Shown piece by piece: positions 1 through 57,234 of a DNA stretch of 57,234 nt. Under the pieces are notes generated by a model. That model searched no databases and was not told the DNA's origin. It saw only the letters and a program-made list of their open reading frames with translations. Source of the stretch: Paralimibaculum aggregatum (GTDB lineage Bacteria; Pseudomonadota; Alphaproteobacteria; Rhodobacterales; Rhodobacteraceae). Location: the NCBI RefSeq assembly GCF_030270585.1, contig NZ_BSYI01000032.1, positions 1 to 57,234 of the forward strand, written 5' to 3'. Position 1 is the stretch's first letter. Each line of letters starts with the position of its first letter. The translations under genes and the position numbers were made by a program.

Positions 1-1529
1 CGGCGGAGCGCGATGCCAGGGCCGAGGCGCTGGCGGCGGCCGAGGCCGAGGCGGCGGAGAAGGGCGCGGCGCTGGCCGCGCTCGAGGCCGAGCGCGACCG
101 GCTCGGCGCCGAGCTGGCGGCGATGGCCGAAGCACGGGAAGAGCGCGACGCGGCGAGGGCGAGCCTCGCCGAAATGGCGGCCGAGCGGGAGGCCCTGTCG
201 GCGGCGGTCGCCCGGCTCGAGGCACAGGCGGCAGAGCGCGCGGCGCAGCTCGATGCGCTGGCCGAGAGCGGAGACAGCCTCGCCGCCGAGAAGACGCGGC
301 TGGAGGCCGAGCGCGCCGCGGCGCTCGCGCTGATTGAGCGGCTGCGCTCCGAGGAGGCCACCCGCGGCGCCGCGGATGCCGAGCGGATTGCCGCGCTGGA
401 GAGCACCGCTGCCGAGCAGTCGGGCGAGATCGCGGCGCTCCGGGCTGCCCGGGCGGAGGTCGAGGCGCTCAAGCAGGCGGCGCTGGCCCGGGCCGAGGCG
501 CTCGAGGCCGAGCTCACCGAGGAGGAGCGCGCCCGGCGGGCGCTGGAGGCGGAGCGCCGGCTGGCACTGGCGCGGATCGAGGCGCTGGAGGGCGATCTCG
601 ACGCCGAGACCCGCGCCCGCCGCGAGATCGCCGCGCTGAAATCCGCCGCGGAGTCCGCGCTGGCCGAGCGCAGCGCGGCGCTCGACGCGGCGGAGACGGC
701 ACGCCGGGTCGAGGCGGCCCGCGCCGCCCGGCTCCGGCGCGAGCTGGCCGAGCGGGCCGGGGCGCTCGGCGAGGCCGAACGCGCGGCGGCGGACCGGGCG
801 GCGGCGCTGGCGCTCGCCGAGGCCGATCTCGAGGCGCTCGCCCGCCAGCTCGAGGAGACCGAGGCGGCGGAAGAGGCCGCCCGCCGCGCCTCGGAGGTGC
901 AGACCGCCGAGACCCGCCGCCTCAACCGCCAGATCGAGGCGCTGAGCGTGCAAGTCACCGGGCTTCAGGAACTGCTCGACCAGGCCGAGCTCAGCGAGGA
1001 GGAAAGCCGCGCCCGCATCGCGCGTCTCGGCGCCGAGCTGAACGACGCGCTGGCCGAGCGGGTCTCCGATCTCGAGCGCTTCCAGTCGGAATTCTTCAAG
1101 CAGATGGAAGGGCTGCTCGGCGGCCGCGAGGACATCGAGCGCGACGGCGACCGCTTCGTCTTCCAGTCCGAAGTGCTGTTCGAGACCGGCTCGGCGACGC
1201 TGGGCGCCGCTGGGCGGGCGGAGCTCGCCAAGCTCGGCGCGGTGCTGCGCCAGCTCGCCGAGCAGGTGCCCGAGGAGTTCGACTGGGTGCTCCGCGTCGA
1301 CGGCCATACCGACCGTCAGCCGATGAGCGGCGGCCGCTTCGGCGACAACTGGGCGCTCAGCCAGGCCCGCGCGCTCTCGGTGGTGCGCTACCTGATCGAG
1401 GCGGAGGGGGTGCCGCCGAACCGGCTCGCCGCCACCGGCTTCGGCGAGCACCGCCCGATCGCCGAGGGCGACACGCCGGAAGCCTATGCCCGCAACCGGC
1501 GGATCGAGTTCAAGTTCACCGAGCGCTGA
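1..1529 (+). CDS. OmpA-domain peptidoglycan-binding protein with long coiled coil (5' end outside window)
   Basis: The reading frame is open from base 3, so the gene begins upstream; 508 residues are visible. Roughly the first 350 are an almost uninterrupted Ala/Glu/Arg/Leu heptad pattern, typical of a long coiled coil. The last 125 or so form an OmpA/MotB C-terminal domain with VDGHTDRQP and a closing RNRRIEFKF, the segment that binds diaminopimelate in peptidoglycan. Known homologues in alphaproteobacteria are inner-membrane-anchored proteins that often sit beside ExbB/MotA-like genes; any membrane segment here lies outside the window. The role is therefore envelope tethering or spacing, with the details inferred. 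The first ATG in frame (123) is internal to the coiled coil and is not a plausible start. Confidence 0.85.
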   Translation, partial: AERDARAEALAAAEAEAAEKGAALAALEAERDRLGAELAAMAEAREERDAARASLAEMAAEREALSAAVARLEAQAAERAAQLDALAESGDSLAAEKTRLEAERAAALALIERLRSEEATRGAADAERIAALESTAAEQSGEIAALRAARAEVEALKQAALARAEALEAELTEEERARRALEAERRLALARIEALEGDLDAETRARREIAALKSAAESALAERSAALDAAETARRVEAARAARLRRELAERAGALGEAERAAADRAAALALAEADLEALARQLEETEAAEEAARRASEVQTAETRRLNRQIEALSVQVTGLQELLDQAELSEEESRARIARLGAELNDALAERVSDLERFQSEFFKQMEGLLGGREDIERDGDRFVFQSEVLFETGSATLGAAGRAELAKLGAVLRQLAEQVPEEFDWVLRVDGHTDRQPMSGGRFGDNWALSQARALSVVRYLIEAEGVPPNRLAATGFGEHRPIAEGDTPEAYARNRRIEFKFTER

Positions 1530-1622
1530 GGCGCATGGCCGGGGCGCGCTCCTCTGCCCGCCCGCAGGCGGCGGCGGGCGGCGCTCCGGGTCCGGCAAGC
1601 GGGGGTGGGCGACGCCGGCCGG

Positions 1623-2537
1623 TCAGTCCCGCGCAAGCGCTGCGATGCCGGCGCAGAGCGCGGCGAAGGCCGCCTTGGCCGCGGCGCTCCGGTGCCGGGC
1701 GCGCAGCCACATATGCGGCAGCCCCGCCTCGATGCGCAGCGTGACCGGAACCCCCGCCACGCGCAGCCTCTCCGCAAGGGCCGGGGCGTCGTCGCGCAGC
1801 GGATCGACCTCCGCGGCGGTTGCGTAGCAGGGCGCCGCGCCGTCCATGTCCACCGCCAGCAGCGGCGCAAAGCTGGGGTCGTCGAGAGGCGGCGGGCCGC
1901 CCGCCCGCGCCGCCTGCAGGGCAAGGATATCCGCCGTGGTGAGCAGCGGCGCCGTCGCGCAGTCGGCATAGGAGGCGAGCCCCAGCGCCTCGCCGCCCAG
2001 CGTCGGGTAGATCAGCGCCTGGCCCCTGAGTTCCGCCCGCCCGCGCAGCGCCAGCGCCACCGCCGCGGCGAGCCCGCCGCCCGCGCTGTCGCCCGCCACC
2101 ACCGCCGGACCCTCGGCCAGCGCCGCCTCGGTTGCGGCCAGCGCATCCTCGAAGGCCGCCGGGTGTCGGTGCTCCGGGGCGAGGCGATAATCCACCGCGG
2201 TGAGCACGCAGCCTGTCGCTGCGGCGATCTCGGCGCAGACATCGTCATGGCTCTCGAGCCCGCCGAGCGAGTAGGCGCCGCCATGGCAATAGACGATCCG
2301 CACGCGGCCCGGTGCCCCGGGGGCATAGCTGCGGACCGGGATCGGCCCGGCCGGCCCGGGCAGGCTGGCATCCGTCACCGACACGCCTGCCGGGCGCGGC
2401 ACCCGGAAATGCGCGGCCATCGCGTCATAGGCGCGGCGCTGGGCGGCGATGTCGCCCGGCGGCTCGGGCGGGAAGCCGTCGGCCTCGGCGACGAAGGCGG
2501 CGATCTCCGGGTCGGTGATGGCGGGGGACTGGGGCAT
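1623..2537 (-). CDS. alpha/beta hydrolase, hormone-sensitive-lipase family
   Basis: A 304-residue esterase/lipase-type hydrolase. It has the oxyanion-hole motif HGGAY (85-89), the nucleophile elbow GDSAGG (149-154, Ser151), an acid candidate at Asp245 in EVDPL, and His275 in LPHMW, which completes a Ser-Asp-His triad in the order usual for the HSL/bacterial esterase group IV family. There is no signal peptide, so it is probably cytoplasmic. An in-frame ATG 99 bases upstream gives an Arg-rich N-terminus without family character; the start at 2537 follows a GGAAGG ribosome site and fits the family length. The substrate is unknown, probably a short-chain ester. It is a single gene, divergent from the outer-membrane protein at 2675. 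Confidence 0.85.
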   Translation of the reverse strand: MPQSPAITDPEIAAFVAEADGFPPEPPGDIAAQRRAYDAMAAHFRVPRPAGVSVTDASLPGPAGPIPVRSYAPGAPGRVRIVYCHGGAYSLGGLESHDDVCAEIAAATGCVLTAVDYRLAPEHRHPAAFEDALAATEAALAEGPAVVAGDSAGGGLAAAVALALRGRAELRGQALIYPTLGGEALGLASYADCATAPLLTTADILALQAARAGGPPPLDDPSFAPLLAVDMDGAAPCYATAAEVDPLRDDAPALAERLRVAGVPVTLRIEAGLPHMWLRARHRSAAAKAAFAALCAGIAALARD

Positions 2538-2674
2538 CGGGATATCCTTCCGGGCGCAGGCATCGAACCGCCGCCGCGGCGCCGGGAAGCGCACAATTCG
2601 ATGAAAAATCGAGCGAGTAAAGGAAGCATTAACCATCTCCCCGCACCCTGCGAGGCACAGAACGGGGATTTACC

Positions 2675-3487
2675 ATGCGTCTGTTGCTCTCTGCCTGCGT
2701 GATCTGGGAACTGTTCGCCGCCGCGCCCTGGGGCGCCCTGCCGGCAGCCCGCGCCGGGGCCTGGACCCAGCAACCCGGCGCCGGGCAGATCATCACCGCC
2801 GTCAGCCGCCGCGCCAATCCGATCACCGGCTTTGCCGGCGGGCCGGTGGAGGACGACTCGACCTACACCTCGCTGTTCTTCGAATATGGCGTGATGGAGG
2901 GGCTGACCGTCGGCGGCACCGTGTTCATCGAGGTCTCCTCCGCCACCGATTCCGGCAACAACGCGGATTTCGGCGTGTTTGCCCGGGCGCGGATATGGCA
3001 GGGCGAGGGCGGCGACGTCGCCGCGGTGCAGCTCGGTGTCAAGCAGGATATCGGCGTGGTCTTCGGCGACAGCTTCACCCGGCCGGACAGCGACCCGACC
3101 AGCGAGGTCTCGCTGCGCGCGCTCTATGGCCGGGGCTTCGGCTTCGACTGGGGCAGCGCCTTCGTCTCGCTGGAGGCCGGCTACCATTTCCAGACCGATG
3201 GCGACGACGACGAGGTCCGCGCCGACATCACCGTGGGGGCGCAGCCCTGGTCCTGCTGCATGGGGCTGCTCAGCCTCTACGCGACCTACCCGGTGAGCGG
3301 CGAGGGCGACGACGGTGACCCGTCGCTGAAGCTGGCGCCCTCCTTCGCCTACAGCTTCACCATCGACGAGGCGGAGGAGGGCGAGCCGCCGCCGAAGCCG
3401 ATCACCATCCAGATCGGCATCAGCCAGGACCTGCTCAACTTCGACGAGGGGCTCGGTTTCCAGTTCAGCGTCTGGCAGCCGTTCTGA
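2675..3487 (+). CDS. predicted outer-membrane beta-barrel protein
   Basis: 270 residues. The N-terminus is hydrophobic and ends in an AARAGA-like signal peptidase site near residues 26-28. The mature part alternates polar and aromatic or hydrophobic residues in beta-strand-like stretches with acidic loops (for example DGDDDE around 174). The last residues are FSVWQPF, ending in Phe, the C-terminal signature of outer-membrane barrels recognised by BamA. I do not recognise a named family. The 137-base spacer to the divergent hydrolase contains a small inverted repeat, TCGAT-GAAAA-ATCGA (2598-2612), that may belong to the promoter region. A porin-like or structural role is inference. Confidence 0.7.
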   Translation: MRLLLSACVIWELFAAAPWGALPAARAGAWTQQPGAGQIITAVSRRANPITGFAGGPVEDDSTYTSLFFEYGVMEGLTVGGTVFIEVSSATDSGNNADFGVFARARIWQGEGGDVAAVQLGVKQDIGVVFGDSFTRPDSDPTSEVSLRALYGRGFGFDWGSAFVSLEAGYHFQTDGDDDEVRADITVGAQPWSCCMGLLSLYATYPVSGEGDDGDPSLKLAPSFAYSFTIDEAEEGEPPPKPITIQIGISQDLLNFDEGLGFQFSVWQPF

Positions 3488-3497
3488 CCGCGCCGGC

Positions 3498-3929
3498 TCA
3501 GCTCGCGAGGCCGGGCAGGCGGCGCAGCTGCACGCCGCGGATGCGCCAGGCGCCGTCGGTCCGGCCCATCAGGTAATCGACCTCGAAGAGCCGGCCCTTG
3601 GCGTCCTCGAAGAGCACGGTCTTGACCTGCGCGCCGCCGGCGGTGGTCTCGAGCGCGCGCCACTCCACCCGGGCCGGGCGGTAGATCATCGGATAGCCCT
3701 GCCGCACCATCCGCCCGAAGCCGGCGGGGCTGCCGAACCTGGCCTGGATGCCCGGCGCGGCATGGGCGAAGGCGGCGGCGAAATCGTCCCGCGCGAAGGC
3801 GGCGAGCTGGTCGGCGATCACGCGCTCGATGGCGGCGTTGGGGTCGGCATCCTGTGCGCGCGAGGCGCCGGGAGCGAGCGGCAGGGCGAGCGCCAGCGCA
3901 AGGCCGAGCGCGCGGATCAGGCGGGTCAT
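3498..3929 (-). CDS. DUF4864 domain-containing periplasmic protein
   Basis: 143 residues: a signal peptide (about 1-25, ending SRAQDA), then an NTF2/SnoaL-like fold sequence of the DUF4864 family (AIERVIADQLAAFARDDF, then PARVEWRALET and a closing GAWRIRGVQL). An ATG seven codons upstream is possible, but the start used here is preceded by GGAGG at good spacing. Function is unknown for the family; the fold suggests ligand binding rather than classical catalysis. It converges on the outer-membrane gene, with 10 bases between the two stops. Confidence 0.75.
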   Translation of the reverse strand: MTRLIRALGLALALALPLAPGASRAQDADPNAAIERVIADQLAAFARDDFAAAFAHAAPGIQARFGSPAGFGRMVRQGYPMIYRPARVEWRALETTAGGAQVKTVLFEDAKGRLFEVDYLMGRTDGAWRIRGVQLRRLPGLAS

Positions 3930-4095
3930 GACGCGGTCCTCCGGTGTCACTGCGTCACCGTGAGGATGCGGCGGCGCGGGCGCGGGTCAAGGGCGCGGGC
4001 CGCACCGCGCCCCATGGCCGTACCCTCGCGGATGGCCTAGACTGCGCCCTCCGCCGGCATTGGCCAGGTGGGTCGCGAGGCAGGACAGCAGACGG

Positions 4096-5319
4096 ATGAG
4101 CGAAGACTTCGTGATCGAGCGCCTCGGTGCGCAGGGCGATGGCGTGGTGGCGGAGAGCGCGGTCTTCGTGCCGCTGACCCTGCCGGGCGAGACGGTGCGC
4201 GCGCGCCGCCTCGGCGACCGCGCGACGCTGGAGCGCGTGCTGGAGCCGTCGCCGGAGCGGGTCGAGCCCGAATGCCCGCATTACGGCAGCTGCGGCGGCT
4301 GCATGCTGCAGCATGCCTCGGACGAATTTGTCGCCGGCTGGAAGCGCGAGCTGGCGGCGGCGGCGCTGGCGGCGCGCGGCATCACCGGCATCGAGATCCG
4401 CCCGGTGCTGACCTCGCCCCCCGGCGCGCGGCGGCGCATCACGGTCGCGGCGAAACGCACGCGGTCGGGGGTGCAGATCGGCTTCCACGGCCGCGGCTCC
4501 GACATGGTGGTGGGGATCGACGCCTGCCTCGTCGCCGCGCCGCCGCTGATCGACGCGCTGCCGGGGCTTGCCGAGATCGCCGAGATCGCTGCCTCGCGCA
4601 AGGGACAGCCGCGGATCACCCTGACCCTCGGCGATGGCGGGGTGGACTGCGCGGTGACCGAGGCCAAGCCGCTCGACGGGCCGGGGCTGGCGCTGCTGGC
4701 CGGCATGGCGGCGCGGGCAGGCCTCGCGCGGCTGACCTGGAACGGCGAGGTCGCGGTCAGCCGGGTGCCGGTGCTGCAGCGCTTCGGCCGGGCCCGGGTG
4801 GCGGTGCCGCCGGGGGCGTTCCTGCAGCCGACGGCGGAGGGCGAGGCGGCGCTGGTGGCGGCGGTGGCCGAGGCGGTCGGCGATGCCGGCCGTGTCGCCG
4901 ATCTCTTCGCCGGATCGGGCACCTTCGCGCTGCCGCTGGCGGAGCGCGCCGAGGTGCTGGCGGTGGAGGGCGAGGCGGCGGCGATGGCGGCGCTCGATGC
5001 CGGCTGGCGCGGCGCCGATGGGCTGAAGCGCGTGCAGTGCCTCACCCGGGATCTCTTCAAGCGCCCGCTCCGCCGCGACGAGCTCAAGGGGCTGGATGCA
5101 GTGGTGATCGACCCGCCGAGGGCCGGCGCGCGGGCGCAGTTCGAGCAGCTTGCCGAGACCCCGCCGGCGCGCGTCGCGAGCGTCAGCTGCAACCCCGCGA
5201 CCTTCGCCCGCGACGCACGGATCCTGCTCGATGCGGGCTATCGGCTCGACTGGGTGCAGCCGGTCGACCAGTTCCGCTGGAGCCCGCATCTCGAGCTTGT
5301 CGGCGCCTTCAGCCGGTGA
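4096..5319 (+). CDS. class I SAM-dependent RNA methyltransferase, TrmA/RlmD-like (m5U)
   Basis: 407 residues. The N-terminal part carries the [4Fe-4S] cysteines of RlmC/RlmD-type enzymes (Cys60, Cys66 and Cys69 in ECPHYGSCGGC), with a further Cys in GIDACL near 146. The C-terminal SAM domain has DLFAGSGTFALPL, the VVIDPPRAG motif and catalytic Cys365 in SCNPATFARD. Members methylate uridine at C5 in 23S rRNA or tRNA; which position is modified here cannot be told. The ORF extends 12 codons upstream to another ATG at 4060. I prefer 4096 because MSEDFVIERLGAQGDG matches the usual N-terminus; the TRAM domain is abbreviated. Confidence 0.85.
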   Translation: MSEDFVIERLGAQGDGVVAESAVFVPLTLPGETVRARRLGDRATLERVLEPSPERVEPECPHYGSCGGCMLQHASDEFVAGWKRELAAAALAARGITGIEIRPVLTSPPGARRRITVAAKRTRSGVQIGFHGRGSDMVVGIDACLVAAPPLIDALPGLAEIAEIAASRKGQPRITLTLGDGGVDCAVTEAKPLDGPGLALLAGMAARAGLARLTWNGEVAVSRVPVLQRFGRARVAVPPGAFLQPTAEGEAALVAAVAEAVGDAGRVADLFAGSGTFALPLAERAEVLAVEGEAAAMAALDAGWRGADGLKRVQCLTRDLFKRPLRRDELKGLDAVVIDPPRAGARAQFEQLAETPPARVASVSCNPATFARDARILLDAGYRLDWVQPVDQFRWSPHLELVGAFSR

Positions 5320-5826
5320 GCGCGGGCACGCAGCGCCGTTGCAGCCTCCAGGGGCCTTAGCCCGGCCGCAGTTCTCGATCGCTTCCGCCCATCGGCGTGC
5401 GGGCGCCGTGCCGTAGTCGGCAGGGTTCGCGGCCGCCCGTGCCCGCACCGCATCTGTTCGGGAGAGATGCAGGATCTTTTCCGTGATGCGCCGTCATGCG
5501 GGCGATGCGTGTTGCGGGACTGCCAGCGGCGACGGGCCGAAGGCATGACGCGCCATTTGGCCGAAGCCGCGGCAGGGCTTGGTGTTGCAACAGGTGGCGG
5601 CGCAACCGTCATCTTCCGGGCCGGATCGGCCAGCGCCAAATGTAGAGTTGCCGCGATGGCGATGCTCGGGATCGGAGGAAGCGCGCCGGTAACGGGTGAT
5701 CTCCTGGCGCGCCCCTTCGCGTATTTGCCGCGGTAGGAAGGCCCGCCGGCTCACGCGCCGCGCGATGCGAACCTGCGGTCGGAGGTGTCGCCCATGGCCG
5801 GCAGCCGTGTGCCGAAACGTAGGTTT
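5320..5826. other. 507-bp gap with no convincing gene
   Basis: Between the RNA methyltransferase and the DUF6505 gene no reading frame shows family character, codon bias or a good start. Short ORFs on both strands (for example 5467-5736 plus and 5494-5754 minus) have Arg- and Cys-rich translations unlike proteins. A small perfect palindrome TGTTGCAACA lies at 5583-5592. I see no tRNA cloverleaf and no terminator with a T-run. It may hold an untranslated RNA, or a decayed gene. Confidence 0.4.
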
Positions 5827-6306
5827 TCAGTCGTCGAGCGTGCCGTGGACGGCGAAGGCGTCGAGCTTCGCCTCGCGCGCCCGGATCGCCCGGAAGCTCT
5901 CGGACACGCCGGCATCGACGAGTTCGCGCTCCACCACGAGCAGCGTGTTGGGGTCGTGATCCTCGCACATGGCGCGCATGAAGCCGAGCTCCTCCGCCGC
6001 GACGGGGCGCGCGGTCTCGATGTCCGGGGCGCCGAACGCCTCGACGAAATGCGCCGCCAGCGTCTCGGTCAGCGCGGCATATTCCGCCTCGGTGATCTCG
6101 GTGACCGCGACGAAGGTGGCGCGGCCGAAGCTGCCGAGCCCGAGCCAGCCATTGGCGAATTCCTGCCGGGCCTGGCCGGCGAGCTGCTCCTCGCTCCAGT
6201 CGGAGAAGGCGAAGCCGCCGGATATCGCCCATTCGCCGGGCTCGGCGGCGCGGGCGAAGACCCGCTCGTCGCTCTCGTCGAAGCGGATCGTGCGCGCGAG
6301 CCTCAT
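5827..6306 (-). CDS. DUF6505 family protein
   Basis: 159 residues, acidic, with no signal peptide, beginning MRLARTIRFDESDERVF. It matches the small DUF6505 family I associate with formate-dehydrogenase regions of Rhodobacterales; the biochemical role is unknown. Its ATG overlaps the stop of the ligase-like gene by four bases (ATGA at 6303-6306), so it is the last gene of a translationally coupled set DUF6494-mrp-ligase-DUF6505. A much longer upstream extension of the same frame is only an antisense shadow of the ligase gene. The association suggests an accessory factor for Fe-S or molybdoenzyme maturation; that is inference. Confidence 0.7.
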   Translation of the reverse strand: MRLARTIRFDESDERVFARAAEPGEWAISGGFAFSDWSEEQLAGQARQEFANGWLGLGSFGRATFVAVTEITEAEYAALTETLAAHFVEAFGAPDIETARPVAAEELGFMRAMCEDHDPNTLLVVERELVDAGVSESFRAIRAREAKLDAFAVHGTLDD

Positions 6307-7016
6307 GACGCCTCCATCAGATGCGAATGCAGCGGGCGGAGCACGGTCCCGCCGCCGGATTTCACGAGCTGCCCGCCGGCCTCGTCGAGCCCGAGGAAGG
6401 TGCCGCCCTCCGGCAGCGCCTCGCCGAGCCGCCAGAGCCGCCCGCGCCAGCTCTCGTGCAGCGGCCTGAAGCCGCGATCGGTCCAGGTGTTGATCCAGAC
6501 CAGGCTGTGCCGGCTCCAGCTCTCGACCAGCGCGCGCGCTGCGATCTCGCCACAGCCTTCCTCGTGCGCCCAGGTACGGTCCGGGTCGGCGCCGGGCACG
6601 GCATCCGGCGGCGGGATCAGGTCGAGCTCGAAGCCGACGACCATCCAGTCCGGCTCGGCGGCGGGGTCGGCGGTGGATGCGGCGGCCCTGATCCGGCCGC
6701 AGCGCGCGCCGTTGACCCGGATCGTTGCCGGCCATTCGATCTGCACGCCCACCTCCGGCGGCGCCAGCGCGCCGAGCGCATCGCCGAGGCCGAGCATCAG
6801 CGCCACCGCGCCGCCCGCCGCCTCTGCCAGCGACACCTCGGGGGCCAGCACCATCGCCGCCCGCGCGGTGGCCGGATCGTCGGCCCAGACCACGAGCCCC
6901 GGATCGGCCCCCACCGCCGCGCGCGCCACCGCCTTGGCGAAGGGGTCCTGCCCGGGGCGGGTCTCCTCGCCGGTCAGCAATGGCGGGAAGCTGGGGACGC
7001 CCGGGGCCAGGGTCAT
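6303..7016 (-). CDS. biotin/lipoate--protein ligase-like protein
   Basis: 237 residues of the BPL/LplA/LipB fold type (BPL_LplA_LipB_2-like). The segment IEWPATIRVNGARCGRI occupies the place of the biotin-ligase core WPND...KxxGIL, so Asn, Asp and the Lys are replaced by Ala, Thr and Arg. An ATGA overlap joins it to mrp upstream (7013-7016) and another joins it to DUF6505 downstream. No biotin- or lipoate-dependent substrate gene is nearby. The sequence is open and uninterrupted, so it is not a pseudogene. Either the family uses a different residue set or this copy binds a cofactor without ligating it. Linkage to Fe-S and formate-dehydrogenase genes hints at a maturation role. Confidence 0.7.
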   Translation of the reverse strand: MTLAPGVPSFPPLLTGEETRPGQDPFAKAVARAAVGADPGLVVWADDPATARAAMVLAPEVSLAEAAGGAVALMLGLGDALGALAPPEVGVQIEWPATIRVNGARCGRIRAAASTADPAAEPDWMVVGFELDLIPPPDAVPGADPDRTWAHEEGCGEIAARALVESWSRHSLVWINTWTDRGFRPLHESWRGRLWRLGEALPEGGTFLGLDEAGGQLVKSGGGTVLRPLHSHLMEAS

Positions 7017-8131
7017 CGCATCGCGTCCAGCCCGGCGAGGCGCTCGGCGATGTCGAGGAAGGCGCGGGCCTGCGGGCTCGCGGGCTTCGCCGCCACGATC
7101 GGCGCGCCGCCATCGCCGGCCAGCCGGATGTCGAGATCGAGCGGCACCGCGCCGAGGAACGGGATGCCGAGCTTCTCCGCCTCGCGCGCCGCACCGCCAT
7201 GGCCGAAGATATGCGCCTCGTGCCCGCAGCTGGGGCAGACATAGGTCGACATGTTCTCGATGAGCCCCATCACCGGGGTCTCGGTCTTGCGGAACATGTC
7301 GAGCGCCTTGCGTGCGTCGAGCAGCGCGATGTCCTGCGGCGTGGAGACCACCACGGCGCCGGTCACCTCGGCCTTCTGCGAGAGGGTGAGCTGCACGTCG
7401 CCGGTGCCGGGCGGGAGGTCGACCAGCAGCACGTCGAGCCCGCCCCACTGCACCTGGCGCAGCATCTGCTCGAGCGCGCCCATCAGCATCGGCCCGCGCC
7501 AGATCACCGCCTCGCCCTCGGGCACCATCATGCCGATGGAGATCGCGGTGACGCCGTGGTTGCGGAGCGGCAGGATGGTGGTGCCGTCGGGCGAGGAGGG
7601 GCGCCCCGAGATTCCCAGCATGCGCGGCTGGCTCGGCCCGTAGACATCGGCGTCGAGCAGCCCGACACGCTTGCCCTGCGCCGCCAGCGCCACCGCGAGG
7701 TTCGCCGATACGGTGGACTTGCCGACGCCGCCCTTGCCGCTGGCGATGGGCACGATCCGGTCGACGCCGGGGATGCGCTTGTCGGCCGGCTGCGCCGGCT
7801 TGCGGCGCCCGCCGGTGCCGAGATCGGGAGGCGGGCCCTTTGGGGTGCTGGTGCGCGAGGGCTGCGGCTCGGCGGAATGCGCGGTGAGGATCGCCGAGAC
7901 CCGCGCGACGCCCGGCAGCGCCTCCACCGCGGCGGCGGCGGCGGCGCGGACCGGCTCCATCTCGGCGCCGCGGGCGGGATCGACCTCGATCACGAAGCTG
8001 ACGCTGTCGCCGCTCACCGAGATCGCCTTGGCCATGTCGGCGGCGATCAGGTCCTTCCCCGTGCCCGGATCGACGATCCGCGCCAGCGCCGCGACAACCT
8101 CCTCGCGGGTGACGGTGCGGGTGTCGGTCAT
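7013..8131 (-). CDS. mrp: Mrp/NBP35 (ApbC) family iron-sulfur carrier ATPase
   Basis: 372 residues in two parts: an N-terminal MIP18/DUF59-type domain (about 1-85), a linker, and a deviant Walker A P-loop NTPase with SGKGGVGKST (131-140), the switch motif LLVDLPPGTGD, and the bridging CPSC pair (Cys299, Cys302) that holds a labile Fe-S cluster between two subunits. Mrp proteins carry and deliver [4Fe-4S] clusters to apoproteins in the cytoplasm. Placement beside a multi-[4Fe-4S] protein and formate dehydrogenase suggests dedicated or preferred delivery there. The start overlaps the DUF6494 stop by four bases. Confidence 0.93.
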   Translation of the reverse strand: MTDTRTVTREEVVAALARIVDPGTGKDLIAADMAKAISVSGDSVSFVIEVDPARGAEMEPVRAAAAAAVEALPGVARVSAILTAHSAEPQPSRTSTPKGPPPDLGTGGRRKPAQPADKRIPGVDRIVPIASGKGGVGKSTVSANLAVALAAQGKRVGLLDADVYGPSQPRMLGISGRPSSPDGTTILPLRNHGVTAISIGMMVPEGEAVIWRGPMLMGALEQMLRQVQWGGLDVLLVDLPPGTGDVQLTLSQKAEVTGAVVVSTPQDIALLDARKALDMFRKTETPVMGLIENMSTYVCPSCGHEAHIFGHGGAAREAEKLGIPFLGAVPLDLDIRLAGDGGAPIVAAKPASPQARAFLDIAERLAGLDAMR

Positions 8132-8334
8132 GCGCCCTCCCCGCCGGTGCCGGTGTCGATATCGCCCTCGATGACATGGTCGAGCCCGATCTCCGGGCAG
8201 CTGATCACCGCGCGCACGGTCACCTTGCCCTTGGGTCCGGCCGCACGCACCGCCGCCTCGATCTGCTGCTGCGAGGTCACGCCGACCTGCTTGAGAAACT
8301 TCCGCATCGACATGTTGAGCGCGTCGTCCGACAT
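8128..8334 (-). CDS. DUF6494 family small protein
   Basis: 68 residues starting MSDDALNMSMRKFLKQVGV, a pattern of the DUF6494 family. It is soluble, with one Cys (ISCPEIGLDH) and an acidic C-terminus. AGGAAAGG lies upstream of the ATG, and an ATGA overlap leads into mrp, making this the first gene of the four-gene coupled set. The start was chosen because the 56 residues upstream in the same frame are Arg/Pro-rich and unlike a protein. Function unknown; conservation next to Mrp suggests a small partner of Fe-S handling. Confidence 0.7.
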   Translation of the reverse strand: MSDDALNMSMRKFLKQVGVTSQQQIEAAVRAAGPKGKVTVRAVISCPEIGLDHVIEGDIDTGTGGEGA

Positions 8335-8432
8335 CGCGGTCACCTTTCCTGTGGTCCTGCGTTTGGGGTGGGGATGCCGAGCGGAAATGTCAAGTTTCCC
8401 GCCCCGCGCCCCCGCCGGGAGCCCGGTATCGG

Positions 8433-8822
8433 CTATTCCGTGCCGATCGGGCGCGGGCCGAGGCAGAGCTCGTTGGTTCCGACGATGCCGCGATCGCCGC
8501 ATTCCGGCGGCAGCGGCGCCAGGCCCGGGGTGCTGCGCTGCGGCGGCTCGGCGGCGAGGCCGACCGGCTCGTCGGCATCGATGGCGAGCGCCGGGTCCTC
8601 GCCCGGCACCGGCCCGTCGGCGCGCAGGGTCAGCCCGGCCACCGGCTGCGGCGCGGGGGTGCTCTGCCAGTCATCCGCCGGCACCGTCGAGGGCAGCGCC
8701 TCGCGCACCACCTTCGGCTCGGCGGCGGGCGCGGAGGCGGGGGCGATCGTCGGCTTCGGAGCGGGGTCGGGCGCGGCGCAGGCGGCGAGCGCGAGCAGCA
8801 GCAGGGCGGCGGATCGGATCAT
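8433..8822 (-). CDS. small predicted lipoprotein
   Basis: 129 residues with a lipoprotein signal peptide: MIRSAALLLLALAACAA gives a lipobox (LAAC, Cys15). The mature part is Pro/Ala-rich and low-complexity, then has two cysteines in PECGDRGIVGTNELC, which may form a disulfide. GGGAG lies upstream of the ATG. It sits between the multi-Fe-S gene and the DUF6494 set on the same strand, so probably in one transcription unit. I know no function. Confidence 0.65.
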   Translation of the reverse strand: MIRSAALLLLALAACAAPDPAPKPTIAPASAPAAEPKVVREALPSTVPADDWQSTPAPQPVAGLTLRADGPVPGEDPALAIDADEPVGLAAEPPQRSTPGLAPLPPECGDRGIVGTNELCLGPRPIGTE

Positions 8823-8869
8823 GCGGGTCTCCCTCGAGGCCGGGCTGGGTGGTGGCGAGGGCAGGGGGC

Positions 8870-10873
8870 TCAGCCCTCGCCATCGCGCTCCTTCAGATAA
8901 TCTTCGGTGGTGCGCACCTTCGGCCGCTCGCCGAAGCGGAACGGGGCGCTGTCGCCGTGATACTGCGCGCGGACCCGGCAGTCGTCGCACATCTGGATCA
9001 GCCGGGCATTGTCGGAGTTCCGGAACATCGCATGGGACGAGAGCTTCTCGGTGATCCGCTCGATGGTGGACTTCACGCCGAAGAGGGCGCCGCACTCGAT
9101 GCAGGCGAAGGGCTCCTCCTCCTTGAGCACGCGCGGCGCGAAGGCGGCGTCCGAGAGTTCGAGCTGCGGCACGAGGCGGATCGCCGTCTCCGGGCAGAGC
9201 CCTTCGCAGAGCCCGCACTGGATGCAGGCCTCCTCGCGGAAGCTGAGCTCAGGCCGGTCCGGGTTGTCGGAGAGCGCGCCGGTGGGGCAGAGCCCGGCGC
9301 AGGAGAGGCAGAGCGTGCAGGCATCGGTATCGACCAGCACCGCGCCATAGGGGGCGCCGGCGGGCAGCGGCACCGGCGCCTCCGGCACGCCGCCCGCCAG
9401 GGCCCGCGCGGCAAGGCGCACGGTCTCGCGCCGGCCGCCGACAGCGAGGATCGGCTCGCAGCCATGCGGCGCGGGCGCGGGGCCGTGCAGGATCTCCATC
9501 AGCGCGTCGGGATCGGCCTCGTCGATCAGGCGGAGCCGGCCGGCACCCTGCGGTGCGGCGGCGAGGATTGCCTCGGCCAGCGCGATCTGGCCCCCGATCA
9601 CCGCGCGCTCGGTCATCGGCGCGGCGAGGATGTCCACCGCCGAGAAGCCGAGCGCCAGCGCCGCCAGCATCTCGGCATGGCCGAAGCTCGCGAGCGCCGC
9701 GATCTCCATCGGCACCACCGCGCCGGGCAGCCCGCGCCCGTGCCGCGCGCCGAGGCGGATCATCTCGGCGCCGTGGCCCTCGTGCACCAGCAGCCGCGGG
9801 CCCTCGCCGCCGGCGGCGCGGAACGCCTCGGCCATCGCCCGCATCCGCCGGAAGAGATGCGCGACCGGGGGCTCCTCGGTGGCCGCCGCGCCGGAGGGGC
9901 AGACCGCCGAGCAGGCGCCGCAGCCGGCGCAGACCCCGGTATCGATGGTGACATGCTCGCCGGCCGGGCTGATCGCGCCGGTGGGGCAGACATCGAGGCA
10001 GCGCGTGCAGCCGGTCTGCTCGGCGCGGGAATGGGCGCAGAGGCTCTCGGTCAGGCGGATGTGGAGCGGCTTCTCGAAGGTGCCGGTGAGCTGCGCCGCC
10101 TCGAACAGCACGCGCTCCACCGCCAGCGGGTCGCACGGGTCGGCGCGCAGATAGCCGTCGCGCTTCTCCGGGGCGGGCACCAGCGGCGTGCCGCCGGAGA
10201 GGTCCACCACGATGTCGCAGGCCGAGCGGGCGCCATCGGCCGGCTTGCCGAAGGCGCGCGCGCCCCGCCCCGCCGGGGCGAGCTCGGCGAAGGCATCCAC
10301 GGTGAGCTCGAAGCGCCCAAGCGAGCCCGCGAGATTGCGGATCCGCCCCGTCACCACATCCGCCCCGGCCGGCGGCGCGGCGATCTCGGGCCGGTCGGTC
10401 AGCATCACGGTGACCGTCAGCACCTCGGCCAGCCGGGCGGCGGCGGGCAGGGCAACCGCCTCCGCGCCATAGACGAGGCAGAGCCCGGCGCTCTCGACAT
10501 CGAAGAGCGGCAGATCCGGCGCCGGCAGGCGGGCATCGGCGACCAGCGCCGCCATCTTCGGGCCGACCGCCTCGCCCGGCCCGGCCCAGCCGGCGCGGTC
10601 GCGGATGTCGACCCAGCCGAGCCGCTCCATGGCCGCCGCATCCTCGGCAATCTCGGCGAAGCGCGCAGCCTCCTGCTCGCAGGCGACGAGCACCGGCCCC
10701 GGCCTGGACAGCGCCTCGGCCACCACCCCCGCCTCGGCCCGGCAGAGCTCGGCGTGCAGCCGCGAGCAGGCCAGCCCGGTGCCCCTGGCGATGGCCGCGG
10801 CGTCCGGCGCCATGCTGCCCCGGCAGTCGCAGAGCAGGAGCCGCGCCTTGTCGAGGGCCACGATCTCGGCCAT
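8870..10873 (-). CDS. multi-[4Fe-4S] ferredoxin-type protein of the formate dehydrogenase region
   Basis: 667 residues, no signal peptide, no membrane segment. Two pairs of ferredoxin clusters are visible: Cys279/289/292/296 and Cys315/318/321/325, then Cys519/522/525/529 and Cys550/553/556/560, all ending in CP. Two CxxC pairs follow (591/594 and 629/632) that look like a zinc-ribbon or a further Fe-S site. The N-terminal 270 residues resemble no domain I can name, but hold a LLLCDCRGS segment. The start at 10873 has GGGAGGACGAGAC in front. It is divergent from DUF3305/DUF3306. Homologues travel with formate dehydrogenases of this type. A cytoplasmic electron carrier or a cofactor-insertion partner are both possible. 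Confidence 0.8.
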   Translation of the reverse strand: MAEIVALDKARLLLCDCRGSMAPDAAAIARGTGLACSRLHAELCRAEAGVVAEALSRPGPVLVACEQEAARFAEIAEDAAAMERLGWVDIRDRAGWAGPGEAVGPKMAALVADARLPAPDLPLFDVESAGLCLVYGAEAVALPAAARLAEVLTVTVMLTDRPEIAAPPAGADVVTGRIRNLAGSLGRFELTVDAFAELAPAGRGARAFGKPADGARSACDIVVDLSGGTPLVPAPEKRDGYLRADPCDPLAVERVLFEAAQLTGTFEKPLHIRLTESLCAHSRAEQTGCTRCLDVCPTGAISPAGEHVTIDTGVCAGCGACSAVCPSGAAATEEPPVAHLFRRMRAMAEAFRAAGGEGPRLLVHEGHGAEMIRLGARHGRGLPGAVVPMEIAALASFGHAEMLAALALGFSAVDILAAPMTERAVIGGQIALAEAILAAAPQGAGRLRLIDEADPDALMEILHGPAPAPHGCEPILAVGGRRETVRLAARALAGGVPEAPVPLPAGAPYGAVLVDTDACTLCLSCAGLCPTGALSDNPDRPELSFREEACIQCGLCEGLCPETAIRLVPQLELSDAAFAPRVLKEEEPFACIECGALFGVKSTIERITEKLSSHAMFRNSDNARLIQMCDDCRVRAQYHGDSAPFRFGERPKVRTTEDYLKERDGEG

Positions 10874-10979
10874 GTCTCGTCCTCCCATGATTTGCCCGGA
10901 GCCTAGCCCAAGCCCGGCCCTGCGCAAGCCCATCTGCATGCGGCCCCGGCGGCCGCCGGCGCAATTGTGCAGTCTGCGC

Positions 10980-11036
10980 TTGGAAAACCCCGGCGATCCC
11001 CTCCATATATGCAGCGGAGCCCTGCTGCGGCAGGGC
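10980..11036 (+). promoter_or_regulatory. candidate promoter and 5' leader hairpin of the DUF3305 operon
   Basis: TTGGAA (10980-10985) followed after 18 bases by CATATA (11004-11009) gives a weak sigma70-like promoter in the divergent spacer. Directly downstream, GCCCTGC-TGCG-GCAGGGC (11019-11036) forms a perfect 7-bp stem just before the ribosome site AGGAA and the ATG at 11051. The hairpin would sit near the mRNA 5' end, where it could affect stability. Activity is not shown. Confidence 0.3.
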
Positions 11037-11050
11037 CGGGAGGAACAGAG

Positions 11051-11623
11051 ATGTCGGAGCTCGAGAAGACCGCGGTGATCCCGCTCGGTGTGGTGCTGCG
11101 CAAGCAGCCGGGGGTGACGCGCTGGGCGCGCTGGGTGTGGCGCGCCGCGGCGGTGCTGCCCGGCGCCGGCCCGGCAAGCTGGCACGTGATGCGCCGCGAC
11201 GGCGAGGCGGTGGAGTATCACGCCGCGACCCTGCCGCTCGAGCTGCACCGGGCCGAGACCGAGGCCTACCGCGTCGCGCTCTCCAACCAGCCGCCGGTGG
11301 TCTATGTCGTGCTGCGCCCGGCCGAGGAGGACGATACCGACGCGCCGGAGGAGATGCGGGTGCATTGCGTCACCGCCTCGCCCTTCGATGCGCAGGACTA
11401 TCTCGACAGCGGCGAGGAGCTGGTCGAGCCGGTGCCGATGCCGCCGGCGCTGATCGCCTGGGTCGGGTCCTTCGTCGACCGCCACCATGTCGACCAGCCC
11501 TTCAAGAAGCGCCGGCGCGACCGGGTGCGCATCGACGATACCGAGGACGGGCGCGGCGATCCGCGGATCCGGCAGGAGGCCGACGTCTTCCGCAGCCCGG
11601 CCGGCCGGCGGCGTCTGCAATGA
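11051..11623 (+). CDS. DUF3305 domain-containing protein
   Basis: 190 residues, soluble, starting MSELEKTAVIPLGVVLRKQ with a characteristic GVTRWARWVW and a central ALSNQPPVVYVVLR. These features fit DUF3305, found almost only next to formate dehydrogenases in proteobacteria. GGGAGG precedes the ATG. The stop overlaps the start of DUF3306 by four bases (ATGA), so the two are translationally coupled and probably act together. The likely role is in formate dehydrogenase assembly; no mechanism is known to me. Confidence 0.8.
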   Translation: MSELEKTAVIPLGVVLRKQPGVTRWARWVWRAAAVLPGAGPASWHVMRRDGEAVEYHAATLPLELHRAETEAYRVALSNQPPVVYVVLRPAEEDDTDAPEEMRVHCVTASPFDAQDYLDSGEELVEPVPMPPALIAWVGSFVDRHHVDQPFKKRRRDRVRIDDTEDGRGDPRIRQEADVFRSPAGRRRLQ

Positions 11624-12246
11624 GCGGCGGGGACAGCGACGGCGAGGGCATGCTCTCGCGCTGGTCGCGGCGCAAGCGCGCGGCGGCGGCGGAGCCGGAA
11701 GCGGAGCCCGCGGCGGCCGTGCCCGCCGGGCCGGAGCCCGCAGCCGAACCGGAGCCGGAGAAGACCGACGAGGAAATCCTCGCCGAGCACGGCCTGCCCG
11801 ATCCGGACGATCTGAAGCCGGGCGACGACATCCGCGGCTTCATGAACAAGGCGATCCCGACGCGGCTGCGCAACCGTGCGCTGCGCAAGCTCTGGGTGTC
11901 CAACCCGGTGCTCGCCAATCTCGACGGGCTGGTGGACTATGGCGAGGACTTCACCGATGCCGCGACGGTGGTAGAGAACCTTGCCAGCGCCTGGGAGGTC
12001 GGCCGCGGCTATCCCAAGCCCGAACCCGTGCCCGAACGAGAGCCCGAGGCAGAGGACGGGGACCAGCCTGCCGACACGCCCGAGGCGGGCGGCGCGGAGC
12101 CGGCACCGGAGGCGGCGAATGCCGAGCCCGATGCCGAATCGCCGGCCCTCGAACCGCCCGCGCCGCCCTCCGCACCGGCCTCCGGCGGCCTGGCGAGGGC
12201 GCCGCGCCGGATGCGTTTCGCGATCGGCGAGAGCGAGACCGGCTGA
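11620..12246 (+). CDS. DUF3306 domain-containing protein
   Basis: 208 residues. It opens with MLSRWSRRK, has an acidic EPEAEPAA-type linker (about 22-50), a conserved block LPDPDDLKPGDDIRGFM...PTRLRNRALRKLW (about 60-95), and a long Pro/Glu/Ala-rich tail before a basic end. The block is the DUF3306 signature. It is coupled to DUF3305 by overlap. The Pro/Glu tracts are probably disordered and belong to a pattern seen elsewhere in this window. The role is inferred to be formate dehydrogenase maturation. Confidence 0.8.
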   Translation: MSGGDSDGEGMLSRWSRRKRAAAAEPEAEPAAAVPAGPEPAAEPEPEKTDEEILAEHGLPDPDDLKPGDDIRGFMNKAIPTRLRNRALRKLWVSNPVLANLDGLVDYGEDFTDAATVVENLASAWEVGRGYPKPEPVPEREPEAEDGDQPADTPEAGGAEPAPEAANAEPDAESPALEPPAPPSAPASGGLARAPRRMRFAIGESETG

Positions 12247-12434
12247 GCCGTCCCGCACTGCCGCATGGCCTTGCAACCACCCGGCCGAACCGGTTTCCAC
12301 GGCTTTTTCATCGTATTTCCGGAATGATCATGCGCGATCTGCAAGTCGGCAGCGGCCCGGGCCGAAGTCGGCGCTGCGTCGCGATGCCGATAACGGCGAC
12401 CGGTTTGCTCGCCTTCTGCGTGTCGCGACTTTCA

Positions 12435-12447
12435 TTACCCTGGGTAA
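12435..12447. promoter_or_regulatory. palindrome TTACCC-T-GGGTAA upstream of the fdh operon
   Basis: A perfect 6+6 inverted repeat with a one-base centre, in the 325-bp gene-free spacer between DUF3306 and torD. This spacer is much more AT-rich than the surrounding genes, as expected of a control region. The palindrome could be a dimeric regulator's half-site pair; the regulator is unknown. Confidence 0.35.
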
Positions 12448-12472
12448 ATTCGCAGATGCGGTAAATCTGACT

Positions 12473-12502
12473 AATTGAATCATATATATTATTCGATTGA
12501 CG
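12473..12502 (+). promoter_or_regulatory. inverted repeat overlapping a candidate -35 element of the fdh operon
   Basis: AATTGAAT (12473-12480) and ATTCGATT (12491-12498) are inverted copies with one mismatch, separated by the AT-only-like centre CATATATATT. The right arm overlaps TTGACG (12497-12502), a good -35 hexamer; a matching -10 is weak (TAGCGT at 12519-12524, spacer 16). A repressor or activator bound here would sit at the core promoter for torD-fdh. The rest of 12247-12571 holds no gene that I can see. Confidence 0.4.
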
Positions 12503-12515
12503 GCGGCCCGGCTTT

Positions 12516-12537
12516 TGCTAGCGTTGTCTGGCTAGCA
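12516..12537 (+). promoter_or_regulatory. inverted repeat TGCTAGC-N8-GCTAGCA in the torD leader
   Basis: Two 7-base arms are perfectly complementary across GTTGTCTG, 35 bases before the torD ATG. It could be a second operator or a short mRNA hairpin ahead of the ribosome site GGGAGAA. It overlaps the weak -10 candidate. Confidence 0.35.
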
Positions 12538-12571
12538 GAGCGCGCCAAAAGAACGCGCGAATGGGAGAACA

Positions 12572-13180
12572 ATGGCACAAGCCGGTCAGACAGCCCTGGC
12601 CGTTGCGGAGGAAGACATCCTCCGGGCGGACCTTTACGATATGATGGCGGCGCTCCTCGCGCATCCCCCGAACCGGGCCCTGCTCGATCGGGTCGCACGG
12701 CTTTCGGGCGACGAGACCACGCTCGGCAAGGCGGTGGGCGCGCTGTCGCGCCTGGCGCGGGCGACCACGGAGAAGGCGGCGGAGCGGGAGTTCAACGCGC
12801 TCTTCATCGGCCTCGCACGCGGCGAGCTGCTGCCCTATGCGAGCTATTACCTCACCGGCTTCCTCAACGAGAAGCCGCTGGCCCTGCTGCGCTCCGACAT
12901 GCGCCGGCTGCAGATCACCCGGGCGCCCAATGTCTACGAGCCGGAGGACAACATCGCCTCGCTCTGCGAGATGATGGCCGGGCTGATCCGCGGCCGCTTC
13001 GGCCAGCCGGCGGAGCTCGCCACGCAGCGCGATTTCTTCTCGGCGCATCTCGGCCCCTGGGCGGAGCATTTCTTCACCGATCTCGAGGGCGCGGAAGGCT
13101 CGGTCTTCTATGCGCCGGTCGGCTCGGTGGGCCGCGCCTTCATGGCGATCGAGCGCGAGGCCTTCCGCATGGGCGCCTGA
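12572..13180 (+). CDS. TorD/DmsD-family molybdoenzyme chaperone
   Basis: 202 residues, all helical in character. Motifs of the TorD/DmsD/NarJ family are present: an N-terminal helix DLYDMMAALL, EREFNALFIGLARGELLPYASYY (family E...LF.G...G..LPPYaSvy signature) and an end-helix with FYAPVGSVGRAF. These chaperones bind the twin-arginine signal of a specific molybdoenzyme and hold it until the cofactor is inserted. Lying directly upstream of the TAT peptide and the catalytic subunit, its client is almost certainly the formate dehydrogenase. GGGAGAACA precedes the ATG. Confidence 0.88.
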   Translation: MAQAGQTALAVAEEDILRADLYDMMAALLAHPPNRALLDRVARLSGDETTLGKAVGALSRLARATTEKAAEREFNALFIGLARGELLPYASYYLTGFLNEKPLALLRSDMRRLQITRAPNVYEPEDNIASLCEMMAGLIRGRFGQPAELATQRDFFSAHLGPWAEHFFTDLEGAEGSVFYAPVGSVGRAFMAIEREAFRMGA

Positions 13181-13205
13181 ACGCGGCGCGCGGGAAACGA
13201 CGGCA

Positions 13206-13259
13206 CGACGAGACGCGACAAGACGACGAGACAGAGACGAGACGAGACGACGAGACAGA
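13206..13259 (+). repeat. purine-rich GACGA/GACAGA tandem-like repeat in the torD-TAT peptide spacer
   Basis: Degenerate repeats of CGACGAGAC fill the spacer. A 14-base unit, GACGACGAGACAGA, occurs exactly at 13222-13235 and again at 13246-13259 (period 24). The tract ends two bases before the ribosome site AAAGGAG. It is slippage-prone and unstructured, and could tune translation of the next gene. Confidence 0.75.
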
Positions 13260-13272
13260 AAGGAGTGAGACA

Positions 13273-13455
13273 ATGTCGGACGAGAAAGCGGCCAGCCGCC
13301 GCGACTTTCTGAAGCTCGCGGCAACCGCGGCCCCGGCTGCGGCCGTGGCGGCGGTGGCCGGCGGCACGGCCGAGGCGGCCGCGCCGGAGACCGCGACATC
13401 GGGTCTGCGCAAGACCGAGCATGTCGAGAAATATCTGGAGAGCGCCCGCTTCTGA
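13273..13455 (+). CDS. formate dehydrogenase region TAT-signal peptide protein
   Basis: Only 60 residues: a twin-arginine motif SRRDFLKLA (Arg9, Arg10), a hydrophobic Ala-rich stretch, an AEAAAP cleavage-like site, and a tail LRKTEHVEKYLESARF. This matches the small 'formate dehydrogenase region TAT target' type (TIGR02811-like) found beside FDH alpha genes. It may be a small exported subunit or an assembly partner. Strong AAAGGAGTGAG site 5 bases before the ATG. Its size makes it easy to miss in annotation. Confidence 0.8.
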   Translation: MSDEKAASRRDFLKLAATAAPAAAVAAVAGGTAEAAAPETATSGLRKTEHVEKYLESARF

Positions 13456-13549
13456 GGCGCCCTCCGGCCCCGGGTGACGGTTGCGTGACGCCCCGATCCC
13501 GATGCGTACCAAGACGCCGGGCCTGGCCCGGTACTCCAGGGAGAGAACC

Positions 13550-16450
13550 ATGCTGAGGAAGAAGACCAACGGGGTTGCGGGACGCCCCCGGCAGATGTCG
13601 CCCCTCGCACAGGCTGCGAATACCGCCGTCGACCGGCGCGCCTTCCTGCGCGGCTCCGGGCTCGCGATCGGCGGGCTCGCGGCGCTCGGCGCCACCGGCG
13701 GAACCGTGACGCGCGCCGAAGCCGCCAGCGCGGCCGGCGGCAAGGTCGAGATCCGGAAATCCGTCTGCACGCACTGCTCGGTCGGCTGCACCGTGCTCGC
13801 GGAGGTGTCGGACGGCGTCTGGGTCGGGCAGGAGCCCGGCTGGGACAGCCCGTTCAACCTGGGCGCGCACTGCGCCAAGGGCGCCTCGGTGCGCGAGCAC
13901 GCCCATGGCGAGCGCCGCCTGAAATACCCCATGAAGATGCAGAACGGCGAATGGGTTCGCATGTCGTGGGAAGATGCCATCAACGAGATCGGCGATGGCA
14001 TGCTGAAGATCCGCGAGGAGAGCGGCCCGGATTCGGTCTACTGGCTCGGCTCGGCCAAGCACAACAACGAGCAGGCCTATCTCTTCCGCAAGTTCGCCGC
14101 CTACTGGGGGACCAACAACGTCGACCACCAGGCGCGGATCTGTCACTCGACCACGGTCGCGGGTGTTGCCAACACCTGGGGCTACGGCGCGATGACCAAC
14201 AGCTACAACGATATCCACAATTCCCAGGCGATCTTCGTGATCGGCGGCAACCCGGCCGAGGCGCATCCGGTCTCGCTGCTGCACCTGCTGAAGGCCAAGG
14301 AGGAGCGCAACGCGCCGCTGATCGTCTGCGATCCGCGCTTCACCCGCACCGCGGCGCATGCCGACGAGTATGTCCGCTTCCGGCCCGGCACCGACGTGGC
14401 GCTGATCTGGGGCATCCTCTGGCACATCTTCGACAACGGCTGGGAGGACAAGGAGTTCATCCGCACCCGCGTCTGGGGGATGGACCAGATCCGGGCCGAG
14501 GTCGCGAAATGGACGCCGGAGGAGACCGAGCGGGTTACCGGCACCCCGGGCAGCCAGCTCAAGCGCGTGGCGCGGACGCTGGTGAACAACCGGCCCGGCA
14601 CCGTGATCTGGTGCATGGGCGGCACCCAGCACACCAACGGCAACAACAACACCCGCGCCTATTGCGTGCTGCAGCTCGCGCTCGGCAACATGGGCATCTC
14701 GGGCGGCGGCACCAACATCTTCCGCGGCCATGACAACGTGCAGGGCGCGACCGATCTCGGCGTGCTGAGCCACACGCTGCCGGGCTATTACGGGCTGAAG
14801 ACCGGCTCGTGGAAACACTGGGCGCGCGTCTGGGCCGGCGAGAAGACCGCCAGCGAGAAGGCGGAGGACGAGTACAACTTCATCCTCGGCCAGTTCGGCT
14901 CCAAGGAGCTGATGGAGAGCAAGGGCATCCCGGTGTCGCGCTGGATCGACGGCGTGCTCGAGGATGCGGCCAACATCGACCAGCCGAACAATCTCCGCGC
15001 CATGGTGCTGTGGGGCCACGCGCCCAACTCGCAGACCCGCCTGGTCGAGATGAACCAGGCGATGAACAAGCTCGACATGCTGGTGGTGATCGACCCGTAT
15101 CCGACGGTCTCGGCGATCCTGCACGACCGCAAGGACGGGGTCTATCTGCTGCCGGCCTGCACGCAGTTCGAGACCCGCGGCTCGGTGACCGCGTCGAACC
15201 GCTCGCTGCAGTGGCGGGAGCAGGTGGTCGACCCGCTCTTCGAGAGCAAGTCGGACCACGAGATCATCTATCTGTTCGCCGAGAAGTTCGGGTTCGCCGA
15301 AAGGTTCTTCCAGAACATCGCGATGGACAGCGAGACCGAGCCGAATGTCGAGGACATCACCCGCGAGTTCAACGCGGGGATGTGGACGGTGGGCTATACC
15401 GGCCAGTCGCCGGAGCGCATCAAGCTCCACATGGAGTACCAGCACACCTTCGACCGGACCACGCTGCAGGCCGTCGGCGGCCCGGCGGACGGCGACTATT
15501 ACGGCATGCCCTGGCCCTGCTGGGGGACCGCCGAGATGGGCCATCCCGGCACGCCGAACCTCTACGACATGTCGAAGCCGGTTTCCGAGGGCGGGCTCAC
15601 CTTCCGCGCCCGCTTCGGCACCGAGCGCGACGGCGACAACCTGCTCGCCGAGGGGGTCTACTCGGCCGGCTCGGAGATCCAGGACGGCTATCCCGAGTTC
15701 ACCATGCAGATGCTGATGGATCTCGGCTGGGACGGCGACCTGACCGACGAGGAGCGGGCCGCCATCGACGGGGTCGCGGGGCCGAAGACCAACTGGAAGA
15801 CCGACCTCTCCGGCGGCATCCAGCGGGTCGCGATCAAGCACGAGTGTGCGCCCTTCGGCAATGCCAAGGCCCGGGCCGTGGTGTGGACCTTCCCGGATCC
15901 GGTGCCGCTGCACCGCGAGCCGCTCTACACCCCGCGGCGCGACCTGGTGGCCGACTACCCGACCTATGACGACCGCAAGGCCTATCGCCTGCCGACGAAA
16001 TACGCCTCGATCCAGGCCGTCGACCATGCCGGCGAGTACCCGATGGTGCTCACCTCCGGCCGGCTCGTGGAGTATGAGGGCGGCGGCGACGAGACCCGCT
16101 CCAACCCCTGGCTCGCGGAGCTCCAGCAGGAGATGTTCGTCGAGGTGAACCCCTTCGATGCCAACAATCTCGGCATCAAGGACGGTGAGCAGGTCTGGGT
16201 CGAGGGTCCCGAGAAGGGCCGCGTGAAGGTTGCCGCCATGGTCACCGAGCGCGTCGGCCGCGGGGTCGCCTTCATGCCCTTCCACTTCGGCGGGCATTTC
16301 CAGGGCGAGGATCGCCGGTCGCACTATCCGAAGGGGGCCGACCCCTATGTGCTCGGCGAGAGCTCCAACACCGCGCAGACCTATGGCTACGACTCCGTCA
16401 CGCAGATGCAGGAGACCAAGGCCACGCTCTGCAAGATCATGAAAGCGTAA
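13550..16450 (+). CDS. fdhA: formate dehydrogenase catalytic subunit alpha, Cys type, TAT-exported
   Basis: 966 residues. A twin-arginine signal is present (DRRAFLRGSG, Arg29-Arg30) and the likely cleavage is near residue 60. The [4Fe-4S] ligands are Cys73, Cys76, Cys80 and Cys108. The metal-site residue is Cys198 in RICHSTTVAG, where selenoenzymes have Sec, with the adjacent His199. Molybdopterin-dinucleotide domains follow, and the C-terminal molydop-binding barrel is intact. It oxidises formate to CO2 with Mo- or W-bis-PGD, in the periplasm by its signal. The ATG at 13550 has GGGAGAGAA in front; an upstream TTG (13481) would only add 23 residues before it. It is followed by the beta subunit 13 bases later. 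Confidence 0.93.
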   Translation: MLRKKTNGVAGRPRQMSPLAQAANTAVDRRAFLRGSGLAIGGLAALGATGGTVTRAEAASAAGGKVEIRKSVCTHCSVGCTVLAEVSDGVWVGQEPGWDSPFNLGAHCAKGASVREHAHGERRLKYPMKMQNGEWVRMSWEDAINEIGDGMLKIREESGPDSVYWLGSAKHNNEQAYLFRKFAAYWGTNNVDHQARICHSTTVAGVANTWGYGAMTNSYNDIHNSQAIFVIGGNPAEAHPVSLLHLLKAKEERNAPLIVCDPRFTRTAAHADEYVRFRPGTDVALIWGILWHIFDNGWEDKEFIRTRVWGMDQIRAEVAKWTPEETERVTGTPGSQLKRVARTLVNNRPGTVIWCMGGTQHTNGNNNTRAYCVLQLALGNMGISGGGTNIFRGHDNVQGATDLGVLSHTLPGYYGLKTGSWKHWARVWAGEKTASEKAEDEYNFILGQFGSKELMESKGIPVSRWIDGVLEDAANIDQPNNLRAMVLWGHAPNSQTRLVEMNQAMNKLDMLVVIDPYPTVSAILHDRKDGVYLLPACTQFETRGSVTASNRSLQWREQVVDPLFESKSDHEIIYLFAEKFGFAERFFQNIAMDSETEPNVEDITREFNAGMWTVGYTGQSPERIKLHMEYQHTFDRTTLQAVGGPADGDYYGMPWPCWGTAEMGHPGTPNLYDMSKPVSEGGLTFRARFGTERDGDNLLAEGVYSAGSEIQDGYPEFTMQMLMDLGWDGDLTDEERAAIDGVAGPKTNWKTDLSGGIQRVAIKHECAPFGNAKARAVVWTFPDPVPLHREPLYTPRRDLVADYPTYDDRKAYRLPTKYASIQAVDHAGEYPMVLTSGRLVEYEGGGDETRSNPWLAELQQEMFVEVNPFDANNLGIKDGEQVWVEGPEKGRVKVAAMVTERVGRGVAFMPFHFGGHFQGEDRRSHYPKGADPYVLGESSNTAQTYGYDSVTQMQETKATLCKIMKA

Positions 16451-16463
16451 GGAGGCGTAACTC

Positions 16464-17057
16464 ATGGCACGCGCAAAATTCCTTTGCGACGCCGAGCGCT
16501 GCATCGAGTGCAACGCCTGCGTCACTGCCTGCAAGAACGAGCACGAGGTGCCCTGGGGCATCAACCGGCGCCGGGTCGTCACGATCAACGACGGCAAGCC
16601 CGGCGAGCGGTCGATCTCGGTCGCCTGCATGCACTGCTCGGATGCGCCCTGCATGGCCGTCTGCCCGGTCGACTGCTTCTACCAGACCGATGACGGCGTG
16701 GTCCTGCACTCCAAGGACCTCTGCATCGGCTGCGGCTACTGCTTCTATGCCTGCCCCTTCGGCGCGCCGCAGTATCCGCAGGCGGGCAATTTCGGCAGCC
16801 GCGGCAAGATGGACAAGTGCACCTTCTGCAACGGCGGCCCGGAGGCGGACACCTCCAACGCCGAGTTCCAGAAATACGGCCGCAACCGGATCGCGGAAGG
16901 CAAGCTGCCGATCTGCGCCGAGATGTGTGCCACCAAGGCGCTGCTGGCCGGGGACGGTGACGACGTCTCCGACATCTACCGCCAGCGCGTCGTCGCCCGC
17001 GGCTTCGGCTCGGGCGCCTGGGGCTGGGGCACCGCCTACGACAGCAAGGCCAACTGA
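16464..17057 (+). CDS. fdh3B: formate dehydrogenase FDH3-type iron-sulfur subunit beta
   Basis: 197 residues with the sixteen cysteines of four [4Fe-4S] clusters in polyferredoxin order: 13/16/19/23, 55/58/63/67, 87/90/93/97 and 119/122/151/155. It passes electrons from the alpha subunit to the cytochrome b anchor. It lacks its own signal and a C-terminal anchor helix (as in FdnH), so it is expected to be co-exported with the TAT-bearing alpha subunit. GGAGG lies upstream. The two hairpins at 17075-17153 follow the stop. Confidence 0.92.
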   Translation: MARAKFLCDAERCIECNACVTACKNEHEVPWGINRRRVVTINDGKPGERSISVACMHCSDAPCMAVCPVDCFYQTDDGVVLHSKDLCIGCGYCFYACPFGAPQYPQAGNFGSRGKMDKCTFCNGGPEADTSNAEFQKYGRNRIAEGKLPICAEMCATKALLAGDGDDVSDIYRQRVVARGFGSGAWGWGTAYDSKAN

Positions 17058-17074
17058 GCCATCGTTCCGGTGGC

Positions 17075-17153
17075 CGGCGCCGGTTCTCCGGCGCCGCGCC
17101 CTGCCGGACCTTGGCCCGGCATGAAGGACGCCCCGGCGATGGCACGCCGGGGC
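17075..17153 (+). terminator. two strong GC hairpins after fdhAB
   Basis: The first stem, CGGCGCCGG-TTCT-CCGGCGCCG (17075-17096), has nine perfect pairs starting 17 bases after the beta stop. The second, GCCCCGGCG-ATGGCA-CGCCGGGGC (17130-17153), has nine more. Neither is followed by a T-run, so they are not canonical intrinsic terminators. They may protect the 3' end, slow polymerase between convergent genes, or act with Rho. Confidence 0.45.
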
Positions 17154-17186
17154 ATCGCGTTCGGGCCGAACCGGCGGCGGCTTGGC

Positions 17187-17429
17187 TCAGGCCTCTTCGG
17201 TGCGCTCGGGCGGCTTGCCCACCAGCGCATGGGTCACGCGCAGGGCCAGCGGATGCGCCAGCAGGACCGCGGGAACGGCGATCGGAAGCGCGATCGACCA
17301 GGCCGTGAGCCAGCGCAGCGCGAAGCCGCCATCGATGCCGGTATTGATCGCGGTGATCACCGCCGACATGACGAAGGACATGATCACGGCCATCACGATC
17401 GGGAAGACAAAACGGGTCGCGCCCTGCAT
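17187..17429 (-). CDS. DUF2798 family small membrane protein, antisense inside the fdh cluster
   Basis: 80 residues with two hydrophobic helices: FVFPIVMAVIMSFVMSAVIT (about 6-26) and a second around 45-65. The first contains the DUF2798 motif. Start chosen at 17429 because AAGGAGACC lies upstream; a longer frame adds 17 residues without character. On the minus strand AATATA (17453-17458, read TATATT) is a possible -10. It lies between the beta and gamma subunit genes but on the other strand, so it splits the expected fdhABC operon. Function unknown. Confidence 0.75.
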   Translation of the reverse strand: MQGATRFVFPIVMAVIMSFVMSAVITAINTGIDGGFALRWLTAWSIALPIAVPAVLLAHPLALRVTHALVGKPPERTEEA

Positions 17430-17553
17430 GAATGGTCTCCTTTTCGCAACCCAATATAACGCCGTGGCGCGCGCTTTCACCCGTCCCTACCGGGAAGCGG
17501 CTTTGCGCCCCGGCAATGCCCGCGGGCGCGCCGGGGCTGCCCTGCGGGTCCGC

Positions 17554-17582
17554 TTGACACCCCGCGGGGCCCGCCTCAAGCT
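17554..17582 (+). promoter_or_regulatory. candidate promoter for the gamma subunit
   Basis: TTGACA (17554-17559) is a perfect -35 hexamer; the -10 region at correct spacing (CAAGCT) is poor. Because the antisense DUF2798 gene and hairpins lie upstream, the gamma gene and its followers may need their own start. GGGAGGATACGGC precedes the ATG at 17623. Confidence 0.3.
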
Positions 17583-17622
17583 TCCGCAAAACGGACGGCA
17601 CAGCCGACAGGGAGGATACGGC

Positions 17623-18906
17623 ATGCACACGCGATCCCGCGTTGCGCCACTCATGCTCGTGGCCATGGCCACGGTTCTGTTCGCGGCCCTCGTGGGCACG
17701 GCGCTGGCCCAGGAGGGCTCGGGGACCGCCCAGCCTCCCGCCGCCGCCATCACCCTCGACGACGTGATGAGCCAGGTGCGCAGCACCGCCGGCGGCTCGG
17801 TGCGCCCGCCCGCCGATGCGGTGACCAATGCACCGGCGCAGCCCGGCATCTCCCGCCAGCGCGACGCCGAGGCCGGCGCGGCCGGGATCGAGGCACTCGG
17901 CACCCGAGGGCCGAACTCCGACACCACGCTCTGGGCCGAGATCCGCCATGGCGAGCAGGTCAGCACCCAGGCATCCGGGCGCGCGGCGAACTTCCTCGTG
18001 CAGGATGCCGGGATGAGCTGGCTCCAGCTGCGCGCCAAGGGCGGCCCGCTGCAATACTGGGGCGCCATCGCGCTCGGCGGCATTGTCGGGCTGCTCGCGC
18101 TGTTCTACCTGCTGCGCGGGCGGATCCGCGTCGAGCACGGGCTCTCGGGCCGTCTGATCGAGCGCTTCAAGGGCTGGGAGCGCTTCGGCCACTGGCTGCT
18201 CGCCAGCTCCTTCGTGCTGCTCGCGCTGACCGGGCTCAACCTGCTCTTCGGCAAGGACTATCTGATGCCGCTGATCGGCAAGGAAGCCTTCGCCACGGTC
18301 ACGCAGGCCGGCAAATGGGTGCACAACAACGTGGCCTGGGCCTTCATGCTGGGGCTCGCCTGGGTGTTCGTCGCCTGGGTGCTGCACAACCTGCCCTCGC
18401 GGCACGACCTGATCTGGATGGCCAAGGGCGGCGGGCTCTTCGTCAAGGGCGTGCATCCGCCGGCGAAGAAGTTCAACGCCGGGCAGAAGCTGATCTTCTG
18501 GAGCACCATCGTGCTCGGCGCCTCGGTTGCGGCCTCGGGGCTGTCGCTGCTGTTCCCCTACGAGATGGCGATGTTCGGCCCGACCTTCGCCAAGCTCAAC
18601 GCCTGGGGGGTCTCCGAGGCGCTGCTGGGGCGGCAGCTCGAGGCCGAGCTGACGCTGATCCAGGAGATGCAGTATGCGCAGCTCTGGCACACCATCGTGG
18701 CCTTCGCGATGATGGTGATCATCCTCGCGCATATCTATATCGGCTCGGTCGGGATGCAGGGCGCCTTCGATGCGATGGGCTCCGGCATGGTCGACCGCAA
18801 CTGGGCGCTCGAGCATCACAGCCTCTGGGTCGAGGAGGAGGATGCGAAGGCCGCCCGCAGGGGCGAGGCGCGCGCCGGCGACAGCGCCGCGACCCCCGCC
18901 GAGTGA
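17623..18906 (+). CDS. formate dehydrogenase cytochrome b556 subunit gamma
   Basis: 427 residues. A cleavable signal (1-30, ALAQ) precedes an Ala/Thr-rich periplasmic stretch, then a first hydrophobic helix (about 142-165) and the four-helix diheme core: 188-209, 236-256, 288-311 and 353-377. Candidate heme ligands are His190, His255, His356 and His370. Such subunits anchor the enzyme and hand electrons to quinone. The gene is longer than FdnI because of the extra N-terminal region, as in the FDH3 group. It is followed 13 bases later by a WD40-cytochrome c gene. Confidence 0.9.
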   Translation: MHTRSRVAPLMLVAMATVLFAALVGTALAQEGSGTAQPPAAAITLDDVMSQVRSTAGGSVRPPADAVTNAPAQPGISRQRDAEAGAAGIEALGTRGPNSDTTLWAEIRHGEQVSTQASGRAANFLVQDAGMSWLQLRAKGGPLQYWGAIALGGIVGLLALFYLLRGRIRVEHGLSGRLIERFKGWERFGHWLLASSFVLLALTGLNLLFGKDYLMPLIGKEAFATVTQAGKWVHNNVAWAFMLGLAWVFVAWVLHNLPSRHDLIWMAKGGGLFVKGVHPPAKKFNAGQKLIFWSTIVLGASVAASGLSLLFPYEMAMFGPTFAKLNAWGVSEALLGRQLEAELTLIQEMQYAQLWHTIVAFAMMVIILAHIYIGSVGMQGAFDAMGSGMVDRNWALEHHSLWVEEEDAKAARRGEARAGDSAATPAE

Positions 18907-18919
18907 GGCGCGCCCGGCG

Positions 18920-20284
18920 ATGCGGCCCGCCTTCCTTGCAATCCTGGCCCTGCTGCTCGGTGCGGGGCTCGCAGCGCCCGCCGCGGCCAACGGGCTCCTG
19001 CGGCTCGAGGGGCATGGCGGGCCGGTCAAGGGCGTCGCCGTCGCGCCGGACGGCAAGGCGGCGCTGACCGCGAGCTTCGACTATGCCGTCGGGCTCTGGT
19101 CGCTGGAGACGGGCGCGCTCACCCGCTGGGCCGAGGGCCACCGCGCCGCGGTCAATGCGGTGGCATTCCACCCGGATGGCAGGCATTTCCTCTCCGCGGG
19201 CGACGATTTCGCGCTGATCCTCTGGGAGCGGGAGACCGGCCGCCCGCTGCATCGGTTCGAGGGGCATCGCGGCAAGATCCTCGCGCTCGCGGTCTCGCCG
19301 GACGGGCGCATCGCCGCCACCGCGGGCTGGGACGGGCGCATCGGGCTCTGGGATCTCCAGGCGCGGACGCGGCTCGGCTGGCTCGAGGGGCACCGCTCGA
19401 ATGTCAACGACGTCGCCTTCTCGGCGGATGGGGCGCGGCTCTACAGCGCCTCCTATGACGGCACGCTGCGGCTCTGGGACGTTGCCGCGCGGGCGGAGCG
19501 GGCGGTGCTGGTCTCGCACGGTTTCGGCATCAATCACCTGGTGCTGGAGGAGCGGGCCGGCTGGCTCGCCTATGGCGCGGTGGACGGGGCGGTGCGGGCG
19601 CTCGATCTCGCCACCGGGGCGGAGATCGCCGATCTCACCGCCGACCGCCGGCCGATCCTCGCCCTCGCCCTGTCGCCGGACCGGCAGAGCCTCGCGGTGG
19701 GCGACGGCGAGGGGCATATCGTGGTGATCGACACCGCGCGCTGGACGATCGTGCGCGATTTCCGCGCCGCGCTGCGCGGGCCGATCTGGGCGCTGGCCTG
19801 GGACCGCTCGGGCCGGCTGCTGGCGGGCGGGATCGCCGACGAGGCGGTGCTCTGGCCGGTGGGGACCGAGGCCGGGGAGGGCGCCGACGAGGCCGCGCTC
19901 TTCGCCGCCGGCGCCCGGCATTTCCACCGCCCGCCGGAGGAGATGAGCAATGGCGAGCGGCAGTTCGTGCGCAAATGCGCGGTCTGCCACACGCTGGCGC
20001 CGGATGGCGGGCGCCGCGCCGGGCCGAGCCTCTGGGGCCTGTTCGGCCGCGAGGCCGGCAGCCTGCCCGGCTACAGCTATTCCGAGGCGCTGCTGCGCTC
20101 GGAGATCGTCTGGACCGCGGAGACCGTCGACCGGCTCTTCGCCGAGGGGCCGGACCATGTCACGCCGGGCTCCAAGATGCCGATGCAGCGCATCGCCCGG
20201 CCCGCAGACAGGCGCGACCTGATCGGCTATCTCAGGGCCAGCACCGGCCCGCGCGCCGAACCGATGGGGAGTACGTCCGAATGA
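18920..20284 (+). CDS. WD40 beta-propeller fused to a class I cytochrome c
   Basis: 454 residues: a Sec signal (about 1-24, PAAAN), seven or so WD40-like blades (25-330, with repeated GHRxxV..VAF..DGxxxxSAG..xxxxLW patterns), then a monoheme cytochrome c domain (about 340-445) with CAVCH (Cys353, Cys356, His357) and the distal Met420 in GSKMPM. It is exported and heme is added in the periplasm. Linked to fdh gamma by 13 bases, it looks like an electron acceptor or a scaffold for the formate dehydrogenase, an inference from position. Its stop overlaps the next small ORF. Confidence 0.85.
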   Translation: MRPAFLAILALLLGAGLAAPAAANGLLRLEGHGGPVKGVAVAPDGKAALTASFDYAVGLWSLETGALTRWAEGHRAAVNAVAFHPDGRHFLSAGDDFALILWERETGRPLHRFEGHRGKILALAVSPDGRIAATAGWDGRIGLWDLQARTRLGWLEGHRSNVNDVAFSADGARLYSASYDGTLRLWDVAARAERAVLVSHGFGINHLVLEERAGWLAYGAVDGAVRALDLATGAEIADLTADRRPILALALSPDRQSLAVGDGEGHIVVIDTARWTIVRDFRAALRGPIWALAWDRSGRLLAGGIADEAVLWPVGTEAGEGADEAALFAAGARHFHRPPEEMSNGERQFVRKCAVCHTLAPDGGRRAGPSLWGLFGREAGSLPGYSYSEALLRSEIVWTAETVDRLFAEGPDHVTPGSKMPMQRIARPADRRDLIGYLRASTGPRAEPMGSTSE

Positions 20285-20412
20285 AAGCCTTCCTTATCGC
20301 CGTCCTCGCCATGGCCGCGATCGCCGCGGGGGCGGATTACGCGCTCGACCACTATGCCGGCTTCTCCGCCGCCGACGTGGCGAGCGGGGACAGCGTGCGG
20401 CTCGGCAACTGA
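20281..20412 (+). CDS. 43-residue exported or membrane peptide coupled to the WD40-cytochrome gene
   Basis: The ATG overlaps the stop of the previous gene (ATGA, 20281-20284). The peptide is MKAFLIAVLAMAAIAAGADY, then a short polar tail FSAADVASGDSVRLGN: a single hydrophobic helix with a possible cleavage after GAD. I recall similar tiny ORFs after this cytochrome in Rhodobacterales but cannot name a family. Coupling argues that it is translated. It could be a small subunit of the formate dehydrogenase complex. Confidence 0.6.
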   Translation: MKAFLIAVLAMAAIAAGADYALDHYAGFSAADVASGDSVRLGN

Positions 20413-20449
20413 TCGCGCGCGCCAGGGGCCCGACGCGACCGAGGCGCCG

Positions 20450-21367
20450 GTGCTGGCGCTCGCCCTCCTGCTCGACGCCGCGCTTGGCGAGCCGGCCTGG
20501 CTCTGGCGCCGGCTGCCGCATCCCGTGGTGCTGCTCGGCCGGCTGCTGAGCCGGCTCGAGGCCGCGCTCAACCGCGGGCCGGCACGGCGGGCGAAGGGCG
20601 TCGCGGCGCTCGCGCTGCTGCTCGCCGCGGCGGGCCTGCCGGCCTGGGGGCTGGCGGCGCTGCCCGCGCCGCTCGGCCCGGCGCTCGAGGTGCTCGGGGC
20701 GGCGATCCTGATCGCGCAGCGCAGCCTCGTCGAACATGTCGCGGCGGTGGCGGGCGGGCTCGCGCGGGGGCTGGACGAAGGCCGCCGGGCGGTTTCGATG
20801 ATCGTCGGGCGCGACCCGGAGGCGCTGGACCGCCCCGGCGTGGCGCGGGCGGCCATCGAATCGGCGGCCGAGAACTTCTCCGACGGGGTGGCGGCGCCGG
20901 TGTTCTGGTTCGCCGTCGCGGGGCTGCCGGGGATCGCGCTCTACAAGGCGGTGAACACGGCGGATTCGATGATCGGCCACCGCACCTCGCGCCACGAGGC
21001 GTTCGGCTGGGCGGCGGCGCGGCTCGACGACCTGGCCAATCTCGTGCCGGCGCGGCTTTCGGGCCTGCTGCTGGCGCTGGTCAGCGGGCGCCCGGGGGCG
21101 GCGCTGGCCTGCATCCGGGCGGAGGCGCACCGGCACCGCTCGCCCAATGCCGGCTGGCCCGAGGCGGCGATGGCGGCGGGGCTCGGCGTCGCGCTCTCGG
21201 GCCCGCGCGCCTATCAGGGGCGGATGAGCGACGAGCCCTGGGTGAACGCGGGCGGCCTGCGCGATCCCGGGCCGGCGGAGATCCGGGCGGCCTGCCGGCT
21301 GCTCTGGCGCGCCTGGGCGGTGCTGTTGGGGCTTGCGGGGCTGGCGCTGCTGGGCGACGGTCTCTGA
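20450..21367 (+). CDS. cobD: adenosylcobinamide-phosphate synthase CobD/CbiB
   Basis: 305 residues of the integral-membrane CobD/CbiB family, with LLLDAALGEPAWLWRRLPHP at the start, the conserved ESAAENFSDGVAAPVFW block, and YKAVNTADSMIGHR. It joins aminopropanol phosphate to adenosylcobyric acid in B12 synthesis. No ATG lies at the family start, so I use GTG 20450; an upstream ATG (20354) adds a non-family extension overlapping the small peptide. No other cobalamin gene is in the window. Confidence 0.85.
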   Translation: MLALALLLDAALGEPAWLWRRLPHPVVLLGRLLSRLEAALNRGPARRAKGVAALALLLAAAGLPAWGLAALPAPLGPALEVLGAAILIAQRSLVEHVAAVAGGLARGLDEGRRAVSMIVGRDPEALDRPGVARAAIESAAENFSDGVAAPVFWFAVAGLPGIALYKAVNTADSMIGHRTSRHEAFGWAAARLDDLANLVPARLSGLLLALVSGRPGAALACIRAEAHRHRSPNAGWPEAAMAAGLGVALSGPRAYQGRMSDEPWVNAGGLRDPGPAEIRAACRLLWRAWAVLLGLAGLALLGDGL

Positions 21368-21390
21368 CCCTGACGCCACGGAGCCCCCGC

Positions 21391-21801
21391 ATGCCCGAAA
21401 CCACCTCCGAAACCCGCACCGACGCCCCCAGGGAGATCACCCTCCAGACCATCGCCATGCCCTGCGACACCAATGCCAATGGCGATATCTTCGGCGGCTG
21501 GCTGATGGCGCAGATGGATCTCGGCGCCTCGGTGCTGGCCCGCCGGCGGGCCGAGGGCCGGGTCGCCACGGTGGCAGTGGAGGCGATGACCTTCCTGCAG
21601 CCGGTCCGGGTGGGCGACGTGGTCTCGATCGAGGCGGAGATGCTGCGCGAGGGGCGCAGCTCGATGCGGATCGGCCTCGAGGTCTGGGTGATGCGCCAGC
21701 CGGGCAACCGGCGGATCCAGGTGACGGAGGCGGTCTTCACCTTCGTCGCGATCGACGAGCAGGGCCGCGCGCGCCCGCTGGCCCCGCCGGCGCAGCCCTA
21801 G
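21391..21801 (+). CDS. acyl-CoA thioesterase, YciA-like hotdog protein
   Basis: 136 residues with the hotdog acyl-CoA thioesterase signature: MPCDTNANGDIFGGWLMAQM, whose GDIFGGWL helix cap and Asp/Asn residues are typical of the YciA/BACH group, then VEAMTFLQPVRVGD and VTEAVFTFVAID. It hydrolyses acyl-CoA to free acid and CoA in the cytoplasm. Its stop overlaps the stop of the convergent ATP-grasp gene in the four bases CTAG (21798-21801). Confidence 0.85.
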   Translation: MPETTSETRTDAPREITLQTIAMPCDTNANGDIFGGWLMAQMDLGASVLARRRAEGRVATVAVEAMTFLQPVRVGDVVSIEAEMLREGRSSMRIGLEVWVMRQPGNRRIQVTEAVFTFVAIDEQGRARPLAPPAQP

Positions 21802-22646
21802 TCGCCGAACAGCGCGCGGCTCGCCACCGCCTCGTAGCCCGCCGGCAGCGTCGGCCGCCCGCCATCGGGAGTGTTGGTGAGCTCGCCGACCAGGACCCGG
21901 CCCCCGGCGCGGTAGAGATCGACCCGGATGAAGCCGAAGGGCGCCGCGAGGCGCTCGGCCGCCGCGATCATCTCCGCCAGCTCGGGTGGCGGCGCGGCGA
22001 TCTCCGGCCGCGGCGCCCGCCCGTGATGCGCGAGCAGCCGCCAGTCCGGCGTGAAGATCGCCACCTGCTTGTCGGCCCCGCGCGCCGAGATCACCCGCAC
22101 CAGCCGCGCCCGGCCGCCGAGGCAGAGCACCTTGTAGTCCACCACCGCGGCGGGCGGCGCCACCGGCGCCTCGGCGAGCACGCCGGGGGTGAGCCCGAGA
22201 TAGTTCCGCTCGCGCGAGAGCCAGTAGTGGTTCTGGGCGAGCCAGCCGCGGATCTCGGCGATCTGCTCCGGGCCGGCCGGTGCCTCGAGATGGATCCACC
22301 GCCCGGAGCAATGCGTGGGCTTGACCACCGAGGGCCAGGGGATCGCCGCCGCCACCACCTCGTGCGGCCTGCGGAAGACCGCCAGCGTCTCCGGGCAGGC
22401 ATCGCGGCCGAGCACCTGGCGGACATGCGCCTTGGCCAGCAGCTTGTCGCTCACGCGGATGCGCAGCGGGTCCTCCAGCTCGCGGGTCTTCACGGCATGG
22501 ATCAGGTCGCGATAGCGCCGGGCGGGAAACCGCGGCACGGCGCCGTAGTCATGGACATACATCGCCCAGGCCACCGCGCGGTCGATGCCGCGCCAGGGCG
22601 GCAGGCGCCGGAGCACCCAGCGCACCGGGACCTTGTACCACGCCAT
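21798..22646 (-). CDS. TupA-like ATP-grasp fold protein
   Basis: 282 residues. The segments LAKAHVRQVLG, PSVVKPTHCSGR, and FGFIRVDLYRAGGRVLVGELTNTPDGG (the ATP-grasp metal-binding end) fit the TupA-like ATP-grasp family used in polysaccharide or teichuronopeptide-type synthesis. No glycosyltransferase lies near, so the pathway is open. The start at 22646 is 46 bases from the divergent parC. Its last codons overlap the thioesterase stop. Confidence 0.72.
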   Translation of the reverse strand: MAWYKVPVRWVLRRLPPWRGIDRAVAWAMYVHDYGAVPRFPARRYRDLIHAVKTRELEDPLRIRVSDKLLAKAHVRQVLGRDACPETLAVFRRPHEVVAAAIPWPSVVKPTHCSGRWIHLEAPAGPEQIAEIRGWLAQNHYWLSRERNYLGLTPGVLAEAPVAPPAAVVDYKVLCLGGRARLVRVISARGADKQVAIFTPDWRLLAHHGRAPRPEIAAPPPELAEMIAAAERLAAPFGFIRVDLYRAGGRVLVGELTNTPDGGRPTLPAGYEAVASRALFGD

Positions 22647-22692
22647 GCCTGCCCCCCTTTTCGCGCCGCCGAACACGCGCTACACGAGACCC

Positions 22693-25026
22693 ATGTCCGA
22701 CACACCCGATGACGCCGAGATTGAGCGCGAGATCCCGGAAAGCCTCGCCCGCGCGCTGGGCGACCGCTATCTGACCTATGCGCTCTCCACCATCATGCAC
22801 CGCGCGCTGCCGGATGCCCGCGACGGGCTGAAGCCGGTGCACCGGCGCATCCTCTACGCGATGCGCAACCTCAACCTCTCGCCGACCAGCGCCTTCCTGA
22901 AATGCGCCAAGATCTCCGGCGATACCATGGGCGACTTCCACCCCCACGGGAACCAGGCGATCTATGACGCGCTGGTGCGCCTCGCGCAGGATTTCGCGCA
23001 GCGCTACACGCTGGTGCAGGGCCAGGGCAATTTCGGCAACATCGACGGCGACGGCGCCGCCGCCGAGCGCTACACCGAGGCGCGGCTGACCGATGTCTCG
23101 ATGGCGCTGCTCGACGGGCTCGACGAGAACGCGGTCGATTTCAAGCCGAACTACGATGGCCGCAAGGAGGAGCCGGAGGTCCTGCCGGCGGCCTTCCCCA
23201 ACCTGCTGGCCAATGGCTCGACAGGCATCGCGGTGGGCATGGCGACCTCGATCCCGCCGCACAATGCCGGCGAGGTCTGCGACGCGCTGCTGCACATGAT
23301 CAGGCGCCCCGAGGCGACCCTCGAGAAGCTGCTCGAGCACATGCCGGGGCCGGACTTTCCCACCGGCGGCGTGCTGGTCGAGACGCCGGAGAGCATCCGC
23401 GAGGCCTATCGCACCGGGCGCGGCGGCTTCCGCCTGCGCGCCGCCTGGCACCGCGAGGATACCGGCCGCGGGCAGTGGCAGGTGGTGGTCACCGAGATCC
23501 CCTACCAGGTCTCGAAATCCAAGCTGATCGAGCGGCTGGCCGATCTCGTCACCGCCAAGAAGGCGCCGGCGCTGGCGGATGTGCGCGACGAATCCACCGA
23601 TGTCGTGCGCATCGTGCTGGAGCCGCGCTCGCGCGGGATCGAGCCGGCGATGATGATGGAGACGCTGTTCAAGCTGTCGGAGCTGGAGACCCGGTTCCCG
23701 CTCAATCTCAACGTGCTGATCGACGGGCGCACGCCCAAGGTCTGCTCGCTGCCGGAGGTGCTGCGCGCCTTCCTCGATCACCGCCGCGATGTGCTGCAGC
23801 GCCGCTCGCGCCACCGGCTGGCCAAGATCGCGGCCCGGCTCGAGGTGCTCGAGGGCTACATCATCGCCTTCCTCAACCTCGACCGGGTGATCGAGATCAT
23901 CCGCGGCGAGGACGAGCCGAAGCCGGCGCTGATCGCCGAGGACTGGGGCACGGCCGGGACCGGCCCGGTGCATCTCACCGAGCCGCAGGCCGAGGCGATC
24001 CTCAACATGCGGCTGCGCAGCCTGCGCCGGCTCGAGGAGATGGAGCTGCGCAAGGAACGCGACGCGCTGACCGCCGAGCAGGGCGAGCTCGAGGCGCTGC
24101 TGGCCTCCGAGGAGCTGCAATGGACGCGGATCAGCGAGGAGATCCGCGACATCCGCAAGCGCTTCGGGCCGCCGCCGAAGCTCCGCGGGCTGCGCTCGGC
24201 CGAGGACATCACCGCCGCCCGCGTCGCCGAGCAGCCCTATCCGATGGGCGCGCGGCGCACCGCCCTCGAGGCCGCGCCGGCGATCGACGAGGTGCCGCCC
24301 GAGGCGCTGATCGAGCGCGAGCCGATCACCGTGGTGTGCTCGCGCGAGGGCTGGATCCGTGCGCTGAAGGGCCACCAGCCGCTCGATGCGGAGGTGAAGT
24401 ATCGCGACGGCGACGCGCCGCTCTTCGTCTTCCATGCCCAGACCACCGACAAGCTGATCGCCATGGCCGAGGGCGGGCGGGTCTACACCATCGGCGCCGA
24501 CCGGCTGCCCGGCGGGCGCGGCCTCGGCGAGCCGATCCGGCTGATGGTGGATCTCTCCAACGACGACCGGCTGCTGGCGCTGTTCGTGCACCGGCCGGGC
24601 GGGCGGCGGCTCGTCGCCTCCACCGCCGGCGAGGGCTTCCTGACGCCGGAGGACGGGCTGATCACCCAGACCCGCACCGGCCGCCAGCTGATGACGCTGA
24701 AGGACGGCGCGACCGCCCGGATCTGCCGCGCCGTGGGCGAGGGGCACGACCATGTCGGCGTCACCGGCGAGAACCGCAAGATGCTGGTCTTCCCGCTCGA
24801 CGAGCTGCCCGAGATGGCCCGCGGCAAGGGCGTGCGCCTGCAGAAGTACCGCGATGGCGGGCTTGCCGATGCGATCACGCTGCGGCTGGCGGACGGGCTC
24901 TCCTGGCCGGACAGCGCCGGGCGCACCCGCAGCGAGCCCGATCTCGGCCCCTGGCTCGGCAAGCGCGCCGCGCCCGGCCGGATGGCGCCGCGCGGCTTCC
25001 CGAGGGACAACCGCTTCCCCGAGTAA
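22693..25026 (+). CDS. parC: DNA topoisomerase IV subunit A
   Basis: 777 residues. The breakage-reunion domain is complete, with [11 protein letters not shown], the quinolone-region-like [18 protein letters not shown] and the catalytic Tyr127 in [10 protein letters not shown], followed by a coiled coil and a short C-terminal propeller (about 500-750). The length and degenerate C-terminus fit ParC rather than GyrA. It decatenates daughter chromosomes with ParE, encoded at 38819-40804. The start at 22693 is the family start. Confidence 0.95.
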
Positions 25027-25053
25027 CCGCGGAGCGCATTGCCGCATGGCGCG

Positions 25054-25075
25054 CCGGGGCGGACAGTCGCCCCGG
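25054..25075 (+). terminator. hairpin after parC
   Basis: CCGGGGCG-GACAGT-CGCCCCGG is a perfect 8-bp stem 28 bases beyond the parC stop. There is no T-run after it (GCATTCTG), so it may need Rho or only stabilise the 3' end. Confidence 0.4.
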
Positions 25076-25077
25076 GC

Positions 25078-25453
25078 ATTCTGAAACTATCCAGAATCAG
25101 GATTTATCTGCGATGCACGCCCCGTTACTTGAAGGTGGCCACTCTACCTATGGTTGTATTCCCGATTTAAGACGGCGTTGTCGCAATTTGCCGGCCTTTT
25201 CTCATAATTGGGTCAAATTTCTGCCGCGCCGCCGCAGCATAACCAGTCCCGACAGGACGCTGTCCATGGCGTGTGGGAGAAACAGGGAGGCCGCGTGTCG
25301 AAGCGGCCGGGTACCTGCCCGCGGCGTCGGCCTTCCGGGGGGTCCGGTCGGTCCGCCGATCGCCATGAGTTGTCTGAGTTCCGCCGGGCGTGCGTAGGCG
25401 TATGTTAGAGCGCCCCACACTGCGAAAACCAACTTCCTAAATTTTTTGACGAC
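25078..25453. other. AT-richer gene-free stretch between parC and trxB
   Basis: The region is clearly richer in A and T than its surroundings (TTATCTGCGATG, CTCATAATTGGGTC, ACTTCCTAAATTTTTTG) and has uncommon codons in every frame. No ORF with family character, no tRNA and no tmRNA motif. It includes the direct palindrome GTGGCCAC and a GTCC-CGACA-GGAC stem. Plausible contents are a small RNA gene or an old insertion; the trxB gene reads into it from the right. Confidence 0.4.
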
Positions 25454-25477
25454 GCCGCCTCCCGACCGGGAGGCGGC
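25454..25477 (-). terminator. perfect 10-bp hairpin downstream of trxB
   Basis: GCCGCCTCCC-GACC-GGGAGGCGGC is a perfect 10-bp inverted repeat about 60 bases beyond the trxB stop (minus strand). On the minus strand it is followed by GTCGTC and an A-run rather than a T-run, so it is not a textbook terminator; the T6 lies on the plus strand before it. It is probably the trxB 3' structure. Confidence 0.4.
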
Positions 25478-25538
25478 TGCCGTCTGCGGCCCGCGGCCTG
25501 TGGCCGAAGCGCTCAGGCGCGCAGCCCGCGCCGGCCGG

Positions 25539-26546
<1,008 letters not shown>

Positions 26547-26604
26547 CTAGATAGGCGGCGAGGCGCCCGAGGCCAAGGGTCGCATGGCCGCGGGCGCCGC
26601 CGGC

Positions 26605-27585
26605 TCACCACTGCTCGGGTTCGACCGGGGGATAGGACTGGCGCGGCTTCGGCCGGCGATACTGGTAGACCGGCTCGCCGGGGCCGCGCAGCGGCTCGCC
26701 ATAGAGGCGGTAGCCCTCGGGCCCGCCGCGCGGCGGGGGGGCGCAGTTCGGCCCGCCGCTGACCCGGCGCAGGAAGATCTCGACGCGGCGGTTCGCCTGG
26801 CGGCCCTGCGGGTTGTCCGACCCGTCGGCGAAGCGGTTGGGCCGGCGCGGCTCGCGCTCGCCCCTGCCGCGGACGAGGAACTGCGGGCCGACGACCCGCA
26901 GCGGCCCGCGGAAGAAGGCCGCCACCGAGCCCGCCCGGCGCAGCGAGAGCTGCTGGTTGTAGGCGGCGGAGCCGCGGCTGTCGGTATGGCCGGTGATCTC
27001 GATCGCCACCGGGTCGAGCGCGCGGATGCGGTCGGCGATCTGCGAGAGCACGGCGGCGGCGTCCTCGCGGATACCCGCGCTGTCATAGTTGAAGAGCACG
27101 TCGCCGGCGGCGTCGATCACCGAGCCGCATTCGGTCTCGAACTCGGCATAGCCGGGCACCTTCGGCGCCGGGAAGCCGCCGGCTTCGGGCTGCGGCGGCG
27201 GGGCCAGCGGGTGGCTGCGTCGGCCGGGCAGGCAGATGATCGCGTAGCGCAGGCCCTCGACGCCGATCCGCGCGCGGTAGCCTTGGCCCTCGATCATGCC
27301 ATAGAGCGATTGCAGGAGGTCGTTGGGCGAGATCCGGGAGGTGTACTGGTAGCTGCAGCTGGTGCGCCCGCAATTGATCGGCCGCTGGTCGAGAAAGCCG
27401 CGAAAGCGCGGGGTGGTGTCGAGAAACGTGCCGAGGCTGGTCTGGGTGCATTCCGAGAACACCAGCGTGTAGGTCCGCTCGAAGCCCTGCGCGGCGGCCG
27501 GCCTGGGGCCGAGGCCCGCGAGCAGGGCGAGGCACAGCGTGAGCCCCGCGAGCACGGCGATCCGGGGACGGCGAATGATGGACAT
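26605..27585 (-). CDS. OmpA family outer-membrane/periplasmic protein
   Basis: 326 residues: a signal peptide (1-32, AAAQ), an N-terminal unknown part with several cysteines (FSECTQTS, INCGRTSC, ICLPGR) that may be disulfide-bonded, an OmpA C-terminal domain (about 155-280, with ITGHTDSRGSAAYNQQLSLRRA and RQANRRVEIFLR), and a proline-rich end. It binds peptidoglycan and anchors an envelope structure. GGAGG precedes the ATG. The function of the cysteine region is unknown. Confidence 0.85.
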   Translation of the reverse strand: MSIIRRPRIAVLAGLTLCLALLAGLGPRPAAAQGFERTYTLVFSECTQTSLGTFLDTTPRFRGFLDQRPINCGRTSCSYQYTSRISPNDLLQSLYGMIEGQGYRARIGVEGLRYAIICLPGRRSHPLAPPPQPEAGGFPAPKVPGYAEFETECGSVIDAAGDVLFNYDSAGIREDAAAVLSQIADRIRALDPVAIEITGHTDSRGSAAYNQQLSLRRAGSVAAFFRGPLRVVGPQFLVRGRGEREPRRPNRFADGSDNPQGRQANRRVEIFLRRVSGGPNCAPPPRGGPEGYRLYGEPLRGPGEPVYQYRRPKPRQSYPPVEPEQW

Positions 27586-27653
27586 GGGCGCGCTACCTCC
27601 TTCGCTGGCGCCGCGCCTGGCGGCACCATGGCCGGAGCATAGCAATAGCCGGG

Positions 27654-28730
27654 TCAGGCGCCGAATCGCGATCTGCCGGGGCCGAGCCGTTCGACGAGGA
27701 TTGTGGCGATCCGGTCGGCCTCGGCGAGCGGCGGATAGCACCAGTCCTCGATTGCCCCGGCGAACGGGCGGGTGATGCCGCGGCGCTGCAGGGCGTCGTG
27801 GAAGCGGCGCGCCTTGGCGCTCGGCCGGGCCAGCTCGAAGACATGGATCGGCAGGCCGGTGCAGGCGGCCTCGGAGACCATGTTGACCGAATCCGCCGTC
27901 ACCACCACCGCGTCGGCGAGGCCGAGCATGCCGGGATAGGGGTTGTCGCCGCTGCCCGAATGGACCAGGTGGCGGGCCGGGTCGAGCCGCGCCGCGAGCT
28001 GCGCCACCAGCGCCGGATCGCTCCTGCGCGAGGCGGTCAGCAGCAGGCTCCAGCCGGCGCCGGCGAGCGCCTCCATGGCGGCGAGGAAGCGCGCGGCATC
28101 GGCCTCGCTCCAGCCGGCCATGCGTCCCGGCCCGCCGAGCAGCACCGCGAGGCGCGGCTCCGGCAGGGCGCGCAGGGCCTTGCGCAGCGGCGCGGCGGCC
28201 TCGGCGACGCGGCTGCGCGTCACCCGGCCGAGCGCCCCGAGGCTGGCCAGCGTGTTCGGGCCGGAGATCGCGTCATGCTCCGGCGCGACCACCAGGTCGA
28301 AGGCGCCGAGCGGCATCTGCGGGTCGAGCAGCTGCACCGTGCGGGCGTTCCGGCTGCGGCCGAGCCAGGCCACCAGCGGCGCCACCCGCCGCCCGGCGCC
28401 AATCGCCAGATCGCCGGGGGCGACCGCCTTCGCCGCCGCCAGCGCCGGATTGCCATGGGCGAGGCCGAGCGCCTTCGGCATCAGCCGCGCCGCGCCGTGC
28501 CAGAGCGATGCCGGCAGCGCCGCGCCGAACCGCCCGGGCGGCAGCTCCAGCGGGGCGACCGCGGCGCCGGTCTGCCGCGCCACCGCCTCGGCGAGCCCGA
28601 GGGCCTGCGCCGCATTGCCCGCGCGCCCGTCGGAGACCGCCCAGATCCGCGCGCCGGCGGCCCTCGGGGCGGCCGCACCGGCACCGGATGCAGCGGCCTC
28701 GCCACCGGGTTCTGCGGAGCCGATTTTCAT
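27654..28730 (-). CDS. ELM1/GtrOC1-family (mitochondrial fission ELM1-like) protein
   Basis: 358 residues with the glycosyltransferase-B-like pattern of the ELM1 family: IWAVSDGRAGNAAQALGLAEA near the N-terminus, VAPEHD, LLGGPGRMAGW, and VVTADSVNMVSEAACTGLPIHVF (nucleotide-sugar binding end). In bacteria this family is uncharacterised; it has been suggested to work on glycans or nucleotides. It sits divergent from lrp. The N-terminus (about 1-25) is Ala-rich and may start later. Confidence 0.8.
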   Translation of the reverse strand: MKIGSAEPGGEAAASGAGAAAPRAAGARIWAVSDGRAGNAAQALGLAEAVARQTGAAVAPLELPPGRFGAALPASLWHGAARLMPKALGLAHGNPALAAAKAVAPGDLAIGAGRRVAPLVAWLGRSRNARTVQLLDPQMPLGAFDLVVAPEHDAISGPNTLASLGALGRVTRSRVAEAAAPLRKALRALPEPRLAVLLGGPGRMAGWSEADAARFLAAMEALAGAGWSLLLTASRRSDPALVAQLAARLDPARHLVHSGSGDNPYPGMLGLADAVVVTADSVNMVSEAACTGLPIHVFELARPSAKARRFHDALQRRGITRPFAGAIEDWCYPPLAEADRIATILVERLGPGRSRFGA

Positions 28731-28827
28731 TTGTTGCGCCCCCGTGCAATCTTATGGCCATGGCGCGCCGTCTGGCGTAGAAGGCGCGAAAGACCCTATC
28801 TCTCGGCGCAACCGGAGGACCGACCGC

Positions 28828-29325
28828 ATGTCCGGACACAAGCTCGATCCGATCGACCGCAAGATCCTGATGGAGCTGCAAGACGACGGCCGGATGACCA
28901 ATGTCGAGCTTTCCCGCCGGGTGGGCATCTCGGCGCCGCCCTGCCTGCGGCGCGTCCGTTCGCTCGAGGAGAGCGGATATATCCAAGGATACCACGCGCG
29001 CGTCAATGCCCGCGAACTCGGCTACGAGGTGATGGTGTTCGCGATGGTCAGCCTGAAGAGCCAGGCGGGGGCCGATCTCGCGGCCTTCGAGGCGCGCGCG
29101 CGCGGCTGGCCGCTGGTGCGCGAGTGCTTCATGCTGAACGGGGAGATCGATTTCCTGCTGAAATGCATGGCGCCGAACCTGGCGGCCTTCCAGAGCTTCC
29201 TCACCGACCATCTGACGGCGGCGCCGAATGTCGCCTCGGTCAAGACATCGCTGGTGATCCGGGCGGCGAAGGACGAGCCGGGGATCCCCTTCGAGGCGAT
29301 GGACACGGTGGCGGACAACGCCTGA
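28828..29325 (+). CDS. Lrp/AsnC family transcriptional regulator
   Basis: 165 residues: an N-terminal winged helix (LDPIDRKILMELQDDGRMTN, recognition helix SRRVGISAPPCLRRVRSLE) and a C-terminal RAM/AsnC ligand domain. It probably responds to an amino acid as an octamer. No amino-acid gene adjoins, so its target is unknown. Upstream ACCGGAGG at correct distance. Confidence 0.92.
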   Translation: MSGHKLDPIDRKILMELQDDGRMTNVELSRRVGISAPPCLRRVRSLEESGYIQGYHARVNARELGYEVMVFAMVSLKSQAGADLAAFEARARGWPLVRECFMLNGEIDFLLKCMAPNLAAFQSFLTDHLTAAPNVASVKTSLVIRAAKDEPGIPFEAMDTVADNA

Positions 29326-29415
29326 CCGGATGCGTGGGGGGAGGTGTCTGGGTGTGCGCCGCGAGGGCGCGCGCCCGGGCCCCCGTGTGGCAAGGGCCCG
29401 GGCGGCAGCCGCCGG

Positions 29416-29592
29416 TCAGACCGGCGGGCGGCGGCCGCGCAGCGCATTGGCGAGCAGTGCGACCACGAACAGCGCCGCGAAGATGATGAAGATGATCTGC
29501 GCGATTCCAGCCGATGCGGCCGCAATCCCGCCGAAACCGAACACCGCCGCGATGATGGCGATGATGAAGAACGTGAGCGCCCAGCCGAGCAT
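29416..29592 (-). CDS. DUF1328 family small membrane protein
   Basis: 58 residues: [20 protein letters not shown], a Gly/Ala turn, then [20 protein letters not shown] and a basic end RGRRPP. Two transmembrane helices with the typical DUF1328 (YtjA-like) composition. AAAGGAG precedes the ATG. It is too short for normal ORF cut-offs. Homologues are often stress-induced; the role is unknown. Confidence 0.85.
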
Positions 29593-29636
29593 GGTTGACT
29601 CCTTTTCTCTCGGTTTGTTTGGGAAGCCGGCTCTGT

Positions 29637-29656
29637 TTCGCCGTCTCGACGGCGAA
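29637..29656. promoter_or_regulatory. strong hairpin upstream of the DUF1328 gene
   Basis: TTCGCCGT-CTCG-ACGGCGAA is a perfect 8-bp stem 45 bases before the DUF1328 ATG. On the minus strand it would lie in the 5' leader. A second imperfect palindrome, CCG..AGC..ACCTAGGT..GCT..CGG, lies at 29706-29728. Both could be regulatory. Confidence 0.35.
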
Positions 29657-29739
29657 TGACTTCCCGCAGCGAGCCCCGGAAGAGGTCAGGACATTTGCGC
29701 TACACCGAGCTACCTAGGTGCTCTCGGAGCGACGTCAAC

Positions 29740-29759
29740 ATGACGCCGGGTCATTTTTT
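29740..29759 (+). terminator. small intrinsic-terminator-like hairpin with T6
   Basis: ATGAC-GCCGG-GTCAT followed by TTTTT is a short stem and U-run on the plus strand, 27 bases before the convergent der stop. No plus-strand gene ends nearby (lrp stops 415 bases upstream), so it may close a short plus-strand RNA or block read-through into der. Confidence 0.35.
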
Positions 29760-29785
29760 GATCGGCTGGCGGGCGGGCCCTGCGC

Positions 29786-31162
29786 TCAGTCCTTGGCGTA
29801 GGGGTTCTCGCCCTTGCGCAGATGCAGCCGGAGCGGCACGCCGCCGAGCCCGAAATCGGCCCGCAGCCCGTTGACGAGGTAGCGGGTATAGCTCTCCGGC
29901 AGCGCCTCCGGCCGCGAGCAGAACACCACGAAGCCCGGCGGCCGGGTGCGCACCTGGGTCATGAAGCGCAGCCGGATGCGGCGCCCGCCGGGCGCCGGCG
30001 GCGGATGCTCGGCCAGCTTGGCGGCCAGCCAGTCGTTGAGCTTGGCGGTGGTGACGCGCTTGTTCCAGATCCGGTGCTGTGCCTCGACCGCGTCGCGCAG
30101 CCGGTCGAGCCCGCGCCCGGTGAGCCCCGAGAGCGTCACCAGCGGCACCCCGCGCAGCTGCGGCAGCAGCCGCTCGCCCATCTCGGTGAGGCGCCGGCGC
30201 TCGGCCTGCTTGTCCGCCACCGCGTCCCACTTGTTGACGGCGAGGATCACCGCGCGGCCCTCGCGCTCGGCGAGGTCGGCGATGCGCAGGTCCTGCGTCT
30301 CGAAGGCCTGGGCGGCGTCCATCAGCACCACCACCACCTCGGCGAAGCGGATCGCGCGCAGCGCATCGGCGGAGGACAGCCGGTCGAGCGTCTCCTGCAC
30401 CTTGGCCTTCTTGCGCAGCCCCGCGGTATCGAAGATGCGCACCGCCCGGCCGCCCCAGTCGGCGTCGAGCGCGATGGCGTCGCGGGTGAGTCCGGCCTCC
30501 GGCCCGGTGAGCAGGCGCTCGTCGCCGATGATGGTGTTGATCAGCGTCGACTTGCCGGCATTGGGCCGCCCGGTGATGGCGATCTGCAGCGGCCGCCGCT
30601 CGGCCAGCGGGTCGTCGTCGGCGCCGGGGATCGGCGCGCTATCGGCGGCGTCCTCGGGCGGTGCCAGCGCCTCGGCATAGGGGAGGATCGCGGAATAGAG
30701 GTCGCCCATGCCCTCGCCATGCTCGGCGGAGACCGCCACCGGGTCGCCGAGGCCGAGCTCGAAGGCCTCGTAGAGCCCCGCCTCCGACGCCCGGCCCTCG
30801 CACTTGTTGGCGGCGAGGATCACCCGCGCGCCGGACTTGCGCAGCATCTCCGCCAGCGTCCGGTCGAGCGCGAGCACCCCGGCGCGGGCGTCGATCAGGA
30901 AGAGGCAGAGATCGGCCTCGGCCATCGCGCGCTCGGTGAGCCGGCGCATCCGGCCCGGCAGGCTGTCGTCGGTGGCCTCCTCGAGGCCGGCGGTGTCGAT
31001 CACGCGGAAGCGCAGCTCGCCGAGCCGGCCCTCGCCCTCGCGCAGGTCGCGCGTGACCCCGGGCCGGTCGTCGACCAGCGCGAGGCGCTTGCCGACGAGG
31101 CGGTTGAACAGCGTGGACTTGCCGGTGTTGGGCCGGCCGATGATGGCGAGCGTGAAGGACAT
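29786..31162 (-). CDS. der: ribosome biogenesis GTPase Der (EngA)
   Basis: 458 residues with two tandem GTPase domains: GRPNTGKST (9-17), DTAG (56-59), NKCE; then GRPNAGKST (198-206), a second DTAG and NKWD; and a C-terminal KH-like domain. Der acts in 50S subunit maturation in the cytoplasm. The first G4 motif is NKCE rather than NKxD, which is usual in Der. It follows bamB and the YfgM-like gene in the classic order yfgM-bamB-der. A start 12 codons upstream is less likely. Confidence 0.95.
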
Positions 31163-31229
31163 GGCACGCCCCTTATCCCGCCCGTGAGCGGGCCGCAAGC
31201 GGCTCGCGCGCCCCGGCTCCCCGCGGCGC

Positions 31230-32567
31230 TCAGCGATAGGCGTGCAGCCCCGCCTCGTCGTCGAGGATGAAGATCGTGCCGCCGGCCACCACCGGCCCGG
31301 TGATCGAGCCCTCGGGCAGCTCCGCCGCCACGCCGCCCTCGCCGGTCACCGCGTTGAGCGACCAGAGATTGCCGAGGCTGTCGGTCAGGATCACCTGGCC
31401 GCCGACCACCACCGGGCCGGAATAGGTGATCGCGTCCTCGCGGTCCTCCTCGTCCTCGAAGGCCGGCAGCGCGCGCTGCCAGAGGGTCTGCCCGGTGGCG
31501 GCATCGAGGCGCAGCAGCTCGGCGGTGTCGGAGACCAGCCAGAGGCTGTCCCCCGCCGCCCAGATCGGCTGGGTGGCGCCGAGCGCCCGGGTCCAGATCC
31601 GCCGGCCGGTGCGGGTCTCGAGCGCCGCGGTGCGCCCGCTCTGGTTGGCCGAGACCACGAGCGGGCCGAGGATCACCGGATCGCCGGTGAGGTCCGTGAT
31701 CGCGGCGCGCGCCAGGCCGCGCCGGCCGCCGGTGATCACCGCGCCCCAGAAGCGCCGCCCGGAGCGCGCCTCCAGCGCCACCAGCTCGCCCGAGGCGAAC
31801 GGCACCACCGCGCCGCCGCCGGCCAGCGCCGGGCTGGCGCCGCCGAGATAGGCGGCATCGGCGCTCACGCCCTGCACGCGCCAGAGCACCGCGCCATCCG
31901 TCAGGGCCAGTCCGAAGGCCTCGCTGCCGCGGGTCACCGCCACGATCAGCCCGCCCTCGACGGCGGGGCCGGCCCGGAACGGCGCGCCGAAGCGCCGCCG
32001 CCAGACCTCCTCGCCGCTGCCGGAGGACAGCACCACGACCTCGCCGAAGCCGGTGGTCGCGACCAGCCGGTCGCCGGCCAGCGCCAGCCCGCCGCCGAAG
32101 CCCTCCTCGCCCTCCTCGTCCTCGTTGGGGGTGAGGTCGGCCTCCCAGCGCAGCGCGCCGGTGCCGGCGTCGAAGGCGCTGACCGTGGCGGCCGCGTCGA
32201 GGGTGTAGACCAGCCCGTTGCCGACGACCGGCGCCGAGGTGATCAGGCTGTCGTCGCTGATCCCCTCGCCGGCATCGGCGCTCCAGACCTTCTGGAAGCC
32301 GAGCGGGGCGCTCAGATGCCCGCTGTTATGCGCGGCGTTGCCGCCGGTCTGGGTCCAGCTCTCGATCGAGATGGCAGGGGGCAGCGGCCGGCGGATCACC
32401 ACGTCGCCGCTGGCCTGCGCGACCGCCTGGCGCACCGGCAGGCGCGTGCCCTCGAGCACCTCGTCGTCCTCGAACAGGCTGCAGCCGGCGAGCAGCGCCA
32501 GCGCGGCGGTCCAGACCGCCAGCCGCGCCAGGGTTGCGCCCGGGTTCCGCTTCGGCTCACTCCGCAT
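31230..32567 (-). CDS. bamB: outer-membrane assembly lipoprotein BamB-like (PQQ-like propeller)
   Basis: 445 residues. A lipoprotein signal with LLAGCS (Cys29) is followed by an eight-bladed PQQ-like beta-propeller with repeated AxxG..xW..xxxG patterns and the motif [20 protein letters not shown]. It is anchored in the outer membrane and helps BamA fold outer-membrane proteins. Its ATG overlaps the YfgM-like stop by 11 bases, so the two are coupled, and der follows 67 bases later. Confidence 0.88.
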
Positions 32568-35481
32568 CGCTGTCTCCCGCCGTCTCCTGGGTCTCGATGG
32601 CCGGCGCCGGGCCGCCATCGGGCTCGGTCGCCTGGGTCGGCCCCCCGTCGGCACGCGGCTCGGCAGCGCCCCCGGCGCGGACCGCCGGGTTCTCCGCCTC
32701 GGCCGCCACAGGCTCGGGCTCTGCCGCTTCGGGCTCAGGTTCGGCTGCCGCAGGCTCGGGCTCAGCCGCTTCGGGCTCAGGCTCTGCCGCTTCCGGCTCA
32801 GGCTCGATTGCCGCCGGCTCGGGCCCTGCCGCTTTGGGCTCAGGCTCGATTGCGGCCGGCTCTGGCTCCGCCGCTTCCGGCTCCGGCTCGATTGCGGCCG
32901 GCTCGGGCTCTGCCGCTTCCGGCTCCGGCTCGATCGCCGCAGGCTCGGCCTCAGCCGCCTCGGGCTCAGGCTCTGTTGCGGCAGGCTCGGGTTCGGCTGC
33001 TTCGGTTTCAGGTTCGATTGCCGCTGGCTCGGCTTCGGCTGCCGCAGGTTCAGTCTCGGCTGCGACCGCCTCGGGCTCGGCCACTTCGGGCTCAGGCTGG
33101 GTTGCCGCAGGTTCGGGCTCGACCGCTTCGGACTCAGGCTCGATTGCCGCAGGCGCTGGCTCGACCGTTTCGGACTCAGGCGGGGTTGCCGCAGGCTCTG
33201 GCTCGGCCGCGACAGGCTCCGGCTCGGTTGCCTGGGGCTCGGGTTCGGCCGCAGCAGGGGCGGGGGCGTCCATTGCCGACGTCGCCGGCTCGGCGGGACC
33301 CTCTGCGGCTTCGGCAGCTTCGCCGGGGGCGACTGGCAGAGGCTCGGGCTCGCCGGCGCTGTCGTCGGCCGAACCGGCCGCAGCGGTGGCTTTGGCGGCA
33401 CCGGTCGCGTCTTCGAGCGCCGCCGCGCCGGAGGCCCCGGCATCGACGGCTTCTGCCGCGGCAGCAGGCTCGGGACCCGCCTCTTCCGCCGCCTCTTCCT
33501 CGCCGGTGGCGTCCCCGGCCTCGATCATCGTTTCCGCCGTGGTCTCGGCCGGGGCTGCGGGCTCGGTGATGGCCCCTTCCGTACCCGCCTGCACCGCCTC
33601 GGCTGGTGCCGGAGCCTCGGGCGCGCCCGCTCCGTCCGCGGTGCCTTCGCCCGCGGGAGCCGGGAGATCGCCAGCCGGTGCGGTCTCGGGCGCTTCCGTA
33701 CCGGTGGCGGCCTCGGGGCCTGCGCCTACAGCGTCGATCATCGTATCCGCCGTGGTCTCGACCGGGGCTGCGGGCTCGGTGATCGCTCCCTCCGTCCCCG
33801 CCTGCACCGCCTCGGCGGGGGCCGGGGTCTCGGGCGCGCCCGTCCCGTCCGCGGCGCCTTCGCCCGCGGGAGCCGCGAGATCGCCAGCCGGTGCGGTCTC
33901 GGGCGCTTCCGTACCGGCTGCGGCCTCGGGGCCTGCGGCTTCAGCCTCGATCATCGTCTCTGCCGTGGTCTCGGCCGGGGCTGCGGGCTCGGTGATGGCC
34001 CCCTCCGTCCCCGCCTGCACCGCCTCGGCGGGGGCCGGAGCCTCGGGCGCGCCCGCTCCGTCCGCGGCGCCTTCGCCCGCGGGAGCCGGGAGATCACCAG
34101 CCGGCGCGGCTTCGGCCGGCTCGGGCAGGGCTTGCGCCGCGTCATCCGGGCTGACGGCTTCCGGCGCGGCCGTTTCGCCTTCCGGCGCGGGAACGGGGTC
34201 GGGAACGGTTTCGGTGGCCGGTGCCGCCGCGGCGGGGGCCGGGACCGGCTCGCCCGTGCTCTCGGCGCTGCCCGCGGGGTCGGCCGTCGCCGCCTCCTCC
34301 GCTGCCGGCGCAGGGGTGGTCATGTCTTCGGCGGCACCGGACCCGGTGTCCCCGGAACCCGCATCAGTGCCGTCCGCCGGCGCCGGCGTGTCTGAGGGGC
34401 CCGGTGCCGGGGTGTCGGCGGCATCCGGGGCAGGCGCCGGCTCGGCGGCGTCGCCGGCAGGCCCGGCAGCCGCGGGTGCCGGCCCGGTGCCGTCGGCGCC
34501 CTCTGCGCTCGCCGGGTCGGTTCCTTCCGGTTCCGCTGCCGCGCCGCCATCGGTTTCAGCTGGCGGGGCGGCGGGCGCGGGCGCGCCATCGCCAGCCGGC
34601 TGCGGCTGCCCGGTCTCCCCGGCATCGACGTCGCCGGCGGTTTCGGTTGACATCGCCCCGGCCGCAGGCTCGGCAGGCTCGGCCGCATCGCCTTCGACGG
34701 CCGCGGGCGCATCCGCGGTGCCGGCAGCCGGGGCGGGCGGCTCGGTGCCGTCGCCGGCGCCCCCTGCCTCGCCGGCGGCGGCGCCCTCCGGCGTGTCCTC
34801 GCCAGGAGGTGCGATCTGCGGCGCGGCCTCGCGGGCCTCGGCGGCCACCGTCTCGGCCTCGACGATCGCCAGCATCTGCAGCGCGCGGGCGTTCAGGCCG
34901 CGGGTCAGCCCCGGCGACCCGAGGATCGCCTCGAGATCGGCCTGCGCCCCCTCGCGGTCGCCGCCGTTGAGGCGCAGCGCGGCGCGCAGCTCGAGCGCCA
35001 GCGGGCGGTAGGGCGCATCCTCGGCGACCAGCGGCGCGAGCTGGCCCTCGGCCTCCTCGAGCGGGATCCCCGGCGCCGTCAGCCGCGCCGCCTCGAGCGC
35101 CGCGAGATCGGTATAGGCCCGCTTCAGCCGCGAATCCCCGGCGACCGCGCGGTAGTTCTCGATGGCCGCGCGCAGGTCGCCCTCCGCCGCCTGGGCCGCG
35201 GCGAGCTGGAGCCGGGCGATCGCCGCCGCCGGGCCATCGCCCACCGCCTCGAGCACCGCCGCCTTCTCCGCCGCGTCCGGCCCCGCCGCGAGGATCGCCG
35301 CGCCGCGGGCCCGTGCCGCCTCGCGCTCCTCGGCCTGCATCCAGTTCCAGACCGCCGCGCCCGCCACGATGGCGGCGATGCCGCCGATGGCAAAGGGCGC
35401 ATAGCGCTTCCACATCCGGAACATGCGGTCCTGGCGGACCTCTTCGCTTACCTCGCGAATGAAACTGTCGGTGTCGCTCAC
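32557..35481 (-). CDS. YfgM-like tetratricopeptide protein with a giant Pro/Glu/Ala repeat tail
   Basis: 974 residues if it starts at GTG 35481, whose MSDTDSFIREVSEEVRQD is the usual family N-terminus; an ATG four codons upstream lacks a ribosome site. A signal-anchor helix (about 28-47, YAPFAIGGIAAIVAGAAVW) is followed by a TPR-rich YfgM-like domain (about 50-220), which is the entire normal length of the family. Residues 220-974 are almost only Ala, Pro, Glu, Gly, Thr and Ser. They are made of three 71-residue tandem blocks (213-bp units, 33521-34115) and a 42-bp PE repeat region (32700-33250). The tail should be in the periplasm, acidic and disordered. It precedes bamB with an overlap. Function of the tail is unknown. 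Confidence 0.85.
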   Translation of the reverse strand: MSDTDSFIREVSEEVRQDRMFRMWKRYAPFAIGGIAAIVAGAAVWNWMQAEEREAARARGAAILAAGPDAAEKAAVLEAVGDGPAAAIARLQLAAAQAAEGDLRAAIENYRAVAGDSRLKRAYTDLAALEAARLTAPGIPLEEAEGQLAPLVAEDAPYRPLALELRAALRLNGGDREGAQADLEAILGSPGLTRGLNARALQMLAIVEAETVAAEAREAAPQIAPPGEDTPEGAAAGEAGGAGDGTEPPAPAAGTADAPAAVEGDAAEPAEPAAGAMSTETAGDVDAGETGQPQPAGDGAPAPAAPPAETDGGAAAEPEGTDPASAEGADGTGPAPAAAGPAGDAAEPAPAPDAADTPAPGPSDTPAPADGTDAGSGDTGSGAAEDMTTPAPAAEEAATADPAGSAESTGEPVPAPAAAAPATETVPDPVPAPEGETAAPEAVSPDDAAQALPEPAEAAPAGDLPAPAGEGAADGAGAPEAPAPAEAVQAGTEGAITEPAAPAETTAETMIEAEAAGPEAAAGTEAPETAPAGDLAAPAGEGAADGTGAPETPAPAEAVQAGTEGAITEPAAPVETTADTMIDAVGAGPEAATGTEAPETAPAGDLPAPAGEGTADGAGAPEAPAPAEAVQAGTEGAITEPAAPAETTAETMIEAGDATGEEEAAEEAGPEPAAAAEAVDAGASGAAALEDATGAAKATAAAGSADDSAGEPEPLPVAPGEAAEAAEGPAEPATSAMDAPAPAAAEPEPQATEPEPVAAEPEPAATPPESETVEPAPAAIEPESEAVEPEPAATQPEPEVAEPEAVAAETEPAAAEAEPAAIEPETEAAEPEPAATEPEPEAAEAEPAAIEPEPEAAEPEPAAIEPEPEAAEPEPAAIEPEPKAAGPEPAAIEPEPEAAEPEPEAAEPEPAAAEPEPEAAEPEPVAAEAENPAVRAGGAAEPRADGGPTQATEPDGGPAPAIETQETAGDSDAE
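32700..33250 (-). repeat. 42-bp tandem repeats coding an EPEPEAAEPEPAAI motif
   Basis: Four consecutive exact-length units lie at 32786-32827, 32828-32869, 32870-32911 and 32912-32953, differing only at a few bases. Degenerate half-units extend to about 33250. The repeat is in frame, giving 14 residues each, rich in Glu and Pro. Confidence 0.85.
33521..34115 (-). repeat. 213-bp tandem repeats, nearly three copies, inside the YfgM-like gene
   Basis: Copies begin at 33521, 33734 and 33947 with TCGATCATCG; the period is exactly 213 bases (71 codons). The third copy loses identity after about 34115. The copies match for most of their length with scattered substitutions, some silent, so they are older than a cloning or assembly artefact would imply. 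Confidence 0.85.
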
Positions 35482-35608
35482 CGGGACCCCCATCTTGCGT
35501 GGCCGAGACCCTATCCCCTGCGCCGATCAACGCAAGGTGTTTCGCAGCCGCTGGCATGGCGCCACGGAATGGCTATCTCGGGGGGGAACCGCAAGGGGGA
35601 GGACAGCG

Positions 35609-36841
35609 ATGAAGACCGAGAAACTCGATTTTCCGGGCCATAGCGGCGCCCGCCTCGCCGCGAGGCTCGACCTGCCGGGGGGGCGGCCGCGCGCCGTGGC
35701 GCTGTTCGCGCACTGCTTCACCTGCGGCAAGGACATCGCCGCGGCGCGGCGCATCGCCGGGCGGCTGAGCGCCGAGGGCATCGCCGTGCTGCGCTTCGAC
35801 TTCACCGGGCTCGGCCATTCCGAGGGGGAGTTCGGCAGCACCGGCTTCTCGGCCAATATCGGCGATCTGGTGGCGGCGGCGGAGCATCTGGCCGGGCGCG
35901 GGCTGGCGCCGGAGATCCTGATCGGCCATTCGCTCGGCGGCGCCGCGGTGCTGGCCGCGGCGGGAGACCTGCCCTCGGTGCGGGCGGTGGTCACCATCGG
36001 CGCGCCGGCGGATCCGGGGCATGTGCTGCACAATTTCGGCGCCGGGCTGGAGGCGATCCGGGCCGAGGGCGAAGCGGAGGTGACGCTCGGCGGGCGCAAG
36101 TTCTCGATCTCGAAGGGCTTCGTCGAGGATGTCGAGGCGGCGCGGCTGACCGGGCGCATCGCCGGGCTGAAGCGCGCGCTGCTGGTGCTGCACGCCCCGC
36201 GCGACGCGCAGGTCGGCATCGAGAACGCCTCCGAGATCTTCCGCGCCGCGAAGCATCCCAAGAGCTTCGTCAGCCTCGACGATGCCGACCACCTGCTGAC
36301 CCGCGCCGCGGATGCCGACTATGCCGCAGGGGTGATCGCCGCCTGGGCGCTGCGCTACCTGCCGGCGGAGCCCGGCGAGGCGGCGCCGGCGGAGGAGGTC
36401 GTGCGGGTCTCCGAGGCCGACCCCGGGGGCTTCCTGCAGAACATCCGCGTCGGGCCGCGGCACCGGCTGCGCGCCGACGAGCCGCCGGCGGTGGGGGGCA
36501 GCGATCTCGGCCCCTCGCCCTATGGCCTGGTCTCCGCCGGGCTCGGCGCCTGCACGGCGATGACGGTGCGGATGTATGCGCGGCGCAAGGGCTGGCCGCT
36601 CGAGGACGTGCAGGTCGAGATCGAGCACGACAAGATCCATGCCGAGGACTGCGAGCACTGCGAAACCCGCGACGGAAAGATCGACCGTTTCCGCCGCCGC
36701 ATCCGCCTCTCCGGCCCGCTCGACGCGGCCCAGCGCGCGCGGCTGATGGAGATCGCCGACCGCTGCCCGGTGCACCGCACGCTGGAGAGCGCGGTGGTGG
36801 TGGAGACCGAGGCGGTGGAGAGCGGGGCCGCCGCCGACTGA
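35609..36841 (+). CDS. alpha/beta hydrolase fused to an OsmC-family domain
   Basis: 410 residues. The N-terminal half has an alpha/beta-hydrolase with LFAHCFTCGKD (oxyanion region), the nucleophile elbow GHSLGG and a downstream Asp/His pair (LHAPRDAQVG, DADHLL). The C-terminal half is an OsmC/Ohr domain with LGACTAMTVRMYARRKG and DRCPVHRTLE, carrying the two redox cysteines that reduce organic peroxides. This bifunctional layout is a recognised proteobacterial type. The start follows GGGGGAGGACAGCG. It is transcribed divergently from the YfgM-like gene; CTTGCGT (35494) and ACGCAAG (35530) form an inverted pair in the spacer. Confidence 0.88.
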   Translation: MKTEKLDFPGHSGARLAARLDLPGGRPRAVALFAHCFTCGKDIAAARRIAGRLSAEGIAVLRFDFTGLGHSEGEFGSTGFSANIGDLVAAAEHLAGRGLAPEILIGHSLGGAAVLAAAGDLPSVRAVVTIGAPADPGHVLHNFGAGLEAIRAEGEAEVTLGGRKFSISKGFVEDVEAARLTGRIAGLKRALLVLHAPRDAQVGIENASEIFRAAKHPKSFVSLDDADHLLTRAADADYAAGVIAAWALRYLPAEPGEAAPAEEVVRVSEADPGGFLQNIRVGPRHRLRADEPPAVGGSDLGPSPYGLVSAGLGACTAMTVRMYARRKGWPLEDVQVEIEHDKIHAEDCEHCETRDGKIDRFRRRIRLSGPLDAAQRARLMEIADRCPVHRTLESAVVVETEAVESGAAAD

Positions 36842-36849
36842 TCGGCGCC

Positions 36850-37770
36850 TCAGGGCGGGGGCGCCGCCGCCGCGATCCGGGCGAGGCGGCGCTCGCGGTG
36901 GAAGACGTAGATCCCGGCGGCGATGATGATCGCGGTGCCGGCCCATGTCAGCGCGTCGGGGAAGTCGCCGAACACCGCGAGGCCGAGCAGCGTCGCCGAG
37001 ACGATCTCGATATATTGCAGCGGCGCCGCGACGCCGGCCTCGATATGCATCAGCGCGCGGGTGATCATCTGGTGCACCAGCGCCGCGAAGACCCCGATCA
37101 GCAGGAACAGCGCGAGCTCGCGCCCGTTCGGCAGCAGCACCGGCGCCGCCTCCGGCGCGGCGAGGGCGCCCACCGCCATCCCGGCGCCGAGCGTCAGCAT
37201 GGCGAAGACCCCGGTCCAGAACTGCAGCGTCAGCGGCCCGCCGGTGCGGCTCATCGCCCGCGTCACCAGCATGTAGCTCGCGAAGCACAGCGCCGCCGCC
37301 AGCGGGTAGACCGCCGCCCAGCCGAAGGCGGCGAGATTGGGCCGCAGCACCACCAGCGCGCCGATCAGCCCCACCGCCACCGCCGCGAGGCGGCGCCAGC
37401 CCAGCCGCTCGCCGAGGATCAGCGCCGCCAGCAGCGTGAGGATCAGCGGCTCGACGAAGAAGATCGCGATGGTGTTGGCCACCGGCATCTCGCGCAGCGC
37501 GAGGTTGATCGCGAGGATCGTCAGGCCGAAGAACATGCCGGCGGCGGCGTGCCCGGGCCGCGGCCGCTTCAGCCCGCCGGCGAAGAGGATGATCGGCAGC
37601 ATCACGATCGACTGCGCGAGGAAGCGCCCGGCGCCGGTCTCGGCCGGGGTCAGACGCTCCATCAGGAGCTTGGCGATGACGTCGAGCCCGGGGGCGATCA
37701 GCATCGCTCCGATCATCAGGCCCATGCCGAGAATCGGCTTCGGTGCGGTGGGGGTCGTGTCGGCGGTCAT
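36850..37770 (-). CDS. DMT-superfamily (EamA) transporter
   Basis: 306 residues with ten predicted transmembrane helices in two five-helix EamA repeats; the first ends around GLIGALVVLRPN, the second begins near AVYPLAAALCFASY. These export metabolites or amino acids; the substrate is not deducible. Its stop faces the OsmC gene (8 bases apart). No good ribosome site precedes the ATG at 37770, so the exact start is a little uncertain. Confidence 0.82.
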   Translation of the reverse strand: MTADTTPTAPKPILGMGLMIGAMLIAPGLDVIAKLLMERLTPAETGAGRFLAQSIVMLPIILFAGGLKRPRPGHAAAGMFFGLTILAINLALREMPVANTIAIFFVEPLILTLLAALILGERLGWRRLAAVAVGLIGALVVLRPNLAAFGWAAVYPLAAALCFASYMLVTRAMSRTGGPLTLQFWTGVFAMLTLGAGMAVGALAAPEAAPVLLPNGRELALFLLIGVFAALVHQMITRALMHIEAGVAAPLQYIEIVSATLLGLAVFGDFPDALTWAGTAIIIAAGIYVFHRERRLARIAAAAPPP

Positions 37771-37924
37771 GGCGGCATCTTGCACGGGTTGCTGCCTGCG
37801 TCCATTCGCGCATGAAGGGATCGCGCCGGCCGCGCGGGGCGGCGGGCGGGAGACTCCGTGACGCAGGGGAAGGCGTCCGGTGCTAGGCTTTCCGGGGGGC
37901 GGTGGTGATTCGTGGAGATCCGTC

Positions 37925-38782
37925 ATGGCCGAGTTCGACGCCGCCGCTTTCAAGGCCGGCACCCGGGCGCAGTGGAACGCCGTCGCCGAGCGATGGGACG
38001 GCTGGCACGGCGTCGTCGAGGACTGGATCGGCCCGGCCAACCTGCGGATGCTCGACATGGCGGAGATCGGCCCGGGCCAGCGCGTGCTGCATGTCGCCGC
38101 CGGCTCCGGGCGCGAGGCGCTGCGCACCGCCGAGCGGGTCGGGCCGTCGGGCCATGTGCTGGTCACGGATTTCTCCGAGGAGCTGATCGCCATCGCCCGG
38201 CGCAACATCGCCGCCGCGGGGCTCGGCAATGTCGCGGCGGCGGTGATGGACGGCGAGGCGGTGGAGGTGCCGCCCGGCAGCTTCGACGCCGCGCTCAGCC
38301 GCCTCGGGCTGATCTTCTTCCCGGACCAGGTCGGCGCGCTGAAGCGGCAGATCGCGGCGCTGAAGCCCGGCGGGCGGATCGGCGCGGTGGTCTATGCCGA
38401 GGCGAAGGACTGCCGCTTCTTCGCCGACCCGGTCGGCATCATCCGGCACCGCGCGGCGCTGCCGCCGCCGCAGCCGGGCCAGCCGGGGCCGTTCTCGCTG
38501 GGCGCGCCGGGGCGGATCGAGGCGGTGTTTGCCGATGCCGGGCTGGAGCAGGTCCGCACCGCGCGCCTGCCGGCCCCGCTCGTCATGGAGAGCGCGGCGG
38601 AATGCCTGCGCTTCCAGCAGGAGAGCTTCGGGGCGCTGCACCAGATGCTCGCGGCGCTCGACCCCGCCGCCCGCGAGGATACCTGGGCCGAGGTCGCCGA
38701 TGCGCTGCGCGCCTTCGAGACCGGCGGGCGCTTCATCGGCCCCTGCACGCTGCTGGTGGCGGTGGGGCGCAAGCCGGGCTGA
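37925..38782 (+). CDS. class I SAM-dependent methyltransferase
   Basis: 285 residues. The SAM motif is QRVLHVAAGSGREALRTAERV (Gly-rich loop AAGSG, where VLDVACGTG is more usual), then VTDFSEELIA and MDGEAVEVPPGSFDAALSRLGLIFF (UbiE/Methyltransf_11-like). Small-molecule methylation is likely; the acceptor is unknown. GGAGATCCGTC precedes the ATG; the ORF's earlier ATG is out of family. Confidence 0.82.
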   Translation: MAEFDAAAFKAGTRAQWNAVAERWDGWHGVVEDWIGPANLRMLDMAEIGPGQRVLHVAAGSGREALRTAERVGPSGHVLVTDFSEELIAIARRNIAAAGLGNVAAAVMDGEAVEVPPGSFDAALSRLGLIFFPDQVGALKRQIAALKPGGRIGAVVYAEAKDCRFFADPVGIIRHRAALPPPQPGQPGPFSLGAPGRIEAVFADAGLEQVRTARLPAPLVMESAAECLRFQQESFGALHQMLAALDPAAREDTWAEVADALRAFETGGRFIGPCTLLVAVGRKPG

Positions 38783-38818
38783 GCCGACCCGGGCGCCGGC
38801 GCCGGCCCCGGTCTCGGA

Positions 38819-40804
<1,986 letters not shown>

Positions 40805-40875
40805 TGCTGTCTGCTCCTCGCGCCTCTTCCCCCATCTATGGGGCGAGCGCGCGCAGGACGCAACATCTAGCGCGC

Positions 40876-41280
40876 TCAGCCGGTCGGGGGGATCATGCTT
40901 GCCCGTTCACCGAGGATATAGCGGATCACGTCGGCCGCGTCGAAGGCCAGTGAGAGACCGATGCTGGCGAGATAGATCCAGAGCACCTGGCGCTGCGGCC
41001 CCGGCACGCCGCGGCCGAGACGCAGCAGCAGGAAGATCGCCAGCGGGGTCCAGAACAGCAGATGCGGCAGCCCGAGCAGGCGCACGAAGCCGAGCTCGGC
41101 ATAGAGCCACCGCATCACCGGCACCATGGCGAGATTGGCCAGCAGGATCGCCGCTGCCTCGATCCATGTCGCGCGGCGCAGCGCCAGCACGGCGAAGCTG
41201 CCGAGCGTCGCGATGTTGAGCCAGAGCACCCAGAGGCGCACCCAGTCCGGCAGCGTGGCAATGGCGTCGGCAAGGCCCAT
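40876..41280 (-). CDS. small four-helix membrane protein
   Basis: 134 residues with hydrophobic segments near 15-35, 42-62, 72-90 and 99-118. Conserved-looking RWLYAELGFVRLLGLPHLLFW suggests a known but uncharacterised membrane family. AGGAGAAACGC precedes the ATG. It is divergent from the TetR regulator. I cannot assign a function. Confidence 0.65.
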   Translation of the reverse strand: MGLADAIATLPDWVRLWVLWLNIATLGSFAVLALRRATWIEAAAILLANLAMVPVMRWLYAELGFVRLLGLPHLLFWTPLAIFLLLRLGRGVPGPQRQVLWIYLASIGLSLAFDAADVIRYILGERASMIPPTG

Positions 41281-41408
41281 GCGTTTCTCCTGTCCCGCGT
41301 TGCCGGGCAGATGGTCGCGGCCGTCCAGCGCTGCAACCGGCCGTCGCGCGGGCGTGAAGGGCCGTCAGCCTTCCGGCAGATCGGTGCTGGCATGGCGCGG
41401 GCGCGGGG

Positions 41409-41424
41409 CCTATCATCCGATAGG
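41409..41424 (+). promoter_or_regulatory. candidate TetR operator
   Basis: CCTATC-ATCC-GATAGG is a perfect 6+6 palindrome 18 bases before the TetR ATG and also in the spacer before the membrane gene. Its position fits autoregulation by the TetR-family protein. Confidence 0.45.
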
Positions 41425-41442
41425 TCCGACAGGGGGAACGCG

Positions 41443-42144
41443 ATGGCCGGAAAGAAGAAGGCCCGGAAGCGGGAGAGGCCGGAACCGGCGCCGGTGCAGG
41501 AGCCCGTGCCGGTGCCGGAGCCCGTGCCGGAGCCCGTGCCGGTGCCGGAGCCCGTGCCGGAGCCCGTGCCGGCGCCCGTTCCTGTGGCCGCGGCGCCGGC
41601 CGGGGCCCGGCCGCCGGATCGCCGGGCGCAGATCCTCGATGCCGCCGAGGCGATGGCGCGGCAGGCCGGCTATGGCGGCTTCAGCTTCCGCCAGATCGCG
41701 GCCGAGGTCGGGATCAGGAGCGCCAGCGTGCACCATCACTTCCCGACCAAGGCGGCGCTCGCCGCGACGCTGACCGCGCGCTATGCCGACCGCTTCATCG
41801 AGGGCCTCGGCCCGCCGGACGAGCCGGGCGCGCAGCTCCGCCTGATCGCCGCCTACCGCGCGGCGCTGAGCGACCGCGCCGGCATGTGCCTCTGCGGCAT
41901 CTTCGCCGCCGAGGCCGGCGGGCTGCCGGCCACCGTCACCGTCGAGGTGCGGGAGTTCTTCGAGCGGCTGATCGGATGGACCGCCGAGAGCCTTGGCGAG
42001 ACCGGCGACCGCAGCGGCGCCGAGGCGCTGGTGGCTGGCCTCGAGGGCGCGCTGCTGGCGGCCCGCGCGCTCGGCGAGACCGCCGCCTTCGACCGGGCGG
42101 CGGCCCGGCTGCTCGATGCCGCGAAGGGCGCGCGCTGGGGCTGA
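41443..42144 (+). CDS. TetR/AcrR family regulator with a Pro/Val/Glu repeat N-terminus
   Basis: 233 residues. After a basic start (MAGKKKARKRERPEPAP), a stretch made of PVPEPVPEPV repeats (20-47) precedes the helix-turn-helix domain, whose FSFRQIAAEVGIRSASVHHHFPTKAALA is a textbook TetR motif. The ligand domain (about 110-233) is of the CLCG-containing type (GMCLCGIFAAEAG). The repeat extension is unusual for the family. Ribosome site AGGGGGAACGCG. The palindrome at 41409 is probably its operator. Confidence 0.85.
   Translation: MAGKKKARKRERPEPAPVQEPVPVPEPVPEPVPVPEPVPEPVPAPVPVAAAPAGARPPDRRAQILDAAEAMARQAGYGGFSFRQIAAEVGIRSASVHHHFPTKAALAATLTARYADRFIEGLGPPDEPGAQLRLIAAYRAALSDRAGMCLCGIFAAEAGGLPATVTVEVREFFERLIGWTAESLGETGDRSGAEALVAGLEGALLAARALGETAAFDRAAARLLDAAKGARWG
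41500..41559 (+). repeat. two 30-bp tandem units in the TetR N-terminus
   Basis: The unit GAGCCCGTGCCGGTGCCG plus GAGCCCGTGCCG occupies 41500-41529 and again 41530-41559, then starts a third time. It encodes EPVPVPEPVP repeats. Confidence 0.85.
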
Positions 42145-42207
42145 GCCGGCCCCAGACCCGGCCCCGGCCCCGGCCCCGGCGCCCGAGCCGCCGCCCGGCC
42201 CGACGCC

Positions 42208-44136
<1,929 letters not shown>

Positions 44137-44227
44137 GCTTCGTCCTTTCCGTCGGCGCCCCAGGGGAGATAGGGCGCGCCGGGGCGGAACCGAACCCCGG
44201 CGCTCCGGCCGGCCCCGGCGGCGGGGC

Positions 44228-46102
44228 CTATTCGGCGGCGGGCTCGGCCTCCAGGTCGGCCGCCAGGAAGCCGCCGGACTGGCGCTTCCAGAGCCGCGCA
44301 TAGAGCCCGCCGGTCTCGAGCAGCGCCTCGTGGCTGCCCTCCTCGATGATCCGCCCGCGGTCGAGCACCACGATCCGGTCCATGCTCTGGATCGTCGAGA
44401 GCCGGTGCGCGATGGCGACCACGGTCTTGCCCGCCATCAGGTCCGCCATGGCCTCCTGGATCGCCGCCTCGACCTCCGAATCGAGCGCCGAGGTGGCCTC
44501 GTCGAGGATCAGGATCGGCGCGTTCTTCAGCACCGCCCGGGCCAGCGCGATGCGCTGGCGCTGGCCGCCGGAGAGCCGCACGCCGCGCTCGCCGACATGG
44601 GCGTCGAGCCCGCGCCGGCCCTCGCGGTCGACCAGGCCGGGGATGAACTCGTCGGCATGCACCTTGGCGGCGGCCTCCCAGAGCTCGGCCTCGGTGGCCT
44701 CGGGCCGGCCATAGGCGATGTTGTCGCGGATCGAGCGGTGCAGCAGCGCGGTGTCCTGGGTGACCATGGAGATCTGCCGGCGCACGCTGTCCTGCTGGCA
44801 ATCGGCGAGGTCCTGCCCGTCGATCAGCACGCGGCCGTCATCCGGGTCGAAGAAGCGCAGCGCCAGGTTCACCAGGGTCGACTTGCCGGCGCCGGAGCGG
44901 CCGACCAGGCCGACCCGCTCGCCGCCGCGGATGGTCAGCGAGACATCCGCGACGCCGCCGGCACCGCCGGTCTCGCGCCGGTCGCGGCCATACTGGTGGG
45001 TGACGTGGTCGAAGCGGATCTCGCCGCGCTCGAGCTTCAGCGCCGGGGCGCCGGGGCGGTCCTTCAGCCCGAGCGGCTTGGAGACCATCTCCATGCCCTC
45101 CTGCACCGTGCCGATGTTCTGGAACAGCATCGAGAGCGACCACATGATCCACTCGACCATGCCCGAGAGCCGCATCACCAGCGCCGAGGCCGCCGCGATC
45201 GGGCCGACCGAGATCGCCCCCAGCGACCAGAGCCAGACACCATAGCCCACCACCCCGCCGATCAGCAGGATCGAGAGCGCCGAGAGCCAGATGTTGAGCC
45301 AGGTGTAGAGCCGGGTCTGGGCGTGGAACACCCAGCGGAACGCCTCCATCGCCTCGCGGGCATATTCCTCCTCGCGCTCGGCATGGGCGAAGAGCTTCAC
45401 CGTCTGGATGTTGGTGTAGCTGTCGACGATGCGGCCGGCGAGATCCGAGCGCGCCTCGGCCACCGCCTTGCCGGCACGGGTGATGCGCGGCACGAACCAC
45501 ACCGCCACCGCCACGGTTCCGGCGAACCAGAGCGCCAGCGGCGCCACCAGCCTCAGGTCGGTCTCGGCGAGGATCACCGCGGCGCCGAGCAGGTAGACCC
45601 CGGCATACCACATCTCCTGCGCCAGCTGGTGCGTCGCGTCGTTGAGCGAGGGCGCGAGCTGGAGCTGCTTGTTGGCGACCCGCCCGGCGAAATCGTCGGA
45701 GAAGAACGAGAGCGACTGGCGCAGCATCTTGCGATGGGTGCGCCAGCGCACCAGCGCGCCCATCGGCGCGTAGTAGCCCTGCCCGGAGACGAAGGACTCG
45801 ACGATCACCGAGAGCGGGCGCACCAGGATCACCACCGCGATCATCACCAGCAGCGTGTCGCCGTGGTCCTGCCACAGCCGGTCCGGCTGCGCCTCGGTCA
45901 GGATGTCGACGAGCTGGCCGGCGAAGCGCAGCAGCAGCGCCTCGGAGATCGCGAAGATCAGGCCGAGCACCATGCTCGCCAGCAGCACCCAGCGCGCCGG
46001 GTAGAGGAAGCGCCGACAGAACGGAATCAGCCGGTTCGGGATCTCTGCGGTTTCGTCATAGGGCTGATAGGGATCGATCAGCGTCTCGAAAAAGCGGAAC
46101 AT
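44228..46102 (-). CDS. ABC exporter half-transporter (TMD-NBD), second of a pair
   Basis: 624 residues with six helices in the first 320, then GRSGAGKST, LSGGQRQR, ILILDEATSALDSE and IAHRLSTIQ. It resembles the preceding gene, 91 bases further on in the same direction; the two probably arose by duplication and may form a heterodimer. The N-terminal MFRFFETLIDPYQPYD is a family-typical opening. Both ATPase sites look complete. Confidence 0.88.
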   Translation of the reverse strand: MFRFFETLIDPYQPYDETAEIPNRLIPFCRRFLYPARWVLLASMVLGLIFAISEALLLRFAGQLVDILTEAQPDRLWQDHGDTLLVMIAVVILVRPLSVIVESFVSGQGYYAPMGALVRWRTHRKMLRQSLSFFSDDFAGRVANKQLQLAPSLNDATHQLAQEMWYAGVYLLGAAVILAETDLRLVAPLALWFAGTVAVAVWFVPRITRAGKAVAEARSDLAGRIVDSYTNIQTVKLFAHAEREEEYAREAMEAFRWVFHAQTRLYTWLNIWLSALSILLIGGVVGYGVWLWSLGAISVGPIAAASALVMRLSGMVEWIMWSLSMLFQNIGTVQEGMEMVSKPLGLKDRPGAPALKLERGEIRFDHVTHQYGRDRRETGGAGGVADVSLTIRGGERVGLVGRSGAGKSTLVNLALRFFDPDDGRVLIDGQDLADCQQDSVRRQISMVTQDTALLHRSIRDNIAYGRPEATEAELWEAAAKVHADEFIPGLVDREGRRGLDAHVGERGVRLSGGQRQRIALARAVLKNAPILILDEATSALDSEVEAAIQEAMADLMAGKTVVAIAHRLSTIQSMDRIVVLDRGRIIEEGSHEALLETGGLYARLWKRQSGGFLAADLEAEPAAE

Positions 46103-46499
46103 GCCAACCTCGCAAGTGTTGGGTGCGATATAGGGTCGTTCATGGGAAATGGGCAGGCCGAAGGGCCCGGCCCGGTCAGGCGGGGGAGGAGCGCGCTGGG
46201 CGGCACGGGGCCGGGCTCAGCGGATGCGGACAGCGATCTCCATGCGGACCTCCCGGGCGAGCCTCTGCGAGGCAGCGTGTGAGAGTTGCTGTACACCATG
46301 CCGGCGATTCTGTCGAGCCCCGAAGCCGGGCGCGGCGCCGGGCGCGGAGATGGCCCCGGAGCCGGCCGCGGAGTTGGCTCCGGAGCCAGCCCCGGAGCCG
46401 GGCGCGGGGGCGGCCCCTCCGGCGGCTGGCGGGCCGCTTGGCGGGCGCGGCCCCGGCGCGCTAGAGAGAGGGCAGGCGAGGCGGCAGGGAGCGAGCGAG
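46103..46499. other. 397-bp divergent control region between the ABC pair and hemF, GGAGCC-rich
   Basis: No gene seen. It contains a GGAGCC-type purine/C repeat tract (about 46340-46425) that continues in frame into hemF as an Ala/Pro/Glu-rich extension, and a GCCTC-TGC-GAGGC stem (46261-46273). On the minus strand a ribosome-like GGGAGGTCCGC precedes a 9-codon ORF (46217-46243, MEIAVRIR); whether that is a leader peptide of the ABC genes is speculative. Confidence 0.4.
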
Positions 46500-47405
46500 A
46501 TGGCCGAGAACGCAGCGGCGGAGATGGCCGCCGAGAAGGCGCAGGCGGCAGCCTGGTTCAGCGAGCTGCGCGACCTGATCTGCGCCGCCTTCGAGAGCCT
46601 CGAGGACGAGCAGCGGAGCGGGCCGCATGCCGGTCTCCCCCCCGGCCGCTTCGAGCGGAAGGAGACCCGCCGCGCCGGCGAGGGCGCGGGCGACCAGGGC
46701 GGCGGGGTGATGAGCGTGATGCGCGGCGGCCGGGTCTTCGAGAAGGTCGGCGTCAACGTCTCGGAGGTCTACGGCGCGCTCGGCGCGCAGGCGCAGAAGA
46801 GCCTGACCGCGCGCCGGGAGATCCCCGGGCTGGCCGGCGACCCGCGCTTCTGGGCCTCCGGGATCTCGCTGGTGGCGCATATGCGCTCGCCGAAATGCCC
46901 GGCGGTGCACATGAACACGCGGATGTTCTGGACCCCCTGGTGCTGGTGGTTCGGCGGCGGCGCCGATCTCAACCCGATGGTCGAGGAGCCCGAGGACACC
47001 GCCTTCTTCCATGCCCGCCTGCGCGCGGCCTGCGACCGCCACGCGCCGGACTACTACCCCCGCTTCAAGGCCTGGGCGGACGAGTATTTCTTCATCCGCC
47101 ACCGCGGCGAGGCGCGCGGCGTCGGCGGCATCTTCTACGACGATCTCTGCACCGGCGACTGGGCGGCGGATTTCGCCTTCACCCGCGATGTCGGCCGGGC
47201 CTTCCTCGACGCCTTCCTGCCGATCACCGAGCGCCGCCGCGACGCGCCCTGGAGCGAGGCCGACCGCGCGCACCAGCTCGTCCGCCGCGGGCTCTATGCC
47301 GAGTTCAACCTGGTCTATGACCGCGGCACCCGCTTCGGGCTCGAGACCGGGCACAACCCCGAGGCGGTGCTGATGAGCCTGCCTCCCGTCGCCACCTGGC
47401 CCTGA
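46500..47405 (+). CDS. hemF: oxygen-dependent coproporphyrinogen III oxidase
   Basis: 301 residues, the normal HemF length. Signatures: GVNVSEVYG, ISLVAHMRSPKCPAVHMNTR, GGGADLNP (152-159), FYDDL and an end region GTRFGLETGHNPEAVLMSLPP. It converts coproporphyrinogen III to protoporphyrinogen IX with O2, an essential heme step in aerobic growth. The start used has GGGAG 8 bases upstream; the reading frame remains open for 117 codons further back, but that part is repeat-rich. Confidence 0.93.
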   Translation: MAENAAAEMAAEKAQAAAWFSELRDLICAAFESLEDEQRSGPHAGLPPGRFERKETRRAGEGAGDQGGGVMSVMRGGRVFEKVGVNVSEVYGALGAQAQKSLTARREIPGLAGDPRFWASGISLVAHMRSPKCPAVHMNTRMFWTPWCWWFGGGADLNPMVEEPEDTAFFHARLRAACDRHAPDYYPRFKAWADEYFFIRHRGEARGVGGIFYDDLCTGDWAADFAFTRDVGRAFLDAFLPITERRRDAPWSEADRAHQLVRRGLYAEFNLVYDRGTRFGLETGHNPEAVLMSLPPVATWP

Positions 47406-47427
47406 CGCCGCCACGAGGAGATCCAAG

Positions 47428-48180
47428 ATGAGCACCCCAACCCTGCCCCTCGCGGGGCGTCACGCGATCGTGACCGGCGCCTCCTCCGGCATCGGCGCCG
47501 CCACCGTGCGGGCGCTGGCCGGCGCCGGCGCCGCGGTCACCGCGCTCGCCCGCCGCGCCGATCGGCTCGAGGCGCTGGCCGCGGAGACCGGCTGCACGCC
47601 GCTGGCCTGCGACATCCGCGACGGCACCGCGCTGGAGGCGGCGCTGGCGCCGCTGGCGCCGGACATCCTGGTCAACAATGCCGGCCTCGGCGCCGGCATC
47701 TCGGGGCTGATGGGCGCCTCGCGCGCCGAGATCGCGCAGACCATCGACACCAATGTCACCGCGCTGCTCGACACGCTGCGCATCCTGCTGCCGGGGATGG
47801 CGGCGCGGCGCCGCGGCCATGTGGTGAACATCGGCTCGGTGGCCGGGCTCTACCCGATCCTGTCGGCGGTCTATGGCGGCTCCAAGGGGGCGGTGCGGCT
47901 GATCTCGCAGAACCTGCGGCTCGAGCTCGCCGATACCGGCATCCGCGTCACCGAGATCTGCCCGGGGCGCGTGACCACCGAGTTCTACGACGCCTCGGTG
48001 CCCGACCCGGCCGCCCGCGCCGCGCTGAAGGACACCGGCATCCGCGAGCTCGACCCGGAGGACATCGCCGCGGCGATCCTCTATGCGACCAGCGCGCCGG
48101 AGCATGTCAACATCTCGACCATCGAGCTGCAGCCGCGCGGGCAGGCCTATGGCGGGGTGCGCTTCAACCGGGACATCTGA
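47428..48180 (+). CDS. SDR-family NAD(P)-dependent oxidoreductase
   Basis: 250 residues, classical short-chain dehydrogenase: TGASSGIG (17-24), NNAG (83-86), Ser137, Tyr149 and Lys153 (YGGSKGAV), and a PGRVTTEF loop. The C-terminus (HVNISTIELQP) resembles YdfG, a serine/3-hydroxy acid dehydrogenase. GAGGAGATC precedes the ATG, 23 bases after hemF, so it may share its transcript. Confidence 0.9.
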   Translation: MSTPTLPLAGRHAIVTGASSGIGAATVRALAGAGAAVTALARRADRLEALAAETGCTPLACDIRDGTALEAALAPLAPDILVNNAGLGAGISGLMGASRAEIAQTIDTNVTALLDTLRILLPGMAARRRGHVVNIGSVAGLYPILSAVYGGSKGAVRLISQNLRLELADTGIRVTEICPGRVTTEFYDASVPDPAARAALKDTGIRELDPEDIAAAILYATSAPEHVNISTIELQPRGQAYGGVRFNRDI

Positions 48181-48395
48181 GGCCCGCCGGCGCCCCGCGG
48201 CTCCCCGAGAGGCCGCCGCCCTGCCAGCCCCCCGGCCCGCCTCCCCGCACCGCACCGGCGCCGCACCGTGGCCGCACCGGGGCCGCGCGCCGTTCCGGCC
48301 GCCGCGCGATGTGCGACGGGCTTGCGCGCGGGCGCGGGGCGCGTCATGGTCTGGGCTTGTCCGAGGCCGATCGGGCGGCGACCGGGGAGGACCGT

Positions 48396-48851
48396 TTGCG
48401 CAAGTTCATGGTGGTGGTCGACGAGACCCCGGAATGCGCCCAGGCGATGCGGTTCGCCGCGCGCCGGGCGCAGAAGACACAGGGTCTCGTCACCATGCTC
48501 TACGTGATCCCGCCCGACGATTTCCAGCACTGGATGGGCGTGGCCGAGGTGATGCGCGCCGAGGCGCGGGAGATGGCCGAGGCGCGGCTCTCCGATCTCG
48601 CCGAGGAGCTGCGCGCGCTGACCGGGCTGACGCCGGAATTCGACATCCGCGAGGGCAAGCCGGTGGAGGCGGTGCTGGCACAGATCGAGGCCGACCCGGA
48701 TATCGGCGTGCTGGTGCTCGGTGCCGGCCAGGAGGACGGCCCCGGCCCGATCATCACCCAGCTGGTGAACAAGATGGCCGGCAAGCTGCCGATCCCGGTG
48801 ACCATCGTGCCCGGCGGGCTCACCATGCAGCAGATCGACAACGTCTGCTGA
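48396..48851 (+). CDS. universal stress protein UspA family, TTG start
   Basis: 151 residues. The family N-terminus (LRKFMVVVDETPECAQAMRFA) begins at TTG 48396, directly after GGGGAGG; no ATG is available at that position. VLVLGAGQEDGPG and an ITQLVNKMAGKLPIPVTIVPG end are typical of Rhodobacterales UspA. No ATP-binding G2xG9xGS motif is complete. It is probably a stress-related regulatory protein. Confidence 0.85.
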   Translation: MRKFMVVVDETPECAQAMRFAARRAQKTQGLVTMLYVIPPDDFQHWMGVAEVMRAEAREMAEARLSDLAEELRALTGLTPEFDIREGKPVEAVLAQIEADPDIGVLVLGAGQEDGPGPIITQLVNKMAGKLPIPVTIVPGGLTMQQIDNVC

Positions 48852-48908
48852 ACCTTTCCGGGGCAGCCGAGGCGCCTGCCCCGCACCGGCCATCCGAGGG
48901 AGACGACC

Positions 48909-49598
48909 ATGGCAATCTCGATCTGCGTCTTCGACGCCTATGGCACGCTGTTCGACGTGGGCTCGGCGGCGCGCCGGGCCGCGGAGGAGCCGGGCCGGGA
49001 GGCCTTTGCCGCGCGCTGGCAGGCGCTGGCCGAGCTCTGGCGCCAGAAGCAGCTGCAATACACCTGGCTGCGCGCCGCCACCGGGGTCCATTCCGATTTC
49101 TGGCGCGTCACGCAGGACGGGCTCGACTATGCGCTCGAGGTCGAGGGGCTGGCCGGCGACGCCGACCTGCGCGCCCGGCTGCTGCAGCTCTACTGGGAGC
49201 TCGAGGCCTATCCCGAGGTGCCGGCGATGCTCGAGGCGCTGAAGGCCGAGGGGCTGGCCACCGCGATCCTGTCCAACGGCAGCCCGGCGATGCTCGAGGC
49301 GGCGGTCGGCAGCGCCGGCATCGGCGACCGGCTCGACGCGGTGATCTCCGCCGAGAGCTGCGGCGTGTTCAAGCCGGACTACCGGGTCTACGATCTCGTC
49401 GGCCACCGTTTCGGCGTGGCGGCGCGGGAGGTGCTGTTCGTCTCCTCCAACGGCTGGGACGCCTGGGGCGCCACCGCCTACGGCTTCCGCACCGTCTGGG
49501 TGAACCGCCGCGGCGAGCCGCTCGACCGGCTGACGATGCCGCCGGAGCGGGTGACCGGCGATCTCGCGGCGCTGCCGGGCATCGCGGCGGAGCTCTGA
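48909..49598 (+). CDS. (S)-2-haloacid dehalogenase, type II
   Basis: 229 residues of the HAD superfamily: nucleophile Asp9 in VFDAYGTLFD, Arg45, the SNG motif (122-124), Lys155 and SSNGWDAWGA (179-188, Asp184). These residues match L-2-haloacid dehalogenase, which releases halide from short 2-haloacids. Natural substrate uncertain. GAGGGAGACGACC precedes the ATG. Confidence 0.9.
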   Translation: MAISICVFDAYGTLFDVGSAARRAAEEPGREAFAARWQALAELWRQKQLQYTWLRAATGVHSDFWRVTQDGLDYALEVEGLAGDADLRARLLQLYWELEAYPEVPAMLEALKAEGLATAILSNGSPAMLEAAVGSAGIGDRLDAVISAESCGVFKPDYRVYDLVGHRFGVAAREVLFVSSNGWDAWGATAYGFRTVWVNRRGEPLDRLTMPPERVTGDLAALPGIAAEL

Positions 49599-49684
49599 GG
49601 CGGGGCCTTTCCGGCCATGGCTGCCTTGCGGCCGGTTTTCGGCTATCCTAGAAGCCTTCGCGCCGGCACGGCTATCCCGCCGCA

Positions 49685-49729
49685 ACCCCTGGCCCGGCAC
49701 CGCCCAGTGCGGACCGGGCGGCCAGGGGT
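49685..49729 (+). promoter_or_regulatory. large leader hairpin before the threonine dehydratase
   Basis: ACCCCTGGCC (49685-49694) pairs perfectly with GGCCAGGGGT (49720-49729), and CCGC/GCGG (49700-49703 and 49709-49712) close an inner stem. It ends 12 bases before the ribosome site GGAGG, so it lies wholly in the 5' leader and may control translation or transcript stability. No U-run follows. Confidence 0.45.
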
Positions 49730-49753
49730 GCCGACGCCAGTGGAGGAGTGTTC

Positions 49754-50776
49754 ATGCGCCTTATGGACAGCAGCGAGGCGATCACCATCAAGGATGTCCG
49801 TTCGGCCCGCAGGCGGCTCGAGGGCTCGGCGCGCGTGACGCCGCTGCTCGAGGACCCGCATCTCAACGCGATCGCCGGCCGCCGCGTGCTGGTCAAGGCG
49901 GAATGCCTGCAGCGCACCGGCGCCTTCAAGTTCCGCGGCGCCTGGTCGGCGCTGACCGCGCTCGGCGAGGGCGCACGCGAGCGCGGCGTGATCACCTATT
50001 CGAGCGGCAACCACGCCCAGGGCATCGCCCATGCGGCGGAGGAGCTCGGCATCCCCGCGACCATCGTGATGCCCGACGACGCGCCGGCGCTGAAGCTCGC
50101 CAACACCCGCGGCTATGGCGCCGAGGTGGTGCTCTATGACCGCGCCGGCGGCCAGAGCCGCGAGGAGATCGGCAACCGGCTGGCCGAGGCGCGCGGGCTG
50201 ACGCCGGTGCTGCCCTATGACGAGCCGCTGGTGATCGCCGGGCAGGGCACCGCCGGGCTCGAGATCGCCGGCCAGGCCCGCGCCATGGGCGTGACCAAGG
50301 CGGAGGTGCTGGTCTGCTGCGGCGGCGGCGGGCTCTCGGCCGGCATGGCGGTGGCGCTGGCCGCCGAGGCGCCGGGGCTGCGCGTGCGCACGGTGGAGCC
50401 CGCGGGCTTCGACGACACGGCGCGCTCGCTCGCCGCCGGCGAGCGGCTCGGCAACGAGCCCGGGGCCAGCTCGATCTGCGACGCGATCCTCACCCCGATG
50501 CCGGGGGAGCTGACCTTCCCGATCCTGTCGCGGCTGGCCGGGCCGGGGCTGGCGGTGACCGACGACGAGGTGCTGCGCACGATGGGCCTCGCCTTCCAGC
50601 GGCTGAAGCTGGTGACCGAGCCCGGCGGCGCGGTGGCGCTGGCGGCGGCGCTGTTCCACGGCGCCGAGCTTGCCGACGGCCCGGTGGTGGCGCTGATCTC
50701 CGGCGGCAATGTCGACACGGCGATGTTCCGCCGGGCGCTCGACATGCTGGATGCGGCGGAGCCCGGCGCCGCCTGA
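49754..50776 (+). CDS. PLP-dependent threonine/serine dehydratase-like
   Basis: 340 residues. Lys59 in TGAFKFRG binds pyridoxal phosphate; SSGNHAQG (83-90) and the glycine loop CGGGGLS (about 195-201) hold the phosphate. There is no regulatory ACT domain, so it is of the catabolic type (TdcB/serine racemase-like). The GGAGG site 7 bases upstream picks ATG 49754 over GTG 49748. Preceded by the leader hairpin described. Confidence 0.88.
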   Translation: MRLMDSSEAITIKDVRSARRRLEGSARVTPLLEDPHLNAIAGRRVLVKAECLQRTGAFKFRGAWSALTALGEGARERGVITYSSGNHAQGIAHAAEELGIPATIVMPDDAPALKLANTRGYGAEVVLYDRAGGQSREEIGNRLAEARGLTPVLPYDEPLVIAGQGTAGLEIAGQARAMGVTKAEVLVCCGGGGLSAGMAVALAAEAPGLRVRTVEPAGFDDTARSLAAGERLGNEPGASSICDAILTPMPGELTFPILSRLAGPGLAVTDDEVLRTMGLAFQRLKLVTEPGGAVALAAALFHGAELADGPVVALISGGNVDTAMFRRALDMLDAAEPGAA

Positions 50777-50830
50777 GCCCTGCCAGCGCGGGGCCAGTGC
50801 GGGTCGGGGCCAGTGTGGGGCGGTGCCGGG

Positions 50831-51967
50831 CTAGCCCGCCCGGCCGCGCGCCCCGCTGCCGGAGGCGCGCGCGATGCTCACCGTCTTGATCACCGCCCAG
50901 ACCATGCGGCCGGGGGCGAGGCCGAGCTCGGCCACCGCGGCCTGCGTGATCCGCGCGAGGATCGGCGTGCCGGCGCAGTCGAGCCGGATATCGGCATAGG
51001 GGCCGTCCTCGGCGCGGATCTCGGCGATCCGCACCGCGAGGATGTTGCGCGCGCTGAGCCCCTGCGGCCGCTGCACCGCCAGCAGCACGTCGCGCGCCCG
51101 GACCCGCAGGCGCACCGGCGTGCCCGGCGCGGCGGCGATGCGCGGCACCAGCAGCCGCCCGCCGGCAAAGCCCACCGCGGACAGCTGCATGCCGGCATCG
51201 GCCGCCTCGACCCGCCCCGCGATCACCGCGCCGGCCTCGAAGCGCCCGGTGAGCGGGAACAGATCGAGCCGCGCCATGATCTCCTCCACCGAGCCGGTCG
51301 CCGCCACCCGGCCGGCATTCAGCACCACCATGCGGTCGGCCAGCCGCGTCACCTCGTCGAGCGAGTGGCTGATATGCAGGATCGGCACCCCGGTCTCGTC
51401 GCGCAGCCGCTCGAGATAGGGCAGGATCTCCGCCTTGCGCCCGGCATCGAGGGCGGCCAGCGGCTCGTCGAGCAGCATCAGCCGCGGCCCGGACATCAGC
51501 GCCCGGCCGAGCGCCACGCGGCTGCGCTCGCCGCCCGAGAGCCCGGCCGGGCGGCGCGCCAGCAGCCCGCCGATGCCGAGCATCTCGACGATGCGGCCGC
51601 GCTCCGCCGCGCCCGGCGCGCGGGGGGAGCGGCGCGCGCCATAGTCGAGATTGGCCGCCACGGTCAGGTGCGGGAACAGCCGCGCCTCCTGGAAGACATA
51701 GCCGATGCCGCGGCGCCGCGGCGGCAGGTGGCGCCGGCGCGCGGCGTCGAACAGCACCTCCTCGCCGAGCGCGATCCGCCCGGCATCCGGGCGCAGCAGC
51801 CCGGCCACCGCATTGGCGCAGCTGGTCTTGCCCGAGCCCGAGGGGCCGAACAGCGCCGTCACCCCCTCGGCCGGCGCCTCGAAGCGGATGTCGAGCGCGA
51901 AGGCGCCGCCGCGGCCCGGGCTGCGGGCCAGCGCATGGGCGATCTCGACCGAGAGCCCGCCGCTCAT
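50831..51967 (-). CDS. modC: molybdate ABC transporter ATP-binding protein
   Basis: 378 residues: Walker A GPSGSGKTS (41-49), Q-loop Gln93, LSGGE (143-147), Walker B LMLLDEP, His-switch ISHSLDE, then a C-terminal Mop/TOBE molybdate-binding region (about 290-360, with RNILAVRIAEI). It energises import of molybdate. Its ATG overlaps the modB stop (ATGA). Mo is needed by the FDH in this window. Confidence 0.93.
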   Translation of the reverse strand: MSGGLSVEIAHALARSPGRGGAFALDIRFEAPAEGVTALFGPSGSGKTSCANAVAGLLRPDAGRIALGEEVLFDAARRRHLPPRRRGIGYVFQEARLFPHLTVAANLDYGARRSPRAPGAAERGRIVEMLGIGGLLARRPAGLSGGERSRVALGRALMSGPRLMLLDEPLAALDAGRKAEILPYLERLRDETGVPILHISHSLDEVTRLADRMVVLNAGRVAATGSVEEIMARLDLFPLTGRFEAGAVIAGRVEAADAGMQLSAVGFAGGRLLVPRIAAAPGTPVRLRVRARDVLLAVQRPQGLSARNILAVRIAEIRAEDGPYADIRLDCAGTPILARITQAAVAELGLAPGRMVWAVIKTVSIARASGSGARGRAG

Positions 51968-52650
51968 GGCGCGGTCAGCCGCCGCGCCCGCGCCGCCAGC
52001 CATTCCGCCAGCCCGAGCCCGGCGAAGGCCAGCGCGATCGACAGCGCCGCCAGCCGCGCCGCCGCCGCCTCGCCGCCGGGCGACTGGATCGCGGTGTAGA
52101 TCGCCAGCGGCAGGGTGCGGGTCTCGCCGGGGATGTTGGAGACGAAGGTGATGATCGCGCCGAACTCGCCGAGCGCCGCGGCGAAGGCGGTCATCGCGCC
52201 GGCGAGGATGCCCGGCAGCGCCAGCGGCAGCGTCACGCTGACGAAGCGGTCGAGCGGCCCGGCCCCCAGCGTCTCGGCGGCCTGCATCAGGCCGGGGTCC
52301 ACCGCCTCCAGCGCCAGCCGGATCGCGCGCACCTGGAACGGCAGGGTGACGATCCCCGCCGCCAGCGCCGCGCCCTCCCAGGTGAACACCAGCCGGATGC
52401 CGAAGCTCTCCAGCAGCCAGGCGCCGAGCGGCGCCCTTGTGCCGAGCGCCACCAGCAGCAGATAGCCCATCACCACCGGCGGCAGCACCAGCGGCAGATG
52501 CACCAGCCCGTTGAGCAGCCCGCGCCCGGGAAAGCCCGGCCGCGCCAGCAGCAGCCCGAGCCCGAGCGCGAACGGAAAGGCGCCGAGCACCGCGACGCCC
52601 GAGACCCGCAGGCTGAGCAGCAGCGCCTCGGTTTCCTCGGGCGTCAGCAT
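51964..52650 (-). CDS. modB: molybdate ABC transporter permease
   Basis: 228 residues, five transmembrane helices and the binding-protein-dependent EAA loop near TLGAGPLDRFVSVTLPLALPG. It forms the channel for molybdate. The modA stop and modB start share one base (TGATG). A typical short permease of the ModB type. Confidence 0.93.
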   Translation of the reverse strand: MLTPEETEALLLSLRVSGVAVLGAFPFALGLGLLLARPGFPGRGLLNGLVHLPLVLPPVVMGYLLLVALGTRAPLGAWLLESFGIRLVFTWEGAALAAGIVTLPFQVRAIRLALEAVDPGLMQAAETLGAGPLDRFVSVTLPLALPGILAGAMTAFAAALGEFGAIITFVSNIPGETRTLPLAIYTAIQSPGGEAAAARLAALSIALAFAGLGLAEWLAARARRLTAP

Positions 52651-53405
52651 CAGGGCAGCGCCAGCCCGTGGCGGGCCAGCGCGGCGCGCGCCGCGGCGCC
52701 GGAGAGCCGCTCGAGGAAGGCGCGCGCGGCGGCGCCGTCGCGCCCGGCGACGATCGCCGCGGGGTAGCGGATCGGCGGGTGGCTGTCCGCCGGCATCTCG
52801 GCCAGCACGGCGAGATCCGGCGCCACCAGCGCGTCGCTGGCATAGACGATGCCGAGCGGCGTCTCGCCGCGGGCGACGAGGGCGAGCGCGGCGCGGGTGT
52901 TGTCGGCGCGGGCGAGGCGCGGGGCGAGCCGGTCCCAGAGCCCGAGATGCTCGAGCGCGGCGCGGGCATAGATCCCGGCCGGCACATGGTCCGGGTCGCC
53001 GAGCGCGATGCGCCCCGTGGCGGCGGCCAGCAGCGCGGCCGCCGGGGCCGGGGCGGTGCCCGCCGGTCCGACCAGCACGAGCCGGTTGCCGGCGATGTCG
53101 CGGCGCGTGCCGGGGGCGAGCAGGCCCTTCGCCTCGAGCCGGTCCATCCAGCGGGCATTGGCGGACAGGAAGAGATCGGCCGGGGCGCCGGCCTCGATCT
53201 GCCGCGCCAGCGTCGAGGAGGCGGCGAAGGCGAGGCGCGGGCGCCGGCCGGTCTCGGCGGCATGGGCGGCGGCGATCTCCTCGAGCGCATCGGTGAGGCT
53301 CGCGGCGGCGAAGACGGTGAGCGGCTCGGCGCCGCGGGCGGGGAGCAGGGCCGAGAGGGCCGGCGGCAGCGCCAGCAGGGCGGCGAGCAGGGATCGGCGG
53401 CGCAT
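52650..53405 (-). CDS. modA: molybdate-binding periplasmic protein
   Basis: 251 residues. A signal peptide (about 1-25, ARGAEP) is followed by LTVFAAASLTDALEEIA, the ModA family opening, FAASSTLARQIEAGAPADLFLSA and GIVYASDA. It captures molybdate in the periplasm. It leads the modABC operon. The CAT at 53403-53405 gives the start; the divergent spacer contains a 13-bp inverted repeat. Confidence 0.92.
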   Translation of the reverse strand: MRRRSLLAALLALPPALSALLPARGAEPLTVFAAASLTDALEEIAAAHAAETGRRPRLAFAASSTLARQIEAGAPADLFLSANARWMDRLEAKGLLAPGTRRDIAGNRLVLVGPAGTAPAPAAALLAAATGRIALGDPDHVPAGIYARAALEHLGLWDRLAPRLARADNTRAALALVARGETPLGIVYASDALVAPDLAVLAEMPADSHPPIRYPAAIVAGRDGAAARAFLERLSGAAARAALARHGLALP

Positions 53406-53460
53406 GGTCGTGAGGCTCCGGGCGGGCGGCGTCGCCCCCGTTGTCGGGCAGGACGGCGCC

Positions 53461-53527
53461 CCGCGCAAGGGGCTCGGGCGGCTGGCCGGGGCGGGAGCGC
53501 CGGCCCCCGATCGCGCCCCTTGCGCGG
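53461..53527. promoter_or_regulatory. 13-bp perfect inverted repeat in the modA-BKACE divergent spacer
   Basis: CCGCGCAAGGGGC (53461-53473) and GCCCCTTGCGCGG (53515-53527) are exact complements 41 bases apart, with further nested GGCCGG/CCGGCC complementarity inside. In a divergent control region such structures may be operators or strong RNA stems. It does not look like the known ModE box. The 303-bp spacer (53406-53708) has no gene. Confidence 0.45.
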
Positions 53528-53708
53528 CGGAACGCACGGCGCGCCCGTGCCGGCTCCGGCGGCCCCGGTTGCCGCGCCCGCTACGGCGGCGACGCTTTCG
53601 GCACACGGAGCGACGCTGGGGCTCGCGCGGGAGGCCGCCGGCCTGCTATCCGACGGAGGTGCGCGCCGGGGGCACCCGGCCGATATCCGGATGAAGGGGA
53701 ACGACACC

Positions 53709-54623
53709 ATGCCGCTCGAGATGAATCGCGAGGTCTTCATCACCTGTGCGCTGACCGGCTCCGGCGGGACGCAGGACAAGAGCCGCCACGTGCCGCGCTC
53801 GCCGAAGGAGATCGCCGCCAGCGCGGTGGCCGCCGCGAAGGCCGGCGCCGCGGTGGTGCATGCCCATGTGCGCGACCCCGAGACCGGCAAGCCCTCGAGG
53901 GACCTGGCGCTCTACCGCGAGGTCACCGAGCGGGTCCGCGAGGCCGAGATCGACATGGTGCTGAACCTGACCGCCGGGATGGGCGGCGACATGGTCTTTG
54001 CCGGCGCCGAGGCGCCGCTGCCGCTGGCCGCCGGCACCGACATGATCGGCGCGGCGGAGCGCGTGGCGCATGTCGTCGCCTGCCGGCCGGAGATCTGCAC
54101 GCTGGACTGCGGCACGATGAACTTCGCCGAGGCCGACTACGTGATGACCAACACGCCGGGCATGCTGCGCGCCATGGCCGGGCTGATGACCGAGGCCGGG
54201 GTGCGGATCGAGATCGAGGCCTTCGACACCGGCCATCTCTGGCTCGCGAAACAGCTGGTCAAGGAAGGCGTGATCCCCGAGCCGGTGCTGGTGCAGCTCT
54301 GCATGGGGGTGCCCTGGGGCGCGCCGGACGATCTCAACACGCTGATGGCGATGGTCAACAACGTGCCGGCGGGCTGGACCTATTCGGCCTTCTCGATCGG
54401 GCGCAACGAGATGCCCTATGTCGCCGCGGCGGTGCTGGCGGGCGGCAATGTGCGGGTCGGGCTCGAGGACAACCTCTATCTCGACCGCGGCGTGCTGGCG
54501 ACCAACGAGGCGCTGGTGGAGCGCGCGGCGGGCATCGTCGAGCGCATGGGCGCCCGGGTGATCGGGCCGGATGCGGTGCGCGCGCGGCTGCAGCTCGAGA
54601 AGCGGGCGCCGCTGGCGGCCTGA
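53709..54623 (+). CDS. BKACE-family 3-keto acid cleavage enzyme, probably dehydrocarnitine cleaving
   Basis: 304 residues of the DUF849/BKACE family: an (alpha/beta)8 enzyme with zinc ligands His51 and His53 in VHAHVRD and the catalytic ending VGLEDNLYLDRG. It exchanges acetyl-CoA with a 3-keto acid. With the carnitine dehydrogenase downstream, the natural substrate is most likely 3-dehydrocarnitine, giving betainyl-CoA and acetoacetate. AAGGGG precedes the ATG at 53709. The frame is open far upstream but without meaning. Confidence 0.85.
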   Translation: MPLEMNREVFITCALTGSGGTQDKSRHVPRSPKEIAASAVAAAKAGAAVVHAHVRDPETGKPSRDLALYREVTERVREAEIDMVLNLTAGMGGDMVFAGAEAPLPLAAGTDMIGAAERVAHVVACRPEICTLDCGTMNFAEADYVMTNTPGMLRAMAGLMTEAGVRIEIEAFDTGHLWLAKQLVKEGVIPEPVLVQLCMGVPWGAPDDLNTLMAMVNNVPAGWTYSAFSIGRNEMPYVAAAVLAGGNVRVGLEDNLYLDRGVLATNEALVERAAGIVERMGARVIGPDAVRARLQLEKRAPLAA

Positions 54624-54642
54624 GGCGCGGGGAGGCCGGGCG

Positions 54643-54984
54643 ATGATCACCGAGGACTGGCTGCTGACCTGGGCGCTGATGGTGGCGGCGACCGGGCTCT
54701 TCGCGCTGCCGGCGCTGTTCGCGCCGCCCTGGGGCTGGCTGCTCGCGGTGGCGGCGCTGGAGCTCGGGGCGCTGCTCTGGCTGCGCGCCGAGGCGGCGGC
54801 GGCAATGCGGATGCTCGATGCGGGGGTCATCCGCCTGGCCGCGGAGCTCGGCGCGACGGGGCTGGCGATCGGGGTGCTGGGCGCGATGGCGCGGCGCTTC
54901 CTGCCCGGATCGCGGCGCCGGGCGGTCGCGGCGGCGATCGCGGCGGTGCTGCTGCTGCCGGCGCTGATGCTGGCCGGGCACTGA
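54643..54984 (+). CDS. small membrane protein in the carnitine cassette
   Basis: 113 residues with three to four hydrophobic helices (about 5-28, 30-48, 66-86, 92-110). GGGGAGG lies 8 bases before the ATG, and the gene starts 19 bases after the BKACE stop, so it is probably cotranscribed. I do not recognise its family. Transport or signalling support for carnitine use would be pure inference. Confidence 0.55.
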   Translation: MITEDWLLTWALMVAATGLFALPALFAPPWGWLLAVAALELGALLWLRAEAAAAMRMLDAGVIRLAAELGATGLAIGVLGAMARRFLPGSRRRAVAAAIAAVLLLPALMLAGH

Positions 54985-55110
54985 AGCGCGCGGCGGGCGG
55001 GCCGCCGGGGGCATCGAGCCCCCGCCGGCCCGGCGGCGCCGGGGCGCCGCGGCGCCCGGTGGCACCGTCGGGTGCGGCGGGGCCGGGCAGGACCGGTCGG
55101 GACGTGGGCC

Positions 55111-55171
55111 TGAGGAGACGGGACCGGAGGAGACGGGACCGGAGGAGACGGGGGCCGGAGGAGACGGGACC
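55111..55171 (+). repeat. 15-bp tandem repeat (GGAGGAGACGGGACC)n in a spacer
   Basis: Four units: 55111-55125, 55126-55140, 55141-55156 (one extra base) and 55157-55171. It lies in the 261-bp spacer between the two small genes. The extra G in unit three shows it is subject to slippage. No coding role. Confidence 0.85.
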
Positions 55172-55245
55172 GGACGGCCACGACGGGGCCGGAGCAGACC
55201 GGGCGGGACGGGCCCGGCCGGGCAGGCGGACAGAGGGAGGATGCG

Positions 55246-55626
55246 ATGCGGGATGCGATGCTGCGCGCGGCGGCGGCGCTGGGGATCGGGCTGGGGATCG
55301 GGCTGGCGGGCTGGCTGGCGGCGGCGGCGCCGGCCGGGGCACGCGAGCCCTGGGAGGGCACCTGGGTGATCGGCGGCGGCGACTGCGCCGCGCCCGGCGA
55401 GGCGGTGCTGGAGCTCACCGCCTCCGGCATGAGCTTCCACGAGAGCTTCTGCCGCTTCGCCGCGGTCGCGCCGGCGGGCGTCGAGGGCGCCTGGGCGGTT
55501 GAGGCGGTCTGCGAGGGCGAGGGCGAGCGCTGGACCCGGCGGCTGCTCCTGCTGCTGCATGGCGAGCACTGGAACGCGCTGACGCTCTACGAGGGCGATT
55601 TCACGAGTTATGACCGCTGCGGCTGA
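55246..55626 (+). CDS. secreted small protein with four cysteines
   Basis: 126 residues. After MRDAMLRAAAALGIGLGIGL a signal peptide cleaves near APAGA (about 33). The mature part has Cys at GDCAAP, SFCRF, AVCEGE and YDRCG, which could make two disulfides, and begins REPWEGTWVIGGGDC, a beta-sheet small-domain pattern. GGGAGGATGCG precedes the ATG. It ends 46 bases before the carnitine dehydrogenase. Family not recognised; a lysozyme-inhibitor or lipocalin-like fold is one guess. Confidence 0.6.
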   Translation: MRDAMLRAAAALGIGLGIGLAGWLAAAAPAGAREPWEGTWVIGGGDCAAPGEAVLELTASGMSFHESFCRFAAVAPAGVEGAWAVEAVCEGEGERWTRRLLLLLHGEHWNALTLYEGDFTSYDRCG

Positions 55627-55672
55627 GCGGCGGGCGGGAGCCATGCACGAGCATGCACAAGGGAGACGACCC

Positions 55673-57190
55673 ATGACGGGGCCCAGGACCGGGATTGCAC
55701 GCGCCGCCATCATCGGCGGCGGCGTGATCGGGGGCGGCTGGCTCGCCCGGCTGATCGAGAACGGCATTCCCTGCCGCATCCACGACCCGGATCCGGAGGC
55801 GCGGCGCAAGCTCGAGGCGGTGCTGGCGGCGGCCGACCGGGCCTATGGCAAGCTGACCATGACGCCGCGCGTCGCGCGCGCCGGCTGGGAACTGGCGGGC
55901 TCGGCGGCCGAGGCGGCGGCGGGCGCGGATCTCGTGATAGAGGCGGTGCCGGAGCGGCTCGAGATCAAGCGCCGGGTCTATGCCGAGATCGAGACGGTGA
56001 ACGCGGCGGGGGTGATCGCCTCCTCGACCTCGGGCATCCTGCCGACCGAGCTGCAGGCGGAGATGGCCAATCCCGGCCGGCTGATCGTGGCGCATCCGTT
56101 CAACCCGGTCTACCTGCTGCCGCTGGTCGAGCTGGTGGCGGGCGCGGAGACCGACCCGGCGAAGATCGACTGGGCGAAGGAGGTCTTCGCCGGGCTCGGC
56201 ATGCATCCGCTGCACTGCCGGGTCGAGGTGCCGGGCTTCCTCTCGGACCGGCTGCAGGAGGCGCTCTGGCGCGAGGCGCTCTGGCTGCTGCATGACGGCG
56301 CGGCGACGGCGGAGGAGCTCGACGCCGCGATCGCCTATGGGCCGGGCCTGCGCTGGGCGCAGATGGGCACGATGCAGACCTTCCATCTGGCCGGCGGCGA
56401 GGGCGGCATGCGGGCGATGCTGGCGATGTTCGGCCCCTGCCTGAAATGGCCCTGGACCAAGCTGATGGAGGTGCCGGAGCTGACGCCGGAATTCGTCGAC
56501 CGGGTCGGGGCGCAGTGCGAGGCGCAGGCGGCGGGGCTCTCGCCGCGCGAGCTCGAGCGGATCCGCGACGACAACCTGGTGGCGATCCTGCAGGCGCTGA
56601 AGGCCAATGACTGGGGTGCCGGCCGGGTGCTGGCGGCCTATGAGCGGGCGCAGGCCGATCGCGGCGCCGCGGCCGGCACGGGCGGGACCGGCGGGTCGGA
56701 CGATGCCGGCGATGCGCCGCCCGCCGGGCCGGTGCGCACGCTGGCGCGGGCGGTGCCGCCGGACTGGACCGACTACAACAACCACATGAACGAGAGCCGG
56801 TACCTGCAGGCCTTCTGCGACGCCACCGACGCGCTGATGCGGCTGATCGGGGCGGATGCCGACTACATCGCCGGCGGCCAGAGCTATTTCACGGCGGAGA
56901 CGCATATCCGGCATCTCGACGAGGTGGCGGCGCTGGAGCCGATCACGGTGGACACGCAGGTGCTGGGCGGCGCGGGCCGGAAGCTGCATCTCTTCCACGA
57001 GATGCGCCACGGCCGCGACGGGCGGCTGCTGGCCACCGGCGAGCACATGCTGATCCATGTCGATCTCGCGACCCGGGCGGCGAGCCTGCCGGGGCCGGCG
57101 GTGGCGGCGCGGCTGGCGGTGCTGGCGGAGGCCCATGCCGGGCTGGAGCGGCCCGAGGGGGTCGGCCGCGCGGTGGGGCAGAAGCGATGA
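55673..57190 (+). CDS. lcdH: L-carnitine 3-dehydrogenase fused to a thioesterase
   Basis: 505 residues. The N-terminal part (1-322) is a 3-hydroxyacyl-CoA-dehydrogenase-type Rossmann protein: GGGVIGGGW (15-23), VIEAVPE, SSTSG, AHPFNPVYLLPLVE; it oxidises carnitine to 3-dehydrocarnitine with NAD. A Gly/Ala/Asp linker (about 325-352) joins a hotdog thioesterase (353-505, with VPPDWTDYNNHMNESRYL), which would hydrolyse betainyl-CoA to betaine. The fusion is known in Rhodobacterales and fits the BKACE neighbour. CAAGGGAGACGACCC precedes the ATG; an in-frame ATG 21 codons upstream is less likely. Confidence 0.88.
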   Translation: MTGPRTGIARAAIIGGGVIGGGWLARLIENGIPCRIHDPDPEARRKLEAVLAAADRAYGKLTMTPRVARAGWELAGSAAEAAAGADLVIEAVPERLEIKRRVYAEIETVNAAGVIASSTSGILPTELQAEMANPGRLIVAHPFNPVYLLPLVELVAGAETDPAKIDWAKEVFAGLGMHPLHCRVEVPGFLSDRLQEALWREALWLLHDGAATAEELDAAIAYGPGLRWAQMGTMQTFHLAGGEGGMRAMLAMFGPCLKWPWTKLMEVPELTPEFVDRVGAQCEAQAAGLSPRELERIRDDNLVAILQALKANDWGAGRVLAAYERAQADRGAAAGTGGTGGSDDAGDAPPAGPVRTLARAVPPDWTDYNNHMNESRYLQAFCDATDALMRLIGADADYIAGGQSYFTAETHIRHLDEVAALEPITVDTQVLGGAGRKLHLFHEMRHGRDGRLLATGEHMLIHVDLATRAASLPGPAVAARLAVLAEAHAGLERPEGVGRAVGQKR

Positions 57191-57234
57191 CGCGGGGGGC
57201 GAGGGCCGGCATGACCGGCATGGCCGGGTGCCCG

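Follow-up and report, generated by a model that had tools for sequence, protein, structure and literature searches.

YfgM of Escherichia coli is described as an N-in/C-out membrane protein whose TPR domain holds PpiD, both proteins touching SecG (PMC9643414), and models of the PpiD/YfgM/SecYEG neighbourhood have been presented (PMC9797188). Its gene is reported to contain a sigma-E promoter that serves bamB (PMC9643414). What YfgM itself contributes at the translocon is still little understood. Two further systems are relevant for comparison. TonB and TolA are described as carrying a folded C-terminal domain beyond their linker (PMC12204202), and the acidic Pro-rich linker of PopZ from Caulobacterales is reported to expand beyond the denatured limit, its length and charge tuning the system (PMC9512792). 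No description of a long YfgM tail was found among the listed titles and abstract openings of open-licence papers on YfgM.

We analyzed a window of 57,234 nucleotides, the whole stretch of contig NZ_BSYI01000032.1 of Paralimibaculum aggregatum presented here, which carries a yfgM-like gene directly upstream of bamB. A typical YfgM ends shortly after its TPR domain; here, 765 extra residues follow.

The yfgM-like gene, its core and its neighbours

The following features were assigned in this part of the window:

32557–35481, minus strand: yfgM-like gene, 974 codons, with a GTG start at 35481
34855–35481, minus strand: YfgM core, residues 1–209 (N-terminus, one membrane helix and TPR domain), assigned by PF09976, AlphaFold2 and Foldseek
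32560–34854, minus strand: predicted acidic disordered tail, residues 210–974, assigned by composition and by low pLDDT without secondary structure in the full-length model
32557–32567, minus strand: 11-base overlap of the yfgM end and the bamB start, with the bamB ATG at 32567
32574–32578: putative bamB ribosome-binding site GGGAG inside the yfgM tail, read by eye
31230–32567, minus strand: bamB, a PQQ_2/BamB beta-propeller (PF13360, 197.7 bits; orthologues; lipoprotein-like N-terminus by eye)
29786–31165, minus strand: der (EngA) GTPase, the downstream neighbour (PF01926 and PF14714; a TTG start at 31198 is also possible)

An in-frame ATG at 35493 could also serve as the yfgM start, and the relatives align from the position of the GTG. 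Pfam matched the whole protein to TPR_21 alone (PF09976, residues 24–184, 27.8 bits against a cut-off of 25.5), and NCBIfam returned no family at E 0.1 for either the core or the whole protein. AlphaFold2 modelled residues 5–218 with a mean pLDDT of 95.4, as a long N-terminal helix with the membrane segment followed by helical hairpins. When this core model was compared with the PDB by Foldseek, no match reached E 0.001, and the top match, at E 3.1e-3 and with a TM score of 0.58 normalised by target length, was 8zht_B of the PpiD-YfgM complex. A sequence profile run against solved structures at E 0.01 gave two chance-like matches, 8zht not being among them. The same genome encodes a PpiD-like candidate (140 bits for PF13624, with an N-terminal hydrophobic segment seen by eye). 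Because of the TPR_21 match, the predicted fold, the 8zht_B match and the PpiD-like gene, we conclude that the core is a regular YfgM with one membrane helix and a TPR domain.

A second, weaker TPR_21 match lies elsewhere in the genome (L002, contig 17, 103794–104084; 25.2 bits, or 29.4 with its neighbours). Divergent from yfgM, the window encodes an alpha/beta hydrolase-OsmC domain fusion (35609–36841, plus strand). A promoter and terminator scan limited to the sigma-70 type found none.

The bamB product scored 163.7 bits with the NCBIfam BamB equivalog TIGR03300, under its cut-off of 285.2. The sequence-only reading had the 11-base overlap right. Of the yfgM-bamB-der context that it called conserved, yfgM and bamB are adjacent on the same strand in 79/80 named loci, the remaining one having no bamB match in the available DNA. 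In all four congeners, der is the next gene after bamB and has its orientation (with a gap of ~1 kb in two of them), but in G008, a genome of another genus, der is on the opposite strand. Short-tailed relatives keep bamB next to yfgM, so this adjacency is independent of the tail.

Composition, repeats and reading frame of the acidic tail

The 765 residues of the tail consist mostly of Ala (31.6%), Glu (17.8%), Pro (17.4%) and Gly (9.9%), without aromatic residues, Cys or His. Acidic residues (176) far outnumber basic ones (5), giving a net charge of -171, where the core alone carries only -7; the pI of the whole protein is 4.05. From its start, the tail consists of an irregular stretch of 249 residues, a 213-residue array with 2.8 copies of a 71-residue repeat, a second irregular stretch of 73 residues, the 26 heptads and a terminal stretch of 46 residues. 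The two repeat arrays are as follows:

33518–34109, minus strand: 71-residue (213-bp) repeat, 2.8 copies (TRF score 1023, 91% matches)
32698–33252, minus strand: 26 heptads of the form xEPEPxA with a 14-residue higher-order unit, containing 32% Glu, 25% Pro and no Asp

At the DNA level, the heptads appear as 11.4 copies of a 42-bp unit (score 475), and all eight periods in the repeat list are divisible by 3.

In a model of residues 5–974 built from a 40-row alignment, no helix or strand was found past model residue 215, and the block-mean pLDDT was 30–49 from model residue 231 onward. The charge-hydropathy plot placed the tail on the disordered side, except for a 73-residue stretch (672–744). 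Net charge per residue is -0.22 for the tail and -0.32 for the heptad array. The radius of gyration (Rg) is estimated at ~10 to 23 nm from a general law for denatured chains and from the PopZ-like law given in PMC9512792, and the contour length, at 0.36 nm per residue, at up to ~275 nm. The composition and the model thus indicate that the C-terminus of this YfgM carries a disordered-looking, acidic chain rich in Ala, Pro and Glu. This bears out the sequence-only reading of 32557–35481 as a YfgM-like protein with a long disordered acidic tail, through the TPR_21 match, the composition and the low-pLDDT model; its figure of ~750 residues was close, while its description of the tail as repeat-built applies to about half of it, the two arrays covering ~380 of the 765 residues.

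We considered whether the tail could be an independent gene or a phage piece, and rejected this, as the tail had no family match in Pfam, NCBIfam or PHROGs. In the genome, no second copy turned up with the queries 32557–33330 and ~33470–34854 (~46 residues between them being uncovered), among the best 150 of 2089 and the best 150 of 577 candidates that were scored.

Across the tail DNA, two reading frames out of six are free of stops, the YfgM frame and an antisense frame that shares its wobble positions. The latter (32534–35011, plus strand) extends over 825 codons and is rich in Gly, Ser and Ala. Because the DNA is GC-rich and this antisense frame is also stop-free, an open frame alone is weak evidence for translation. 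Repeat copies were therefore compared. In the YfgM frame, 13 fourteen-codon units gave a pN/pS of 0.247, and three copies of the 71-residue repeat, set against each other over 54 codons, gave 0.234, while the remaining frames had pN/pS > 1 or stop codons, the exception being the wobble-sharing antisense frame (0.333 and 0.243, respectively).

The Glu codons were used to separate these two frames. In the heptads, transversions that would convert Glu to Asp occurred at 0/56 wobbles of GA. codons, versus 25/110 at fourfold wobbles (Fisher p 1.5e-5), and a cruder count gave pyrimidines at 0/59 Glu wobbles versus 56/114. In the 71-residue repeats, the comparison of transversions failed to separate the two classes of wobble (2/30 vs 4/117). 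By region, the crude Glu-wobble count did not reach significance in the first third (p 0.11), and gave p 2e-5 in the repeat region and p 5e-14 over the whole tail; all these p values are approximate, because the repeat copies are not independent samples. The lack of any Glu-to-Asp change at 56 heptad positions is as expected for a YfgM frame that is read and in which Glu is important. Judged from these codon patterns, the tail behaves as translated, its amino acids apparently having been kept in the repeats while synonymous sites diverged. The heptad Glu-wobble tests also led us to reject the antisense frame as a real gene, and it is probably a by-product of the codon pattern. We regard the identity of the protein as YfgM and its translation together with the tail as nearly certain.

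The GC content at third positions (GC3) is 76.7% in the tail, compared to 93.8–96.5% in the core, bamB and der, and it is lowest in the heptads (66.8%). This might reflect weak codon selection or recent growth. RNase E of the same genome, taken as a control, shows that a terminal disordered region other than the YfgM tail can also have a low GC3: its C-terminal part has 75–87%, against 88–97% in an internal disordered insert.

Tails in related YfgM proteins

YfgM was found in 4/4 congeneric genomes (50–58% identity). All four proteins end within ~12 residues of the aligned TPR core, and the stop is followed by a short gap and then bamB. The core must work without a tail, because these four congeners have none. 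The sequence-only reading had proposed to set the tail length against that of relatives: beyond core position 204, the 80 named loci carry 6–25 residues (median 12), versus 770 here (974 minus 204). It had also held that the tail should be dismissed if close relatives stop directly after the TPR domain and the tail is an artefact or untranslated; the former is indeed seen in all four congeners, but the latter is contradicted by the codon evidence. Because YfgM ends with the TPR domain or shortly beyond it in 4/4 congeners, the tail seems to have been gained in this lineage, in a species represented by one genome.

Tails are also present on YfgM outside the genus. For this comparison, 222 loci from the family and the class were merged to 201 domains distinct over residues 21–180 of the PF09976 match, after 12 loci had been left out (the second PF09976 locus, a partial copy of the window, eight loci from the BamB search and two tail-only loci). 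Tails of at least 25 residues were found on 12 of the 201 domains, the window included, tails of at least 40 on six, and tails of at least 100 on two; these counts are not an unbiased frequency, because the sampling deliberately favoured loci with long open frames. The window tail was entered by hand as 760 in the tail-length table, since the copies available for it are truncated. The 11 other tails have 26–167 residues, and 10 of them are acidic, so that 11/12 tails show an acidic excess with little or no Lys or Arg. The exception is the ~44-residue Lys/Glu/Ala-rich tail of L019 (G021). Five more tails of 20–24 residues lie below the threshold, four of them acidic and one, L218, Ala-rich and uncharged. 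The longest other tail among those examined, ~167 residues in G022 (L024/L172), is exceeded 4.5 times by that of the window; these lengths hold among the matches listed, and further genomes may have longer ones. We also examined six genomes with frames of 559–740 codons (G310, G219, G086, G382, G278 and G351) as candidates for long tails and rejected them, since in 6/6 the additional codons precede the gene.

Acidic tails of 34–64 residues occur in four genera, G015 (L025), G228 (L219), G164 (L206) and G206 (L212), which form one clade with a support of 99 (FastTree); small repeats are visible by eye in the G015 tail. On the FastTree tree of 200 full-length rows, the 11 rows with tails of at least 25 residues need at least seven changes, gains or losses. 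Acidic tails on YfgM therefore appear, from their distribution, to be recurrent.

Long disordered-looking regions are not confined to YfgM in this genome. Its RNase E (L239, contig 36) has long inserts of this kind, rich in Ala, Glu and Pro, and its open frame of 1290 codons is longer than in the four congeners (998–1130), G008 of another genus having 1245. Because of this longer RNase E frame, it is possible that the species tolerates or favours longer disordered regions generally.

Candidate roles and comparison with known systems

We infer, as the most likely role and with some reserve, that the tail is a polyanionic entropic brush at the exit of the Sec translocon. From the N-in/C-out topology of the family, it would lie in the periplasm at the PpiD-YfgM-SecYEG site, as an expanded soluble chain (estimated Rg 10–23 nm) that could crowd and electrostatically screen the translocon exit. 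Such a brush might keep emerging or PpiD-held clients from aggregation or premature binding, and it would depend on composition and length without requiring a docking motif. A broader proposal, which we consider doubtful, is that YfgM has repeatedly been made into a membrane-anchored polyanionic brush, in which length and charge rather than sequence would set the screening of clients before PpiD, SurA and BAM, the 765 residues being the extreme case.

The strongest rival of the brush is near-neutral repeat expansion under solubility selection, which we judge quite possible. In-frame slippage and unequal crossover would have lengthened a tolerant, exposed C-terminus that has no dedicated role, selection removing only hydrophobic, basic or frame-breaking changes. 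The tandem repeats and low GC3 of the tail, its absence in 4/4 congeners, the short tails in scattered lineages and the lengthened RNase E of the same genome are all consistent with this. However, a pN/pS of ~0.25 among copies and the lack of Glu-to-Asp changes in the heptads point to more than upkeep of the frame, and both the acidity of 11/12 tails and a four-row clade that is acidic-tailed throughout speak against such an expansion.

A third explanation is a tether that spans the periplasm, the tail reaching the outer membrane and contacting BamB/BAM or peptidoglycan, so that the Sec exit would be coupled to BAM. A contour length of up to ~275 nm or an Rg of 10–23 nm would suffice, bamB is adjacent, and an association of Sec with BAM has been published (PMC7695460). 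We nevertheless find this improbable, as its positive support consists of reach and gene adjacency only, the adjacency is also seen in short-tailed relatives, and the tail end shows neither a domain nor predicted structure, where the linkers of TonB and TolA are described as ending in folded domains (PMC12204202). The brush is favoured over a linker of the TonB/TolA type because nothing folded was found beyond the tail. The sequence-only reading had suggested a TonB-like span or spacer, which the free chain end, the lack of any domain beyond TPR_21 and the unstructured model leave weakly supported. It had also placed the protein in the outer-membrane assembly environment, where the documented neighbourhood of YfgM is that of PpiD and SecYEG (PMC9643414, PMC9797188), the available parts of these two sources describing no direct YfgM-BAM contact. 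Its position beside BamB is observed as gene adjacency, and its periplasmic side is predicted by analogy with E. coli YfgM, which is described as N-in/C-out (PMC9643414).

Ionic or osmotic adaptation, in which the polyanion would mainly bind cations or keep the protein soluble in salt, seems more improbable still. The net charge of -171, the pI of 4.05 and the recurrence of acidic tails would fit, as would a congener named Thermohalobaculum, whose halophily is taken from its name alone, but the four congeners are tailless and the core has a net charge of only -7. Finally, that the tail is an assembly artefact or untranslated, or that the coding frame is the antisense one of 825 codons, is highly improbable, since, although that frame is stop-free over the tail with a low pN/pS of its own, the YfgM frame runs from the TPR domain to the 11-base overlap with bamB, the heptads keep Glu and all eight repeat periods preserve the frame.

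If the tail is periplasmic, it would be an unusual, very long disordered polyanion on a general accessory protein of the translocon. YfgM tails occur naturally at lengths between 0 and 765 residues, mostly acidic and in several separate lineages, and with this series one could ask directly whether a charged disordered chain at the exit of the Sec translocon alters the fate of clients.

As in E. coli YfgM (PDB 8zht), the protein has an N-terminal membrane helix and a TPR domain, its gene lies directly upstream of bamB, and the genome encodes a candidate PpiD. Unlike E. coli YfgM, in which the TPR domain is described as nearly the entire periplasmic region (PMC9643414), it continues for 765 disordered-looking residues. 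The acidic tails of G022, G015, G228, G164 and G206 occupy the same position and are rich in Ala, Pro, Glu, Asp and Thr, without Lys or Arg; they are 4.5 to 22 times shorter than the window tail, the comparison being one of composition only. With TonB and domain II of TolA, the tail shares a Pro-rich, charged, extended chain, a presumed inner-membrane anchor and a length enough to cross the periplasm, but no folded C-terminal domain was found on it, so there is no evident docking or force transmission. The PopZ linker, which acts as a spacer, is cytoplasmic and has 78 residues between two functional parts, whereas the YfgM tail has ~ten times that length, forms the end of its protein and presumably lies in the periplasm. 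In composition, the two are alike, with a net charge per residue of -0.32 and 25% Pro in the heptads versus -0.28 and 29% Pro reported for the disordered region of PopZ (PMC9512792), which makes the PopZ linker, by this analogy, the nearest functional counterpart of the tail.
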